A DNA stretch of 64,000 nucleotides. Origin: Caulobacter sp. 602-1 (GTDB taxonomy: Bacteria; Pseudomonadota; Alphaproteobacteria; Caulobacterales; Caulobacteraceae). The position numbers and the translations under genes were made by a program. This document shows, in pieces, positions 1 through 64,000 of the stretch. The notes under the pieces are model-generated. The model was not told where the DNA came from and searched no databases. It saw only the letters and a program-made list of their open reading frames with translations. Position 1 is the stretch's first letter; each line of letters opens with the position of its first letter. Where the stretch lies: assembly GCF_003931565.1 (NCBI RefSeq), contig NZ_RRYI01000012.1, forward strand, positions 1-64,000, given 5' to 3'.

Positions 1-500
1 GTGTCAAATCGTTTTTTTCAAAACTTTCCGACAAACCCGCCAACCAACCCCAAGGTCACCAGCGGAGCCGGCAGCTTCTAAAGAAACCACCAAATCCAGT
101 CAAGCAATTATTTCGAAGAAACTTCAAAACGATTACTTGTCTAGACCAACATCGCGCCGCTGATTTCTTGCAAAGTCTTGGCGGCGATGTCCGGAGCGGC
201 GCTTCTAAAGAGGCGACACTCCGAAGTCAACCAACTCTTTTCGGCTATTTCAAACTCCGGAAACCCGGGGAGTGAAGAGACAAAAGAAGGATCCCTGGGC
301 CGCCGTGGCCGCCCTTGCGGATCCGTCATCGAGTCGATTGGAGCGCGGTGTTTAGCGAAGCGTCTGAACCGATGCAACTCCCTTTCGGGGGTCGCGTCGT
401 CCGGTCGCGATGCCGTTCCGAGCGAGGCGGTGATCTAGTCCTCCCTCGGACGACTGGCAAGCCCCTCGCGACAATATAACGTCGATCTTTTGACGCCGTG
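1..500 (-). promoter_or_regulatory. Gene-free leader with tandem rRNA-type promoters reading left
   Basis: I see no credible gene here. The base composition is more AT-rich than the rest of the window. On the minus strand there are two near-identical sigma70-type promoters, each TTGACT-N17-TAGAAG: -35 at 225-230 with -10 at 202-207, and -35 at 98-103 with -10 at 75-80. A third -35 (TTGACA, 2-7) sits at the edge, its -10 outside the window. Both complete promoters are followed by a GC-rich discriminator. Strong stacked promoters with GC-rich discriminators are typical of rRNA operons, so an rrn operon or another highly expressed stable RNA probably starts just left of base 1. That identity is inference; the promoter matches are directly visible. 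Confidence 0.6.
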
Positions 501-501
501 A

Positions 502-852
<351 letters not shown>

Positions 853-865
853 CTATCAGGGCGGC

Positions 866-2104
866 CTAAGCCGCCACCTCTTTCATGGACACCGATGTAT
901 CGGCGAGCTTGTCGGCGCTCACCGGCGTGCGTTTGGCGATCAACTGCTTGCCCGCCATGAATTCAGGCGGCGCGTTGACCGCCTCGACGGCCTGCAGCAG
1001 GTCGCCCTTCAGATGGAAGACCGCGAACTTGGCGGCGGCGACGTCGCCGCGCACCACCTGGCGGTCGGCCTCGAACGGCAGGCCGGCGATCTGCAGCTTC
1101 AGATCATATTGGTCGGACCAGAACCACGGCGCCTCGGGCGCGGGACCCGGACGTCCGAGAATCGCCGAAGCGGCCTGCTTGGCCTGCTCCAGGGCGTTGG
1201 GGACGGACTCCAGGCGGAACTGACGCTCATAGAGCGGGAGCGGACGATGGGTGACGTCGCCAATCGCGAAGATCGACGGATCCTCGGTTCGCGCCTCCAG
1301 GTCGACGACCACGCCATTGGCCGTCGCCAGGCCCGCATCCTTGGCCAGCTCGTCATTGGGGACCGCGCCGACGCCGACGAGGGCGACATCGCAGGCGACC
1401 ACGCGGCCATCCGAGAACTTCACGCCGGTGACTTGGCCATTCTCGCCCTCGAAGCCGGCGACACCGGCGTTCAGCTCGAACACGACGCCATGCTTGCTGT
1501 GATAGTCCTGGAAGAAGAGCGACAGGGTCTCGCAGGCGACTCTCGCCAGGACCCGGTTTTCACGCTCGACAACCATGGCGTGGCTGCCCAGCGCCCGGGC
1601 CGAGGCGGCCGCCTCCAGACCGACATAGCCGCCGCCGATCACGGCCAGGCGCTTGCCCGGCCCCAGGGCGTGCTTGAGTCGTTCGGCGTCCGCGGCCGTG
1701 CGCAGGGACAGGACGCTGGCAAGGTCAGAGCCCGGAATCGGCAGCTCACGGGCGCGAGCGCCGGTGGCCAGGATCAGGAAGTCGTAGGCGATGACCTCTC
1801 CCGAAGCGAGGGTCACCGTCTTTTCGGAGCGGTTGATCCGCTCGGCCACGCCTTCGAGGCGCAGAGACACGTTGTTCTCCGCGTACCATTCGGCCGGCTT
1901 CAGCGAGAGCGAGTCGGCGTCGGCCTCGCCCTTCAGCCAGGCTTTCGAGAGCGGCGGGCGCTGATAGGGCAACAGCGGCTCGTCGCCGATCAGGACGATC
2001 CGGCCCTCGTGCCCATACTGACGCAGGAACGCGGCGGCCGAACCACCCGCGTGACCCGCGCCGACGATCACGACGCATGCGTTCTGATTGACGTTAGCGT
2101 TCAA
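866..2104 (-). CDS. FAD-dependent ferredoxin reductase
   Basis: A 412-aa pyridine nucleotide-disulfide oxidoreductase family protein that passes electrons from NAD(P)H through FAD to a ferredoxin. The N-terminus has the FAD Rossmann motif GAGHAGG within the first 30 residues. A second dinucleotide-binding motif, GGGYVGLEAA, lies mid-protein, a third FAD motif near residue 280 reads FAIGDV, and the C-terminus resembles the Reductase_C domain of rubredoxin, putidaredoxin and ferredoxin reductases. I chose a TTG start at 2104 because GGGAGG sits 6-7 bases before it; the upstream in-frame codon at 2143 has no such site. No redox CxxC is seen, as expected for this subgroup. The partner is probably the ferredoxin encoded just downstream. 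Confidence 0.88.
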   Translation of the reverse strand: MNANVNQNACVVIVGAGHAGGSAAAFLRQYGHEGRIVLIGDEPLLPYQRPPLSKAWLKGEADADSLSLKPAEWYAENNVSLRLEGVAERINRSEKTVTLASGEVIAYDFLILATGARARELPIPGSDLASVLSLRTAADAERLKHALGPGKRLAVIGGGYVGLEAAASARALGSHAMVVERENRVLARVACETLSLFFQDYHSKHGVVFELNAGVAGFEGENGQVTGVKFSDGRVVACDVALVGVGAVPNDELAKDAGLATANGVVVDLEARTEDPSIFAIGDVTHRPLPLYERQFRLESVPNALEQAKQAASAILGRPGPAPEAPWFWSDQYDLKLQIAGLPFEADRQVVRGDVAAAKFAVFHLKGDLLQAVEAVNAPPEFMAGKQLIAKRTPVSADKLADTSVSMKEVAA

Positions 2105-2224
2105 CGACGCCCTCCCTTTCGTCAAAAATGACGCCGGCGTCACCTATTGGCAAGCGCCTTCGACAGAGGCGGATATAGAGCGCGTCAGAGAAAGTGTCTG
2201 CGGTTTCGCGCCCGGACGCGCTCC

Positions 2225-2286
2225 CCATACAAAAAAGAGCCTACTAATGCAGGCTCTATGGGGCGGCTCGTTTCCGAAGCCGCCCC
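2225..2286 (-). terminator. Double-hairpin terminator after sdhB
   Basis: Two hairpins lie directly after the sdhB stop. The first has a 9-bp GC stem pairing 2260-2268 with 2278-2286. The second has a 7-bp stem pairing 2236-2242 with 2251-2257 and is followed on the minus strand by a run of six T. This is a textbook intrinsic terminator for sdhCDAB and separates it from the reductase gene. Confidence 0.85.
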
Positions 2287-2310
2287 ATTCTTGTCTTCTC
2301 AAGGAGCCCG

Positions 2311-3093
2311 TCAGACGACGCGCTCGACCATCATCTTCTTGATTTCGGCGATGGCCTTGGCCGGGTTCAGACCCTTCGGGCAGACCTGGGCGCAGTTCAT
2401 GATCGTATGGCAACGATAGAGCTTGAAGGGGTCCTCGAGCTGGTCGAGACGGTCGCCGGTCGCCTCGTCGCGGCTGTCGATCAGCCAGCGATAGGCGTGC
2501 AGCAGGGCCGCCGGGCCCAGATACTTGTCCCCGTTCCACCAGTAGCTGGGGCACGAGGTAGAGCAGCAGGCGCACAGGATGCATTCATAGAGGCCGTCGA
2601 GCTTCTCGCGGTCTTCCGGCGACTGCTTCCATTCGGCCTGCGGCTCGGGCGTATCGGTGTGGAGCCAGGGCTCGACCGAGGCGTATTGGGCGTAGAACAG
2701 AGTCAGGTCCGGGATCAGGTCCTTGACCACCGGCATGTGCGGCAGCGGGCTGATCTGCACGGCCTTGCCCGGCACCTCGGCCCAGCCGTGGGTGCAGGCC
2801 AGGGTGTTGCGGCCGCCGATGTTCATCGAGCAAGAGCCGCAGACGCCTTCCCGGCACGACCGACGGAAGGCCAGGGTCGGGTCGATGGTGTTCTTGATAT
2901 ACAGCAGGGCGTCCAGGACCATCGGGCCCACGGTGTCGACGTCAACGTCGTAGGTGTCCCAACGCGGATTGCCGCCCGCTTCCGGGTCGTAGCGGTAGAT
3001 CTTGAAGGTCTTAACCTTCTTGGCGCCGGCCGGCGCGGGCCAGTGCTTGCCCGACTTGACCTGCGAGTTCTTGGGGAGTGCGAGTTCGACCAT
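2311..3093 (-). CDS. sdhB: Succinate dehydrogenase iron-sulfur subunit
   Basis: The 260-aa Fe-S subunit of respiratory complex II, which carries electrons from SdhA's FAD to ubiquinone at the membrane. The N-terminal [2Fe-2S] ligands are Cys80, Cys85, Cys88 and Cys100. The C-terminal half holds the [4Fe-4S] motif CILCACC followed by SCPSYWW, and the last-cluster motif CHTIMNC-x3-CP. An upstream in-frame codon lies inside sdhA; the ATG at 3093, 7 bp after the sdhA stop, gives the normal family length. It is the last gene of sdhC-sdhD-sdhA-sdhB and is followed by the double-hairpin terminator. Confidence 0.97.
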
Positions 3094-3100
3094 CGTACCC

Positions 3101-4888
3101 TCAGTAGACCCGTTGCTTCGGCGGGATGTAGGCAATGTCGTCCGACATCGTGTAGCTGTGCACCGGACGGTAATCGATCTTCACCTTGCCGGTCTCGACA
3201 TCGAGCCAGGCCAGGGTGTGCTTCATCCATTCGGCGTCGTCGCGGCTCGAGAAGTCCTCGCGGGCGTGGGCGCCGCGGCTTTCGGTGCGGTTGACCGCGC
3301 CGGCCACGGTCACGACCGCTTGGCCGATCAGGTTGTCGAACTCCAGGGTCTCCATCAGGTCGGTGTTCCACACCAGACCGCGATCGCTGACCTTGATGTC
3401 CTTGGCCTTGTCCCAGACCGTCGCCAGGCGCTGAGCGCCGCCGACCAGGGTTTCGCCCGTGCGGAACACCGCGGCGTCTTCCTGCATGGCCTTCTGCATC
3501 TCGAGACGCAGGGCGGCCGTGCCTTGGGTCCCGCTGGCGTTGCGATAGCGGTCAAAGCGGGCCAGGTGGCCGTCGGTCCAGGCGTCCTTCAGTTCCGGCT
3601 GCTTGGCGCCGGGGGTCAGGACCTCGGCGCAGCGCAGGGCCGCGGCGCGACCGAAGACCACCAGGTCGATCAGCGAGTTGGAGCCCAGGCGGTTGGCGCC
3701 GTGGACCGACACGCAGGCGGCCTCGCCCACGGCCATCAGGCCCGGGATCACCTGGTCGGGATTGTCGCCCGACTTGGTGACGACCTCGCCGTGATAGTTC
3801 GTCGGGATGCCGCCCATGTTGTAGTGGACGGTCGGCAGCACCGGGATCGGAGCCTTGGTGACGTCGACGCCGGCGAAGACCTTGGCGGTCTCGGAGATGC
3901 CGGGCAGACGCTCGTGCAGGATCTTCGGATCCAGGTGATCCAGGTGCAGGAAGATGTGGTCCTTGTTCGGGCCCACGCCGCGCCCCTCGCGGATCTCGAT
4001 GGTCATCGCGCGGCTGACCATGTCGCGCGGCGCGAGGTCCTTCACCGACGGGGCGTAGCGCTCCATGAAGCGCTCGCCTTCCGAATTGGTCAGATAGCCG
4101 CCCTCGCCGCGCGCGCCTTCCGTGATCAGGCAACCGGCGCCGTAGATGCCGGTGGGGTGGAACTGCACGAATTCCATGTCCTGCAGCGGCAGGCCGGCGC
4201 GCAGCGCCATGGCGTTGCCGTCGCCCGTGCAGGTGTGGGCCGAGGTAGCCGAGAAGTAGGCGCGGCCATAGCCGCCCGTGGCCAGGATCACCGTCTGGGC
4301 CTGGAAGCGGTGCAGGGTGCCGTCATCGAGCTTCCACGCCGTCACGCCGCGGCAGACGCCGTCGTCCATGATCAGGTCGAGGGCGAAGTACTCGATGAAG
4401 AACTCGGTGTCGTGGGCCAGGGACTGGCCGTACATCGTGTGCAGCATGGCGTGACCGGTGCGGTCGGCCGCCGCGCAGGTGCGCTGGATCGGGCCTTCGC
4501 CGTAGTTCTTGGTCATGCCGCCGAAGGCGCGCTGATAGATCTTGCCGTCGGCCGTGCGCGAGAAGGGCACGCCCCAGTGCTCGAGCTCATAGACCGCCGC
4601 CGGCGCGTTGCGGGTCAGATACTCGATGGCGTCCTGGTCGCCCAGCCAATCCGATCCCTTGACGGTGTCGAACATGTGCCAGCGCCAGTCGTCCTGCCCC
4701 ATGTTGCCCAGCGAGGCCGAGATGCCGCCCTGCGCCGCCACGGTGTGGCTGCGGGTCGGGAACACCTTGGTGACGCAGGCGGTCTTCAAACCGGCTTGTG
4801 CAGCGCCGAGGGCGGCGCGGAGACCCGAACCGCCGGCGCCGACGACGACGACGTCGAACTTGTGGTCGATGAACTTGTAGGCCGACAT
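3101..4888 (-). CDS. sdhA: Succinate dehydrogenase flavoprotein subunit
   Basis: A 595-aa catalytic subunit that oxidises succinate to fumarate on the inner face of the membrane. The FAD-binding GAGGSG motif is at residues 17-22, and the covalent flavin histidine is His48 in the [10 protein letters not shown] motif. The central and C-terminal regions (for example [11 protein letters not shown] and [11 protein letters not shown]) match FRD/SDH flavoproteins. The ATG at 4888 overlaps the sdhD stop by one base (TGATG), so the genes are translationally coupled. Length is standard. Confidence 0.98.
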
Positions 4889-5307
4889 CAATGGGCTCCG
4901 GTCACGGTCAGGGCCACCTTGAGGATCGAGAAGACCCCCACGGCGCCGGCCAGCACGCAGACGAACAGATTGCCGATCACCAGGGCCGACTTGCTCGTGA
5001 AGCGGTGGATGTAGTCTTCGATCACCACCTGGACCGCGTTCGAGAGATGGATCAGGGCGGAGATCAGCAGCAGGCTCAGCAGCACCGCGTTGACCGGCTG
5101 GCCGACCCAGGCGGCGGCGGTGTGCTGGTCGGCGCCGACCAGCTTCAGGGCGGCGAACACGCCCCAGACGCTCAGCGGCGCCAGGGCCAGACCCGAGACG
5201 CGCTCTGTAATGAAATGGCTCACGCCGTGGCGCGAGGCGCCCAGGCCGCGAGCGCGCGACAGCGGCGTACGGAACTGGATGGGCTGGAAGATGTCGTTCT
5301 TGCTCAT
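4888..5307 (-). CDS. sdhD: Succinate dehydrogenase membrane anchor subunit
   Basis: A 139-aa hydrophobic anchor with three predicted membrane segments. It helps bind heme b and ubiquinone and fixes the SdhAB head to the inner membrane. The heme-side motif is seen as [15 protein letters not shown] in the middle helix region. The start is the ATG at 5307; longer readings of the same frame run into sdhC. Two bases separate it from the sdhC stop, and its own stop overlaps the sdhA start. Confidence 0.93.
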
Positions 5308-5309
5308 GA

Positions 5310-5717
5310 TCAGAACGCTCCGTTCGCGCCGGCGATGACCCAGGTGACGATCGTCGCCACCACCGCGAAGGCGATCGCCATGGCGCCCGTCATGTCGGCG
5401 ATACGCGGGGCGAACCCCTTGCCGGTGTCCCAGAAGGTCTGGCGGATCGTGTAGGCGATGTTGAAGAACACGGCGAAGGTTTCGCCCAGCAGCACCAGCT
5501 TGCCGATCGGCGAGCCCAGTACGCCGAGCAGGCCGGCATAAACGTCCGGGCCGGCGGCCAGGGCGGCGGCCCAGGCGGCCAGGATCACGGCGCCGACCCA
5601 CAGGCCGACGATACAGCCGCGGTGGAGGATCGAGCAGGCCATGGTGATATGCCAACGCCACACCTGCAGGTGTGGCGACATCGGGCGCTCAGGCAGCCCC
5701 CGGCTCGTGTCGGTCAT
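5310..5717 (-). CDS. sdhC: Succinate dehydrogenase cytochrome b556 subunit
   Basis: A 135-aa, three-helix subunit of complex II and the first gene of the sdhCDAB operon. The N-terminus carries the SdhC signature [12 protein letters not shown], and the first helix begins with SILHRG, the conserved segment at the quinone/heme site. The ATG at 5717 is the first codon after a sigma70-like promoter at 5758-5785. Confidence 0.95.
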
Positions 5718-5757
5718 GAGAGGTCCAACCCCAGTAGCCTTTGTGCGTTGCGGGATG

Positions 5758-5816
5758 CTTTTAAGCGTGAGGGCGGGGGTGTCAATTAAAGCGACGCCTG
5801 TTGAGAAACGTTCTCA
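5758..5816 (-). promoter_or_regulatory. sdhCDAB promoter with upstream palindrome
   Basis: On the minus strand, TTGACA (5780-5785) and TAAAAG (5758-5763) are separated by 16 bp, placing a transcript start about 35 bp before sdhC. A perfect 6-bp inverted repeat, TGAGAA-ACG-TTCTCA, occupies 5802-5816. Its centre lies near -58, a position more typical of an activator than a repressor. I cannot name the protein; iron- or respiration-responsive regulators are the obvious candidates for sdh. Confidence 0.55.
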
Positions 5817-5837
5817 GTACCGCTCCAGCTTGGTTAA

Positions 5838-5863
5838 GGAACTCCCAAGGCCAAGGTTGCGTT
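5838..5863 (+). promoter_or_regulatory. SigT-type (ECF15) promoter before the HWE kinase
   Basis: GGAAC at 5838-5842 and CGTT at 5860-5863 with a 17-bp spacer. This matches the known alphaproteobacterial general-stress sigma factor promoter (GGAAC-N16/17-CGTT). The predicted start site is about 20 bp before the GTG start of the kinase. It fits the nine-box pattern centred on 37.6-46.9 kb. Confidence 0.65.
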
Positions 5864-5890
5864 ACGGTCTGTCGCTTAGGGGAGCAAGGC

Positions 5891-7333
5891 GTGCGCATGA
5901 CGGGTCCGATCGATTTCGGCGCGATCTTTGATCGCATCCCTTCGCCCTACATGCTGCTCGACCGTGACTTTCGGTATGTGGCCGCCAACGCCGCCTATCT
6001 GCGCACCGTGCAACGCGGGTGGGGCGAACTGGAACATCGCAACATCTTCGACGCCTTTCCCTCGGAAGGCGAGACGCGAGCCCAGCTCGAAACCTCCCTG
6101 GCCCACGCCCGTGACCGGGGCGAGGTGACCGAACTGCCGCTGATCCATTACGCGATCGAAAGACCGGCCCACTTGGGCGGCGGCTTCGAGGATCGGATCT
6201 GGAGCGCCACCCATACGCCGATCCCCGATGAAGCCGGCGTTACCCGCTACATCCTGCAACACACCCAGGACGTCACCGCGATCCAGCGCCTCAAGGACGC
6301 GGCCTTTGGCTCGCGGTCGGCGACCATGCTGGGCGACGAAGTGCTCCGGCGGGCCCAGACCGTGCAGACCCAGAGCCGGCAACTTCGCAGCCTGTTCATG
6401 CAGGCCCCCAGCTTCATGGCCGTGCTTCGCGGTCCCGATCACGTCTTTGACCTCGCCAACAACGCGTACACCCAGCTGATCGGCCACCGCGAGGTTACCG
6501 GCCTGCCGGTGCGAACCGCTCTTCCGGAGATCGTAGACCAGGGCTTCATCAATCTTCTGGATCGGGTCTTGGCGACCCGCGAGGCGTTCGTGGGCCGGCG
6601 CGTGAAGATCGCCTTGCAGCGCAACGCCGGGGCGGCGCTGGAAGAGCGCTATCTCGACTTCGTCTATCAGCCGATCATCGAGGCGGACGGGACGGCCTCG
6701 GGCGTCTTCGTCGAAGGCGTGGACATGACGGATCAGGTCCAGGCGGACAACCGCCAGCGCCTGCTGCTCGACGAGCTGAACCATCGCGTAAAGAACACGC
6801 TGGCCACGGTCCAGGCCATCGCCCAGCAGACCCTGCGCGGCGCAACGACGCCCGAGACCTTCGCCGCCGCGTTCGAGGCTCGGCTGCTGGCCCTGTCCCA
6901 GACGCATAACGCCCTGACCGACAGCCAGTGGGCCGGAGCGGGTCTGCGCCAGATTCTGATCCAGGAGCTCGGACCCTATGGCTCGGAGCGCATTGTCATG
7001 GACGGCCCGGACGTTCACCTGCCGGCGCGCGTGGCCCTTTCGCTGGGCATGGTCTTCCACGAGCTGGCCACCAACGCCGCCAAGTACGGGGCTCTTTCGA
7101 TGGGAGGCCGGCTGCTGCTGGATTGGAACCTGACCGGCGGCGGCGAAGTGCTGAGCTTCGAATGGCGAGAGACCGGCGGCCCACCGGCCAAACACCCCGA
7201 GCGTCGGGGCTTCGGCTCCCGGCTGATCGAGCGCAGCATCACCGGCGAGCTTCAGGGTGAGATCGAGGCCGACTATGGCGAGACCGGACTGGTGACCCGA
7301 TTCAGCGTGCCGCTGGCCCGGGATTTCGGCTAG
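5891..7333 (+). CDS. PAS-domain HWE-family sensor histidine kinase
   Basis: A 480-aa soluble sensor kinase with no membrane segment. Two PAS-like domains occupy roughly residues 5-125 and 165-285. They are followed by an H-box [11 protein letters not shown] with phosphoacceptor His298 and a C-terminal ATPase domain containing a W-x-E motif (FEWRETGG), the hallmark of HWE kinases. The GTG at 5891 has AGGGGAG six bases upstream; the in-frame ATG at 5897 is the alternative. HWE and HisKA_2 kinases commonly feed the PhyR phosphorelay, and a SigT-type promoter lies just upstream, so an input role in the general stress response is a reasonable inference. The signal sensed is unknown. Confidence 0.88.
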
Positions 7334-7914
7334 GCGCGGAACACCGTCAGGGCCAGATGCTGCAGCAGCATGATGGTCTTGGCGTCGCGGATGCGGCCAT
7401 CGGCGATCATCGCCAGGGCCTCGTCTATGGTCGGCTCCAGCACCTCGATGTCCTCGCCCTCGTCCGGGTGCCCGCCGCCGTCGCCGATCCGCATGGCCGC
7501 ATCATACTCGGCGACGAAGAAGTGCAGGATCTCGGTCACCGAGCCCGGACTCATGAAGGCCTCGAACACCTTACGCACGTCGCCCAGGCGGTAACCCAGC
7601 TCCTCCTCGACCTCGGCGCGGATGCGAACCTCCGGCTCGGCGTTGTCCAGAAGACCAGCCGCCGCCTCGATCAGCAGGTCGTCATAGCCATTGACGAAGG
7701 CGGGCCATCGGAACTGCCGGACCAGCAGCACCGTCCGGCTTTCCAGATTGTAGGGCAACAACACCGCCCCATTGCCCCTGTCGTAGTGCTCGCGATGCTG
7801 GGTTTGCCAGGTCCCGTCCCGCCGCTTCCAGTCGAAGGTGGTCGTCTTCAGGACGTACCAATTGTCGGACAGCAGCTTGGTCTCGCGGACGCGGACACGA
7901 TCCTTGACGCTCAT
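7330..7914 (-). CDS. nudK: Nudix hydrolase, NudK-like
   Basis: A 194-aa Nudix hydrolase. The box starts [11 protein letters not shown] and ends AEVEEELGY; its spacing, one residue shorter than the classical Nudix box, matches what I recall of E. coli NudK (GDP-mannose pyrophosphatase), as does the N-terminal [14 protein letters not shown]. It probably cleaves a nucleotide-sugar pyrophosphate or ADP-ribose. The ATG at 7914 follows GGGAGAAGG and lies 10 bp after the zapE stop, so it is co-transcribed with zapE. The stop overlaps the end of the convergent kinase gene by a few bases. Substrate is inferred from similarity only. Confidence 0.8.
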
Positions 7915-7924
7915 CGCCTTCTCC

Positions 7925-9043
7925 CTAGTCCCGCACCCGCGCCACATAGTCGGCCGAGCGCATTTCCTGCAGGCGCGAGACCGTGCGCTCGAACTCGAAG
8001 GATCCGTCGCCTTCGGGATAAAGCTGTTCCGGCTCGGCGTCGGCCAGGGCCACCAGCTTGGCGTCGGCTTCGTAGAGTGCGTCGATCAGCGTGTTGAACC
8101 GCTTGGCCGCGTCACGCCGGGCGGGGGTCAGGCGTGGCACGTCTTCCAGGAAGATGGTGTGGAACCGCTCGGCGACGGCCAGGTAATCTTGCGGCCCCAG
8201 GGCTTGCTGGCACAGGCTGGCGAAGGATGAGCGCAGCATCCCGCCGGCGGCGCGGGGCAGGCGCATCTTGCGGCCCAGCACTTCCAGCGTCGCGCCGGTC
8301 TCGGGCGCGCCATCCAGCATCTCGGACCACAGCCGCTCGAACTCGGCCTGGCTTTCCTTGTCGTTCGGCGCCAGCCAGGTGCGGGCCGCGCGCAGACGAT
8401 CCAGTCGGAAGTCGACCGGCCCGCGCACGGCCACGACGTCCATGGCGCTCTTCAGCATGTCGATGAAGGGGACGAAGAGCTGGCGGTTGAGACCGTCCTT
8501 GTAGAGGTCGTCCGGCGGCCGGTTCGAGGTGGCCACGAGGGTGACGCCGCGCGCGAACAGGGCCTCGAACAGGCGACCCAGGATCATGGCGTCGGCGATG
8601 TCGGTGACCTGCAGTTCATCGAAGCACAGCAGGCGGGCGCGCGTGGCGATCAACTCGGCGGTCGGGGCGATCGGATCGTCGCCCTTGGACTGGCCGAAGC
8701 GCGCCTTGCGCGCCGCGGCGTCGCCCTTGCGCCAGGCGTCGATGTCGGCATGGACCTCGGCCATGAAGGCGTGGAAGTGGATGCGGCGTTTCTTGCCGAT
8801 CGGCGCGCTGTCGAAGAACAGGTCCATCAGCATGGACTTCCCGCGCCCGACCGGTCCCCACAGATAGACGCCGCGCTGGCTCTTGGGTTTGCGGCCGAAC
8901 AGCGAAAACCCGGGCTCGCCAGCGTTGTCGAGATCGGCCTCCAGCCGCGACAGGGCGTCGACGGCCGCGGCCTGGGCCACGTCGGGCCGGATCTCGCCCT
9001 GAGCCAGGCGCTCGCGATAGGCGGTGCGAAGAGAAGTCGGCAT
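7925..9043 (-). CDS. zapE: Cell division protein ZapE (AFG1-like ATPase)
   Basis: A 372-aa P-loop ATPase of the AFG1/ZapE family. Walker A is GPVGRGKS near residue 65, Walker B is [16 protein letters not shown], and the family-typical HFHAFM and [15 protein letters not shown] segments are present. In gammaproteobacteria ZapE acts on the FtsZ ring during stress; the mitochondrial homologue is tied to respiratory-complex turnover. The ATG at 9043 gives the normal family length. It is the first gene of a two-gene unit with the Nudix gene. Confidence 0.92.
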
Positions 9044-9129
9044 CGGGACTGCGGTTAGCGCGTGAGCGGCGCGGGGGGAAGGGCCTTGCGCCTCTCAACA
9101 TCAAGGGAGCGAAGCGCTATGGGAGGGGA

Positions 9130-9576
9130 ATGAATATCCTCCACTTGCCCGACGAGGCCGCCACCCAGGCCTTGGGCCGAACGCTGGCCGCGTCCCTGCG
9201 CCCGGGCGACGCCGTGTGCCTGACCGGTCCTCTGGGCGCGGGGAAGTCGACCCTGGCCCGGGCCCTCATCAGGGCCCTGACGACGCCGGACGAGGAGGTG
9301 CCCAGCCCGACCTTTACCCTGGTGCAGTTCTACGAGACACCGGCCTTCCCGCTGGCGCACTTCGACCTCTACCGCCTGTCCGACCCCGACGAGGCCTACG
9401 AGATCGGGCTGGACGAGGCCCTGGACGGCGGCGTCGCCCTGATCGAATGGCCGCAACGGCTCGAAGGGCGTTTGCCCGCGACTCGGCTCGATATAGACAT
9501 CGCCCTCGACGGCGACGCACGGCGCGCCGTCATCACACGGCACGGCGATTTCGAGGGGCGTGATCTTGAGTTCTGA
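9130..9576 (+). CDS. tsaE: tRNA threonylcarbamoyladenosine biosynthesis ATPase
   Basis: A 148-aa P-loop protein (YjeE family) that works with TsaB, TsaD and TsaC to make the t6A base next to the anticodon of ANN-decoding tRNAs. Walker A is GPLGAGKSTLARAL near residues 34-47. The PSPTFTLVQFYE and HFDLYRL segments are family signatures. AGGGGA just before the ATG at 9130 supports the start. It heads a compact plus-strand run (tsaE-amgK-murU-addB-addA) in which each gene overlaps the next. Confidence 0.95.
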   Translation: MNILHLPDEAATQALGRTLAASLRPGDAVCLTGPLGAGKSTLARALIRALTTPDEEVPSPTFTLVQFYETPAFPLAHFDLYRLSDPDEAYEIGLDEALDGGVALIEWPQRLEGRLPATRLDIDIALDGDARRAVITRHGDFEGRDLEF

Positions 9577-10657
9577 GCGCGAGACGGCGAAGGCCGCGTT
9601 CCTAGAAACCCACGGCTTCGGCGACGTCCGCCGAGAGAACCTGGGCGGCGACGCCTCGACCCGGTCGTATGAACGGTTGCACCGGAATGGCGGCGCCAGC
9701 TTCATCTTCATGGACCAGCCGCCGGCGCTGGAAAGCGTCGTCTGTCCGCCGGGCGCGACCGAGGCCGAGCGCCTGGCCTTGGGCTACAACGCCGCCGCGC
9801 GCCTGGCCGCCGGCTCGGTCGCCGCCTTCGTCGCCACCGCCGACTATCTGCGCCAGCGCAGCCTCTCGGCGCCGCGCATCTTCGCCTATGACGTCGCCCA
9901 GGGCTTGGCGGTGCTGGAAGACCTGGGCGACGGCCTCTACGCCACCCTGATCGCGGAAGGCCAGGACGAGCGCCCGCTCTACGAGGCCGCCGTCGATCTG
10001 CAGGTGGCCCTGCACGTCGAGACGCCGCCGGACGTTCTGGCCGTCGACGACGTCCGCTGGCCGCTGCTGACCTACGACACCCTGGCCCTGAAATACGCTA
10101 CCGACACCTTCCTGGAATGGTGGCCGCAGTTCGCCGGCATCCCGGCCTTCAGCCCCGAAGCCGTAAACGCATGGGACGCGCTGTGGGCGCCCGTCTGGGT
10201 GCGCGGCGAGGCCGGGGCCAGCGTCTTCAGCCACCGCGACTATCACGCCCAGAACCTGCTGTGGCTGCCCGAGCGCGACGGCGTCGCCCGCGTCGGCCTG
10301 CTGGACTTCCAGGACGCCCTGCGCGCCCACCCCGCCTGGGACCTGACCCACCTGCTGCAGGACGCCCGCCGCGACGTGTCGCCGGAATTGGAGGCGGCCA
10401 TGCTGGACCGCTATCTCGCCGCCCGACCGAGCGTCGATCGCGAGGCCTTTATCGCAGACTATCGCGCCCTGGCCGCGTCGAACGCCGCCCGCATCCTGGG
10501 CCGGGTCTTCGCCCGCCAGGCCCTGCTGGGCCGCCGCCAGTACGAGGCCTTCATGCCGCGCACCTGGCGCTACCTGGAGCGGAACCTGAGCGATCCGGCG
10601 ATGAGCGATCTCAAGGCCTGGTTCGATCGCTACGTTCCCGCCGAGGCCCGCCGATGA
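9560..10657 (+). CDS. amgK: N-acetylmuramate/N-acetylglucosamine anomeric kinase
   Basis: A 365-aa aminoglycoside-phosphotransferase-fold kinase. Conserved kinase segments are VFSHRDYHAQNLLW (catalytic loop) and LLDFQDALRAHPAWDLTHLL (metal-binding region). Immediate coupling to a MurU-type nucleotidyltransferase identifies it as AmgK, which phosphorylates recycled cell-wall MurNAc at C1 in the pathway that bypasses de novo UDP-MurNAc synthesis and underlies intrinsic fosfomycin tolerance in Pseudomonas. The GTG at 9560 overlaps tsaE by 17 bp; a TTG at 9566 is the alternative start. The stop overlaps the murU start (ATGA). Confidence 0.88.
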   Translation: MILSSERETAKAAFLETHGFGDVRRENLGGDASTRSYERLHRNGGASFIFMDQPPALESVVCPPGATEAERLALGYNAAARLAAGSVAAFVATADYLRQRSLSAPRIFAYDVAQGLAVLEDLGDGLYATLIAEGQDERPLYEAAVDLQVALHVETPPDVLAVDDVRWPLLTYDTLALKYATDTFLEWWPQFAGIPAFSPEAVNAWDALWAPVWVRGEAGASVFSHRDYHAQNLLWLPERDGVARVGLLDFQDALRAHPAWDLTHLLQDARRDVSPELEAAMLDRYLAARPSVDREAFIADYRALAASNAARILGRVFARQALLGRRQYEAFMPRTWRYLERNLSDPAMSDLKAWFDRYVPAEARR

Positions 10658-11391
10658 GCGGCCCCAAGGTCGCGATGGTGCTGGCCGCCGGCCTCGGCAC
10701 CCGCATGCGCCCGCTGACCAACGACCGGCCCAAGGCCCTGGTCGAGGTCGCCGGCAAGGCGCTGATCGACCACATGCTGGATCGCCTGGCCGCCGCCGGG
10801 GTCGAAACGGCCGTGGTCAATGTCCACTATTTCGCCGACCTCGTGGAAGCCCACCTGAAGGCTCGCGAGGCCAAGGGTCTTGGTCCGCGCATCGTCATCT
10901 CCGATGAGCGCGCCCAGGCCCTGGAGACGGGCGGCGGCGTCAAGCACGCCCTGCCGCTGCTCGGCGAGGATCCGGTCTTCGTGGCCAATATCGATTCGAT
11001 CTGGATCGAGCACGGCGGCGCGGCCGTCGACGCCGTGGCCGCCGCCTGGAATCCCGAGACCATGGACGTCTGCCTGATGCTGGCCTCGACTAGCGGTTCA
11101 CTCGGCTTCCACGATAGCGGCGACGTGTTCCTCGAAGACGGCGTCGTGCGCTTCAAGGATCCCGGCGAGATCGCGCCGCTGGTCTATGTCGGCGTCCATA
11201 TCTGCAAGCCGGCGATCACCGCCGATGGCCCCGAGGGTCCGTTCTCATTGCTGCCGCTGTGGAAACGCCTGGCCGCCGACCACCGCGTCCACGGCGTCGC
11301 GCCCGACGGCCTCTGGATGCACGTCGGCGATCCCGACGCCAGGCTGGCGGCCGAAGCCAGGCTCTCCCAGGGCGATTTGGCCGAACGATGA
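10654..11391 (+). CDS. murU: MurNAc-1-phosphate uridylyltransferase
   Basis: A 245-aa sugar nucleotidyltransferase that converts MurNAc-1-P plus UTP to UDP-MurNAc in peptidoglycan recycling. The N-terminal signature LAAGLGTRMRPLTNDRPK is the nucleotide-binding loop, and VANIDSIW holds the metal-binding aspartate position. The length matches MurU and lacks the long C-terminal domains of glucose-1-P transferases. Its ATG overlaps the amgK stop, and its stop overlaps the addB start, so all three are translationally coupled. Confidence 0.88.
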   Translation: MSGPKVAMVLAAGLGTRMRPLTNDRPKALVEVAGKALIDHMLDRLAAAGVETAVVNVHYFADLVEAHLKAREAKGLGPRIVISDERAQALETGGGVKHALPLLGEDPVFVANIDSIWIEHGGAAVDAVAAAWNPETMDVCLMLASTSGSLGFHDSGDVFLEDGVVRFKDPGEIAPLVYVGVHICKPAITADGPEGPFSLLPLWKRLAADHRVHGVAPDGLWMHVGDPDARLAAEARLSQGDLAER

Positions 11392-14375
11392 GCGGACCGG
11401 CCCCCTTCTTCGAAAGACCGGGGCCGCGCTGGTTCTCGATCCCCGCCCATCGGCCGTTCGTCGACGACCTGGCGCGCGGCCTGCTGAACACGCTGGAACC
11501 GCTGGGCCCCGAGGCCCTGCCCCGCGCCATCGTCCTGACCCCGACCCGTCGCGGCGCCCGCGCCCTGGCCGACGCCTTCCTGGCGGTCGGCGGCGGTCGG
11601 GCGCTGTTGCTGCCGCAGATCCGGCCGCTGGGCGACCTCGATGAAGGCGAGCCGCCCTTCGAACCCGGGGAACTGTCCCTCGACTTCCCGCCCGCAATCT
11701 CGTCGCGCCGTCGTCGGTTCGAGCTGGCGCGGCTGGTCGTCGACCACGGCGACAAGCTGTCGTTCAAGCCTGGCCCGGTCCAGGCTCTGGAACTGGCCAA
11801 GGCCCTGTCGGACTTCCTCGACAGTTGCCAGATCGAGGAGGTCCCGTTCGCCGACAAGCTGGACGGCCTTGCCGAGGGCGACCTGGCCCAGCACTGGCAG
11901 GTCTCGGCCCGCTTCCTGAAAGGCGTGCTGACCGCCTGGCCGAAGCGCCTGGAAGCTCTGGGCCTGATCGACGTCGCCGAACGCCGGGTGAAGCTGCTGC
12001 GGGCCCTGGAAAAGCAGTGGGCCGAGAACCCGCCGGCCGGGGTTCTGGTCGCCGCCGGCTCGACCGGCACGGCGCCGGCGACCGCCGATCTGCTGCGCGT
12101 CATCGCCGCCGCCCCGAAGGGCGCCGTGGTGCTGCCAGGCCTCGACGAGGACCTGGCCGACAGCGCCTGGACCCAGATCGAGGGCTCCCAGGGCGAGCAG
12201 CATCCGCAAGGCGCGATGAAGCGCCTGCTGGACCGCGCTGGCGTCGCGCGTTCGGATGTCCGCGCCTGGGTTCCCGATGTCGACAGTCGCGGCCGCTGGC
12301 GGCGGCGGATCGTCAACGAGGCCCTGCGTCCAGCCGAGGCCACCGCCGACTGGCTGGCCCAGATCGCCGCCCTGCGCGCCGAGGCCCCGGACCTCGACCC
12401 CGTCGCCGAGGGCCTGACCGGCTTCTCGGTCATCGCCGCCCGCGCCGAGGAAGAGGCCGCCGGGGCCTGCGCCTTGCTGCTGCGCGAGGCGCTGGAGACG
12501 CCGGACAAGACCGCGGCCCTGGTCACGCCCGACCAGACCCTGGCTCGCCGGGTGATGACCCGCCTGCAGCGTTGGGGCGTGATCCCCGACAGCTCGGCCG
12601 GTGCACCGCTGGCCGCCGCCGGCTCGGCGATCCTGGCCCTGCATCTTGCGCGTCTGGTCGAGGAACCGTTGGATCCCGTCCGCCTGCTGGCCTTCGCCAA
12701 ACATCCGCTGGTGCTGGGCGAAGACGAAACGCCGGCCGCCGCCGTGCTCGAACGCAAGGGACTGCGCGGCGCCGCGCCCGGCTCGAAGGCCGTACTACGC
12801 GCCCGGCTGAGCGACGCGCCCGACGCGCTCGCGCTCTGCGACCGTGTGCTGGCGGCCATCGACCATGCCGCCAGCCCCTATGCCAACGGCTTCGCGCCGC
12901 CCTGCCGCGCCGCCCAGGCCCTGGTCGAGGCGCTGGAAGGCCTGATCGCGCCACACCGCCTTTGGGCCGGCGGCGCGGGCGAATGCCTGGGAACCCTGAT
13001 GGCGGCCCTGATCCAAGACGGCGAGCCCCTGCCCGACGCCTCGCCCCAGGCCTTCGCCGACATCCTCGACCGACTGGTCAACGAGGAGACCGTCCGCGTC
13101 GGCGGCGCCACCCATCCGCGCCTGCGCATCCTGGGCGCCATCGAGGCCCGCCTGGTCCGCGCCGACCGCCTTGTGCTGGCGGGGCTGGAGGAGGGCGTCT
13201 GGCCGCAGGGGGCGCCGATCGATCCGTTCCTGTCGCGCCCCATGCGGAGCCGGCTCGGCCTGCCGCCGCCAGAACGCAAGATCGGCCTGACGGCCCACGA
13301 CTTCGCCCAGGCCGCCAGCGCGCCGGACGTGGTGCTGGTCCACTGCGAGCGACGCGGCGGCGCGCCGGCCGTCGAGTCCCGCTGGCTGTGGCGCCTGAAG
13401 ACCCTGGCCGCCGGCGCGGGGCTCGCCCTGCCCCGTCGCGACGACGTACTGGACTGGGTGCGCGCCCTGGACGCGCCTGATCCTTACGCGCCGATCGGCC
13501 GCCCGGCCCCGACGCCGCCGGTCGAGGACCGTCCGCGCAGGATGGCCGTCACCCGGATCGAGGCCCTGACCCGCGACCCCTACGCCGTCTGGGCCCGCGA
13601 CATTCTCAAGCTCTATCCGCTGGAGCGCCCCGACGAGCCGGTCGAGGCCCGCGCCCGCGGCACCGCCATCCACGCGGCGTTCGAGACATTCGCCGAGACC
13701 TATCCCGACGCCGTGCCGGTCGAGGCCGCCGGCGTGTTCGAGCGCCTCTACATCGACGCCCTGATCAAGGCCGGCATGCCACCGACCGCCCTGGCCCGCG
13801 AAAGGGCCCTGGCTCGCGAGGCCGCCCTGTGGGTCGCCGACTGGGAGCGCCATCGCCGCACCACGGCCCGCAAGGTCGTGGTCGAGGCGGCGGGCGAACT
13901 GTCGCTGTCGATCAATGGCCGCCCCTTCACCCTGACCGCCAAGGCCGACCGAATCGAGCCGACCGCCGATGGGACCGCCCACATTCTCGACTACAAGACT
14001 GGCGCCGCCCCGTCGCAGAAGCAGGTCGACACCGGCTTCTCGCCGCAGCTGACCCTGACGGCGGCGATCCTGATGCACGGCGGCTTCCCGGACCTGGGCA
14101 AGCCGACGCCCGGTGACCTGACCTATGTCCGCGTCACGGGCCGTCGCCCCGCGGGCGAGGAGCAGGTCCGCGCTCTGGCCGGCGAGGAAAGCGCCGCCGC
14201 CGCGACCAAGGCGCTGGACGGCCTCTCGACCCTGATCGCCCGTTATGACGATCCGGACGAGCCCTACCGCTCACGGGTCGCCCCGCAGTTCGTCAAGGAG
14301 CATCCCGGCGACTATGCCCACCTGGCGCGGGTGTTCGAATGGTCGACCAGCGGCGACGACGGGGATGGCGAATGA
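11388..14375 (+). CDS. addB: Double-strand break repair protein AddB
   Basis: A 995-aa subunit of the AddAB helicase-nuclease that resects double-strand breaks for RecA loading. The protein is of the alphaproteobacterial AddB type: an inactivated-helicase N-terminal part (LTPTRRGARALADAF region) and a C-terminal PD-(D/E)xK nuclease domain ending in ILDYKTG (residues about 862-868). I do not see the four-cysteine Fe-S staple of the Bacillus protein. The ATG at 11388 overlaps the murU stop; the stop overlaps the addA start. Confidence 0.92.
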   Translation: MSGPAPFFERPGPRWFSIPAHRPFVDDLARGLLNTLEPLGPEALPRAIVLTPTRRGARALADAFLAVGGGRALLLPQIRPLGDLDEGEPPFEPGELSLDFPPAISSRRRRFELARLVVDHGDKLSFKPGPVQALELAKALSDFLDSCQIEEVPFADKLDGLAEGDLAQHWQVSARFLKGVLTAWPKRLEALGLIDVAERRVKLLRALEKQWAENPPAGVLVAAGSTGTAPATADLLRVIAAAPKGAVVLPGLDEDLADSAWTQIEGSQGEQHPQGAMKRLLDRAGVARSDVRAWVPDVDSRGRWRRRIVNEALRPAEATADWLAQIAALRAEAPDLDPVAEGLTGFSVIAARAEEEAAGACALLLREALETPDKTAALVTPDQTLARRVMTRLQRWGVIPDSSAGAPLAAAGSAILALHLARLVEEPLDPVRLLAFAKHPLVLGEDETPAAAVLERKGLRGAAPGSKAVLRARLSDAPDALALCDRVLAAIDHAASPYANGFAPPCRAAQALVEALEGLIAPHRLWAGGAGECLGTLMAALIQDGEPLPDASPQAFADILDRLVNEETVRVGGATHPRLRILGAIEARLVRADRLVLAGLEEGVWPQGAPIDPFLSRPMRSRLGLPPPERKIGLTAHDFAQAASAPDVVLVHCERRGGAPAVESRWLWRLKTLAAGAGLALPRRDDVLDWVRALDAPDPYAPIGRPAPTPPVEDRPRRMAVTRIEALTRDPYAVWARDILKLYPLERPDEPVEARARGTAIHAAFETFAETYPDAVPVEAAGVFERLYIDALIKAGMPPTALARERALAREAALWVADWERHRRTTARKVVVEAAGELSLSINGRPFTLTAKADRIEPTADGTAHILDYKTGAAPSQKQVDTGFSPQLTLTAAILMHGGFPDLGKPTPGDLTYVRVTGRRPAGEEQVRALAGEESAAAATKALDGLSTLIARYDDPDEPYRSRVAPQFVKEHPGDYAHLARVFEWSTSGDDGDGE

Positions 14376-17300
14376 GCGCGCCCGATCATCAGCGCATCGC
14401 CGCCGATCCGACGATCTCGGCCTTCGTCACGGCCAATGCCGGTTCGGGCAAGACCAAGACCCTGATCGACCGGGTCGCGCGCCTGCTGCTGGCCGGGGTC
14501 GAGCCGCAGGCGATCCTGTGCGTGACCTACACCAAGGCCGCCGCCGCCGAGATGCAGCGCCGCCTGTTCGAGCGCCTGGGCAAATGGTCGGTGACCAGCG
14601 ACGCCGATCTGCGGGCCGAGCTGATCAAGCTCGTGGGCGAAACGGACGCCGCTTACGACGCCAAGGGCCTGTCGGACGCGCGCGCCCTGTTCGCCAAGGC
14701 GCTGGAGACTCCGGGCGGCCTGAAAATCCAGACGATCCACGCCTTCTGCGAAAAGCTGCTGCGGCGCTTCCCTCTGGAGGCCGGTGTCTCGCCCGGCTTC
14801 ACGGTGATGGACGATCAGGCGGGCGCCGCCATCGCCCGCGCCGCCCGCCGCGCCACGGCCCAATGGGTCGATACGCACGAAGACGCCTTCTCGGAGGCCT
14901 ATGCCCGCTTCTCGGTGGCGCTCGACTTTCAGAGCTTCGAGAACATGTTCGCCGGCTTCGAGGCGCGGCGCGGGCAGGTCATGGACTATGTCCGGCGCTG
15001 CGGCGGCCTTTCCGAAGCGGTCGCCGACGCCTGGACGCGCTGCGGCTTCGACGATCCGACCTCGGCCGCGGACCTCGCCGCCCAGGCGATGGCGCGGCTT
15101 GACCTCGGCGTCTGGCGCGCCGCCGCGACCGTGCTGTTCGACGGCGGCGGCAAGCAGGACGCCAAGTATGCCGAAGCCCTGGCCGCCGTGGCCCGCGACC
15201 CGGACGCCACGCTGGAGCTTGCCCTCCGCGCCCTGTTCACCGAGGGCGGCGAAGGCGCGCCGGCGACCTGGCCCGGAAAAACGTCGGGCCTGAAGAGCCG
15301 CGAGGACCTTCGGGAGGCCCTGCTGCTGGACCAGGCCAAGCTGGAGGCCGCCCGCGAACGGGTGCGCGCCGCCAAGGTGGCCGAGGACACCGCCGACGCC
15401 CTGCGGCTGGCGGTGCTCTATGTGGAGTCCCACCGCATCGAAAAGGACGCCCGGGGCGCGCTGGACTTCACCGACCTGATCGACAAGACCCGCGTGCTGC
15501 TGACCGAAAAGGTCGAGGCCGCCTGGGTGCTCTACAAGCTGGACGGCGGCATCGACCACATCCTGCTCGACGAGGCCCAGGACACCGCCCCGGAGCAGTG
15601 GGAAATCCTCAGAGCCCTGACCGCCGACTTCTTCGTGGGCGAGACCTCCGAGGGCTGGAGCGGCCGCCGGGCCGAGCGGACCCTGTTCGTGGTCGGCGAT
15701 CACAAGCAATCAATTTACTCGTTCCAAGGTGCGGATCCCGCGCGCTTTGGAGCAGAAACCCGAGGTTACATCGCCCGGATAGCTGAGGCTGGCCGGGAAG
15801 GAGTGGGCGTCCGTCTAGCGAAATCGTACCGTTCGACGGCCCAGGTCCTGGCTTATGTCGACAGTCTTTTTTCAGTGGAGGAGAACCGCGTCGGGCTCAT
15901 GCCTGAAGGAGGAGACCTTGAGCCCCATGAGCCTACTCGACGCGAGCCAGGCTGCGTGGACCTCTGGCCTCTAACGCGCGAGTCCCCGGGCGAAGAGCGT
16001 GAAGCTTGGGAGGCGCCTGTCGACGCCGAGAGCGAGCAGAGTGCCAACCGCCGCCTCGCTGAGAAAATCGCTGCCGAGGCTGCCGCGATTATCCATCGGG
16101 GTGACGCTGTCTTTGACAAGGACCTTCGTATCAGTCGCGCCGCCCATGCCGGCGATATCCTTGTCCTCGTCCGCCGCCGCAAGGTGCTGTTCGAGGAGAT
16201 CATCCGGGCCTTGAAGCGACGCGGCGTGCCGGTGGCCGGGGCCGACCGGCTGTCGCTGTCCAGCCACATCGCCTTCGAGGATCTGCTGGCGCTCGGGCGA
16301 TTCATCCTGTTCCCGGATGACGACCTGACCCTGGCGGCCCTGCTGAAGTCGCCGTTCTGCGGCCTCTCCGACGAAGACGTCTACGCCCTGGCCAAGGGCC
16401 GCCGGGCCGCCCTGTGGGCCGAACTGCGCCGCCGGGCCGATGAGCGCCCGGAATGGACCACGGCGCGGACGGTGCTGGACTGGGCGCTGACCGAGGGGCG
16501 CAGGCGCCAGCCATTCGAGTTCTTCGCCGGCTGGCTGGGCCTGGCCGACGCCAGCGGCCGCTCGCACCGCGCCAAGGTCCTGACGCGCCTCGGGGCGGAA
16601 GCCGAGGAAGCGCTCGACGAGTTCCTGGCCCAGGTGATGGAGGCCGAGCAGCGCGGCGTCCGCGACCTGGAAGCCCTGGTCGCCGACTTCGCGGCGCTCG
16701 ACATCGTGGTCAAGCGCGAGATGGAAGGCGCCCGGCGCGAAGTGCGGGTGATGACCGCTCACGGGTCCAAAGGCCTGGAGGCGCCGATCGTCTTCCTGCC
16801 CGAGACGACGGTAAAGCGCGGAGCCGGGGGCTCGCCGCTGCTGGTCACCGAGGACGGCGGCCTGCTGTGGTGCGCCAGCGGCAAGGGCGACTGCGACGCC
16901 TCGGCAAGGGCCCGCAAGCTCCGCGAGGACAAGGAGAGCCAGGAGGCCCTTCGCCTGCTGTACGTGGCCCTGACCCGGGCCCGGGACCGGTTGATCCTGT
17001 GTGGCCGTATCGACGCCCGGACCAAGGACGACAAGGTCGGCGGCTGGTACGCCGCCGCTCGCGCCGCCTTCGGCCACGCCGATATCGCCCCTGAAGTGCG
17101 GACGATGGGCGAGGGAGAGACCGCCTTCCTGCGCTACGGTCCCGATCCGGTCAGCGCGCCGCGCATCGAGGAGACCGTGCGCGACCCGGCGGGGGCGCCG
17201 GCCTGGATCAAGGTCGAAGCCCCGCCCGAGCCCGCCGCAGCCCGCTACGCCGCGCCGTCGCGGATCGAGGACAACGCCCGTGTCCCGGCTCCCTCGCCGC

Positions 17301-17833
17301 TGGCCAAGGTCTCGGGCCTGGGCCGCTACAGACGGGGCGAGATCGTCCACAAACTGCTGCAGCTGCTGCCGGAGGTCGCGCCGGACCAACGCTCCACCGC
17401 CGCCCGACGCCTGCTGGCCGCCGAGCGCGACCTGACCGACGAACAGCGCCAGGAGATGGCGGAGGCCGCCTTCGGCGTGCTGGACGATGCGCGCTTCGCC
17501 GCCGTGTTCGGCCCCGGCTCTCGCGCCGAGGTCGCCCTGGCCGGAACCAGCGCTCACTTGCCCAAGGGCCTCGCCGTCTCGGGCCGTGTGGACCGGCTGG
17601 TGGTCGACGAAGGCCGGGTGCTGGTGGTGGACTACAAGACCAATCGTCCCTCGCCTGACCAGATCGAGGACGCCGACCCGGCCTATCTGGCCCAGATGGC
17701 GGTCTATGCCGCCGTGCTGCGCGAGGTGTTCCCAGGACGGACCGTCGAAGCGGCCTTGGTCTGGACGGACGGCCCCAAACTGATGCCGGTTCCAGAAAAG
17801 GTGATGGCCCAGGCTCTGGCCCGCCTGACCTAA
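14372..17833 (+). CDS. addA: Double-strand break repair helicase AddA
   Basis: An 1153-aa UvrD-family helicase and nuclease. Walker A ANAGSGKTKTL is near residues 24-34, motif II is HILLDEAQDTAPEQW, motif III includes VVGDHKQSIYSFQGADP, and a C-terminal nuclease domain carries VLVVDYKTNRPSP. The start is fixed by the ATGA overlap with addB. The segment 15705-16150 (about residues 445-593) uses many A/T-ending codons, while the rest is almost entirely G/C-ending; the reading frame and helicase motifs remain intact there. This suggests a recombined segment rather than damage. The following gap to trxA is about 120 bp. Confidence 0.93.
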   Translation: MSAPDHQRIAADPTISAFVTANAGSGKTKTLIDRVARLLLAGVEPQAILCVTYTKAAAAEMQRRLFERLGKWSVTSDADLRAELIKLVGETDAAYDAKGLSDARALFAKALETPGGLKIQTIHAFCEKLLRRFPLEAGVSPGFTVMDDQAGAAIARAARRATAQWVDTHEDAFSEAYARFSVALDFQSFENMFAGFEARRGQVMDYVRRCGGLSEAVADAWTRCGFDDPTSAADLAAQAMARLDLGVWRAAATVLFDGGGKQDAKYAEALAAVARDPDATLELALRALFTEGGEGAPATWPGKTSGLKSREDLREALLLDQAKLEAARERVRAAKVAEDTADALRLAVLYVESHRIEKDARGALDFTDLIDKTRVLLTEKVEAAWVLYKLDGGIDHILLDEAQDTAPEQWEILRALTADFFVGETSEGWSGRRAERTLFVVGDHKQSIYSFQGADPARFGAETRGYIARIAEAGREGVGVRLAKSYRSTAQVLAYVDSLFSVEENRVGLMPEGGDLEPHEPTRREPGCVDLWPLTRESPGEEREAWEAPVDAESEQSANRRLAEKIAAEAAAIIHRGDAVFDKDLRISRAAHAGDILVLVRRRKVLFEEIIRALKRRGVPVAGADRLSLSSHIAFEDLLALGRFILFPDDDLTLAALLKSPFCGLSDEDVYALAKGRRAALWAELRRRADERPEWTTARTVLDWALTEGRRRQPFEFFAGWLGLADASGRSHRAKVLTRLGAEAEEALDEFLAQVMEAEQRGVRDLEALVADFAALDIVVKREMEGARREVRVMTAHGSKGLEAPIVFLPETTVKRGAGGSPLLVTEDGGLLWCASGKGDCDASARARKLREDKESQEALRLLYVALTRARDRLILCGRIDARTKDDKVGGWYAAARAAFGHADIAPEVRTMGEGETAFLRYGPDPVSAPRIEETVRDPAGAPAWIKVEAPPEPAAARYAAPSRIEDNARVPAPSPLAKVSGLGRYRRGEIVHKLLQLLPEVAPDQRSTAARRLLAAERDLTDEQRQEMAEAAFGVLDDARFAAVFGPGSRAEVALAGTSAHLPKGLAVSGRVDRLVVDEGRVLVVDYKTNRPSPDQIEDADPAYLAQMAVYAAVLREVFPGRTVEAALVWTDGPKLMPVPEKVMAQALARLT

Positions 17834-17953
17834 TCCCGTTGCCGGACGGCCAACGTCCTCCTACATCTTTCGCAAGCGACCGGAACGAATCCGGGCACAT
17901 TGACCTTATCGCGTCCTCCGCGCCGAACGCGTGACGCCAGACTGGAGCAAGCC

Positions 17954-18286
17954 ATGAGCACCGTTGTGGTGACCGACGCCACCTTCGAATCCGACGTCCT
18001 GAAGGCCGGCAAGCCCGTGCTGGTCGACTTCTGGGCCGAATGGTGCGGTCCCTGTAAGCAGATCGCTCCGGCCCTGGAGCAGATCTCCGAAGAGCTGGCC
18101 GACGTGGTCACCGTCGCCAAGGTCAATATCGAGGACAGCCCGACGACGCCGTCGCGCTATGGCGTTCGCGGCATTCCGACCATGATGCTGTTCCGCGATG
18201 GCCAGATGACCTCGATGAAGGTCGGCGCCATGCCCAAGCAGAAGATCCTGGAATGGCTGAACGAGGCCGGCGTTCAACCGGTCTAG
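17954..18286 (+). CDS. trxA: Thioredoxin
   Basis: A 110-aa cytosolic thioredoxin that reduces protein disulfides. The active site WCGPC lies at about residues 31-35 in the classical context DFWAEWCGPCKQI, and the cis-proline loop is RGIPTMMLF. CTGGAG lies about eight bases before the ATG at 17954. It has its own strong terminator at 18312-18344, so it is probably a single transcription unit or the last gene of the add operon. Confidence 0.96.
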   Translation: MSTVVVTDATFESDVLKAGKPVLVDFWAEWCGPCKQIAPALEQISEELADVVTVAKVNIEDSPTTPSRYGVRGIPTMMLFRDGQMTSMKVGAMPKQKILEWLNEAGVQPV

Positions 18287-18311
18287 ACGGCTTTCAGGCC
18301 TTGAATTGAAG

Positions 18312-18344
18312 ACGCCCGCTCCGGTTTCCGGGGCGGGCGTTTTT
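18312..18344 (+). terminator. Intrinsic terminator after trxA
   Basis: An 8-bp GC-rich stem (ACGCCCGC at 18312-18319 pairing with 18333-18340) is followed by a T run at 18340-18344. Confidence 0.85.
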
Positions 18345-18353
18345 CGTGTCGGC

Positions 18354-18461
18354 CTACTTCTTGGGCGTCACGATGAACGGCGAGACCGAGACCGGCGGGG
18401 CCTTCTTCTCGGCCTTCGGTTTGCGGATTTCCTTGTTTGATTTCTTCTGACCCTTGGCCAT
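18354..18461 (-). CDS. Short lysine-rich conserved protein (35 aa)
   Basis: A 35-codon frame beginning MAKGQKKSNKEIRKPKAEKK and ending in VTPKK. It is very basic in the first half, then a short hydrophobic PPVSVSPFIV stretch. AGGAA precedes the ATG by about seven bases. Very similar tiny proteins starting MAKGQ(K/M)RSNKE are, as I recall, widespread in proteobacteria without known function. It lies between the trxA terminator and folC and is read on the folC strand. Whether it belongs to the folC operon is unclear; the gap is about 86 bp. Confidence 0.72.
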   Translation of the reverse strand: MAKGQKKSNKEIRKPKAEKKAPPVSVSPFIVTPKK

Positions 18462-18547
18462 CGGCGGTTCCTGCCAGGACGGGTGCGCTCGCCGAGGATG
18501 TCCAGCGGGCCGCGCCGCCCTATCGGCGTGGGCTCAGCCTTACGCGT

Positions 18548-19864
18548 TTAGGTCGGCCAAGTCTCTGGGCTCATCGCCAGCACCTCGCCCGCGAGGTAGA
18601 GCGAGCCGCAGATCAGAACGTGGGGCGTCGGCTCCAGGTCGAGCGCCCGCTCCAGGGCGTCTTCGACCGAAGCGCAGGCGCGGGCTCGCAAGCCGGCCAG
18701 CTCGGCGGCGGCGGCCGTATCGGCGGCGCTGGCGGCGGCGCGGCCTTCGAAGGTGACGGTGAAGACCTTGGCCGCCACGCCCCGGAACGGGCCGAAGAAG
18801 CCGGGCGCGTCCTTGTTGGCCAGCAGGCCCGAGATCAGCGCCACCGGCCGGCCGTCGCGGGCGGCCAGATCGGCGACGGCGCGGGAGACGGCGCGGCCAG
18901 CGTGGGGATTGTGGCCGCCGTCCAGCCAGAGATCGGCGCCGGCCGCCCTGGCGCGCTCGGCCAGCGGGCCGGCGGTCAGGCGCTGGAAGCGAGCCGGCCA
19001 GACCGCGCCGGCGATCCCGCGCCCCATGGCGGCTTCGTCGATGCGCGGATCGGCCAGGGCCAGCAGGGCGGCGACGGCCAGGCCGGCATTGGCGAACTGG
19101 TGCTCGCCGGGCAGCGAGGGCGCCGGCAGGTCCAGAAGACGGTCCTGCATCTGGACCAGCAGCCGGCCCCGCTCGTTCCAGGCGTCGAAATCGCGGCCCA
19201 TCAGGGTCAGTTCGACGCCGGCCAGGGCGGCCGTGGTCTCCAGCACGTCCTCGGCTTCGCCATGCTGGCGGGCCGAGACGGCCGGCGCGTCCGGCTTGAT
19301 GATCCCCGCCTTTTCGACGGCGATCTTGGCGATGGTGTCGCCCAGGAACTCGCGATGGTCGATGTCCACCGGGGCGATGACGCAGACCGCCGGCCTCTGG
19401 ATGACGTTGGTGGCGTCCAGGATGCCGCCGAGGCCGACCTCGACGATGCACAGATCGGCCGGGACCTCGGCGAAGGCGACGAAGGCCGCCGCCGTGGTGA
19501 TCTCGAAGAAGGTGATCGGGAGGCCGGCGTTGGCCGCCTCGACGCGGTCGAGCACATCGGCCAGGTGGTCGTCGGTGATCAGGGCTCCCGCCAGGCGGAT
19601 CCGTTCGGCGAAACGGACCAGATGCGGCGAGGTGAAGACGTGGACCTTGAGGCCCGCCGCCTCGGCCATGGCCCGGAGGTAGGCGACCGTCGAGCCCTTG
19701 CCGTTGGTGCCGGCCACGTGGATCACCGGCGGCAGGCGGTCCTGGGGATCGCCCAGCGCCGCGCACAGCCGCCGCATCCGGTCCAGCGACAGGTCGATCA
19801 GCTTGGGATGCAGCGCCTGCAGCCGCGCCAGGGCGGCGTCGTGAGCGCGGAGGTGGTCGCTCAC
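18548..19864 (-). CDS. folC: Bifunctional folylpolyglutamate/dihydrofolate synthase
   Basis: A 438-aa Mur-ligase-family enzyme that makes dihydrofolate from dihydropteroate and glutamate and then adds further glutamates. The P-loop is VAGTNGKGST near residues 50-59. SPHLVRFAERIRL and the mid-protein EVGLGGILDATN are FolC signatures, and DGGHNPHAG is the C-terminal ligase-domain motif. The start is a GTG eight bases after the accD stop. The accD-folC pairing is common in proteobacteria and suggests co-transcription with accD and the trp genes upstream. Confidence 0.95.
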   Translation of the reverse strand: MSDHLRAHDAALARLQALHPKLIDLSLDRMRRLCAALGDPQDRLPPVIHVAGTNGKGSTVAYLRAMAEAAGLKVHVFTSPHLVRFAERIRLAGALITDDHLADVLDRVEAANAGLPITFFEITTAAAFVAFAEVPADLCIVEVGLGGILDATNVIQRPAVCVIAPVDIDHREFLGDTIAKIAVEKAGIIKPDAPAVSARQHGEAEDVLETTAALAGVELTLMGRDFDAWNERGRLLVQMQDRLLDLPAPSLPGEHQFANAGLAVAALLALADPRIDEAAMGRGIAGAVWPARFQRLTAGPLAERARAAGADLWLDGGHNPHAGRAVSRAVADLAARDGRPVALISGLLANKDAPGFFGPFRGVAAKVFTVTFEGRAAASAADTAAAAELAGLRARACASVEDALERALDLEPTPHVLICGSLYLAGEVLAMSPETWPT

Positions 19865-19872
19865 AAGGAGAC

Positions 19873-20790
19873 TCAGGCCGCCTTGCGGTTGCGGCCCATC
19901 ATCAGGGTGCCCAGGATCGAACCCAGCACCTGCGGCAGGTCCTTGCGGTGGGTGACGCGGTCGACCATGCCCTTCTCGACCAGATATTCCGAGCGCTGGA
20001 AGCCCGGCGGCAGGGTCTCGCGGATGGTCTGCTCGATGACGCGCGGACCGGCGAAGCCGATCAGGGCGCCCGGCTCGGCCAGGTGGATGTCGCCGAGCAT
20101 GGCGTAGGAGGCGGTGACGCCGCCGGTGGTCGGGTCGGTGAGGACCACGACATAGGGCAGGGCCGCGTCCTTCAGCTCGTTGATCGCCAGGGTCGTGCGG
20201 GCCATCTGCATCAGCGACAGCGCGCCTTCCTGCATCCGCGCGCCGCCAGCGGCGGTGAAGGCGATCATCGGCACTTCACGCTCGAGCGCGGCCTTGGCGG
20301 CGGCGATGAAGCCCTCGCCCGCGGCCATGCCCAGCGAGCCGCCCATGAAGGCGAAGTCCTGGACCAGCACCACGGCGTCGACGCCGGCGACCTTGCCATA
20401 GCCGATGGCCATGGCGTCGGGCTCGCCGGTGGCCTTGCGGGCCGCGGCGAGGCGATCCTTGTAGGGCTTGCCGTCCGAGAAATGCAGCGGATCCTCGGCG
20501 ACCGACGGGGTCGGCAGGGCCTCGTACTGGCCGTCGTCGAAGGTGAACTTGAAGCGGGCTTCGGGCCCGATCCGCATGTGGCGACCGGCCGGGGTGACCC
20601 ACAGGGCCGCCTCCAGGTCGGAGCGGAAGATCATCTCGCCCGTGTCGGGGCACTTGACCCAGAGGTTCTCGGGCGTCTCGCGCTTGGCGAACGCGCCGCG
20701 CACGCCCGGCGCGATCCGCGACAGCCAGCCGCCTCGGCGGTCCGTCGCCACTTTCTTGTCGCCCTTTTTCGGGTCCTGGGGTTCAGCCAT
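19873..20790 (-). CDS. accD: Acetyl-CoA carboxylase carboxyltransferase beta subunit
   Basis: A 305-aa subunit that transfers CO2 from carboxybiotin to acetyl-CoA with AccA, the first step of fatty-acid synthesis. The crotonase-like core is clear (FMGGSLGMAAGEG, AGGARMQEG, PTTGGVTASYAMLGD). The N-terminal zinc ribbon is degenerate: of the usual four cysteines only one remains (WVKCPDTGEMIF). Two in-frame ATGs occur at 20796 and 20790; AAGG lies eight bases before the second, which I prefer. It sits between trpA and folC in one minus-strand run. Confidence 0.95.
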   Translation of the reverse strand: MAEPQDPKKGDKKVATDRRGGWLSRIAPGVRGAFAKRETPENLWVKCPDTGEMIFRSDLEAALWVTPAGRHMRIGPEARFKFTFDDGQYEALPTPSVAEDPLHFSDGKPYKDRLAAARKATGEPDAMAIGYGKVAGVDAVVLVQDFAFMGGSLGMAAGEGFIAAAKAALEREVPMIAFTAAGGARMQEGALSLMQMARTTLAINELKDAALPYVVVLTDPTTGGVTASYAMLGDIHLAEPGALIGFAGPRVIEQTIRETLPPGFQRSEYLVEKGMVDRVTHRKDLPQVLGSILGTLMMGRNRKAA

Positions 20791-20808
20791 AGCCATAGCC
20801 TTAGAGCC

Positions 20809-21636
20809 TCACTTCGTCCCGACTCGCGCCGAACGCACAGCCTTAGCCAGCTCCGACGCCTTGAGAAGAACCTTCTCGGTCACGTTTTCGTTCAACTTGG
20901 CCGCCGACTCGATTTCGTCGACGAGCGCCGAGCCCACCACGGCCGCGTCGGCCACGCGGGCGACGGCGGCGGCCTGCTCGGGCGTGCGGATGCCGAAGCC
21001 CACCGCGACCGGCAGGCCAGAGGCCTTGCGCAGGCGCTCGACGGCGGGCGCGACATCGGCGGCGTCGGCCGACTTCACGCCGGTCACGCCGGCGACCGAG
21101 ACGTAATACACAAAGCCCGAGGTGCGGCGAATCACGGCCGGCAGGCGCTTGTCGTCGGTGGTCGGCGAGGCCAGGCGGATCAGCGCCAGCCCCTCGGCTT
21201 CCAGGGCGTCCGACAGAGGGTCAGCCTCTTCCGGCGGGCAGTCGACGACGATCAGGCCGTCGACGCCAGCGTCATGGGCCTGTTTGGCGAAGGTTTCGAA
21301 GCCGCGGTTCACCAGCGGGTTCAGATAGCCCATCAGGATGACCGGCGTGTCCTGGTCGCCCTCGCGGAAGGCGCGGACGATGTCCAGCGTCCCGTTCAGG
21401 GTCATTTTCCGGGCCAGGGCGCGCTGGCTGGCGCGCTGGATGGTCGGGCCCTCGGCCATCGGGTCCGAGAATGGAAAGCCCAGCTCGATGATGTCGGCGC
21501 CGGCGGCCGGCAGGCCCCTGACGATCTCGAGCGCGGTCGCCGCGTCCGGATCCCCGGCCATCACATAGGCCACGAAAGCGGCGCGGCCCTCGGCCTTCAG
21601 CGCCGCGAAACGGCGGTCGATGCGGTCTTTGGTCAA
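20809..21636 (-). CDS. trpA: Tryptophan synthase alpha subunit
   Basis: A 275-aa TIM-barrel enzyme that cleaves indole-3-glycerol phosphate to indole, which is channelled to TrpB. Catalytic Glu is in the [16 protein letters not shown] motif and catalytic Asp in [13 protein letters not shown]. The phosphate-binding GFGI segment is present ([13 protein letters not shown]). The start appears to be a TTG at 21636. It lies 27 bp after trpB. Confidence 0.96.
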
Positions 21637-21663
21637 GTGGTCTGTACCCTAGATCGCCATGGC

Positions 21664-22884
<1,221 letters not shown>

Positions 22885-22899
22885 AGGCTCATCCAACAG

Positions 22900-23568
22900 C
22901 TAGACGCGTTTGACGGCGTCGAGGAACGCCGTGATCAGAGCCGGGTCCTTTAGGCCCGGACCGCGCTCCACGCCAGAGGAAACGTCCGCCAGGGGCGCGC
23001 CGGAGACCCGGATTGCGTCCGTCACGTTCCACGGATCGAGGCCGCCAGCCAGGAAATGCGGGCGGGAAAAGCGCTTGCCGTCCAGCAGTCCCCAGTCGAA
23101 ACGGGCTCCGGTGCCGCCGGGCAGGGTTGAGCCTTCCACCGGCTTGGCGTCGAACATCAGGTGCTCGACGACGCCGTCGAAAGCCCTGGCCTGGTCGACA
23201 TCGGCCGAAGACGACACCGAGAAGGCCTTGATGACGCCGACACCGGTCCGGGCGGCGATCTCGCGGACCCGCGCGGGCGTCTCCTTGCCGTGAACCTGGA
23301 TCAGGTCAGGGCGCATCGTGGCCATCAGGCGGTCGATCAGGGCGTCGTCGGGATCGACGGTGACGGCGACCGTCTTCACGCCGCGACCGCGCCACATTTC
23401 GCTTTTGGCCGGCTCGACCAGCCGCGCGGCGGTCTCGGGCGCGAGGTTGCGCGGGCTCTTGTCGAAGAAGACGAACCCCAGGAACGCCGCCCCCCCGTCG
23501 AAGGCGGCCTTCACCGTCTCGGGCGTCGACAGTCCGCAGATCTTGGCCCCAGGGGCGGAAATGCTCAT
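22900..23568 (-). CDS. trpF: Phosphoribosylanthranilate isomerase
   Basis: A 222-aa TIM-barrel enzyme of tryptophan synthesis. The N-terminal catalytic cysteine is in KICGLSTPE, the catalytic aspartate region is MFDAKP, and the phosphate-binding segment is LAGGLDPWNV. The ATG at 23568 gives the normal length. It is the first gene of trpF-trpB-trpA-accD-folC. I see no trp leader peptide in the 300 bp upstream. Confidence 0.95.
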   Translation of the reverse strand: MSISAPGAKICGLSTPETVKAAFDGGAAFLGFVFFDKSPRNLAPETAARLVEPAKSEMWRGRGVKTVAVTVDPDDALIDRLMATMRPDLIQVHGKETPARVREIAARTGVGVIKAFSVSSSADVDQARAFDGVVEHLMFDAKPVEGSTLPGGTGARFDWGLLDGKRFSRPHFLAGGLDPWNVTDAIRVSGAPLADVSSGVERGPGLKDPALITAFLDAVKRV

Positions 23569-24390
23569 CGAGCGGGAGTTACGTCCGGGGAAGGAAAGAG
23601 GCAAGCCCAGGGATTCTGATGGCAGCCCCTTCCCCTGGATGGGGGAAGGAACGTGTTTCAGCGTCCTCGCGCCTGAGCGGCTGCGAGTTTGGGTGGGGAG
23701 GCGACGGAGCGGCCGGGCGAACCCGGGGACCGTGAGGTTTGTTTTGTTTCGGCTCGCTGACCGCTCCGCCAGGCTGTTCTTGCCCGTGAGGTCGGGAGGC
23801 GTGAGCGTTGTCTGCTCGGGTCCCCGTTTACCCCCGGACGGGCGCGGACCAAGTCGATCGGCTACATCCGTCTCGACCCCGACGATCCACGATAGGCGGC
23901 TTGTACGATCACCGCCCTGTCGCTCCGCTGATGGCTTTGGCCCCGAAGACCGCCCGTTCGCCAGCCGATCCGCCTAAAGAGTACGGACGGGGCGACTTTC
24001 GAGCCTCCGGGAACCGCCAGCGGCCCCGCTCAACCTACCCCCGCCGCCGTATTGGGCCGGATCCAAACGCCCTCCCCCGCGACGGGGATGGCTTTGATTG
24101 TGCAGGCGGATTCAACGCGGATCATTCAGGGGCGCGTAAAATCGACAAGCCATTGATTTCGCGGGGTTCAGCTTCGCGAACACCGGGGATACAGCCCTCT
24201 CAATCCCCTCTCTCTTAGAGAGAGGGATTTAGGGGCAAGGGCCGGCCGGCGTCCGCAAGGGGTGGACGCCGGCCGGAGGGCTTACGCGTCGGCATACGCT
24301 CGCCGACCCTACCAAGATGGGGGCGCGGGGGCGCCGTCGTCAGACCCTGTGACGCCCTGACACAGCGAGCCGCAGAGGTCGCGGCCAAGC
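23569..24390. other. 822-bp noncoding region between trpF and maeB
   Basis: Frames here are short, with poor codon bias, and I support no gene. Visible structures are a CCTTCCCC/GGGGAAGG hairpin at 23628-23649 in the trpF leader, a near-perfect CCCTCTCTC palindrome at 24206-24226, and the maeB terminator at 24242-24276. The stretch 23850-24190 has more mixed base use than neighbouring genes. The trpF promoter must lie near its right-hand side of the trpF start, but no convincing -35/-10 pair stands out. Confidence 0.6.
24206..24276 (-). terminator. Hairpins downstream of maeB
   Basis: A perfect 13-bp GC stem pairs 24242-24254 with 24264-24276 across a 9-base loop, about 115 bp after the maeB stop. 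A second, nearly continuous palindrome (CCCTCTCTC / GAGAGAGGG) lies at 24206-24226. No clean T run follows, so termination is likely but not certain; the second element resembles an intergenic repeat. Confidence 0.55.
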
Positions 24391-26676
<2,286 letters not shown>

Positions 26677-26903
26677 CCGGCGTTCCCATTCCTGCTGCGC
26701 AAGTCGAAGAAGGGGCGCGCCGATCGATGCGAACACGCCCTTATGTGGGATCACCGTAGCGAGGGGCGCCGAGCGTCACAACCGGGGAAGGACGCGAAAA
26801 TCCCAGCAAACGCTTGTTGGACTTGGCCTTGCGTCAACGTCGCTGACGTTCGGGAAGGCCGGGAGAGGTTGACCCGAGGGGGCGGATTGGGCGATTTGCC
26901 TCA

Positions 26904-26922
26904 AGTACATTTTGTACTGGAG
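26904..26922 (+). promoter_or_regulatory. Palindrome abutting the dapB ribosome binding site
   Basis: A perfect inverted repeat AGTACA-TTT-TGTACT (26904-26918) ends exactly where GGAG (26919-26922) begins, and the TTG start follows six bases later. As DNA it could be an operator; as RNA it would be a small stem flush against the ribosome binding site. It lies in an otherwise very GC-rich context. Confidence 0.5.
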
Positions 26923-26928
26923 CCCGAC

Positions 26929-27702
26929 TTGTCCCAGCCCGTGAAGATCGCGATCGCCGGCGCCAACGGCCGCATGGGCCAGGCCGTGGCCAAGGCGCTG
27001 GAGGGCCGCGCCGACGCGATCGTGACCGCGCGCTTCGAACGTCCGGGCGTGGACGGCGCCGGCCTGGTCTCGCGCGACGAGGCCCTGGCGACGACGGACG
27101 CCGTGATCGACTTCACCCTGCCGGAAGCCTCGGTGCTGCTGGCCGAGGCGGCCGCCGCGAAAGGCGGACCGGCCCTGGTCATCGGTTCGACCGGCTTCTC
27201 CGACGAGCAGCTGGCCCGCATCGACGAAGCCAGCAAGACCATCGCCATCGTCCGCTCGGGCAACTATTCGCTGGGCGTCAACATGCTGATGGGCCTGGTG
27301 CGCCAGGCCGCCGCCGCCCTGCCCGCGCAGGACTGGGACATCGAGGTCTTCGAAGCCCACCACAAGCGCAAGATCGACGCGCCGTCGGGCACGGCCCTGA
27401 TGCTGGGCGAGGCCGCCGCCGAAGGGCGCGGGGTCGGCCTGGGTCAGGTCGCCGACCGCGCCCGCGACGGCGTCACCGGTCCCCGCAAGGAGGGCGCGAT
27501 CGGCTTCTCGGTCGTGCGCGGCGGCGGAATCATCGGCGAACACAGCGTGATCTTCGCCGGCGAGTCCGAGAGCCTGACCCTGTCGCACTCGGCCATCGAC
27601 CGGGGCCTGTTCGCGCGCGGGGCGATCGCCGCCGCCGTCTGGGTCAAGGGCAAGCCGCCGGGCCTCTACGACATGCAGGACGTGCTAGGCTTTTCGAAGT
27701 AG
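26929..27702 (+). CDS. dapB: 4-hydroxy-tetrahydrodipicolinate reductase
   Basis: A 257-aa enzyme of the diaminopimelate/lysine pathway that uses NAD(P)H. The N-terminal dinucleotide-binding motif is AGANGRMGQ at about residues 9-17. The DapB signature [16 protein letters not shown], with catalytic His and Lys, is mid-protein. I chose a TTG start at 26929 because GGAG lies six bases upstream; a GTG at 26941 would remove four residues and has no good site. Confidence 0.95.
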
Positions 27703-27756
27703 GGATCTAAGCTAGGCCGGGGGGCTTTCTGTAGGATCTGAACCGCCAAGGACCTG

Positions 27757-30700
27757 ATGGCCGAGCCCTCGACCGCCCCAGAATCCAGCAAGACGCCCCG
27801 AAAAGCCTGGGATCGCGCGCGCGTGATCGACCTCGGCCTCGAGGCGCTGTCGCTGTCGATGCTGGCCTTGATCGCCACCGGCCTCGTGGTCTGGTCCGGC
27901 CGACGCGAAATCAGCCGCGAGCTGGCCGAGGCCTGGCTGCGCGAGCATGGCGTCGAGGCCGCCGTCGAACTGGACGACCTGGACGCCACAGGCTTCACGG
28001 GCAAGGTCCGCCTGGGTTCGCGCGACAATCCCGTCTTCGCCGCCGACCGGCTTGAGGTGGCCTACGACCTGTCCGCCCCGTGGAATGGCGAGGCGTTCGG
28101 CATCCAGACCAAGGCCGTGCGGCTCGTCCGCCCGCGCGTGCTGGCCAGCATCGACGACAAGGGCCAGGTGCGGTTCGGGGCGTTGCAGCCGCTGCTCGAC
28201 GAATTCCTGAAGTCGCCGAGGAAGCCGAACGTTCCGGGGCCGGCCGTGCTGGTCGAGGACGCGCGACTGGACCTGATCACCCCCGGCGGCCGCGCGCGGA
28301 TCACCGGCGACGCCAGCCTGGACGACGGCCAGCTGTTGCGCTTCGACGGCCGCCTGGCGCCGCTGCGCTACGCCACTCAGAACCTGGCCCTCGACGCCCG
28401 GGGCGCGACGGTCACGGCGCGCAAGCGCGGCGACCGCCTGACCATCGACGTCTCGCTGGCCCTCGACAGCCTGGAGGCCGAGGCCGCCGACCTGGCCGGC
28501 GCCACCGCCAAGCTCTCCGCCGACCTGCCCTATCCGGACCTGGCCAGGATGACCGCCAACGGCCCGCTGGAGGCGCGGCTGGCCCTGCGCGCCGCGGACG
28601 GCCGGTTCGGCGACGCCCAGGGCGAGTCGGTGACCGGCGACCTCTCCCTGAACGGGCGCGTGGACGGCGGGCTGGAGCGCTTCGCCTTCCTGGGCAAGGG
28701 TCGCGCGGCCCTGCGCGGCGGGCGACTGTCGGCGCCGTCTCTGGACGCCCGCGACGCCAGTCTCGCCCTGGACCTCTCTCGCGTCGCCGGCGGTCGCCAG
28801 GACGGCCGGCTGACCCTGCGCGGCGCGACCAGCGCGGAGTTGCGAACGGGCGAGGCCGTGGCCGCCGGGACCGCGCTCCGTGCGCTTCGGGCTCGAGCGA
28901 CCTCCGACAATCTGGGCCTGGCGACCGACTCGAGCGGCATGAGCGTCAACGGACCGCTGAAGATCGAGGCCGGCGCCGACCGTCTGGCCGCCGGCGCGCT
29001 GGCCCTGGCCTCGGCGCGGCTGAACGCCAGCGGCCGCATCGACCAGGGCGCCAAGGGTCTGTTCCTGACCTTGAACGGCTCGGCGGGCGGCCACAGCGCC
29101 ATCTCGGGCCCCGACGCCGAGCGCCTGGCGGCCCTGATCCCCAATCCGGACTATGGCAAGCCGCTGAGCCAGGCCCTGCGGACCTTCGACCTGACCCTGC
29201 CCGCCGTGGGGCTGGCGATCAGCGGCGCGCGCGTGAAGATGACCCTTCCCCGCGAGGCGCGCCTGTCCGCGCCCAACGGCGTCGTGCTGGCCGCCGCCGC
29301 GCCGAATAGCCTGCTGCTGGACGCCGGCCCGAACGGCGCGCGCGGCGCGCTGCGAGCCTCGCTGTCGGGCGGACGCCTGCCCACCGTGCGGATCACGGCC
29401 AGCGACTGGCGCGCCTCGGGCGGGGTGATGACCTCGCCCCTGTCCGTCGCCACCAAAGACTTCGACCTGCCGCCGATCCAGGGCGTGACCGGCCAGATCG
29501 ACGGCCAGGCGCGGATCGCCGGCGGCCGCTTCACCCTGACCACGCCCAAATGCGCGCCGATCACCGCCAAGGCCTACGCCCTCGGCGACGCCCCCGTCAC
29601 CGCGATCCAGGCGACCCTGTGCCCGGCCAAGGTCCCGCTGGTCACGGCCGGCGCCCAGGGCTGGAGCGCGGCCTTGCGCTTCCAGGACGCCAAGGGCGAA
29701 CTGGCCGTGGCCCAGGCCAGACTCCAGGGCGTCAAGGGCGAGGCGACGCTGGGCGGCGTTCACGGGTTCGAGCGCGCCAGCGTTCAGGTCGCCAGCGCCG
29801 CCATCACCGACGCCGCCCCCGAGCGCCGCTTCAACCCCATCCTCGCCAAGGGTCAACTGGGGCTGTCGGGCGGCCTGTGGACCGGAACTTTCCAGGCCGC
29901 GACGCCGGTCGGCGCGCCGCTGGGCGAGATCCGCCTGCGCCACGTGGTGGCGACCGGCGTCGGCCAGGCCGACATCGACGCCTCGAAACTGGCCTTCGCC
30001 AAGGACGGCCTGCAGCCCGCCGACCTGTCGCCGATGGCCGCCTTCGCCACCGACGCGCGCGGCCCGGCCAGCTTCACCGGCGTCTTCGCCTGGAACGCCA
30101 AGGGCGCGACCAGTCGCGGCCGCCTGGTCGCCGACAACATCGACTTCACCAGCCCGATCGGCCTGGTCGCGACCCTGGACGGCGCCGTCGACTTCGACAG
30201 CCTGGCGCCGCTGACCACCGCTCCCGGCCAGGCGCTGAGAATCGCCAAGATCGACTCCATCGTGCCGCTGACCGCCGTGGAATCCGAGTTCCAGCTGGCC
30301 GCCGACAGCCTGAAGCTCTCCAAGGCCACGTTCGAGGCCGCCAAGGGCCGGATCTCGATCGAGCCGATCGACGTGCCCCTGGGCCTGGACAAGACGCTCA
30401 GCGGGACCATCGTCATCGAGCATCTCGACCTGGGCGAAGTCATCGCCGCCACGTCGCTGGCCGAGAAGGTCAAGGTCCAGGCCGTGGTCGACGGCCGCCT
30501 GCCCTTCACCTTCGGTCCCGAGGGCCTGCGCTTCCATGAGGGCAGGATCACCGCCATCCAGCCCGGCCGGGTCGAGCTGTCGCGCACCGCCCTGACCGGG
30601 GTCGCGGCCAGCCCCGCCGACAGCCCGGGCGCGCCGCCACCGGCGCCGGCTCAGGTCAACGCCATCCAGGACTTCGCCTATCAGGCCATGGAGAACCTGG

Positions 30701-30984
30701 CCTTCGAACAGCTGGAGGCCGGAGTGAACAGCACCGACAATGGCCGCCTCGGCGTGATCTTCCACATCAAGGGCCGGCACGATCCCAAGGTCCCCGAAAA
30801 GGCCCGTGTCGGGATCCTGGACCTCCTGCGCGGCCGCGCCTTCGACAAGCGTATCGCCCTGCCGGCCAAGACGCCGGTCGATCTGACCCTCGACACGTCG
30901 CTGAACTTCGACGAGCTTCTCAACGCCTGGAAGCTCGCCTTCTCGAAGCCGGCCCAAACCCGTTCAGGCGCGGTTCAACCTTGA
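27757..30984 (+). CDS. ydbH: YdbH-family (AsmA-like) intermembrane lipid-transport protein
   Basis: A 1075-aa protein with one N-terminal membrane helix (about residues 31-52) followed by a long periplasmic, beta-rich region with DctA-YdbH features and a DUF-type C-terminus (MENLAFEQLEAGVNSTDNGRLGV region). It is followed by a YnbE-like lipoprotein and a YdbL-like protein, the same order as E. coli ydbH-ynbE-ydbL. In E. coli, YdbH is an AsmA-like bridge, redundant with TamB and YhdP, for phospholipid movement from inner to outer membrane, and YnbE is its outer-membrane partner. The gene begins 54 bp after dapB and may share its transcript. Confidence 0.82.
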   Translation: MAEPSTAPESSKTPRKAWDRARVIDLGLEALSLSMLALIATGLVVWSGRREISRELAEAWLREHGVEAAVELDDLDATGFTGKVRLGSRDNPVFAADRLEVAYDLSAPWNGEAFGIQTKAVRLVRPRVLASIDDKGQVRFGALQPLLDEFLKSPRKPNVPGPAVLVEDARLDLITPGGRARITGDASLDDGQLLRFDGRLAPLRYATQNLALDARGATVTARKRGDRLTIDVSLALDSLEAEAADLAGATAKLSADLPYPDLARMTANGPLEARLALRAADGRFGDAQGESVTGDLSLNGRVDGGLERFAFLGKGRAALRGGRLSAPSLDARDASLALDLSRVAGGRQDGRLTLRGATSAELRTGEAVAAGTALRALRARATSDNLGLATDSSGMSVNGPLKIEAGADRLAAGALALASARLNASGRIDQGAKGLFLTLNGSAGGHSAISGPDAERLAALIPNPDYGKPLSQALRTFDLTLPAVGLAISGARVKMTLPREARLSAPNGVVLAAAAPNSLLLDAGPNGARGALRASLSGGRLPTVRITASDWRASGGVMTSPLSVATKDFDLPPIQGVTGQIDGQARIAGGRFTLTTPKCAPITAKAYALGDAPVTAIQATLCPAKVPLVTAGAQGWSAALRFQDAKGELAVAQARLQGVKGEATLGGVHGFERASVQVASAAITDAAPERRFNPILAKGQLGLSGGLWTGTFQAATPVGAPLGEIRLRHVVATGVGQADIDASKLAFAKDGLQPADLSPMAAFATDARGPASFTGVFAWNAKGATSRGRLVADNIDFTSPIGLVATLDGAVDFDSLAPLTTAPGQALRIAKIDSIVPLTAVESEFQLAADSLKLSKATFEAAKGRISIEPIDVPLGLDKTLSGTIVIEHLDLGEVIAATSLAEKVKVQAVVDGRLPFTFGPEGLRFHEGRITAIQPGRVELSRTALTGVAASPADSPGAPPPAPAQVNAIQDFAYQAMENLAFEQLEAGVNSTDNGRLGVIFHIKGRHDPKVPEKARVGILDLLRGRAFDKRIALPAKTPVDLTLDTSLNFDELLNAWKLAFSKPAQTRSGAVQP

Positions 30985-31019
30985 CCCGCCAAGCTGAATA
31001 CGAACTGGAGACTTCACGC

Positions 31020-31205
31020 ATGAAGACGCGCGCCCTCTTACTAGCCCTCGCCGCGACGGGAGCGCTCGGCGCGGCCGCCTGCACGCCTACCGTCCGCGTG
31101 AAGGTCGACCCGATCAACATCTACGCCAAGCTGGACGCCGACGTGCGCGTGCGGCTGGACAAGGAAGTCCAGTCGCTGATCCAGCAAAACCCCAACCTGT
31201 TCTAA
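31020..31205 (+). CDS. ynbE: YnbE-like outer-membrane lipoprotein
   Basis: A 61-aa precursor with a short signal peptide and lipobox-like GAAAC giving Cys at about residue 21, then the family-typical CTPTVRVKVDPINIYAKL and a C-terminal QNPNLF matching YnbE proteins. GGAG lies nine bases before the ATG at 31020. The AAA before the cysteine is a weaker lipobox than LAGC. YnbE subunits are thought to stack by beta-augmentation onto the C-terminus of YdbH, extending the bridge to the outer membrane; here that is family knowledge. Confidence 0.82.
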   Translation: MKTRALLLALAATGALGAAACTPTVRVKVDPINIYAKLDADVRVRLDKEVQSLIQQNPNLF

Positions 31206-31219
31206 GAAGGAGAGCCGAC

Positions 31220-31576
31220 ATGATCCGCAAGACGATGACGGTTCTGGCCCTGGGCCTGGCGATGACCGCCGCCGGCGCCAACCTGGCCATGGCCCAATCG
31301 GCCGCCGCCAAGGCCGCCGTGGACGCCGGCAAGGCCGCTGGCACGGTCGGCGAGCAGGCCGACGGCTATCTGGGCATCGTGTCCGGCGGCGACGCGTCGC
31401 TGCGCGCCTCGGTGGCCGAGATCAACACCGGCCGCGCCGCCGCCTACAAGGACATCGCCGCCAAGACTGGCGTGACCGCGGAAGCGGCCGGCCAGGCCAC
31501 CGCCAAGCAGCTCTACAGCCGCCTGGCGCCCGGCCAGTACTGGAAGCCGCTGGATGGCGGTTGGGTGAAGAAGTAA
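31220..31576 (+). CDS. ydbL: YdbL-family periplasmic protein (DUF1318)
   Basis: A 118-aa protein with a signal peptide cleaved after AMA (about residue 24). The mature part has an alanine-rich helix and a C-terminal LAPGQYWKPLDGGWVKK, as in DUF1318/YdbL proteins. It follows ynbE by 14 bp and is the last gene of the operon, ending at a hairpin. In E. coli YdbL is reported to tune the YdbH-YnbE bridge; the details here are inferred from synteny. Confidence 0.82.
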   Translation: MIRKTMTVLALGLAMTAAGANLAMAQSAAAKAAVDAGKAAGTVGEQADGYLGIVSGGDASLRASVAEINTGRAAAYKDIAAKTGVTAEAAGQATAKQLYSRLAPGQYWKPLDGGWVKK

Positions 31577-31584
31577 CGACGACC

Positions 31585-31613
31585 GGGGCTAGGCGGCTTG
31601 ACTGTCTAGCCCC
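31585..31613 (+). terminator. Hairpin after ydbL
   Basis: GGGGCTAG (31585-31592) pairs perfectly with CTAGCCCC (31606-31613). It closes the ydbH operon before the parDE promoter region. The T run is weak. Confidence 0.6.
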
Positions 31614-31631
31614 TCCACTTTCACCCATTTT

Positions 31632-31662
31632 GAATGGCAATCTTTGCCAAAGAATGCCATTC
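31632..31662. promoter_or_regulatory. Probable ParD operator
   Basis: Overlapping palindromes directly before parD: TGGCAA-TCT-TTGCCA at 31635-31649, and the outer pair GAATGGCA (31632-31639) / TGCCATTC (31655-31662). ParD antitoxins of the ribbon-helix-helix type bind such repeats to repress their own operon. Confidence 0.6.
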
Positions 31663-31680
31663 TCACTTTAGAGGTGAGCC

Positions 31681-31932
31681 ATGGCGACGATGAACGTGTC
31701 TCTTCCCGACGCCATGAAGATGTGGGTTGAAGAGCAGGCTGAGACCGGTCGCTACAGCAACGCCAGCGACTATGTGCGCGACCTGATCCGCCGAGATCAG
31801 GAACGGGCCGACAAGATCGCGACCATGCAGCGGCTTATCGACGAAGCCGAAGCTGGCGGCGTCAGCGCCAAGTCGATGAGCGAAATCCTGACCGCGGCGC
31901 GCGAAAAGGCCGGCGGCCGGCGTGGCCTATAG
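31681..31932 (+). CDS. parD: ParD-family antitoxin
   Basis: An 83-aa antitoxin. The N-terminal MNVSLPDAMKMWVEEQ is the ribbon-helix-helix DNA-binding strand-helix, followed by GRYSNASDYVRDLIRRDQER, the ParD core; the C-terminal half is a flexible toxin-neutralising tail. It overlaps the toxin start by 11 bp. It should neutralise ParE and, with it, repress the operon at the palindromes upstream. Confidence 0.92.
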   Translation: MATMNVSLPDAMKMWVEEQAETGRYSNASDYVRDLIRRDQERADKIATMQRLIDEAEAGGVSAKSMSEILTAAREKAGGRRGL

Positions 31933-32209
31933 GCTCAGCCTCAAGGCCGAAGACGACATCACTCAGATCTACGTGACAGGCGTGGAGATGTTTGGGGTCG
32001 ACCAGGCCGAGCGCTATTATGAAGGTTTGGAGCAAACCCTCAATTTCCTGTCGGATTTCCCGTTCGCCGCGGCGGTGCGCACCGAACTGAAGGGTTTATC
32101 GCGCGTCCATCCCTATCGAAGCCACATCATCATCTATCGGCTCGATGGCCCGGATATCCTTATCCAGCGCGTGCGCCACGCGAGCGAAGATTGGATCCGG
32201 CAATCCTAG
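31922..32209 (+). CDS. parE: ParE/RelE-superfamily toxin
   Basis: A 95-aa toxin beginning at GTG 31922. The fold markers are the N-terminal YRLSLKAEDDI strand-helix, a helix with QAERYYEGLEQTLNFL, and the C-terminal RVHPYRSHIIIYRLDG / VRHASEDW strands typical of ParE. ParE toxins inhibit DNA gyrase; RelE-type RNase activity cannot be excluded from sequence alone. It overlaps parD, so translation is coupled and toxin output is kept below antitoxin. Confidence 0.9.
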   Translation: MAYRLSLKAEDDITQIYVTGVEMFGVDQAERYYEGLEQTLNFLSDFPFAAAVRTELKGLSRVHPYRSHIIIYRLDGPDILIQRVRHASEDWIRQS

Positions 32210-32241
32210 CGTCTGTCGATCTCCCCGCCTAAAAGCGGCCG

Positions 32242-33115
32242 ATGTCCGCCGCCCGTCCGCTGCTCCTGCCCTATGCGGCCCTGATCGGGGCGATCGTCAC
32301 GCTGTGCGTCGGCACGTCGCTGGCCAAGGGCCTGTTTCCGATCGTCGGCGCGCAGGGGACCAGCGCCTATCGGGTCGGCTTCGCGGCGCTGATCCTGATG
32401 CTGGTCTGGCGGCCCTGGAACCATCCGATCTCGCGCGCCGACCTGGGCAGGGTCGCGCTGTACGGCGCGGTGATGGGCGTGCTGAACCTCAGCTTCTACA
32501 TGGCCATCCGCACGGTGCCGCTGGGCGTGGCCGTGGCCATCGAGTTCATCGGGCCGCTGGCCGTTTCCGTCGCCAGCTCGCGCAAGCTGATCCACTTCGT
32601 CTGGATCGGCCTGGCGGTGCTGGGCCTGGGCCTGCTGCTGCCGATCGATCCCGGCGCCAGGCCGCTGGATCCCGTCGGGGTCGGCTTCGCGTGCGTCGCG
32701 GCGGTGATGTGGGCGCTCTACATCATCCTGGGCAAGCGGACCGGCCACCTGCACGCAGGACGCTCGGTGGCGCTGGGCATGGTCGCCGCGGCCCTGATCG
32801 TCGTACCGATCGGCGTCGCCTCGGCCGGGACCGCGCTCTTCCAGCCCAGGCTGATCGCGCTGGGCCTGGTGGCGGCCGTGATGTCCAGCGCCATCCCCTA
32901 TTCGCTGGAGATGATCGCCCTGCGCGCCATCCCCAAGCGCAGGCTTCGGCGTGATGCTCAGCCTGGAGCCCGCGGCCGGGGCCCTGGCGGGACTGGTCAT
33001 CCTGCGCGAACATCTGGCGGCGACCCAGTGGCTGGCCATCGCCGCCATCGTCGCGGCCTCGGCCGGGACGATCATGACGACGCCCGCCGAACCGATGGTC
33101 GAGGACGCCCCTTAG
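32242..33115 (+). pseudogene. rhtA: RhtA/EamA-type exporter broken by a +1 frameshift
   Basis: Homologous to the inner-membrane threonine/homoserine exporter RhtA, with about ten hydrophobic helices. The first 233 residues read well in one frame, up to ALRAIPKR near 32940. The rest (FGVMLSLEPAAGALAGLVIL to a stop at 33113-33115) continues in the next frame. One extra base near 32937-32950 explains this; without it the protein would be 290 aa, close to the family norm. The conserved GVxLSLEPA motif falls just after the break. It is either a recent loss, since the downstream frame is undamaged, or a sequencing error. The 3' end overlaps the convergent cysQ stop. Confidence 0.8.
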
Positions 33116-33912
33116 GCCGCCGGCGCCCCGCGCACCACGAACCAGCCGTTGCGGAAGCCCTGGTCGGCCTTGCCGTAGGTGAAGGGCGAGCCGTCCGGCT
33201 GGGTGAAGGTTCCCCCGGCCGCGACCACCACCGCATGGGCGGCGGCGGTGTCCCACTCCGAGGTCGGGCCGTGGCGCGGATAGATGTCGGCCGAGCCCTC
33301 GGCGATGCGGCACATCTTGATCGAGCTATCCATGGGCGCGCGCAGGTCGAAGCCGTACTGGGCGGCCAGTTCGGCGGCCTTCTCCTCGCGCATGGTGTGG
33401 CTGACCAGGCCCAAGGCCGCGCCCGTGGGCCAGGAACGCACGCGGACCGGCGTCTCGGCCCCGTCCGGGCCCGAGCGCTTCACCGCCCCTTGCGCCGTCG
33501 TGAACCACAGCTCGCCCGTGGCCGGGGCGCAGACGGCGCCGGCGACCGGGACGCCATGGTCGATCAGGCCGATATTGACCGTGAAATTGGGGTCGCCGCG
33601 CACGAAGGCCTTGGTGCCGTCGACCGGATCGACAAGGAAGAAGCGCGGACCGACGGCGTCGGGCGTCCCGAACTCGCTGGCGTGCTCCTCGGAGATCACC
33701 GGCACGTCCGGATAGAGCTCGGCCAGTCGCCGCAGGATCAGGCGCTCGCCGGCGCGGTCGGCCTCGGTGACCGGGCTTTCGTCGGCCTTCTGGGCCACGG
33801 CCAGTTCGGTTTTCCAGAACGGCAGGATGACTGTCGCCGCCTCTTCGGTGATCCCGGCCAGGGCGCGGCCCCACTCCGCAAGATCTTTGGCGGTGAGATT
33901 TTCGCTGGTCAT
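33112..33912 (-). CDS. cysQ: 3'(2'),5'-bisphosphate nucleotidase CysQ
   Basis: A 266-aa inositol-monophosphatase-fold enzyme that removes the 3'-phosphate from PAP left over from sulfate assimilation and sulfotransfer. The metal-binding motifs are ISEEHA, DPVDGTKAF and the C-terminal SEWDTAAAHAVV. The ATG at 33912 lies 10 bp after the DUF3553 gene, so the two are probably co-transcribed. A sulfotransferase-like gene, which would make PAP, lies 2.2 kb away. Confidence 0.93.
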   Translation of the reverse strand: MTSENLTAKDLAEWGRALAGITEEAATVILPFWKTELAVAQKADESPVTEADRAGERLILRRLAELYPDVPVISEEHASEFGTPDAVGPRFFLVDPVDGTKAFVRGDPNFTVNIGLIDHGVPVAGAVCAPATGELWFTTAQGAVKRSGPDGAETPVRVRSWPTGAALGLVSHTMREEKAAELAAQYGFDLRAPMDSSIKMCRIAEGSADIYPRHGPTSEWDTAAAHAVVVAAGGTFTQPDGSPFTYGKADQGFRNGWFVVRGAPAA

Positions 33913-33922
33913 TCTTGCCCCC

Positions 33923-34114
33923 TCACCCCGATCCTCTGGGGTCGTCGCCGACGAAGACCAGACGCACGCGGCTGGCGTCGATGGTCTGCTTGCCGGCGTC
34001 TTCGAAATTGACGGTCACGCGGTGTCCGATCACGGACTGAACCTGCCCCAGGCCCCAGTCGGGCTGGCCGGGGTGGCGCACCAAAACGCCGGGCTCTAGA
34101 AACGGATCGACCAC
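33923..34114 (-). CDS. DUF3553 small protein
   Basis: A 63-aa protein starting at GTG 34114. The core HPGQPDWGLGQVQSVIG and VNFEDAGKQTID matches DUF3553, a CarD/Tudor-like small beta fold also found at the C-terminus of some UvrD helicases. No function is established for free-standing forms; nucleic-acid or RNA-polymerase contact is a guess from the fold. It heads a two-gene unit with cysQ and is divergent from chpT. Confidence 0.8.
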   Translation of the reverse strand: MVDPFLEPGVLVRHPGQPDWGLGQVQSVIGHRVTVNFEDAGKQTIDASRVRLVFVGDDPRGSG

Positions 34115-34178
34115 GGGCTTCGTTTAGAGCGGCGGGCCCCGTTTGCCAAAGCCTCAAATCACGGCAGAGTCCGCCGCC

Positions 34179-34868
34179 ATGACCGATATCGTCCCAGAGA
34201 CCTCCCTTGCGGCCCCGGCTCCCGCGTCCCCCGAAACGGACGTCCAGGGCCCCGACTTCGCCGCCATGCTGGCCGCGCGCCTGTGCCACGACTTCATCAG
34301 CCCCGCCAGCGCCATCGTCTCGGGCCTCGACTTGCTGGACGATCCGGCGGCCCAGGACATGCGCGACGACGCCATGAACCTGATCGCCTCGTCGGCCCGC
34401 AAGCTGGCCGACCTGCTGCAGTTCACCCGCGTGGCGTTCGGCGCCTCGGCCTCGGCCGAGAACTTCGACTCGCGCGAGCTGGAAAAGCTGGCCCAGGGGG
34501 TGTTCGCCCACGTGCGCCCGACCCTGGACTGGCAGATCGAGCCTCAGGCGATGAACAAGCCGTCCTCGCGCGCCATCCTCAACATCGCCCAGATCGCCGC
34601 CAGCGCCCTGCCGGCCGGCGGCGTGGCCACGGTCAAGGGCGTCGCGGCCGACGGCCGCTTCTCGATCATCGCCGACTCGGTCGGTCCCCGCGCCCGCCTG
34701 CGCCCGGAAGTGCTGGCCGGCCTGAAGGGCGAGCCCCTGGCCGAGGGCCTGGGCGGTCCGTGGGTCCAGGCGGCCTATCTGAACGCCCTGGTCCGCGCGG
34801 CCGGCGGCCAGATCGCCGTCGAGATCGGCGAGGATCGCGCCAGCATCGCCGCCTGGGTTCCGGCCTAG
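34179..34868 (+). CDS. chpT: Histidine phosphotransferase ChpT
   Basis: A 229-aa dimeric phosphotransferase that carries phosphate from the CckA hybrid kinase to CtrA and CpdR, the core cell-cycle relay of Caulobacter. The H-box is ARLCHDFISPASAIVSGL with phosphoacceptor His37. The degenerate ATPase-like C-terminal domain (residues about 115-229, ending SIAAWVPA) lacks the nucleotide-binding boxes, as in known ChpT. From memory it is almost identical to the C. crescentus protein apart from the N-terminal tail. The ATG at 34179 follows the alignment; a longer frame begins at 34143. Confidence 0.95.
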   Translation: MTDIVPETSLAAPAPASPETDVQGPDFAAMLAARLCHDFISPASAIVSGLDLLDDPAAQDMRDDAMNLIASSARKLADLLQFTRVAFGASASAENFDSRELEKLAQGVFAHVRPTLDWQIEPQAMNKPSSRAILNIAQIAASALPAGGVATVKGVAADGRFSIIADSVGPRARLRPEVLAGLKGEPLAEGLGGPWVQAAYLNALVRAAGGQIAVEIGEDRASIAAWVPA

Positions 34869-34988
34869 ACGGCCGCGCCGCTCAATCTTCGCCGTAAAAG
34901 TTACATTTGCCGCACCCCGATCCGGGTTTAGGCAAACCGCTCCTTAACCAGACCGCTCCCACGATGGCGGCCTGAACTGGAGCATGCC

Positions 34989-35354
34989 GTGAAGACCTGT
35001 CTGGTGGTCGACGACAGCCGGGTGATCCGCAAGGTCGCCCGCCGGGTCCTCGAGGACATCGGCTTCGAGATCGCCGAGGCCGCCGATGGCATGGAGGCCC
35101 TGGCGTGGTGCCGCGCGGCCATGCCCGACGCGGTTCTGCTCGACTGGAACATGCCGGTGATGAACGGCATCGACTTCCTGCGCCAGCTGCGCCGCGAGCC
35201 CGGCGGCGCGACGCCCAAGGTCGTCTTCTGCACCGTCGAGAACGGTCCCGACCACATCCGCGCCGCCATCGAGGCCGGGGCGGACGAGTACATCATGAAG
35301 CCGTTCGACGGCGACATCATCGAGGCGAAGTTCGCCGAGGCCGGCCTGCTGTGA
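34989..35354 (+). CDS. CheY-like single-domain response regulator
   Basis: A 121-aa receiver with no output domain. The acidic pair is Asp8-Asp9, the phosphoacceptor is Asp52 (LLDWNMPVMNG), the switch Thr is in FCTVEN, and the conserved Lys is in MKPFD. It overlaps the cheR gene (GTGA), forming an orphan cheY-cheR pair just downstream of chpT. In C. crescentus this corresponds to the third chemotaxis-like set. The kinase partner is not encoded here, and single-domain regulators of this type may act on motility, adhesion or as phosphate sinks. Confidence 0.9.
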   Translation: MKTCLVVDDSRVIRKVARRVLEDIGFEIAEAADGMEALAWCRAAMPDAVLLDWNMPVMNGIDFLRQLRREPGGATPKVVFCTVENGPDHIRAAIEAGADEYIMKPFDGDIIEAKFAEAGLL

Positions 35355-36184
35355 CGCCCGAAGACATGGACTTGCTGGCGGCCCTGGGCCGCGCTCGCGC
35401 CGGCGTGCGGGTCGAGACCGAAAAGCCCTATCTGGTCGAAAGCCGTCTCTCGCCGCTGGCGAGACGCGAAGGCTACGACTCGATCGACGCCTTGATCGCC
35501 GCCCTGCGGGCCAAGCGCGAGGACCGGCTGATCTGGGCCGTGGTCGAGGCCCTGTGCCGCAGCGACACCGCCTTCTTCCGCGGCCGCGAGGCCTTCGCCC
35601 AGCTGCGCGACGAGGTGCTGCCCGCCCTGTCGCATCGCCGATCCGAGGCGCCGATCCGCCTCTGGAGCGCGGCCTGCGCCACCGGCCAGGAGGTCTATTC
35701 GCTGGCCATCGCCGCCAACGAAGCCACGACCCTGGCCACCGGGACGCGGTTCGAGTTCTTCGGCTCCGACCTTTCCGAGCGCTCGCTGGAGAAGGCCCAG
35801 GCCGGAATCTACACCCAGTTCGAGGTCCAGCGCGGCCTGCCGATCCGGATGCTGATCAAGTATTTCGAGAACCAGGACGACACCTGGGCGATCTCGCCGC
35901 GCATCCGGCAGATGGTGCGCTGGAAGCGGATCAACCTGCTGTCCGACCTGTCCGTCATGGGCCGCTTCGACGTCATCCTGCTGCGCGGCGTGCTGAGAAA
36001 CATGGACGCCTCGCTGCGGGCCAAGGTGGTCCAGGCCCTGGTGGCGCTGCTGCCGGCCGACGGCGTGCTGGCCCTGGATCCGGAAGACGACGTCTCGGAG
36101 TTCGACGACGTCCTGACCGCCGCGCCGGGCGGGGCCGGCATCTACCTGCGCGATCCGTCCGTGCGGGTCGCCGCGGCGGCGTAG
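35351..36184 (+). CDS. cheR: CheR-type methyltransferase, orphan
   Basis: A 277-aa SAM-dependent methyltransferase of the CheR fold. The N-terminal helical domain (YLVESRLSPLARREG) and SAM-binding WSAACATGQEVYSLAI are intact. The usual CRNVLIYF motif is altered to LRGVLRNM, so the conserved Asn is Gly. That change could affect activity or target. The start is the GTG at 35351, overlapping the cheY stop. Its 3' end overlaps the convergent sulfotransferase-like gene by 43 bp. No chemoreceptor or CheB lies nearby, so the substrate is unknown. Confidence 0.85.
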   Translation: MTPEDMDLLAALGRARAGVRVETEKPYLVESRLSPLARREGYDSIDALIAALRAKREDRLIWAVVEALCRSDTAFFRGREAFAQLRDEVLPALSHRRSEAPIRLWSAACATGQEVYSLAIAANEATTLATGTRFEFFGSDLSERSLEKAQAGIYTQFEVQRGLPIRMLIKYFENQDDTWAISPRIRQMVRWKRINLLSDLSVMGRFDVILLRGVLRNMDASLRAKVVQALVALLPADGVLALDPEDDVSEFDDVLTAAPGGAGIYLRDPSVRVAAAA

Positions 36185-37332
36185 GCCTTGGCGGGCGCGC
36201 GCGCCACCGCCGCCCCGCCGACGAGACCGCCCAGCGCCTCTCCCAGTCTGGTCAGTCCGCCCACCGGCGCCGGCGTCACCGCCGCGAAGGCGGGCGCGAG
36301 CTTGCGGAACAGGATCGGCGGCGCTTGCGGACCGACGATGGCGCCATGCAGGTCCATCAGATCCACCACCTGACGGGCGGCCTTGCGCCACGCGATCGGC
36401 GGGGCGATGCCGTGCGGCGCCGGGGCGCGGCAGTCCGAGAAGTCGGGCTTCAGCCCGCAGCCGGCCTCGATCGCCGTCTCCACCTCTCGGGCATAGGCCT
36501 GGTCACGGGCAAGGCGATCGACATCGACCACCAGGTCAGCGTCCGGCAGGGCCTTCAGGTACGAGCGCAGCCACACCGCCAGGAAGGCCTGGAACGAGAC
36601 GCTGGCCGGGGCGCGCTTCAGATGCCGGCGGACGGCGGCGACGCGATCATCGAGCGTTCCACGCCCGTCGAACTCATGCCCCAGCAAGGTCCGGGCGACA
36701 TCGCCGCAGCCGGCCATCTCGGACAGCAGAACATAGTGGCACAGCTCGAAATAGGTCGGCCGAGGTCGCTTGCGCAGCGAATAGAACGACAGCCATTGCT
36801 GCACCGGGTCGCGGATCAGCACCACATGGAAGCCGCCGAACCGGCGCTTCAGCCATCCCGCCCGGCCCAGGGTCCGGCAGCAGGCCAGAACCGGCGTCTC
36901 GCCCCGGGCCCGGGCCGCGGCGACCAGTTCCTCGACATAGGCCTGCTGGGCCAGGTCGCTGGCCTCGGGCTCGATCCAGAAGCGGTCGAGGGCGAAGCCG
37001 GGCTCGAAGCGCCGCACGCCGCCCGCGGGGTCGAGGACGACCTCGAATTCCTTCAGATAGGGCTCGGTCCCGCCCGGATGGCGCAAACCGCTATTTTCGG
37101 GAGTTTCCACATCGATGGTCCGCGCCGTCAGCCGGGCCAGTTGCTCGTGCCAGGGTTCGTAATAGGCGCGCACGCCCGCCAGCGCCCTGAAGCGATGCCA
37201 GACATAGGTGCTGGAGCAACGCCAGCCGCTGTGTACGAAGACGGTGTGAGTGTGTGACAACAGGCGCGCCCCTCGACAGGGACCGAGCCTGGCTTGGCGA
37301 TCTTGCGTTAGGATATCGGCGGGACCGCTCAA
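36142..37332 (-). CDS. Sulfotransferase-like protein
   Basis: A 396-aa protein with features of PAPS-dependent sulfotransferases: an N-terminal phosphosulfate-loop candidate VHSGWRCSSTYVWHRF near residues 34-49, and a 3'-phosphate-binding candidate VLIRDPVQQWLSFYS mid-protein. The rest is not familiar and the substrate is unknown; surface glycans or small metabolites are possible. The start is uncertain, since no strong ribosome site precedes 37332. The C-terminal 14 codons overlap cheR on the other strand. CysQ, which removes the PAP by-product, lies 2.2 kb away, which may or may not be meaningful. Confidence 0.6.
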   Translation of the reverse strand: MSGPADILTQDRQARLGPCRGARLLSHTHTVFVHSGWRCSSTYVWHRFRALAGVRAYYEPWHEQLARLTARTIDVETPENSGLRHPGGTEPYLKEFEVVLDPAGGVRRFEPGFALDRFWIEPEASDLAQQAYVEELVAAARARGETPVLACCRTLGRAGWLKRRFGGFHVVLIRDPVQQWLSFYSLRKRPRPTYFELCHYVLLSEMAGCGDVARTLLGHEFDGRGTLDDRVAAVRRHLKRAPASVSFQAFLAVWLRSYLKALPDADLVVDVDRLARDQAYAREVETAIEAGCGLKPDFSDCRAPAPHGIAPPIAWRKAARQVVDLMDLHGAIVGPQAPPILFRKLAPAFAAVTPAPVGGLTRLGEALGGLVGGAAVARAPAKAYAAAATRTDGSRR

Positions 37333-37377
37333 GGTTGCACTGACGCAACACTGTGACGTTTATCGCCGTAAACGAAA

Positions 37378-37406
37378 AAGGCCCGCCGGCGGAACCGGCG
37401 GGCCTT
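37378..37406 (-). terminator. Intrinsic terminator after the entericidin gene
   Basis: A 12-bp perfect stem pairs 37378-37389 with 37395-37406 across a 5-base loop, followed on the minus strand by a T run. It also lies just upstream of the sulfotransferase-like gene. Confidence 0.85.
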
Positions 37407-37428
37407 TCGCTAGATCAGGTCTGAACGC

Positions 37429-37563
37429 TTACTTGACGTCCTTGGCCGTCTCGCTGACGGCCTTGCCGGCCGACGAGACGTCCTTGCCAGCGCCCTCGAC
37501 GGTATTGCAGGCGGCGACCGACAGAGACGCCAGGGCGGCGGCGATAATCACGAGCTTACGCAT
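37429..37563 (-). CDS. Entericidin-family lipoprotein
   Basis: A 44-aa lipoprotein precursor, MRKLVIIAAALASLSVAAC followed by NTVEGAGKDVSSAGKAV. The lipobox VAAC puts the lipidated Cys at residue 19, and the repeated GKDV/GKAV helix is typical of entericidin A/B (ecnAB). Entericidins are small stress-associated membrane lipoproteins, historically described as an antidote/toxin pair; only one copy is here. Just after the ATG strand, GGAGAAG lies about five bases before the start at 37563. A SigT-type box lies 66 bp upstream and a strong terminator follows, so it is a single GSR-controlled gene. Confidence 0.88.
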   Translation of the reverse strand: MRKLVIIAAALASLSVAACNTVEGAGKDVSSAGKAVSETAKDVK

Positions 37564-37628
37564 TTTCTTCTCCGATGTTCGCCCCCGGAAGGGATGGGGA
37601 AGGGGCGCTGCAACGATTGCCCCTCAAG

Positions 37629-37653
37629 AACGTCAGCGGCGAAGCTCGGTTCC
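37629..37653 (-). promoter_or_regulatory. SigT-type promoter of the entericidin gene
   Basis: Minus strand GGAAC (37653-37649) and CGTT (37632-37629) with a 16-bp spacer. The predicted leader is about 60 bases. Confidence 0.75.
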
Positions 37654-37665
37654 GGCCCCCACGCT

Positions 37666-39360
37666 CTAGGTTGGCGGAATCACGGCCTGCGGCGTCGGAA
37701 AGGTCAGGCGCACGGTCAGGCCGCGCGGCGCGTGGGTCTCGAACGTCACCTTGCCGCGCAGCTGTCGGGCGAAAGCGGTCATCAGCGTGCGGCCGACGCC
37801 GCCGCCGACGCTGTCGGGCGCGCCCGGACCATCGTCGCTGATGGAGAGCTCGGCCTCCTCGCCCCGCACGTGGAAGCCGACGCTGAGCATGCCGCCCGCC
37901 GGACCGAAGGCGTGCTTCTGGGCGTTGGTGATCGCCTCGACCGCGAACAGGGCGATCGGGGCCAGCCGGTCGGGATCAATGACCAGAGGATCGGCGTGGA
38001 CCTCGGTGCGCACCAGGGGCGAGGTGGACATGTCGTTGGCCAGGAGCTGAGCGGTCAGCTCCTCCAGGAACGGCCGCAGATCGACGCGCTTGAGATCCGG
38101 CCCCTGGTAGAGGGCCCGATAGATCTGGGCCAGGGCGGTGATCCGCTGGCGGGTGTCGTTCATCGCCGCCTTGGCCGCGGGATCGGCCAGGGCCCGCTGC
38201 TGCATGTTCAGCAGCGAGGTGATGATCTGCAGGTTGTTCTTCACCCGGTGATGGATCTCGCGCATCAGCGCGTCCTTCTCGGCCAGGCTGTCCAGCAGCG
38301 AGGCGTCGCGGGCGACGATGCCGCCCGCCATGGCGTCGAGGGTCGCCGCCAGCTCGCGGATCTCCGGCGGCGCCCGCTCGGCCTGCAGCGGCCGGACGGT
38401 GAAGCGTCCCCGCGCATAGATCGCCGCCACGCGCTGCAGGTAGACGATCCAGCGGATCACCTCCCGCTCGGAGACGATCAGCACCGCGCCCAAGGCCAGG
38501 AAGAAGGCCAGCAGCGGCAGCAGCAGGCGCGAGATCGGGTTGATCCAGGCCCAGGACACCAGGCCGGGCGCGGGCGCCGACAGCACCACGAAGACATCGT
38601 CGCTGACCAGCGGCGCGGCCGAATAGGTGCGCTCGTGATGGGCCGCGTCCTCGTGGCTCCAGATCGCCGCGCCGCTCTTGGCCGCGCGCTCGCGCCAACC
38701 GCGCGGCGGCGTCGAGAAGGCCGAAGGGTCGGTGGCGGCGAAGATCGCGCCGTTCGAATCGGCCAGCGCCACCTCGGCCCCATCGGGCATGAAGCGGTTG
38801 ACCGTGCCGACCTTGAGGTCGCGCAGGTTCAGGACAGCGGCCATCGCGCCTTCGAACTTGTCCGGCGGGCCGGCGCGAACGGCGGCCAGGACGGCAGGCT
38901 CGTTGGCGTAGACCGCGCCGGGAGCCGAGGCCACGACCATGCTCGCGCCGGCGCGCAGTTCCTGGAACCAGGGTCTCTGGCTCCGCTCGGCGTCAAACGG
39001 CGTCGTCGCCGCGGCGCAGACCACGCGGCCACGCGAGTCGAAGCGGATCAGATTGGCGTAGCCTGGCAGGCGGGCGCGTACGTCGGCCAGGCGCTGAGCG
39101 CATTCCAGCCCGACCGAGCCGGGGCCCAGGGTCTGGAGCAGCACCCCGGCCGCCTCGATACGGGCGCGGGCGTTGGCCGCGCTCTGTCCAGCCGCCAGCT
39201 CCAGGCTCTGGCGGCGCGAATCGGCCTCGGCCCGGAAGGCGAAGATCGACTGCGCGCCGCCGATGACCAGCACCGGAAGCAGAGCGACGCACAGCGCGAA
39301 GGCCAGGCGGACTCGGATGGATGTTACGGCCTGCTCGGCGCGGCCGGCAAAAGTCTTCAC
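37666..39360 (-). CDS. phyK: Sensor histidine kinase PhyK
   Basis: A 564-aa membrane sensor kinase that phosphorylates PhyR in the general stress response. TM1 is about residues 17-40, a periplasmic sensor domain spans about 41-275, and TM2 is about 277-297. A HAMP-like linker follows, then the HisKA_2 box REIHHRVKNNLQIITSLLN with phosphoacceptor His371, and an ATPase domain with NAQKHAF and SDDGPGAPD motifs. The GTG start at 39360 overlaps the sigT stop (GTGA). Position next to sigT-nepR and opposite phyR identifies it; this is the C. crescentus arrangement. Confidence 0.95.
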   Translation of the reverse strand: MKTFAGRAEQAVTSIRVRLAFALCVALLPVLVIGGAQSIFAFRAEADSRRQSLELAAGQSAANARARIEAAGVLLQTLGPGSVGLECAQRLADVRARLPGYANLIRFDSRGRVVCAAATTPFDAERSQRPWFQELRAGASMVVASAPGAVYANEPAVLAAVRAGPPDKFEGAMAAVLNLRDLKVGTVNRFMPDGAEVALADSNGAIFAATDPSAFSTPPRGWRERAAKSGAAIWSHEDAAHHERTYSAAPLVSDDVFVVLSAPAPGLVSWAWINPISRLLLPLLAFFLALGAVLIVSEREVIRWIVYLQRVAAIYARGRFTVRPLQAERAPPEIRELAATLDAMAGGIVARDASLLDSLAEKDALMREIHHRVKNNLQIITSLLNMQQRALADPAAKAAMNDTRQRITALAQIYRALYQGPDLKRVDLRPFLEELTAQLLANDMSTSPLVRTEVHADPLVIDPDRLAPIALFAVEAITNAQKHAFGPAGGMLSVGFHVRGEEAELSISDDGPGAPDSVGGGVGRTLMTAFARQLRGKVTFETHAPRGLTVRLTFPTPQAVIPPT

Positions 39361-39962
39361 CGCGGGGAGCTCAATCGCTCCGCGTCGGCGAGGATCGCAT
39401 GCATGGCGTCACCCGCCGATGCGCCGTCACGATCATAGGCCCCCGCCTCGAGAATGGCCTGCAACGCCCGGCGGGCGCGGCTGACACGGCTCTTCACGGT
39501 GCCCACGGCGCAGCCGCAGATCTCGGCGGCCTCTTCGTAGGCGAAGCCGCCGGCCCCGACCAGGATCAGGGCTTCGCGCTGCTCGGCGGGAAGCATGCCA
39601 AGGCCCAGGCGGAGTTCGTCAAGGGCGACGGGCGCCTCGGGATCGTCGACCGCCACCAGGGTCCGCTCGGCGGCTTCCTGGTCAAGCTGGCTCTGGCGCC
39701 AGCTGCGGCGCTTTTCCGAATAGAACTGGTTGCGCAGGATCATGAAGGTCCAGGCCTTCATGTTAGTGCCCAACTGGAAGCTGGCGCGCGCGTCCCAGGC
39801 CTTCATCATGGCGTCCTGCGCCAGATCGTCGGCCGCGGTGGGGTCGCCGGTCAGGGTGCGGGCGAAGGCGCGCAGATGCGGAATCAGGGTGACCAGTTCG
39901 CGCTTGAACTGGTTGTCACGGACGGGGTCGGGCGGCGAGCGGCCGACTTGCGGTTCGCTCAT
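39357..39962 (-). CDS. sigT: ECF15 general-stress sigma factor SigT
   Basis: A 201-aa sigma factor (EcfG type). Region 2 includes DLAQDAMMKAWDAR and MKAWTFMILRNQFYSEKRR; region 4 includes LPAEQREALILVGAGGFAYEEAAEICGCAVGTVKSRV in pieces typical of ECF15. It is held by NepR until phosphorylated PhyR removes the anti-sigma factor. It recognises GGAAC-N16/17-CGTT promoters, of which this window holds many, including its own. It sits two bases after nepR and overlaps phyK. Confidence 0.97.
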   Translation of the reverse strand: MSEPQVGRSPPDPVRDNQFKRELVTLIPHLRAFARTLTGDPTAADDLAQDAMMKAWDARASFQLGTNMKAWTFMILRNQFYSEKRRSWRQSQLDQEAAERTLVAVDDPEAPVALDELRLGLGMLPAEQREALILVGAGGFAYEEAAEICGCAVGTVKSRVSRARRALQAILEAGAYDRDGASAGDAMHAILADAERLSSPR

Positions 39963-39964
39963 GC

Positions 39965-40177
39965 TCAGCGCTCTCCCTTCGGGGGCTCGGCCTTGCGGAG
40001 AATTTCGAGGAATTCGTCGGGCACCGCCTCATTGACGACCTCGTCGAACATCTGACGCAGCTTCACGCCGATGGCCTGCTGGCGCAGACGCGCTTCATCC
40101 AGCGCCGCGGCGCTCTTGCGTTTGTCTTCCATGGGTACGTGTTCGATCATGTCCTCGACACCGAAGTGCATGTGCAT
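39965..40177 (-). CDS. nepR: Anti-sigma factor NepR
   Basis: A 70-aa anti-sigma factor that binds SigT, or the sigma-like domain of PhyR. The core LRQQAIGVKLRQMFDEVVNE followed by AVPDEFLEILRKAE is the NepR signature. I choose the ATG at 40177 (MHMHFGVED): a purine-rich AAAGGGGGCGG lies upstream and the SigT promoter is about 45 bp away. An internal ATG at 40132 would give a 55-aa protein that keeps the whole core. It is followed directly by sigT, so both are made together. Confidence 0.93.
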   Translation of the reverse strand: MHMHFGVEDMIEHVPMEDKRKSAAALDEARLRQQAIGVKLRQMFDEVVNEAVPDEFLEILRKAEPPKGER

Positions 40178-40220
40178 CGGCGTCCGCCCCCTTTGGCCGA
40201 ATGTCTTTCCGCCAGACGAC

Positions 40221-40245
40221 AACGTGGTTTTCCGTGCCCGGTTCC
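40221..40245 (-). promoter_or_regulatory. SigT promoter of nepR-sigT-phyK
   Basis: Minus strand GGAAC (40245-40241), CGTT (40224-40221), 16-bp spacer. It gives positive autoregulation of the sigma factor operon, as known in C. crescentus. Confidence 0.88.
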
Positions 40246-40284
40246 CTAAGCTTGGGCTTAAGATGTCAAAAATTCGCAACGGAC

Positions 40285-40309
40285 GGAACCGCTCAGTTGA
40301 GGCGGCGTT
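40285..40309 (+). promoter_or_regulatory. SigT promoter of phyR
   Basis: Plus strand GGAAC (40285-40289), CGTT (40306-40309), 16-bp spacer. It is divergent from the nepR promoter, 40 bp away, so both arms of the switch are under SigT. Confidence 0.88.
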
Positions 40310-40383
40310 ATCGACCATCGACGGAACGGCATAGCTTTGCCGTTCGTTAGTTAGTTTCCGAAGACACCGCATCGGGAGGGGTC

Positions 40384-41184
40384 ATGAGTCTTCTTGCTCG
40401 GCTGGCGCCGCATCTGCCTTACATCCGCCGCTACGCCCGCGCCCTCACCGGCGATCAGTCGACGGGCGATCATTATGTCCGCGTAGCCCTCGAGGCCCTG
40501 GCGGCCGGAGAGCGTTCGCTGGACGACGATCTGTCGCCGCGCGTGGCGCTCTATCGCGTCTTCCACGCCATCTGGCTCAGTTCCGGCGCCCAACTCGAGG
40601 CCCGTCGCGACGAAGGCCTGACGGCCGGCGACGACGCCGCCCAGCGCCTGATGCGAATCGCTCCGCGTTCGCGGCAGGCCTTCCTGCTCACCGCGCTCGA
40701 GGGCTTCACGCCGACCGAAGCCGCCCAGATCCTCGACTGTGACTTCGGCGAGGTCGAACGCCTGATCTCCGACGCCCAGGCCGAGATCGACGCCGAGCTG
40801 GCCACCGAAGTTCTGATCATCGAGGACGAGCCGGTCATCGCCGCCGACATCGAGGCCCTGGTCAAGGAACTGGGCCACCAGGTCACCGACATCGCCGCCA
40901 CCCGCGGCGAGGCGGTCGAGGCCGTGGCCCGTCGCAAGCCCGGCTTGGTGCTGGCCGACATCCAGCTGGCCGATGGCTCGTCCGGCATCGACGCGGTCAA
41001 GGACATCCTGGGCCGGATGGACGTGCCGGTGATTTTCATCACCGCCTTCCCCGAGCGCCTGCTGACCGGCGAGCGCCCGGAGCCGACCTTCCTGATCACC
41101 AAGCCCTTCCAGCCGGAAACGGTGAAGGCGGCGATCGGCCAGGCGCTGTTCTTCCACCCGCGCCGGGCCGCCAAGGCGGCCTGA
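40384..41184 (+). CDS. phyR: Anti-anti-sigma response regulator PhyR
   Basis: A 266-aa protein with an ECF-sigma-like N-terminal domain (about residues 1-130) and a C-terminal receiver (about 140-266). The phosphoacceptor is Asp192 in VLADIQLADGSSG. The receiver also has the acidic IIEDEP motif, TAFPERLL after the switch residue, and conserved Lys in ITKPFQP. Phosphorylation frees the sigma-like domain to capture NepR and release SigT. GGGAGGGG lies just before the ATG. It is transcribed alone from a SigT promoter and ends at a hairpin. Confidence 0.98.
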   Translation: MSLLARLAPHLPYIRRYARALTGDQSTGDHYVRVALEALAAGERSLDDDLSPRVALYRVFHAIWLSSGAQLEARRDEGLTAGDDAAQRLMRIAPRSRQAFLLTALEGFTPTEAAQILDCDFGEVERLISDAQAEIDAELATEVLIIEDEPVIAADIEALVKELGHQVTDIAATRGEAVEAVARRKPGLVLADIQLADGSSGIDAVKDILGRMDVPVIFITAFPERLLTGERPEPTFLITKPFQPETVKAAIGQALFFHPRRAAKAA

Positions 41185-41214
41185 TCTCAGGGTTGTCCCG
41201 ATAGACCCGTGAAG

Positions 41215-41240
41215 CGGCTCTCCGAAAGGAGGGCCGTTTT
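41215..41240 (+). terminator. Terminator after phyR
   Basis: A 9-bp stem with one wobble pair (41215-41223 with 41228-41236), a GAAA loop and a T run from 41237. Confidence 0.8.
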
Positions 41241-41409
41241 TCGTTGGCCGTGCGTCGGACTCTTGCGGCCCCCTATTGCCCTGGGGCGGATGAGGGATCG
41301 CGAAGACGAAACCGCCGCGACAACGGTCAGGCTGTCGCGGCGGTTCTGATCTTGGCCCTCACGCCATCGCTCTCTCGCGAAGGCGTGAGCGTTTGGACCG
41401 TAGCGGTCG

Positions 41410-41673
41410 TTACGGCGTCTGGCGCACCGGCGCCTGCTGGGTGTCATAGCGCTGCGCCTCGGCGGGCGTCTTGGCGCCGTTATTGACCTCGACGGCGGCG
41501 AGGTCGTTGGCGCGGAAGGTCCAGGCCCCGAACAGGGCCAGCGCCGCGAGCACGATGGAGATGATCAGCACCCAGAACACGTGGCGTCCCCAACGGCCCT
41601 GGCGGGCGCGGGTGGCGTTCACGCGTGGGCCGCGCGTGTCGGGCGCGACGTCGTGATGAATGTCGGCGGGCAT
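41410..41673 (-). CDS. Small single-TM membrane protein (87 aa)
   Basis: Starts at ATG 41673, nine bases after GGAGG. A basic N-terminal half (TRARQGRWGRHV) is followed by one membrane helix at about residues 32-52 (FWVLIISIVLAALALFGAW) and a short polar, proline-rich tail. I do not recognise a family. It is the second gene of a two-gene unit; the ribosome site overlaps the stop of the upstream gene, so they are coupled. The pair sits behind a SigT-type promoter. Confidence 0.7.
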   Translation of the reverse strand: MPADIHHDVAPDTRGPRVNATRARQGRWGRHVFWVLIISIVLAALALFGAWTFRANDLAAVEVNNGAKTPAEAQRYDTQQAPVRQTP

Positions 41674-41687
41674 GATGTCATACCTCC

Positions 41688-41876
41688 TTATGGCGTCCAG
41701 ATACGGGCGGCGTCCGCGCGGTCGCGGTCGCTGAAAGCCTGCACCATCCCGGCGGAGGCTCCGACCGCCGCGATCACGACCAAGGCCATGACGCGCGAGC
41801 GCACCCTTCTTTGACGCTGCGTGAGCGTCGAGACGAAAACCGTACCGCCATGTTCGGCCTGATAAGTCCGGATCAC
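41688..41876 (-). CDS. Small single-TM protein (62 aa)
   Basis: I choose the GTG at 41876 because GGGAG precedes it by seven bases, and the SigT-type box at 41923-41947 then gives a 40-base leader; an ATG at 41906 would start almost at the transcript end. The protein has a basic middle (TQRQRRVRSR), one hydrophobic segment VMALVVIAAVGASAGMVQAF, and a charged tail. No family is recognised. It is the first gene of the pair with the 87-aa protein. Confidence 0.62.
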   Translation of the reverse strand: MIRTYQAEHGGTVFVSTLTQRQRRVRSRVMALVVIAAVGASAGMVQAFSDRDRADAARIWTP

Positions 41877-41922
41877 GACGTTGCTCCCTGCCCCGGCGGA
41901 CCACATGTCCGCCTGGGATTTC

Positions 41923-41947
41923 AACGTGTTCCGGACACCACCGTTCC
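41923..41947 (-). promoter_or_regulatory. SigT-type promoter of the small membrane protein pair
   Basis: Minus strand GGAAC (41947-41943), CGTT (41926-41923), 16-bp spacer. Confidence 0.72.
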
Positions 41948-42183
41948 CGCCGCCCGCCCGTTTCGGTCCTTCGCGAAAAAAATCGCGCGAGGCCGGAACC
42001 GTTCGCCCGGGACGTCGTTTCTATTTTTGCGAAGGCGGCGACGCCCCCCCGACTTAAGGCTGGCGATAGCCAGCCTGCCGCCTTCGCACCCCCTTTGTTG
42101 ATGCGAACTTGGGCGGACCGGATGACCGGCCCGCCTTTCCTTCCGATGGGTACGACAGGCCTGGGAGGCCCGCCCATCCCGGC
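41948..42183. other. Intergenic region with nested inverted repeats
   Basis: No gene is seen. An 11-bp perfect repeat (42029-42039 with 42077-42087) encloses a second hairpin, GGCTGGC-GATA-GCCAGCC (42058-42075). A third hairpin with one mismatch (42112-42121 with 42126-42135) lies nearer the ompA-like gene and probably helps end its transcript. The nested arrangement could form a cruciform or a structured RNA. Confidence 0.5.
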
Positions 42184-42660
42184 CTACTTGCTCTCCAGAT
42201 CGAACAGGATGTCCGCCCGTCGGCGCAGCGGCGCGGACGCGCCCGACGCCGCCACCGCCCCGGCGTCCCCCACGGCGGCCGTATCGATCTCGACCTTGCC
42301 GAAGCCGGCCTTGGCCAGGGCCGAGGTCACCGTTTGGGCGCGACGCTTGGACAGGGCCAGATTGGCCTCGGAGGTCCCGACCGCATCGGCCAGACCCGTC
42401 ACCCGCACGGATTTCACGGCGCAACCTCTCGCCTGGGTCTGGGCGTTGGACAGCAGCATGCGGGCCTCCTTCGTCAGCTCGGCGCTGTCCTGCTCGAAAT
42501 AGACCGAGGACTGGAAATCGGCACAGGCGGGCGGCGCGGCGGCCACGGGCTTGCGCAACACCCGCCAGGGGCTCTCGGACGTGGCGCAGCCCGCCAGCGC
42601 CAGGACCACGCCCGCCACGCTGATGGCCTGCACGGCGTTGGTGATCTTCATCGTCTTCAT
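42184..42660 (-). CDS. OmpA-family lipoprotein
   Basis: A 158-aa precursor. The signal peptide ends in the lipobox LALAGC (Cys at about residue 24), and the C-terminal OmpA-like domain has VYFEQDSAEL and VTGLADAVGTSEANLALSKRRA, the peptidoglycan-binding helix region. It probably tethers the outer membrane to the cell wall. The start at 42660 follows GGAGGAGGG; an ATG three codons later is possible. It is separated from the glycine-zipper gene upstream by a terminator, and I found no SigT box for it. Confidence 0.85.
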   Translation of the reverse strand: MKTMKITNAVQAISVAGVVLALAGCATSESPWRVLRKPVAAAPPACADFQSSVYFEQDSAELTKEARMLLSNAQTQARGCAVKSVRVTGLADAVGTSEANLALSKRRAQTVTSALAKAGFGKVEIDTAAVGDAGAVAASGASAPLRRRADILFDLESK

Positions 42661-42693
42661 TCGAACCCTCCTCCTCGAACCTGCGAACACAAG

Positions 42694-42722
42694 AAAGGCG
42701 ATCGGCTGGGCCGATCGCCTTT
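42694..42722. terminator. 13-bp perfect hairpin between the lipoprotein genes
   Basis: 42694-42706 pairs with 42710-42722 across a 3-base loop. The ends are A-rich and T-rich, so it can work in either direction; the minus-strand glycine-zipper transcript is the likely client. Confidence 0.75.
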
Positions 42723-42749
42723 CGTTGGCGTCGTCGCGTCCCGTCCAGC

Positions 42750-43094
42750 TTAGTAGCGGGGCGCGCCATCTTCCCAGTAATAACGACCGCTGCGAGAGTC
42801 GTAGTAGTAGTAGCGGCCCGCGCGCTCGTCATAATACTGGCGGCGGTTGGTGTCCGTCGCGCCACAGCCGCCGTCTTCGCGGCAGCCCTTGATGGCCCCA
42901 GCGGTGCCGCCGATGGCCGCGCCGATCGCGGCCCCCGTGCCCGCGCTGCCGCTGCCCACATTGTTGCCGATCACGGCGCCGGCCAGGGCGCCGATGGCCG
43001 CGCCGCCAGCGGCGTTGCGCTCCACATTGCCGGTCGAGGTGCACGCCGCGGCGAGCACGCCCACGCCCATCAGGGCGATCATGGTCATCTTCAT
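42750..43094 (-). CDS. Glycine-zipper lipoprotein with tyrosine-rich tail
   Basis: A 114-aa precursor. The signal peptide ends in LAAAC (Cys18). Residues about 29-70 are a glycine-zipper hairpin (GGAAIGALAGAVIGNNVG and GTGAAIGAAIGGTAGAI), and a short CREDGGC loop follows. The C-terminus has nine tyrosines within 25 residues (RRQYYDERAGRYYYYDSRSG). Glycine-zipper lipoproteins are common envelope-stress products in alphaproteobacteria. It has its own SigT-type promoter, divergent from the lipid kinase operon. Confidence 0.82.
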   Translation of the reverse strand: MKMTMIALMGVGVLAAACTSTGNVERNAAGGAAIGALAGAVIGNNVGSGSAGTGAAIGAAIGGTAGAIKGCREDGGCGATDTNRRQYYDERAGRYYYYDSRSGRYYWEDGAPRY

Positions 43095-43135
43095 CCTGGC
43101 TCTCCGTTCCAAGCTTCCTGTCCCCTGCTGCAGCA

Positions 43136-43160
43136 AACGACTCCCAAGCGCGACGGTTCC
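43136..43160 (-). promoter_or_regulatory. SigT-type promoter of the glycine-zipper lipoprotein
   Basis: Minus strand GGAAC (43160-43156), CGTT (43139-43136), 16-bp spacer. Ten bp separate it from the divergent box at 43171. Confidence 0.75.
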
Positions 43161-43170
43161 GTTTGGCGGG

Positions 43171-43196
43171 GGAACCACGGCCGAGCTCCGCCCGTT
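43171..43196 (+). promoter_or_regulatory. SigT-type promoter of the lipid kinase operon
   Basis: Plus strand GGAAC (43171-43175), CGTT (43193-43196), 17-bp spacer; predicted start site about 28 bp before the GTG at 43231. Confidence 0.7.
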
Positions 43197-43230
43197 GCGT
43201 CGGCGAGTTTTGACGAGAAAAGGGGAGCGC

Positions 43231-44094
43231 GTGAAGCGCATCGAGGTCGTCGCCAACACCGCGTCCGGATCCGTTGGCCCGGACGCGCCGCGGATCGCCG
43301 AACAACTGCTGGCGGAATACGGCGTCTCCGGTGTCGTCCACGCGCCGCAACCGGGCGAGCTGGTCGACTGCCTGAGGACGGTGATCGACAGCGCGCCGGA
43401 CGCGGTGTTGGTCCTGGCCGGCGACGGCACGGCCCGCGCCGCCGCCGAAATGGCCGGACCGGAGGGGCCCCTGATCGCTCCCCTGCCCGGCGGCACCATG
43501 AACATGCTGCCGCGCGCCCTCTACGGCGACCGCGACTGGCAGGCGGCGATGAAGGCCTGCCTGGAGAGCGGCGAGGCGAGGACCATCTCCGGCGGCGAGG
43601 TCGGCGGACGCCTGTTCTTCGTCGCCGCCATCCTGGGCAGCCCGGCCCTGTGGGCCACCGCGCGCGAGGCGGCCCGCGAAGGCCGCTTCAACATCGCCCT
43701 GGCCCGCGCCCGCCGCGCCTTCCGCAACGCCTTCTCAGGGCGACTTCGCTTCTCGCTGGATGGGCGGCCCGAGATCAAGGCCGAGGCCCTGACCCTGATG
43801 TGCCCGCTGGTCTCGACCGCCCTGGACGCCGAGGAGCGGGCCCTGGAGGCCGCGGCGCTCGATCCATCCAGCGCGCTCGACGTCTTCCGTCTCGGGTTCA
43901 ACGCCGCCCGCGGCCATTGGCGCGAGGATCCCTCGGTGAACGCCGGGCGCTGCCGCACCGGCAAGATCCGCGCCCATGGCCGCATCCCCGCGATCCTGGA
44001 CGGCGAGCCGGCGCGGTTCGATCCCGAGGTGTCGATCCGCTTCCGCCCGAAGGCCTTCCGCGCACTGGTTCCGCCGGACGAGACCGCTGAATGA
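43231..44094 (+). CDS. Diacylglycerol kinase-family lipid kinase
   Basis: A 287-aa protein of the DagK/YegS catalytic family. N-terminal VVANTASGSVG, then LVLAGDGTARAAAE (GDGT nucleotide motif) and PLPGGTMNMLPRAL. Such enzymes phosphorylate diacylglycerol, sphingoid bases or other membrane lipids at the inner membrane. The start is a GTG at 43231 preceded by AGGGGAG. It overlaps the phosphoesterase gene (ATGA) and sits behind a SigT-type promoter, so membrane lipid adjustment under stress is the likely role; the substrate is unknown. Confidence 0.87.
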   Translation: MKRIEVVANTASGSVGPDAPRIAEQLLAEYGVSGVVHAPQPGELVDCLRTVIDSAPDAVLVLAGDGTARAAAEMAGPEGPLIAPLPGGTMNMLPRALYGDRDWQAAMKACLESGEARTISGGEVGGRLFFVAAILGSPALWATAREAAREGRFNIALARARRAFRNAFSGRLRFSLDGRPEIKAEALTLMCPLVSTALDAEERALEAAALDPSSALDVFRLGFNAARGHWREDPSVNAGRCRTGKIRAHGRIPAILDGEPARFDPEVSIRFRPKAFRALVPPDETAE

Positions 44095-44882
44095 GGCTGG
44101 TCCAGCTCTCCGACATCCATTTCGGCGGCGAAAACAAGGAAGCCGTCGAGGCCGCGACCGCCTGGATCACCGAGGCCCGGCCCGACCTGGTGGTCGTCGC
44201 CGGCGACCTGACCCTGGACGGCAAGGTCCCCGAGTTCGACGCCGCCGCGGCCTGGCTGAAGCGCCTGCCCGACCCGATGATCGTCGTGCCCGGCAACCAC
44301 GACACGCCCTTCGTCGGTCTCGGCGAGCTCGTCGAGCGCTTCACCCGCGCCTGGCGTCGGTTCAGGGACCGGTTCGGCGACGAGGACGGCGCGGCCTGGC
44401 GGACGCCGGGGATCACCGTGACCTCGCTGAACACCGCCCGCGCCGCCCAGGCGCGCTGGAACTGGTCGAAAGGCGCGGTGTCGCGCGGCCAGATCCGCCG
44501 CGTCGTCCGCGAACTGGAGGCCGCCCCCGCCGGCGACCTCAGGGTGGTGGTCTGCCACCATCCCCTCATGGAGGTTCTGGGCGGACCGATGACCGCCAAG
44601 GTCCGTGGCGGAGTCGACGCGGCCAATCGCTTCGTCCAGGCCGGGGCCGACATCATCCTGTCGGGCCATATCCACCTGCCGTTCGTCACCGCCGTCCCAT
44701 TCGGCGACGGCAAGACCCAGGCGATCGGCTCGGGCACCCTCTCGCATCGAGAGCGGGGCGCGGCGCCGGGCTTCAACGTCATCGAGGTCGAGCCGGGCTG
44801 CGTGCGCGTGCAGGCTCTGGCCTATGCGCACGGCAAGTTCGAGGTCTGGCGGACATGGGCCTGCGATCGGCGCGTCCCCTGA
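44091..44882 (+). CDS. Calcineurin-like metallophosphoesterase
   Basis: A 263-aa two-metal phosphoesterase. Metal ligands are in QLSDIHFGG, VVAGDLTLDG, VPGNHD, CHHPL and SGHIHLP. The fold resembles CpdA/Icc-type cyclic nucleotide or phospholipid (UDP-diacylglucosamine-like) hydrolases. It is translationally coupled to the lipid kinase, so a lipid or lipid-phosphate substrate is plausible. It ends at a good terminator. Confidence 0.87.
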   Translation: MRLVQLSDIHFGGENKEAVEAATAWITEARPDLVVVAGDLTLDGKVPEFDAAAAWLKRLPDPMIVVPGNHDTPFVGLGELVERFTRAWRRFRDRFGDEDGAAWRTPGITVTSLNTARAAQARWNWSKGAVSRGQIRRVVRELEAAPAGDLRVVVCHHPLMEVLGGPMTAKVRGGVDAANRFVQAGADIILSGHIHLPFVTAVPFGDGKTQAIGSGTLSHRERGAAPGFNVIEVEPGCVRVQALAYAHGKFEVWRTWACDRRVP

Positions 44883-44890
44883 CAAACAAG

Positions 44891-44920
44891 AACGGCGCGA
44901 CCCGAGGGCCGCGCCGTTTT
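44891..44920 (+). terminator. Terminator of the lipid kinase operon
   Basis: A 9-bp stem (44891-44899 with 44910-44918) followed by T residues. Confidence 0.85.
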
Positions 44921-44942
44921 CATTGTCTCGCCGTGCTGACGC

Positions 44943-45122
44943 CTAGCGTGGCGCGCCGCGGCCGCCTCGGAAGAGGTGGCTGACCAGCGACACCAGGAAC
45001 AGGATCAGGAAGACATAGAACAGGATCTTGGCGATCCCGATCGCGGTCCCGGCGATGCCGGTGAAGCCCAGGAGGGCGGCGATCAGAGCGACCACCAGAA
45101 AGGTAACGGCCCAGTTCAGCAT
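44943..45122 (-). CDS. DUF1328 (YtjA-like) small membrane protein
   Basis: A 59-aa protein almost wholly made of two membrane helices (residues about 4-20 and 29-48), beginning [20 protein letters not shown] and ending in a basic GGRGAPR tail. DUF1328/YtjA proteins are common, stress-linked and of unknown function. GGAGAG lies about six bases before the ATG. A SigT-type box lies about 80 bp upstream, immediately after the sodB stop. Confidence 0.88.
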
Positions 45123-45198
45123 GGGTCTCTCCGGATGAGCCCGGCCTTTCGAGCCGGGGCGTTGTCTTTAATCAAGGCCCATGGCCCCGCTTGGAGAA

Positions 45199-45223
45199 AA
45201 CGCACCCGACTCCCGGGCGTTCC
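45199..45223 (-). promoter_or_regulatory. SigT-type promoter of the DUF1328 gene
   Basis: Minus strand GGAAC (45223-45219), CGTT (45202-45199), 16-bp spacer. It lies between the sodB stop and the DUF1328 start. Confidence 0.75.
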
Positions 45224-45236
45224 GGAAATTCAGGCC

Positions 45237-45857
45237 CTATTCCGGAGCCGGATAGGCCCAGCCCTGCTGGCCCGACTTGGCCGCGGCATATTGGCTGTCG
45301 GCCAGGGTCCAGTTGAGCAGGTTGTCGAACACGGCTTCCAGGAAGCCCTTCCGCAGGTTCTGGTAGTCCAGATAGTAGGCGTGCTCCCAGACGTCGGCGA
45401 CCGCCAGGGCCGTCAGGTCCTGGGTGACCGGGCTTTCGGCGTCGTGGGTCGAGATGACCTTCAGCGCGCCCGAGGCGTCCGAGACCAGCCACACCCAGCC
45501 CGAGCCGAAGTGGCCGATGCCTTCGGCGACGAACTTCTCCTTCAGGGCCGCGAGGCCGCCGAAGGTCGAGTCGATGGCGGCGGCCAGGTCGGCGCCCGGA
45601 GCGGTCTTGGTGGGCGAAAGGCCGTCCCAGAAGAAGGCGTGGTTCCAGGCCTGGGCGGCGTTGTTGAACACCTTGCCCGGGCCGGCGCCCTTGATCACGG
45701 CTTCCAGCGAACCCTTGTCGTCGCCGTTCAGCAGGCCGTTCAGCGCGGTCACATAGGCCGCGTGGTGCTTGTCATGGTGGAAATGGAGGGTGTTGGCGGA
45801 GATCGTCGGCTCCAGCGCGTCGTACGCGTAGGGCAGGTCCGGCAGCTTGTACGTCAT
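45237..45857 (-). CDS. sodB: Superoxide dismutase, Fe/Mn family
   Basis: A 206-aa cytosolic superoxide dismutase. Metal ligands are His in LHFHHDKHH, His in AQAWNHAFFWDGL, and Asp/His in DVWEHAYYLDYQ. The GGL/AWNH context and length favour the iron form, but Mn cannot be excluded from sequence. The ATG at 45857 gives the classical N-terminus (YKLPDLPYAYDALEP). No SigT box was found for it, although its neighbours on both sides have one. Confidence 0.95.
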   Translation of the reverse strand: MTYKLPDLPYAYDALEPTISANTLHFHHDKHHAAYVTALNGLLNGDDKGSLEAVIKGAGPGKVFNNAAQAWNHAFFWDGLSPTKTAPGADLAAAIDSTFGGLAALKEKFVAEGIGHFGSGWVWLVSDASGALKVISTHDAESPVTQDLTALAVADVWEHAYYLDYQNLRKGFLEAVFDNLLNWTLADSQYAAAKSGQQGWAYPAPE

Positions 45858-46041
45858 GTTCACTCCATGGGAAGGCGTTCCAGGGAGGAGGGAACGCGCG
45901 GGAAGCATCTAGAGCGCGCCAGGACAAAGCGTAAGCGGTTTCACCGCCGCAAGCCGCCCAGGCGTGCTCAAATTTTCGAGATAGATTCCCTTGAAAACTT
46001 AGGGTTTCCGGGAAATCCGAAGAACAACGCTCCAAGACAAA

Positions 46042-46065
46042 CGCCACCGAACGGATCCGGTGGCG
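46042..46065 (-). terminator. Hairpin after the DUF883 operon
   Basis: CGCCACCG (46042-46049) pairs with CGGTGGCG (46058-46065); a short T-rich stretch follows on the minus strand. Confidence 0.6.
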
Positions 46066-46090
46066 TCGGTCTTGAACAAGATTGACGTGA

Positions 46091-46489
46091 TCAGCGCTGC
46101 GGCGGCTTCGGGTCCAGGAAGGCCTTGGCCAGCGAAGCGGTCAGGCCAGGGTTCTTCAGGGCGAAGATTCCCGCGGCCAGACCGATGCCGATCGACATCA
46201 GCGGCCTGTCGCGCACGATCTCGACGACCTTGCTGGTCATGTCGAAGCCCTGTTGCGGGGCCTGCTGGCTGTTGTGATGACGACCTTCGACCTTGCGGGC
46301 GGCGATCATGCCGGCGACGGCGACGATCAGGGCCGCGACGGCCGAGACGATCGCGGCGGCGCCGGCCGCCGTGACGAGCGGAACCAGCACGGCGTAGATC
46401 GCGAAGGCGGCGGATACGACGGCCACCGCGGCGGCGGCGGCGATCGCCGCGGCCGCGGCCAGCGTCATCAGAGTCTTTTCGAAGATCAC
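46091..46489 (-). CDS. Alanine-rich membrane protein (holin-like phage-superfamily type)
   Basis: A 132-aa protein starting at GTG 46489, which overlaps the stop of the DUF883 gene. Two long hydrophobic helices (about residues 8-33 and 35-62) are followed by a polar linker (RKVEGRHHNSQQAPQQG) and a third, shorter hydrophobic segment near residues 98-112. This resembles the DUF1469/phage_holin_3_6 proteins that often pair with DUF883 proteins, but the match is by eye. Likely an inner-membrane stress protein. Confidence 0.68.
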   Translation of the reverse strand: MIFEKTLMTLAAAAAIAAAAAVAVVSAAFAIYAVLVPLVTAAGAAAIVSAVAALIVAVAGMIAARKVEGRHHNSQQAPQQGFDMTSKVVEIVRDRPLMSIGIGLAAGIFALKNPGLTASLAKAFLDPKPPQR

Positions 46490-46830
46490 CGGTTGTTGCT
46501 GCGGCCGCCGGAGAGCAGCAGGCCGATCAGCACGCCGACGCCGAGACCGGCGAGGGTGGCGGTGATCGGACGCTCACGCACGCGCTCGGAGACGTAGCGC
46601 TGGGCGTCCTCGATCTGCTGGCCGGCGGTGTCGGTATAGGTGCGGCTCTGCGCGCGCAGGGTTTCGAAGCCTTCCGCGACGGATTTCTCGACGCGCTTGG
46701 CGGCTTCGGTCAGCGAGACACGGGCGGCGTCGGCGGCGTGGGCGAAGCTCCGCTCGGCGTGTTCAACAGCCTCGAGGGTGGCCGACTTGGCCTTTTCGGC
46801 TTCCTTGGCGGCGGCGGGACTGGCGGGCAT
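46486..46830 (-). CDS. DUF883 (ElaB/YqjD-like) membrane-anchored protein
   Basis: A 114-aa protein. A long amphipathic, alanine- and charge-rich helix (residues about 5-85) is followed by RERPITATLAGLGVGVLIGLLLS, a C-terminal membrane anchor. ElaB/YqjD proteins bind ribosomes at the membrane in stationary-phase E. coli. I choose the ATG at 46830, seven bases after GGAG; an upstream ATG at 46836 is too close to that site. It is the first gene of a two-gene operon behind a SigT-type promoter. Confidence 0.8.
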   Translation of the reverse strand: MPASPAAAKEAEKAKSATLEAVEHAERSFAHAADAARVSLTEAAKRVEKSVAEGFETLRAQSRTYTDTAGQQIEDAQRYVSERVRERPITATLAGLGVGVLIGLLLSGGRSNNR

Positions 46831-46885
46831 GATCATCTCCTGTTCGCGACGCGACCGACCTGGGGCGCTGAAGCTGCGCCTCGTC

Positions 46886-46910
46886 AACGTCTGCTCGACG
46901 TCGGAGTTCC
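46886..46910 (-). promoter_or_regulatory. SigT-type promoter of the DUF883 operon
   Basis: Minus strand GGAAC (46910-46906), CGTT (46889-46886), 16-bp spacer; leader about 50 bases. Confidence 0.75.
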
Positions 46911-47031
46911 ACGTTAGCGCAAGGGCCCAAGCTTCACCACCGTGGAATCCCCGGTTGAGCGCGTAAGAGGCCCGAAAAAGAAGCGTCCAAAGGCGCTCGC
47001 GCTAGACGCGAAGCGGGTCTAAGGTCGAATC

Positions 47032-48870
47032 ATGGAGGACGCCCCCATCGTCAGCGACGAGCGCCAGGAAGCCGCCCGGCTCAACGCCTTGAAGGCCTTG
47101 AACATCCTGGACGGCGCGGTCAACGAGCCTCGCTTCCTGCGCCTCGCGCGTCTGGCCGCCCGCCTGTTCGACGCGCCCAAGGCCGCCGTCGTCCTGGTCG
47201 ACGAGGACAGGGTCTGGCGCAAGGCCTTTGTCGGTTATCCCGGTCCCGAAGGCCCCCGCGCCGGCGATCTGGCCGACCAGATCGTGACCGCCAACGGCCC
47301 CGTCGCCCTCGGCGCGCCGATCCGCGACAAGCAGGGTCATGTGCTGGGCGCCCTGGTGGTGGAAGGCCCGGGCGCGAGCGGCCCCGCCTCCGACGAGGAT
47401 CTGCGGGCGCTGGAAGACCTGGCCGACCTGGCCGCGGAAGGCCTGGCCGACCAGCCATGCCTGGCCCGCAGCCTCGAAAGCGAACGCCTGGACCTGGCCA
47501 TCTCGGCCGCCAGCCTCGGCGAGTTCGAATGGGACATCAAACGCGACGTCTTCAAGATCAGCCCCCGCCTGGCCAAGATCTCGGACATCGAGCCCGGCGA
47601 GATTCCGGCCGAGGACGGCGAGGCCCTCTATCGATACCTGCATCCCGACGATCGGGACTGGCTGAGGGAATCGATCAACGAGCAGCTGGCGGAAAGCGAT
47701 CGCTACGAGGCCGAATACCGCCGGCCCAACGGCCCCGACGGCCGCGAAATCTGGAACCACGGCTCGGGCGTCATCGTGCGCGACGCCCATGGCGAGCCGG
47801 CCTATCTGATCGGCGTCGTCCAGGACATCACCGAGCGCAGGGCCGAAGAGGACCAGCGCGAGAACCTCGTCGCCGAACTGGACCACCGCATCAAGAACCT
47901 GCTGGCCGTCGTCCAGTCGGTGGCGGCCCAGTCGGCGCGCAAGTCGGCCTCGCTGGACGTGTTCCTCAAGACCTTCGCCGCGCGGCTGAAGTCGATGAGC
48001 TCGGCCCACGACCTCCTGACCGCCGCTCGCTGGCGCGGGGCGACCCTGGCGCGGATCGCCGCCGCCGAACTTGGCGGCCTGGCGCCCACCCAGACCCGTT
48101 GGGACGGGCCGGAACTGTTCCTCACGCCGCGCGCGGCCTCGGCGCTGTCGCTGGCGTTGCACGAACTGGCGGTCAATGCGATGCGCTACGGCTCGCTATC
48201 GACCGAGAACGGCAAGGTCGAGGTCGTCTGGCGGCGCACGCCGGAGGGCGGCTTCGCCCTCGAATGGCTGGAGACCGGCGGCCCGCCAGCCACCGCGCCG
48301 GTCGCCAAGGGCTTCGGCGCCACCCTGATCGAGGACGTCGCCGGCCGCGAACTGGGCGGTTCGGCCAAGATCAACTACCGCTCCAGCGGCGTCACCGCCA
48401 TGATCCAGGGCGCGGCCGAGGCCCTGGCCGACGCGCCGCCGATCGAGCCGGCCGAAGTCGCTCCCGAGCGTATCGTCGAGACCGTGGTCGCCGCCGACGA
48501 GACCGTCCGCCCGGGCGCCATCGCCGGCCTCAAGGTGCTGATCGTCGAGGACTCGCTGCTGCTGGCCCTGGAGCTGGAAGCGGGCCTGGAGGACGCCGGC
48601 GTCGTGGTGGTCGGTTGCGCGGCCGAGCTCAGCGAAGCGCTGTCGATGGTCGAGATGGACTTCGACGTCGCGGTGCTGGACGCCGACCTCAACGGCCAGT
48701 CGGTGGCGCCGGTGGCCGAGATCCTGCGCACCATGGGCCGACCGTTCGTCTTCGCCACGGGCTATGCCGACAAGGCCGCGCCCATGGGGTTCGACGCCCC
48801 GATCGTGCGCAAGCCCTACAACGTGCACCAGATCGCGCGGGCCGTGGCGGGGGTCACGGGGCGGGCTTAG
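47032..48870 (+). CDS. GAF-PAS-HWE hybrid histidine kinase with FATGUY-type receiver
   Basis: A 612-aa soluble hybrid kinase. A GAF-like domain spans about residues 15-145 and a PAS domain about 158-275 (GEFEWDIKRDVF to VVQDITERR). The HWE H-box ELDHRIKNLLAVVQ holds His285, and the ATPase domain has LHELAVNAMRYG and the W-x-E motif (LEWLETGG). A C-terminal receiver spans about 500-612 with phosphoacceptor Asp550 and the sequence PFVFATGYAD. That motif marks the FATGUY receivers linked to GSR signalling in sphingomonads. No good ribosome site or SigT box is seen upstream. Domain type and location suggest it tunes PhyR, but this is inference. Confidence 0.87.
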   Translation: MEDAPIVSDERQEAARLNALKALNILDGAVNEPRFLRLARLAARLFDAPKAAVVLVDEDRVWRKAFVGYPGPEGPRAGDLADQIVTANGPVALGAPIRDKQGHVLGALVVEGPGASGPASDEDLRALEDLADLAAEGLADQPCLARSLESERLDLAISAASLGEFEWDIKRDVFKISPRLAKISDIEPGEIPAEDGEALYRYLHPDDRDWLRESINEQLAESDRYEAEYRRPNGPDGREIWNHGSGVIVRDAHGEPAYLIGVVQDITERRAEEDQRENLVAELDHRIKNLLAVVQSVAAQSARKSASLDVFLKTFAARLKSMSSAHDLLTAARWRGATLARIAAAELGGLAPTQTRWDGPELFLTPRAASALSLALHELAVNAMRYGSLSTENGKVEVVWRRTPEGGFALEWLETGGPPATAPVAKGFGATLIEDVAGRELGGSAKINYRSSGVTAMIQGAAEALADAPPIEPAEVAPERIVETVVAADETVRPGAIAGLKVLIVEDSLLLALELEAGLEDAGVVVVGCAAELSEALSMVEMDFDVAVLDADLNGQSVAPVAEILRTMGRPFVFATGYADKAAPMGFDAPIVRKPYNVHQIARAVAGVTGRA

Positions 48871-48873
48871 GGT

Positions 48874-50070
48874 CTAGATCACGCCCCGCTTCCGCAACCC
48901 CTGCACCGCCTCAGCGCTCATTCCGGCCACCTGCGTCAACACCGCCTCCGTATGCTCGCCCAGCGTCGGCCCGGTCCAGCGCACCCCGCCCGGCGTCTCC
49001 GTCAGCTTCGGGAAGGCGTTCTGCATCTTGATCCGGCCGAACACCGGGTGCGGCGTGGTGACAATGGACTCCCGCGCCGCGAACTGCGGATCGGCGATCA
49101 TGTCGGGCGCGCGGTAGATCCGGCCGGTGGCCAGGCCGGCGGCCTCCAGCTTGGGCAGCAGGTCGTCGATCTCCTGGTCGGCGGTCCAGGCGGCGATGCG
49201 GGCGTCGAGTTCAGCTTGGTGCGCGCCGCGCGCGGCATGATCTCGGTAGCGGACGTCGTCGGCCAGATCCGGCCGGCCCATCAGGTCGCAGAGCCGCTTG
49301 AACAGGGTGTCCTGGTTGGCGCCGATCAGAACCAGCTCGCCGCTCTTGGTCGGATAGACGTTCGACGGCGCGATGCCGGGCAGCACCGCCCCCGAGCGCT
49401 CGCGGACATAGCCGGTCAGGTCGTATTCGGTGATCAGGTTCTCCATCACCGTCAGCACGCTCTCATAGATCGCCACGTCGACAACCTGGCCCTTGCCGGT
49501 GCTTTGGCGGGCGTGCAGGGCCATCATCACGCCGAGCGCGGCGTTCAGGCCCGACAGGCTGTCGCCGATCGAGATGCCGGCCCGGGCCGGCGGCCGGTCG
49601 GGCTCGCCGGTGATGTGGCGCAGCCCGCCCATGGCCTCGCCGACCAGGGCGTAGCCCGCGCGACTGGCGTAGGGCCCCGTCTGGCCAAAGCCCGACACCC
49701 GCGCCATGACCAGGCCCGGATTGGTCTCGGCCAACGCCTCATAGCCCATGCCCCACTTTTCCAGCGTGCCGGGTCGGAAGTTCTCGACCACCACGTCGGC
49801 CTTGGCGATCAGCGCGCGGGCGATGTCCCGGCCTTCGTCCGTACGCAGATCGACGGTGACGGATTTCTTGTTGCGGCCGATCACCGGCCACCAGGGCGAC
49901 AGGCCCTGGGGCTTGGAGCGCCCCCACTGGCGCATGGGGTCGCCAACCTTGGGATCCTCCAGCTTGATGACCTCGGCGCCGAAGTCGCCCAGCACCTGGC
50001 CGCAGAACGGCCCGGCGATCAGCGAGCCCATCTCGATCACCCGCAATCCGGCCAGCGGACCCTGCGTCAT
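48874..50070 (-). CDS. Family III CoA-transferase (CaiB/BaiF type)
   Basis: A 398-aa enzyme that moves CoA between carboxylic acids through an aspartyl-CoA intermediate. N-terminal LAGLRVIEMGSLIAGPFCGQ and DFGAEVIKLEDP are family hallmarks; the catalytic Asp is probably in GISIGDSLSGLNAALG. The start at 50070 has GGGGGAG seven bases upstream. The acyl substrate cannot be told from sequence. It stands alone, divergent from the DUF4142 gene. Confidence 0.9.
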   Translation of the reverse strand: MTQGPLAGLRVIEMGSLIAGPFCGQVLGDFGAEVIKLEDPKVGDPMRQWGRSKPQGLSPWWPVIGRNKKSVTVDLRTDEGRDIARALIAKADVVVENFRPGTLEKWGMGYEALAETNPGLVMARVSGFGQTGPYASRAGYALVGEAMGGLRHITGEPDRPPARAGISIGDSLSGLNAALGVMMALHARQSTGKGQVVDVAIYESVLTVMENLITEYDLTGYVRERSGAVLPGIAPSNVYPTKSGELVLIGANQDTLFKRLCDLMGRPDLADDVRYRDHAARGAHQAELDARIAAWTADQEIDDLLPKLEAAGLATGRIYRAPDMIADPQFAARESIVTTPHPVFGRIKMQNAFPKLTETPGGVRWTGPTLGEHTEAVLTQVAGMSAEAVQGLRKRGVI

Positions 50071-50092
50071 GCCATTCTCCCCCACCCTCGCC

Positions 50093-50118
50093 GGAACCGT
50101 TCACGGCCCCGTGAGGTT
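50093..50118 (+). promoter_or_regulatory. Possible SigT-type promoter of the DUF4142 gene
   Basis: GGAAC (50093-50097), then 17 bases and GGTT (50115-50118). The first base of the -10 differs from CGTT, so this is a weaker match than the others. The predicted start site is about 68 bp before the gene. Confidence 0.45.
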
Positions 50119-50193
50119 TTGTTGTCCACACGGCGCCGCACGCGTCGCCTGTCCACGAACCTCTAAGAAAAACGCACAGGGAAAGACAGAGCC

Positions 50194-50826
50194 ATGAACC
50201 GTCATATCATGTTCGGCGCCGCCGCCATCGCCGCCCTCAGCCTGGCCGCCTGCGGCCAGAAGGCCGAAGAGACCAAGGGCGCCGCCACCCCGGCCGAACA
50301 GGCCGCGACCCCGGACGCCAACCCCGCCGCCACGGTCCCGACCCCGGCGGACGAGACCAAGGCCGACGTCTTCGCCATGAAGGCCGCGGACAGCGACATG
50401 TTCGAAGTCGCCGCCGCCAAGCTGGCCGCCACGCGCTCGACCAATCCTTCGGTGAAGAAGTTCGCCGCCGCGATGGAGAAGGCCCACATGGCCAGCACCG
50501 CCGAGCTGAAGTCGGCCATCGCCGCCTCGGGCGCGGCCATCACCCTGCCGACGACCCTGTCGAAGGACGCTCAGGACGACCTGGACGACCTGAACAAGGC
50601 CGACGCCAAGGACTTCGACAAGAAGTACGCCGACGACATGGTCGACGCTCACCAGGCGGCGCTGAACCTGCTGCAACGCTACGCCCAGGACGGCGACACT
50701 CCCGCCATCAAGGCTTTCGCCGCCGCCACGGCGCCGAAGGTCCAGGAGCACCTGAACATGGCCGAGGGCCTGAAGAAGGGCTTCGACACCGGCGAAGACG
50801 TCGCCAAGGACAACGCCAAGCACTAA
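50194..50826 (+). CDS. DUF4142 lipoprotein
   Basis: A 210-aa precursor with lipobox LAAC (Cys20). An alanine/proline/threonine-rich spacer (about residues 25-60) is followed by a four-helix ferritin-like DUF4142 domain (DMFEVAAAKLAATRSTNPSVKKFA to HLNMAEGLKKGF). DUF4142 proteins are periplasmic or outer-membrane, often stress-induced, and of unknown activity. No clear metal-ligand set is visible. A possible SigT box lies upstream. Confidence 0.85.
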   Translation: MNRHIMFGAAAIAALSLAACGQKAEETKGAATPAEQAATPDANPAATVPTPADETKADVFAMKAADSDMFEVAAAKLAATRSTNPSVKKFAAAMEKAHMASTAELKSAIAASGAAITLPTTLSKDAQDDLDDLNKADAKDFDKKYADDMVDAHQAALNLLQRYAQDGDTPAIKAFAAATAPKVQEHLNMAEGLKKGFDTGEDVAKDNAKH

Positions 50827-50837
50827 GCGCGGCTGAC

Positions 50838-51263
50838 CTAGGGGATGGCGTAGGCGACCGTCGCCTTGGCGGCGGCTCGCTCGCGCCCTTCCGTCCACAT
50901 CAGGACATCGGCCGTCGCGATGCGGCGGCCGAGCTTGAGAAGGGTCCCCTCGGCGTACAGATCGCCGGGTTGGCAGCCTCTCAGGAAATGAATGTTGAGC
51001 GAGGTGGTCACCGCCATGGCCACCTCGCCGATGTGCGCCAGGACCAGGGCATAGGCCGCCGTGTCCGCCAGCGTCATCAGGGTCGGTCCCGAGATCACCC
51101 CGCCCGGCCGCAGCTGCCGGGTCAGGTACGGCAGTTTCAACAGGACACGTCCGGCCTCGACCTCCACGACGGAGGGCATGTGCTCGGCGTCGGCCTCCGG
51201 AAAGGCCGAGCGCAGGAACGCGTTCAGCGCCGCCGAGTCCATCCGGATCAGCGGTTCGCTCAC
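50838..51263 (-). CDS. PaaI-type hotdog thioesterase
   Basis: A 141-aa acyl-CoA thioesterase with a hotdog fold. The core RPGGVISGPTLMTLADTAAYAL includes the central helix and catalytic acidic residue position; the C-terminal sheet ends in AAAKATVAYAIP. The start is a GTG at 51263 that overlaps the stop of the M1-peptidase/permease gene (GTGA); an ATG at 51242 is the alternative. Overlap shows it is part of the ABC operon, which is an unusual partner. Confidence 0.85.
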   Translation of the reverse strand: MSEPLIRMDSAALNAFLRSAFPEADAEHMPSVVEVEAGRVLLKLPYLTRQLRPGGVISGPTLMTLADTAAYALVLAHIGEVAMAVTTSLNIHFLRGCQPGDLYAEGTLLKLGRRIATADVLMWTEGRERAAAKATVAYAIP

Positions 51264-54200
51264 CCGCCGACCTTGATCGTGTTGTCGTCGCCGTTGCGGT
51301 CGATCACCGTGTTGTACGGATCGATCCCCGCGAACGTCGGCGCCTTGGCGGTTGTGAAGGTGAAGGTCTGCACGCCCGAGCGGATCGGCCGGCGCTCGTA
51401 GAGCACCACGTTCCTGGCGTCGAAGCCCTTGTCGCCCGGCTTGGCGGTGAAGAGACCGATGTCCATGGCCTCGTTCAGGGCGGCGTTGGTCTCCTTGCCC
51501 TTGCCGTCGGCGTACTTCTTCTGGGCGTCGACCGTGATCGTCACGTCGAACCTGCCGTCCGCCCGCTTCTTGACCGACGCGCTCTTGGTCTTCAGGTCGT
51601 AGAGCGTGATCTTCTCGAACAGATCGGTGATCAGGGCCTGCTTGTCGGCCGGAGCCTCGGCCCGCAGGGCGGTCAGGAAGTCGGTGGTGATCGGATAGGG
51701 CGCGCCCTTGAAGGCGTGGTCGGCGATCAGCTTGCGCAGGGCGCGGTTGACCGTCTCCTCGCCGATCTCGCTCTGCAGCCGGTACATGACCAGCGAGCCC
51801 TTGCGATAATAGACGTAGGGCTGGTTCTCGACCTTGTAGAGCGGTTGCTCGTCGATCACGTCGCCGCCGCGCGCGCGCAGATAGCTGTCCAGCTCGAACT
51901 TCAGGAACTTGCGGATCTGAGCCTCGCCATAGGTGTGCTTCATCACCATCAGGGCCGAGTACTGGGCGAAGGTCTCCGACAGCATCGCCCCGCCCTGCTG
52001 GTCGGCGCCGATCACCTGGTGGGCCCACCACTGGTGGCCGATCTCGTGGGCCCCGACATAGGTGACCATGTCGATCTTGGTCGGGTCGCGATAGTCGGAG
52101 ATGAAGAACATTCCCTCCGACCACGGAATGGTGTTGGCGAACGACTGGGCGAACTGGGCGTAATCTGGGAACTCCTGGAAGCGCAATTGCCGGAACTGAT
52201 ACGGGCTGAAGTTGGTCCCCATATAGTCCAGCGACCGCTTCATCGCGGTCTTCATGCGCTCGATGTTCCAGGGGTGCTGGGCGTCGTAATAGACCGCCAG
52301 CTTCACGCCCCTGTAGCTCTCCTCGGCGACCTGGTAGCGGGCCGACTGGATGGAGACGAACGGCATGATCGGCGCCTCGGTGACGAAGCGGGCGATGCGG
52401 CGGCCGTTCTTGACCGTGTCCGAGACCTTGTAGCCCGGCGCGATCGGGGTCTGGTCGGCCTCGGTGGCGACGGTGATGTCCGAGGTGATGAAGTCGGCGT
52501 CCTTGCGCAGGCCGTTGAACTGGCGGGACGGAACGTCGCCCAGCTTGGCCATGCGGCGCTCGGGGGGCAGGCCGTACTTGCGGCGCTTGGCGCGGTCCTG
52601 CAGCAGGCCGTCGCGGGCCATGCCCAGGATCGGCGCGATCTCCAGGTTGTTGACGAAGGTCCCGTTGTCGACCACCCGGCTTTCCTGGTCGCTGTTGGGG
52701 AAGCCGCGCTGCGAACGCAGGGTGATGAAGCTCATCTTGCGCCGCTCGCCCGGCTGCATCGGGGTGTCGAAGGCGAAGATGCGGTAGTTGAAGCGCTCGA
52801 AGGTCTTCTTGGGTCGCGCGCCCTCGATCGACAGGCCCTTGACCCGCAGGTCGCGGTCGAAGCGGACGTGGATTTCCTTCAGCGGCGCGCCCGTCTTGTT
52901 CTCGATGACGTAGGAGCCCTTGGTCTCGAGGCTGGGCTCATGCGGCTTCAGATCGACGTCGAGGGTCATGGCGACGATCTTGGGCTGCGGCGTGTTCTCG
53001 AACGGCAGCAGGGTCTTTTCGTAGTCGGCCTGCCACTTCTCGTTGTCGATCTTGGTCCGGTAGTCGTTCCAGACATTGGTGTTGACGTAGATGAACCCGC
53101 CGATGCCCACGAAGGCGACCAGGGCGGCGACCAGCAGCAGGCCGGCCCCGCCGTTCAGGCGAACGGGCAGTCGGCGCAGGCGCGGCAGGAGGCGGCTTTC
53201 GGTTCCGCGCCGCCACAGACCGTAGGCCAGCACCAGCAGCACCACCGCGAAGGCCGTCCAGTAGGCGCGCAGCCACCAGGCGCCGATCCAGAACTTGCCC
53301 AGGCCGTTCATGTCCGAGAACGGCGTCTCGGTGGTCGAACCGTAGTTGTAGAGCTTGGACTCGAAGCCCAGGTTCACGAAGGTGATGGTGGTGACCAGGT
53401 AGATCACCATCAGGCCCCAGCCGATGAACTTGTGCGGGCTGATCGCCTGCAGGAACACCGCCAGCACCGCCAGCAGGATCCAGTCCACCGCCTGCGGCAG
53501 CACGTACCAGACCAGGTACTTGTCGAGCTCCAGCTTGAAATAGCCGTGGAAGACCTGGCTGAGGATGGCGGCGAAAACGCTGACCAGCAGGGTCGAGATC
53601 AGGACGAGCGAGATCGCCAGGGTCTTGGGCGCCACGAAGGCCCAGTCGGGCACGGGGGTGGCGTCGATGATCTCGTGCGTCTTGCGCTCGCGCTCGCGCC
53701 AGACCAGTTCGCCCGAATAGTAGATGGCGATGATCATTGGGATCAGGCCGAACGAGCCCAGCAGCGGCGACAGCAGCACGCGGGTGACCGGATAGATCAC
53801 GCCGCCATAGCGGCCGGCGTCGGTGGCGAACCATAGGGCGCCCATGGCGTTGGCCAGGCCCAGGAACAGCAGCACGAAATAGGCCGGGCTCTTGAACACC
53901 TGGCCCATGTCGAGGCGCGTGCGGACCACTAGCTGGGCCCAGGCCGTGGCGCGGTCGAACACCGGTCGCGGCAGCGGGCCGCCCGACGGCGCCGGCGCGG
54001 CGTTGTCGTCGATCTTGCCCTTCTTGACCTTGCGCTGCCCCGAGAGGTCGGCCGACTGGAACCGGAACAGGCTGTAGGCCAGAGTCAGGAAGCCGGCCGA
54101 CAGCGCCACTGCGAACAGGCGATTGAACAGCAGCCCTCCGGACAGCGGCGGGACGAGCGTATTGCGTTCGCTGGCCGTCCAGTACTTGGTCGTCAGGCCG

Positions 54201-54844
54201 TAGGCGGCGGTGCCGAGCGGCTCCCAGTAGGCGGCGATCTTCTCGAACTCGGGCTTGTCCAGCGCGATGTTGGCGATGATCCACAGCACCATGAAGGCGA
54301 CCACGCCGACATAGGTCCACATCATCGAGCGGGTGATCGTGGCCAGGGCGAAGAACAGCGCCGAGGTCAGCAGGATCGATGGCAGGGCCAGGGCGAAATA
54401 GGAAAACAGGTAGGCGTGCAGGTCATTCGGACCCAGGCGCTCGGGATCGATCCACGGCATGAACGAGCCGATGAAGATCGCCAGCGGCACGGCCAGGAAC
54501 GAGATCGCGGCGGCCAGGAAGGCGCCGGTGAACCGGCCATAGAGATAGTCGAACTTGCGGATCCGCGTGGACCGCAGGATCGGCCCGAAGCCCGTCTCGT
54601 CGTCGCGCACCACCACGTTGGCCACGAAGGCCGTGGTCACGAACATGTAGAAGATCGACAGGATCAGGTGGGTCTGGGCGATCGCGAACGGCGCGTTCTT
54701 GTGGATGTTGCCGCCGCCGCCGATACGGATCTGGTCGATCGTCGCCGCCCCGAAGGTCAGCAGGAAGAAGATGGTCGCCACCACCCAGAAGACGGGCGAC
54801 TTCAGCTGGTAGCGGAGCTCGAAGCCCGCGATCTTGCGAAACAT
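51260..54844 (-). CDS. ABC permease fused to an M1-family metallopeptidase
   Basis: An 1194-aa inner-membrane protein. The N-terminal 620 residues contain about 13-14 membrane helices in two ABC-2-like sets. The C-terminal part (about 660-1194) is an M1-aminopeptidase-like domain with HEIGH at 933-937 and the third zinc ligand Glu957 in SETFAQYS. The spacing is HExxH-x19-E, one residue longer than the classical x18. No GAMEN exopeptidase motif is seen. The ATPase gene lies 14 bp upstream. Such fusions occur in several phyla, but their transported or cleaved substrate is not established. The ATG at 54844 follows GGGGAG. Confidence 0.88.
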   Translation of the reverse strand: MFRKIAGFELRYQLKSPVFWVVATIFFLLTFGAATIDQIRIGGGGNIHKNAPFAIAQTHLILSIFYMFVTTAFVANVVVRDDETGFGPILRSTRIRKFDYLYGRFTGAFLAAAISFLAVPLAIFIGSFMPWIDPERLGPNDLHAYLFSYFALALPSILLTSALFFALATITRSMMWTYVGVVAFMVLWIIANIALDKPEFEKIAAYWEPLGTAAYGLTTKYWTASERNTLVPPLSGGLLFNRLFAVALSAGFLTLAYSLFRFQSADLSGQRKVKKGKIDDNAAPAPSGGPLPRPVFDRATAWAQLVVRTRLDMGQVFKSPAYFVLLFLGLANAMGALWFATDAGRYGGVIYPVTRVLLSPLLGSFGLIPMIIAIYYSGELVWRERERKTHEIIDATPVPDWAFVAPKTLAISLVLISTLLVSVFAAILSQVFHGYFKLELDKYLVWYVLPQAVDWILLAVLAVFLQAISPHKFIGWGLMVIYLVTTITFVNLGFESKLYNYGSTTETPFSDMNGLGKFWIGAWWLRAYWTAFAVVLLVLAYGLWRRGTESRLLPRLRRLPVRLNGGAGLLLVAALVAFVGIGGFIYVNTNVWNDYRTKIDNEKWQADYEKTLLPFENTPQPKIVAMTLDVDLKPHEPSLETKGSYVIENKTGAPLKEIHVRFDRDLRVKGLSIEGARPKKTFERFNYRIFAFDTPMQPGERRKMSFITLRSQRGFPNSDQESRVVDNGTFVNNLEIAPILGMARDGLLQDRAKRRKYGLPPERRMAKLGDVPSRQFNGLRKDADFITSDITVATEADQTPIAPGYKVSDTVKNGRRIARFVTEAPIMPFVSIQSARYQVAEESYRGVKLAVYYDAQHPWNIERMKTAMKRSLDYMGTNFSPYQFRQLRFQEFPDYAQFAQSFANTIPWSEGMFFISDYRDPTKIDMVTYVGAHEIGHQWWAHQVIGADQQGGAMLSETFAQYSALMVMKHTYGEAQIRKFLKFELDSYLRARGGDVIDEQPLYKVENQPYVYYRKGSLVMYRLQSEIGEETVNRALRKLIADHAFKGAPYPITTDFLTALRAEAPADKQALITDLFEKITLYDLKTKSASVKKRADGRFDVTITVDAQKKYADGKGKETNAALNEAMDIGLFTAKPGDKGFDARNVVLYERRPIRSGVQTFTFTTAKAPTFAGIDPYNTVIDRNGDDNTIKVGG

Positions 54845-54858
54845 GCCGCCGCTCCCCG

Positions 54859-55737
54859 TCAGGCCGCCCGCCGGGTGGTCGAGAGGGTGGAGAAGTAGAC
54901 ATCCTCCAGCCCGCCCTCGACCGGCGTGAAGCCGTTCCCCGGGTTGTCGTCCGACAGGATGTGGATGACCGTGCGGCCGGCCAGCAGGCGCGTGGAGATG
55001 ACCTTGTACTGGGCCTTGGCGGCCTCCAGCTCGGCCTTGTCGATGATCTTCTTCCAGATCCGGCCCTTCAGCTGGCCGACCAGATCCATCGGCGCGCCTT
55101 CGCGCACGATGCGGCCGTCGCAGATGATGGCCATGGCCGGACAGAGGTCGCTGACATCCTCGACGATGTGGGTCGACAGGATCACCACCACGTTCTCGCC
55201 GATCTCGGCCAGCAGGTTCAGGAAGCGGTTGCGCTCCTCGGGGTCGAGGCCCGCCGTGGGCTCGTCGACGATGATCAGGCGCGGATCGCCGATCAGGGCC
55301 TGGGCGATGCCGAAGCGCTGGCGCATGCCGCCCGAGAAGCCGGCGATGGCCTTCTTGCGGACATTCCACAGATTGACCTGGTTCAGCAGGTTCTCGACCG
55401 TCTCCTTGCGCGCCTTGGCGCCGGAAATGCCCTTCAGCACGGCCATGTGGTCGAGCATGTCGTAGGCCGAGACCCGCGGATAGACGCCGAAGTCCTGCGG
55501 CAGGTAGCCCAGCGTCTTGCGCAGTTCCTCGGGCGTCTTCAGCACGTCGATGTCGCCGAAGCGGATATGGCCCGAGGTCGGGGCCTGCAGGGTGGCGATG
55601 GTGCGCATCAGGGTGGACTTGCCGGCGCCGTTCGGCCCCAGCAGACCGTACATGCCGCGCGGGATCGTCAGGCTGACCTCGTCCAGGGCCCGCGTGCCGT
55701 TGCCATAGACATGGGTCAGGTTCTCGATGATCAGCAT
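54859..55737 (-). CDS. ABC transporter ATP-binding protein
   Basis: A 292-aa ABC-2-type ATPase. Walker A GPNGAGKST (about residues 34-42), Q-loop LPQDFGVYP, signature FSGGMRQR, Walker B LIIVDEPTAGLD and H-loop STHIVEDV are all present. A C-terminal extension of about 80 residues follows. It is the first gene of the operon with the permease/peptidase fusion and the thioesterase. Confidence 0.94.
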   Translation of the reverse strand: MLIIENLTHVYGNGTRALDEVSLTIPRGMYGLLGPNGAGKSTLMRTIATLQAPTSGHIRFGDIDVLKTPEELRKTLGYLPQDFGVYPRVSAYDMLDHMAVLKGISGAKARKETVENLLNQVNLWNVRKKAIAGFSGGMRQRFGIAQALIGDPRLIIVDEPTAGLDPEERNRFLNLLAEIGENVVVILSTHIVEDVSDLCPAMAIICDGRIVREGAPMDLVGQLKGRIWKKIIDKAELEAAKAQYKVISTRLLAGRTVIHILSDDNPGNGFTPVEGGLEDVYFSTLSTTRRAA

Positions 55738-55946
55738 GAACAGCCCCCAGAAAAAAAACGCGCCCAATACCCCATCGCCGACATGACTCGACGGCGACGA
55801 TTGGGGCAAGTGAAAGAACGTTTAGGCCATGGGTTCAACCGCGGGATTTCTGAACAGCGGCCACTTTGCGGCTGTTGGCGCTCATCGGCGTCGTTTGAGC
55901 CGCACAGGGGTTTTGGGCAGCGGCTTTTAGGTCTAAACGAGGCGCC

Positions 55947-56627
55947 ATGACGACCTACGCCTTTCCCCCGCACGCCATTCCGACGGTTCCGGTGGAGGGA
56001 TCGGACGCGGCCTTCCCCGTTCGCCGGATTCTCTGCGTGGGGCGCAACTACGCCGCCCATGCCCGCGAGATGGGCGCTGACAGCCGCGATCCGCCGTTCT
56101 TCTTCAGCAAGCCCGCCGACGCGGTGGCCCCGCTGAAGGGCCAGATCGCCTATCCGCCGGCGACCGGCGATCTGCATCACGAGATCGAACTGGTCGTGGC
56201 CCTCAAGAGCGGCGGCGCCAACCTTTCGGTCGAGCAGGCGCTCGAGACGGTGTTCGGCTACGCGGTCGGCGTCGACCTGACCCGCCGCGACCTGCAGGGC
56301 GCGGCCAAGGCCAAGGGCCAACCCTGGGAGGCCGGCAAGGCCTTCGACGAAAGCGCGCCGATCACCGCCATCCGCGTGATGGACGCCCCGCCGCCCGAGG
56401 CCGCCGTCACCCTGTCGGTCAACGGACAGGAACGCCAGCGCGGCGAGGTGGGCGACATGATCTGGAACGTCGGCGAGGTGATCGCCAAGGCCAGCGAACT
56501 GTGGACCCTGGCCGCCGGCGACCTGATCTTCACCGGCACCCCCGAAGGCGTCGGCGCCATCGTCCGCGGCGACAAGGTCGTCGGCGAGGTCGAAGGCGTC
56601 GGACGTCTTGAGTTCACGCTCGTCTAG
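55947..56627 (+). CDS. Fumarylacetoacetate hydrolase-family protein, fumarylpyruvate hydrolase-like
   Basis: A 226-aa FAH-fold hydrolase. Metal-binding residues lie in LHHEIELVVAL; the N-terminal CVGRNYAAHAREMG and C-terminal TGTPEGVGAI are family signatures. The short length and the coupled zeta-class isomerase downstream resemble the gentisate-pathway pair fumarylpyruvate hydrolase / maleylpyruvate isomerase. Homogentisate breakdown is possible too, but full-length FAH is about 420 aa. GAGG lies six bases before the ATG. Confidence 0.85.
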   Translation: MTTYAFPPHAIPTVPVEGSDAAFPVRRILCVGRNYAAHAREMGADSRDPPFFFSKPADAVAPLKGQIAYPPATGDLHHEIELVVALKSGGANLSVEQALETVFGYAVGVDLTRRDLQGAAKAKGQPWEAGKAFDESAPITAIRVMDAPPPEAAVTLSVNGQERQRGEVGDMIWNVGEVIAKASELWTLAAGDLIFTGTPEGVGAIVRGDKVVGEVEGVGRLEFTLV

Positions 56628-56639
56628 GAGAACGCTTCG

Positions 56640-57272
56640 ATGAAGCTGGTCCTGCACAGCGCCAAGCGCGCCAGCGCGCCCTATCGGGTGCGCATCGGCC
56701 TTAACCTCAAGGGCCTTCCCTACGAGCTGCGCCCCGTCGACCTGGTGGCCAACGGCCATCACGAGGCCAGCTATCGCGCGCTCAACGCCCAGGCCCTGGT
56801 GCCCACGCTCGAGGTCGATGGCCGGCCGCTGACCCAGAGCCTGGCCATCCTGGAGTGGCTGGACGAGGTCTCGCCAGAGCCCGCCCTGCTGCCCCACACG
56901 GCCTATGAGCGGGCCATCGTCCGCGGCATGGCTGAGATCATCGCCTGCGACATCCACCCGCTGAACAATCTGCGCGTCCTGCGCCAGCTGACGGCCCTGG
57001 AGATCGGCGAGACCGACCGCAACGCCTGGGTCGCCCGCTGGATCAGCGACGGCTTCCGGGCCCTGGAGCCGATGGTCGCCGCGCATTCGGGCGGCTTCGC
57101 CTATGGCGACGCGCCGGGCCTCGTCGACTGCCTGCTGGTGCCGCAGGTGTTCAACGCCGGCCGCTTCAACGTCGACCTGTCGCCGTTCCCGGCGATCACC
57201 AACGCCGCCGCCCGCGCGGCCAAGCACCCGGCCATCGAAGCCGCCCACCCCGACCACCAACCGGAGCGCTAG
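56640..57272 (+). CDS. maiA: Maleylacetoacetate/maleylpyruvate isomerase (zeta-class GST)
   Basis: A 210-aa glutathione-dependent cis-trans isomerase. The active-site SxCxWR motif of zeta GSTs is changed to SAKRASAPYRVRI, with serine in place of cysteine; glutathione-binding QALVPTLEVDG and TQSLAILEWLDE are conserved, as is HPLNNLRVL. It follows the FAH gene by 12 bp, so it acts in the same aromatic-ring degradation route. The ring-cleaving dioxygenase is not in the window. Confidence 0.85.
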   Translation: MKLVLHSAKRASAPYRVRIGLNLKGLPYELRPVDLVANGHHEASYRALNAQALVPTLEVDGRPLTQSLAILEWLDEVSPEPALLPHTAYERAIVRGMAEIIACDIHPLNNLRVLRQLTALEIGETDRNAWVARWISDGFRALEPMVAAHSGGFAYGDAPGLVDCLLVPQVFNAGRFNVDLSPFPAITNAAARAAKHPAIEAAHPDHQPER

Positions 57273-57905
57273 ATGCTTGAGGACCTGAAAGCCAACAACG
57301 CCGCCTGGTCGGAACGCAAGACCCAGGTCGATCCGGACTTCTTCAAGCGCCTGGAAGGTCAGCAGAGCCCGGAATATCTCTGGATCGGCTGCAGCGACAG
57401 CCGCGTGCCCGCCAACGAGATCGTCGGCCTGGATCCGGGCGAGCTGTTCGTCCACCGCAACGTCGCCAACCTGGCCCCGCCGCAGGACGCCAACTATCTG
57501 TCCGTGCTGCAGTTCGCGGTCGAGGTGCTGAAGGTCAAGCACGTCATGGTCGTCGGCCACTACGGCTGCGGCGGCGTGGCGGCCGCCATCGACGGCCAGC
57601 GCCGGGGCCTGGTCGACCACTGGCTGCACCCGATCCGCGAGATCCACGCCGAGCACAAGCACGAACTGGAAGCAATCCCCGAGCAGCGCGCCATGCTCGA
57701 CCGCCTGACCGAGCTGAACGTCGCCCGGCAGGTGCGCAACGTGGCCGCCGACGTCTTCGTCCAGGACGCCTGGGCGCGCGGCCAGGACCTGTCGGTGCAC
57801 GGCTGGGTCTATTCGTTGCACGACGGCCTGGTGAACGATCTCAACATCGGCATCAGCAGCCTGGCGGACTACGAGCGGATGATGGCGGACTCTAACCGCC
57901 CCTGA
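57273..57905 (+). CDS. can: Beta-class carbonic anhydrase
   Basis: A 210-aa zinc enzyme that interconverts CO2 and bicarbonate. Zinc ligands are in CSDSRV (Cys and Asp) and in HYGCGG (His and Cys). The full core is E. coli Can-like (VHRNVANLAPPQD, WVYSLHDGLVNDL). The ATG begins right after the maiA stop, so the three genes form an operon. The 3' end overlaps the convergent pbpC by 14 bp. Confidence 0.95.
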   Translation: MLEDLKANNAAWSERKTQVDPDFFKRLEGQQSPEYLWIGCSDSRVPANEIVGLDPGELFVHRNVANLAPPQDANYLSVLQFAVEVLKVKHVMVVGHYGCGGVAAAIDGQRRGLVDHWLHPIREIHAEHKHELEAIPEQRAMLDRLTELNVARQVRNVAADVFVQDAWARGQDLSVHGWVYSLHDGLVNDLNIGISSLADYERMMADSNRP

Positions 57906-60018
57906 TCCGCACCCGCGCCTGGGCCTTGCGGCCTTGCGCGTCGACCACCGACAGCTTGTAGAAGCCCGGCGCGGCCGGCCTCCAGATCGCGCGGCCGCTG
58001 ACCGGATCCAGGCCCAGCGGCCGGCCTTCCACGTACCAGCTCAGGCCCTCACCCTCGGCGGCCAGCACCAGGCCCCGCCCCCGGGCGCCCAGGGCGTCGA
58101 CCTGCACCGAGGCGCCGTCGGGCGGGAAGATCAGGCGCGGCCCCTCGGCGGCGGCGCGCAACGTCCGCAAGGCGAGCGGGGCGGACTTCGGCGCGATCGG
58201 GCGCGGCGCCGAGGACTGGGTTCCGATGGCGTCGGCGACGTCGAACAGCAGCGGCAGGGCGGCGTCGCGTCCCGTCAACCCGCCACGCGCGCCGCCGTCG
58301 GCCCGACCCGTCCAGACCAGGATCGCATAGCCGCCGACCACCCCGGCCGCCACGGCGTCGCGGAAGCCGTACGAGGTGCCGGTCTTGAACGCCATCGACG
58401 GTCCGCCGCGGGTCAGGGCCGAGGGCGCGCGGCCCCTCGGCGCCGGGGCTTCGCGGAGAATATCGAGCACCTGCCGGGCCGCCTCGGGCCGGACCAGACG
58501 CGTCCCGCCGGAGCGCTCGCGAGCCTTGGCCTCGTCCTCGGTCCAGGCCAGCGGCTTGGCGATGCCGCCGTCGCCCAACGCGGCGTACAGCATGACGAGG
58601 TCGCGCCAGGTGATCCCTTCTCCGCCGAGCGCCAGGGCCAGGCCTGCTTCCTTCAGCTGCGCCTTGGGTCGCGCCAGATGCGCGCCGGCGGCCTCGATGC
58701 GGCCGGCGAAAGCCTCGGGACCCAGCTTCTCCAGGGTGGCGACGGCCGGCACGTTCAGCGAGTGAGCCAGGGCCTCGCGCACCGTCACCTTGTCGTGGAA
58801 CACCCGGTCGAAGTTCTCGGGCTGGTAGTCGGCGAAGCGGGTGGCGTTGTCCTGCAGCTGGGTGTCGGGCGCGACCAGGCCGTCGTCCATGGCCATGGCG
58901 TAGATGAACGGCTTCAGGGCCGAGCCGGGCGAACGCAGCGCCCGTGTCATGTCGACCCAGCCTCCGGCCCGGTCGCGGCCCGCCGAGCCGACCGAGGCGC
59001 GGACAGCGCGGTTCTTGATCTCGACCACCAGGATGGCGGCGGTGGCGTCGGGGCCCTGAGCGCCCGCCACGGCGGCGGCCATGGGCTCCAGCCGCGACTG
59101 CAGGTCGGCGTCGAGGGTCGAGACCACGCTGGCCTGGCCTTGCGGAGCATCGCGGGCCAACTCGCCCGCCGCGTGCCAGGCCAGGGTCGGGAACGGCGCC
59201 CGCCGCGGCAGGGGCTCGTTCTCGGCCTCGAAGGCGGCGGCCTCGGTGATCGTCCCGGCACGGACCATCTTGTCCAACACCCCGCGCCGGGCGGCCTTGG
59301 CGGCGTCGGGACGACGGTCGGGACGGCGCGCCTCCGGCGACTGCGGCAGGGCGATCAGCAGGGCCTGCTCGCCGTCGGTCAGGCTGGACGGCTCGTGGCC
59401 GAAATAGCTGAGGCTGGCCGCCCGCGCGCCTTCCAGATTGCCGCCGTAGGGGGCCAGGGTCAGGTACAGCGCCAGGATCTCGCGCTTGGACAGTCGCGAC
59501 TCCAGCTGCACGGCGCGGACCATCTCGATCAGCTTCGAGCCGAGATTGCGCGGGCGGGGCTCCAGCAGGCGCGCGGTCTGCATGGTCAGGGTCGAGGCGC
59601 CCGAGGTGGCGTGGCCATGGACCACCGCCGAGCCGACGGCGCGGATCAGCGACAGCGGATCGACGCCCAGGTGCCACCAGAACCGCGCGTCCTCGGTGCG
59701 GATCAGGCGCTTCTGGAAGGTGGGATCGGTTCGCGAGAGGTCGGCGCGGATCCGCCAGCGGCCATCCTCGACCGGCAGGGCCCGCAGCCACGCGCCGCGA
59801 CGGTCCAGGGTGACCGGCGAGGAGTGCCGGGCGCGGGTCATGTCCGGCGGGAACACGGCGCCGAGGGTGGCGAGGACGACCTCGGCGGCGAGGACGCCGA
59901 CGAGGATTTTGGTCAGGCGGGGGACGTGATCGCCCTTCTTCCCCCTCCGGGGGAAGCGGATGCGCAGCATCCGGAGGGGGCGAGTTAGCGCCCCACCGGA
60001 AACATCGGATTCCTGCAC
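57892..60018 (-). CDS. pbpC: Penicillin-binding protein 1C
   Basis: A bifunctional peptidoglycan synthase-like protein of up to 708 aa. A membrane anchor (LTKILVGVLAAEVVLATLGAV) is followed by a GT51 glycosyltransferase domain with EDARFWWHLGVD, then a transpeptidase domain with SPGSALKP (SxxK) and KTGTS, and a C-terminal PBP1C domain. The 5' end is uncertain: a repeat lies in the first ~30 codons, and no start has a good ribosome site. GTG 60018 and ATG 59970 are candidates. Pairing with the alpha-2-macroglobulin gene just upstream is conserved in many bacteria and suggests joint envelope defence and repair. Confidence 0.88.
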   Translation of the reverse strand: MQESDVSGGALTRPLRMLRIRFPRRGKKGDHVPRLTKILVGVLAAEVVLATLGAVFPPDMTRARHSSPVTLDRRGAWLRALPVEDGRWRIRADLSRTDPTFQKRLIRTEDARFWWHLGVDPLSLIRAVGSAVVHGHATSGASTLTMQTARLLEPRPRNLGSKLIEMVRAVQLESRLSKREILALYLTLAPYGGNLEGARAASLSYFGHEPSSLTDGEQALLIALPQSPEARRPDRRPDAAKAARRGVLDKMVRAGTITEAAAFEAENEPLPRRAPFPTLAWHAAGELARDAPQGQASVVSTLDADLQSRLEPMAAAVAGAQGPDATAAILVVEIKNRAVRASVGSAGRDRAGGWVDMTRALRSPGSALKPFIYAMAMDDGLVAPDTQLQDNATRFADYQPENFDRVFHDKVTVREALAHSLNVPAVATLEKLGPEAFAGRIEAAGAHLARPKAQLKEAGLALALGGEGITWRDLVMLYAALGDGGIAKPLAWTEDEAKARERSGGTRLVRPEAARQVLDILREAPAPRGRAPSALTRGGPSMAFKTGTSYGFRDAVAAGVVGGYAILVWTGRADGGARGGLTGRDAALPLLFDVADAIGTQSSAPRPIAPKSAPLALRTLRAAAEGPRLIFPPDGASVQVDALGARGRGLVLAAEGEGLSWYVEGRPLGLDPVSGRAIWRPAAPGFYKLSVVDAQGRKAQARVRIRGG

Positions 60019-60073
60019 CTACTGGCCCCCTCCGGGCCTGGCGGCCCTCCTCCCCCGGAGGGGGAAGAAGGCC
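59934..60073. repeat. GC-rich inverted repeat at the pbpC 5' end
   Basis: A CTTCTTCCCCCTCCGGGGG unit near 59936-59954 reappears inverted near 60052-60073, and smaller CCCCCTCCGG/CCGGAGGGGG pairs lie between (for example around 59970-59985 and 60028-60062). It fills most of the gap between the macroglobulin stop and pbpC and continues into the pbpC frame. It looks like a REP-type intergenic element. Confidence 0.65.
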
Positions 60074-60092
60074 TCTCGATAGCTCGACGCCA

Positions 60093-63000
60093 TCACGGCC
60101 CCGGCGCGATGGTCGCGCGCGAGGCCTCGGAGCGCGCGTTCACCGCCGGGCGATACATGTCCTTGGCCACGGCGCCGGGCAGGAAGAAGCTCCCCGGCGT
60201 CACGGCCCGGGCCACATAGGCCAGGGCGAAGCCCTTGTTCCCTTCCAGGTCCAGCGCGGCGATGAAGCGGTCGTCGCGGCTTTCCTGGACGTCGGCGGCG
60301 GTCAGTTCGCCGAGGAACTTGAACGGACCGTTCTGGGCGTCGTCGGCGCCAAGCGTGGTCTCGATCTCGAAACCGGCCGGCAGGGCGTCGTCGACCACCA
60401 GGGCGGTCGAGCGGGCCTGCATCGAGCGGCCGGAGACCAGCACGATGATCCGGTCGCCCTGGCGGATGGTCGCCGGATCGATCGCCCCGCCGCCCATCGA
60501 CAGCAGGCGCTTGGACACCGACAGGCCGCTGGCCGAGGCGCCCGGGGCCGAGACCGGCGTGCCGCGCACGCTGACCGTCCGCCACAGGGCGCCCTTGCCG
60601 GCGTTGACGAAGTGGGCGTCGGTCAGCTTGCCCACCGCCCAGCGCGGCGCGCCGCCGGCCGGCGGCAAGGGCGTGGCGCCCGTCGCGGTGATCGAGATCG
60701 GACCCGAGGCCCGGATCAGGGCGTTGGCCGCGTGCAGCAGCGCCGCCTGTTCCTGGGTGTTCAGGGCGTCCGGATCCTTGCTGACGTTCTCCAGCCGGCC
60801 TTGCAGCTGGCGGGCCACATCCATCATCCCGGACTCGGCGGCGAGCGCCGTCAGCACGGCCGTGTCACGCAGCGGCGTCTGGTACCAGTCCTGCTCGTCC
60901 CTGTAGCCGAGGCTCGACACCGCCTGGCGCATAGCCGAGCGGGCGCGGGCGTTGTCGCCCATGCGAGCCAGGCCGGCGGCGACATAGGCCTTGGCGATCG
61001 GCTGGCTCTCGTCCTTCATCTGCACGTCATGCCACCAGCGCAGGCGCGCCAGGTCGCCCTTGCCGGCCTTGGCCATCACATAGAGGGCGTAGGCCGAGGC
61101 GCGGCGGCGCATGCGCTCCGTCGCCTTCTTCGAGGCGTCCTCGTTGCTCGCCCACCAGCCCGGATATTCCATGCGGTAGGCGACCGACGAGAAGCCCTCG
61201 GGCCGGCTGACCTGGCGCATGGCGCCGACCGCCTTGTCGATGGCGTTGTCGGGCACGGCCACGCCCTGCGCCTTCGCCTCCAACAGGAAGTCGACGACAT
61301 AGGCGCCGAGCCAGGGATCGGCCTCGCCGTCGCCGACCCGCCACAGGCCGAAGGCGCCGTCCAGGGTCTGGCGGTCCAGCAGCTTGCCCACGGCCCCGGC
61401 CAGGGCCGCCGGCGTGCGCTTCAGCTTCGGATCGTTCGAGAAGGTCTGGGCGTAGAGCAGCGGATAGGCCGTCGAGACCAGCTGCTCGGTGCAGCCATAC
61501 GGATAGCGCTGCAAGGCCACCGCGATCGCCGACGGGTCGAAGCCCCGGATCGGCGAGTAGCTGACCTGCAGGGTCACGTCGCCCGCCGCCAGGCCCGCCA
61601 GCAGCGGATACGAGGGCGTGAAGCTCTCGCCCGGCTTCTGGATCTCGGTGGTGGTGCGCACGATGTCGCCCCAGCCCAGGCGGGTCTGGATCGGATAGTC
61701 CTTCTGGGTCTGGAAGCCCGGGCCGGCGACCTTGAAGCCGATCTTGCCGATCCCGGTCACATCCGGGGCCAGGAAGGGGATCTTCTCGGCGATTCGCTGG
61801 CCCAGGATCAGCTGGAACACCTTCTTGAAGGCCACCTTCAGCCCGTTGGTCGAGAAGGCCTCGGCCGTATAGGCGCCCGGCTTGCCCTCGACATTGTGCA
61901 GCTCCAGCGTGGCGTAGGCCTGGTCGCCCGGCGCCAGGAAGCGCGGCAGGTTCAGGTCGGCCACCACCGGCTGGCGCACGGTCAGGGGCTTGGAGGCCGA
62001 GCCGACGGCCGTGTCGGTCCAGGCCACCGCCTGGATGCGCAGCTCGCCGTTGAAGTCGGCGGCCGGCAGCTTGATCACCGCCTTGCCGTCGAGACCGGTC
62101 TCCACGATCCCGGACCACAGGGCCACGGTCTTGATCGGGGTGGTGGTCAAGCCCTCGCCGCCGACCTCGTCGCCGCCGAAATTGACATTGGCCGGCGCGC
62201 CCAGGTTCGGGTCGAGCAGGCGGCCGTAGTCGTCGCGATAGTTCAGGGTCAGGGCGCGCTTGCCGAAGTACCACTTCACCGGATCGGGGCTGTCCTGGTG
62301 GGTCAGGCGCAGGATGCCCTCGTCCACCGCCGCGATGGTGACCTTGGCCTTCTGGCCAAAGCCAAGGCCGCTGACCTTCACCGGAATCTCGACCGGCGCC
62401 TTGCTGTCGATCTTGCTCGGCGTGCCAAGATCGACCGTCAGCTTGCGGTTCTTGGGATCGATCGGGACATAGACCAGGCCCAGGGCGCGACGCGGCTTGG
62501 GCGAGGCGACCGGGTCGCGCGGCTGGATGACGCTGACCATGACATAGGCCCCGCCGCCCCAGGCGGCCGAGGTCTTCAGGCGCACGGTCGTCCCTTTTTC
62601 GCCGACGCTGACGGTCTTGAGATCGATCAGGCGATCGGTGGCGACCGCGATCTGCGCCTCGCCGGCATAGGGCGGCTTGAGCGTGATCTCGACCGTGTCG
62701 CCCTGGGCGTAGGTCTGGGTTCCGGCGGACACCCGGACCACGTCCGGCGCCTCGCCTTCGCGCGCCGGAGCGCCCCAGCCGGCCGAGAAGCGGGTGACGG
62801 TCCTGGCGCCGTCCGCGCCCTCGACCTCGAGGCGATAGTCACCCCAGCCCAGGCGGCGGGTGAACCTGGCCGGCGAACCGGCGCCGATATTGACCTGCGC
62901 CTTGGCGACGATGGCGTCGCGGCTGCTGCGCCGCCACTGCCAGCGGCCGTTCTGCTGGAACCAGTCATAGTCCCAGCGCTCGGCCACCAGGGTGTAGGTG

Positions 63001-64000
63001 GCGGTCGCCCCGATGCGCTGGCCGGCGGCGTTGACGGCGATGATGTCGAGGCTGACGGGCGGATCGCCCTTCCCGGCCTCGCCCTGGTCGACCTTGACCC
63101 CATAATAGATCGACTTCGGCCGGACCTTCAGCTCCAGCCCCTCGCGGACCGGACGACCGCCCGGCTCGAAGACCGAGGCGGTGACCGAGGCCACCAGCGG
63201 CTGGGCGGTGTCGCCGGCTTCGGTGGTGGACACCGACAGGATCGCGTGGCCTTCGCCGTCGGTGACGGTCGAGCCGAGATCCAGATACTTCTCGTCGAAC
63301 GGCTTCCCCTGGTCGCCCCATTCGAAGCCCTTGTAGGCCGGGAACGGGTCGGTATCGGCGCGTAGGCGGGCCTCGCCTTGAGTCTGCAGGCCAGCGCCCG
63401 GCGCGCCGTAGAGGAAGCGGGCCGAGACATCGACCTTGCGGGCCTCGCCGGCGCCGAGGGCGACGGAGTCCTGGCCCGTGGCGGTGACCGCCAGGCGCTG
63501 CGGCGCGAAGTCCTCGACCGAGAACGACAGGCTGCCGGTCGCCTCCTCGATGCCCTCGATATGCAGCTCGGCGGTCCAGCGGCCGCGCGGGGCCGAGCGC
63601 GGCAAGACGATGTCGGCCGGCACGGCGCCGGCATTGGCCTGGCTGAACGGATAGCGCTTGAACTCGACGCCCGACGGCCGCTTGACGAGGATCTCGCCCT
63701 TGCGGTCGCTGACAGCCTTCGCCATCCGATCGCGGACCATGGCTGTCAGGTGGACGGTCTCGCCGGGCCGATAGATACCGCGGTCGGCATAGAGGTAGCC
63801 GTCGATATCGGCCGCCACGCTGCGTCCGTCGACGCCGCCCTCGGTGCGGCCGCCCACGCCCTGCTTGGACAGATCGACGGGCGAGCGGTCGAGATCCAGC
63901 ACGGCCAGGTCGCCTTGCGGACCATAGGCCATGACCATCTTGGCGCGCTCGGCGCCCTGGCCTTTCAGCAGCGGACGCAGGAAGCGCACCCGGCCGTCGG
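60093..64000 (-). CDS. yfhM: Bacterial alpha-2-macroglobulin (partial, start beyond right edge)
   Basis: At least 1302 codons of a large periplasmic or lipoprotein protease-trap protein; the 5' end lies past base 64000. The visible part has MG-like beta domains including a bait region, and a thioester motif YGCTEQ mid-protein (near 61490), followed by the helical thioester domain. The intact Cys and Gln indicate that the covalent-trap chemistry is retained, as in E. coli YfhM. Such proteins inhibit attacking proteases and partner with PbpC. The C-terminal end is clear at 60093. Confidence 0.93.
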   Translation of the reverse strand, partial: DGRVRFLRPLLKGQGAERAKMVMAYGPQGDLAVLDLDRSPVDLSKQGVGGRTEGGVDGRSVAADIDGYLYADRGIYRPGETVHLTAMVRDRMAKAVSDRKGEILVKRPSGVEFKRYPFSQANAGAVPADIVLPRSAPRGRWTAELHIEGIEEATGSLSFSVEDFAPQRLAVTATGQDSVALGAGEARKVDVSARFLYGAPGAGLQTQGEARLRADTDPFPAYKGFEWGDQGKPFDEKYLDLGSTVTDGEGHAILSVSTTEAGDTAQPLVASVTASVFEPGGRPVREGLELKVRPKSIYYGVKVDQGEAGKGDPPVSLDIIAVNAAGQRIGATATYTLVAERWDYDWFQQNGRWQWRRSSRDAIVAKAQVNIGAGSPARFTRRLGWGDYRLEVEGADGARTVTRFSAGWGAPAREGEAPDVVRVSAGTQTYAQGDTVEITLKPPYAGEAQIAVATDRLIDLKTVSVGEKGTTVRLKTSAAWGGGAYVMVSVIQPRDPVASPKPRRALGLVYVPIDPKNRKLTVDLGTPSKIDSKAPVEIPVKVSGLGFGQKAKVTIAAVDEGILRLTHQDSPDPVKWYFGKRALTLNYRDDYGRLLDPNLGAPANVNFGGDEVGGEGLTTTPIKTVALWSGIVETGLDGKAVIKLPAADFNGELRIQAVAWTDTAVGSASKPLTVRQPVVADLNLPRFLAPGDQAYATLELHNVEGKPGAYTAEAFSTNGLKVAFKKVFQLILGQRIAEKIPFLAPDVTGIGKIGFKVAGPGFQTQKDYPIQTRLGWGDIVRTTTEIQKPGESFTPSYPLLAGLAAGDVTLQVSYSPIRGFDPSAIAVALQRYPYGCTEQLVSTAYPLLYAQTFSNDPKLKRTPAALAGAVGKLLDRQTLDGAFGLWRVGDGEADPWLGAYVVDFLLEAKAQGVAVPDNAIDKAVGAMRQVSRPEGFSSVAYRMEYPGWWASNEDASKKATERMRRRASAYALYVMAKAGKGDLARLRWWHDVQMKDESQPIAKAYVAAGLARMGDNARARSAMRQAVSSLGYRDEQDWYQTPLRDTAVLTALAAESGMMDVARQLQGRLENVSKDPDALNTQEQAALLHAANALIRASGPISITATGATPLPPAGGAPRWAVGKLTDAHFVNAGKGALWRTVSVRGTPVSAPGASASGLSVSKRLLSMGGGAIDPATIRQGDRIIVLVSGRSMQARSTALVVDDALPAGFEIETTLGADDAQNGPFKFLGELTAADVQESRDDRFIAALDLEGNKGFALAYVARAVTPGSFFLPGAVAKDMYRPAVNARSEASRATIAPGP

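Follow-up and report, generated by a model that had tools for sequence, protein, structure and literature searches.

A conserved SigT-type promoter box precedes an sdhC-linked PAS-PAS-HWE histidine kinase gene in Caulobacter and may bring a sensor kinase under the general stress response

Control of general stress response (GSR) kinases by SigT is already known from Caulobacter crescentus, where lovK, lovR and phyR are reported to be SigT-dependent (PMC3073932), phyK is also placed under SigT in a figure legend (PMC5964349), and the SigT motif is given as GGAAC-N16-CGTT (PMC4287350). One study examined purified LovK and PhyK together with nine more HWE/HisKA2 kinases: autophosphorylation was seen for five, four of which transferred phosphate to MrrA, as CC2554 also does; MrrA was in turn reported to pass phosphate to LovK and PhyK, PhyK~P was proposed to be the main phosphate donor of PhyR, and lovKR, which SigT drives, was proposed to damp the response (PMC5964349). 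Elsewhere, the HWE/HisKA2 Pak kinases of S. melonis act on a FATGUY receiver in the SdrG-PhyT-PhyR relay (PMC6599016), and Brucella LOV-HK transfers phosphate to PhyR and LovR (PMC4438053). The kinase described here would add one to the GSR kinases under SigT, resembling C. crescentus lovK-lovR and phyK in its predicted control; LovK and PhyK are HisKA2-type, whereas this kinase is HWE proper and is encoded beside sdh. It is also like the Pak kinases by family, with SigT-type control as the new element. The nearest solved structure by both sequence and fold is Brucella LOV-HK (PDB 6ph4, 5epv), which is 38% identical to it over the kinase core (5epv), but the LOV cysteine motif is absent from the kinase sequence. 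We found no description of the gene in the literature searched, a scope outside which most subscription papers fall.

The window, a 64,000-nucleotide stretch of Caulobacter sp. 602-1, carries the kinase gene between sdhC, from which it diverges and beyond which lie the SdhA and SdhB genes, and a NUDIX gene that converges on it; no receiver gene adjoins the kinase gene (Table 1). The reading frame is intact from either GTG 5891 or ATG 5897. We favour the GTG because the closest relative (L035, 87% identity) keeps it and has ACG at the ATG position, and counted from there the phosphoacceptor is indeed His298, as the sequence-only reading had it (His296 from the ATG). HWE kinases are marked by a phosphoacceptor His, an N-box His and a WxE motif. 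Numbered from the ATG, the protein has HRVKN at 296, HELATN at 388 and WRE at 423, and H296, H388, W423 and E425 are invariant across 19 aligned rows. Pfam HWE_HK (PF07536) scores 102.4 bits against a cut-off of 22.8, compared with 28 bits for HisKA_2. Pfam PAS_4 matches in two stretches, and a structure model shows two PAS-like regions ahead of the kinase core (mean pLDDT 77; pTM 0.35, so that the domain arrangement is unreliable). The second of these is 32–33% identical to the PAS domain of Rv1364c (PDB 3k3c), a protein that differs in the rest of its length, and the likeness gives no ligand for the kinase.

Table 1. Features of the kinase locus and of the core stress locus in the window, and receivers elsewhere in the genome (contig:position).
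Feature	Position	Strand	Basis or remark
sdhC, divergent neighbour	5310..5717	-	Pfam Sdh_cyt
Probable sdhC -35 element, TTGACA on minus	5780..5785	-	Conserved TGTCAA; putative role
Fur-like palindrome, between sdhC and kinase	5802..5816		Conserved in orthologs
SigT (EcfG)-type promoter box, GGAAC-N17-CGTT	5838..5863	+	Motif; kept in 30/30 sdhC-adjacent orthologs
PAS-PAS-HWE histidine kinase gene	5891..7333	+	Pfam HWE_HK, PAS_4; GTG start favoured, ATG possible
PhyK-like HisKA_2 kinase	37666..39360	-	Named from family and place
SigT-like ECF sigma factor	39357..39962	-	
Open frame holding NepR	39965..40372	-	Pfam NepR; start approximate
PhyR	40384..41184	+	Pfam PhyR_sigma2 and receiver; two boxes upstream
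MrrA/SdrG-like receiver	C175:247120		PFVFATG
MrrA/SdrG-like receiver	C109:737644		PFAFASG
MrrA/SdrG-like receiver	C164:192956		PFAFVTG

The kinase had been called unlinked, which holds in the sense that it shares no operon with the phyK-sigT-nepR and phyR genes, which lie about 30–33 kb away in the same window. The box proposed upstream of it is also present as claimed: GGAACTCCCAAGGCCAAGGTTGCGTT consists of GGAAC, 17 bp and CGTT, so that both halves match the published SigT motif exactly and the spacer is 17 instead of 16, a length shared with one of the pair of boxes upstream of phyR (40323-40348). It ends 27 bp before the GTG and 33 bp before the ATG, and would place the transcription start near 5870; no sigma-70-type promoters were found in 5700-7500. 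When spacers of 15-18 are allowed, the window has 11 matches to the motif against 1.6 expected from shuffles, ten of which fall within 37.6-46.9 kb, at or near the sigT-phyR locus. Genome-wide, the exact motif (N16-17, both strands) has 60 matches in 5.44 Mb, or by our arithmetic about 0.0005 per 100 bp of one strand, and its reversed control has 79. The motif is thus rarer than its control and on its own is no evidence; our reading of the box as a SigT promoter is based on its conservation and not on the bare match.

That conservation, which the sequence-only reading had named as a check, extends across the sdhC-linked family. A search of 75 Caulobacter-genus genomes (E 1e-100) gave 36 matches, comprising the window itself, 28 loci at 66-87% identity, one locus truncated at the end of its contig (G024) and six loci with 50-52%; sdhC adjoins the first 30 and, within stretches of limited length, none of the six. 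The box is kept in all 30 sdhC-adjacent orthologs, which are relatives and not 30 independent cases, as an exact GGAAC-N16/17-CGTT in 26 and as GGAAC-N17-CATT in four, and no box precedes the gene in the six distant relatives. Among the exact boxes the spacer is 17 in 22 and 16 in four, with no other length. Within the 130 bp before the gene, 26 of 29 family members have the motif, compared with an average of 0.16 for 359 letter-permuted control motifs, of which two outliers (18 and 13) are in our reading overlaps with the conserved palindrome. In 29 rows anchored on the box, which was found in all 29, the 25 columns before GGAAC drift (top-base frequency 0.31-0.66), and the spacer columns are partly conserved (0.38-0.90 by anchor), more so near the -10. 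Named-record loci, largely the same genomes as the 75 and not counted again, have the exact box in 13 of 14 Caulobacter-like cases and CATT in the other, and no box in four distant loci. The four orthologs with CATT in place of CGTT (L044, L050, L054 and L237) may form one group whose -10 is weaker or shifted.

Genomes without the kinase provide the complementary comparison. Thirty-nine had no match; six of these with 70–83% completeness (G021, G060, G062, G065, G066 and G067) were left out, and the remaining 33 were searched for sdhC, which all of them have. Upstream of sdhC, over up to 600 bp (about 216 bp in L106), the box was found in none of the 33, the CATT form included, and the Fur-like palindrome was found in 20, on which grounds we reject the idea that the box belongs to sdhC or travels with the palindrome. 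In two of these loci (L094 and L098) homology extends from upstream across the box region, after which the kinase is missing, with deletion ends visible in the DNA comparison; the box has decayed in both, with both halves changed in L098 and a -10 of CGTC in L094, and we read them as losses of the kinase rather than as genes never gained. A protein search at E 0.01 found no kinase remnants in 30 sdhC loci. The model strain C. crescentus also appears to be without the gene, because its sdh genes form the operon CC3529-25 (PMC3751524) and CC3530 is missing from a published list of its HWE/HisKA2 kinases, although that list is incomplete and omits CC_3560 (SkaH) (PMC5964349, PMC6530869). The earlier claim that the kinase gene is a SigT target thus gains strong support from comparison, with the box in 30 of 30 sdhC-adjacent orthologs and in 0 of 33 genomes without one. 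We consider a SigT (EcfG) promoter before the kinase very likely, in which case this sensor kinase probably becomes more abundant under stress.

HWE kinases in general do not carry the box, an idea that we rejected after a survey of 16 kinase matches in this genome (a further family match, C164:1396, lies outside the survey). Exact boxes are upstream of three only, namely this kinase (L001), L003 and L006; a fourth box, near L014, sits inside the L014 open frame. L003 is a GAF-PAS-HWE kinase (C109:737989-739590, minus; also L124) that adjoins an SdrG-like receiver (C109:737644-737961), and GGAAC-N16-CGTT is upstream of it in 29 of 30 relatives examined out of 39 matched, the single miss (L147) being a shorter locus. 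The L006 box (C22:74490-74515, L066) is exact, lies 167 bp before the first start and is kept in one of 30 relatives examined out of 38 matched; it is probably due to chance or species-specific. Control by SigT of selected, but not all, HWE kinases appears from these comparisons to be a lasting trait of the genus. Three MrrA/SdrG-like receivers outside hybrid kinases each adjoin an HWE kinase gene (Table 1), and searches with a motif pattern, a FATGUY receiver from this genome and SdrG did not settle which of them, if any, is the MrrA ortholog. Within the window, 47032-48870 encodes a hybrid kinase of the HWE type that combines GAF and PAS with a receiver in which PFVFATG occurs. Neither the 16 kinase matches nor a DNA pattern search that tolerated at most one mismatch revealed a LOV motif, and LovK may be absent from this genome.

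The comparison shows that the box is maintained together with the gene; SigT use, the start site, the phosphate partner and the choice between boost and damping are inferred in the scheme that follows. The kinase gene would belong directly to the SigT (EcfG) regulon. Under stress, NepR would release SigT, SigT-RNA polymerase would initiate at the predicted start, and a soluble PAS-PAS-HWE kinase would accumulate and autophosphorylate on His298. Its phosphate would then enter the general-stress phosphorelay, most likely from an MrrA/SdrG-type receiver to PhyK and on to PhyR, so that the active response would retune its own sensory input. The kinase as an input to PhyR, and the feedback that follows, are plausible, the relay to PhyR having about even odds in our view; the scheme as a whole is our best explanation, and we would give it an even chance. 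The sequence-only reading had envisaged a loop separate from PhyK, a wiring that we regard as less likely than a route via such a receiver and PhyK, since in C. crescentus HWE kinases phosphorylate MrrA and PhyK~P is the proposed donor to PhyR. Feedback by the kinase could be a boost or a damping, since damping is what has been proposed for lovKR, which SigT drives.

Other explanations would accept the promoter and change what the kinase does. It could lie on an output branch of SigT, steering attachment or motility via another receiver with no loop to PhyR. Work on S. melonis reports EcfG-independent regulation of motility and biofilm genes by SdrG and the GSR kinases, along with an orphan hybrid kinase that is EcfG-dependent (PMC6599016); in C. 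crescentus, hfiA and attachment are under the influence of LovK and SkaH (PMC6530869). However, the FATGUY-type hub MrrA joins most of the kinases of this kind that were tested to the stress response (PMC5964349), and we view the output branch as a possibility on the unlikely side. A SigT-made kinase might instead serve as a phosphatase or phosphate drain and damp the response. The precedent is lovKR, SigT-controlled and a proposed dampener (PMC5964349), and another kinase might fill the place of lovK in a genome where no LOV motif was found; but the catalytic residues of this kinase are intact and no partner receiver gene adjoins it, and we are doubtful of such a role.

Still others would change the reading of the box itself. 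SigU or another ECF factor might recognize it, as its spacer is 17 rather than the published 16 and AAC is often common to ECF -35 elements (PMC8103513), but GGAAC and CGTT together make up the SigT motif (PMC4287350), and a spacer of 17 also occurs at phyR here while four of the 26 exact orthologs have 16, which leaves another sigma factor very unlikely. Finally, a chance match without function is hardly credible and was rejected on conservation, despite a pattern no commoner genome-wide than its reversed control and an L006 box that is probably of that kind, because the kinase box is kept in every sdhC-adjacent ortholog and is absent or decayed where the gene is missing.

A SigT promoter would share its intergenic region with the Fur-like palindrome. 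The palindrome, TGAGAAACGTTCTCA or a close form, is present in all 29 orthologs tested and degenerate in the 30th, and its centre is about 24 bp from the sdhC -35 element and 29 bp from GGAAC. From palindrome to TGTCAA the distance is 21-22 bp start to start in 29 of 29; from palindrome to GGAAC it is 36 or 37 bp in 25 of 29, 35-39 in 28 and once 50, with bases between that vary, and the distance from box to ATG is looser (26-50). The constancy between palindrome and box is only suggestive, because indels may simply be rare. Fur is reported to bind and activate sdh in C. crescentus, where sigT rises on iron limitation (PMC6120978), and because of that activation we take the palindrome to be a putative Fur site. 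The 173-bp region 5718-5890 might then be a two-way iron/stress switch, in which Fur would activate sdh under plentiful iron and would also gate the kinase's SigT promoter, with iron status setting the strength of GSR self-feedback; together with the GAF-PAS-HWE kinase and receiver pair, which has the stricter SigT box, SigT would rebuild part of the stress-sensor set. We offer this extension as speculation and think it improbable.

A sensor kinase controlled by SigT means that the general stress response, once on, can change what is sensed. Should the kinase act as we propose, it would be a further kinase made under SigT, alongside lovK and phyK, and encoded by a gene that C. crescentus appears to be without. 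The gene is distributed patchily across the genus, which allows a natural comparison, and promoter fusions could be aimed precisely at the conserved boxes.
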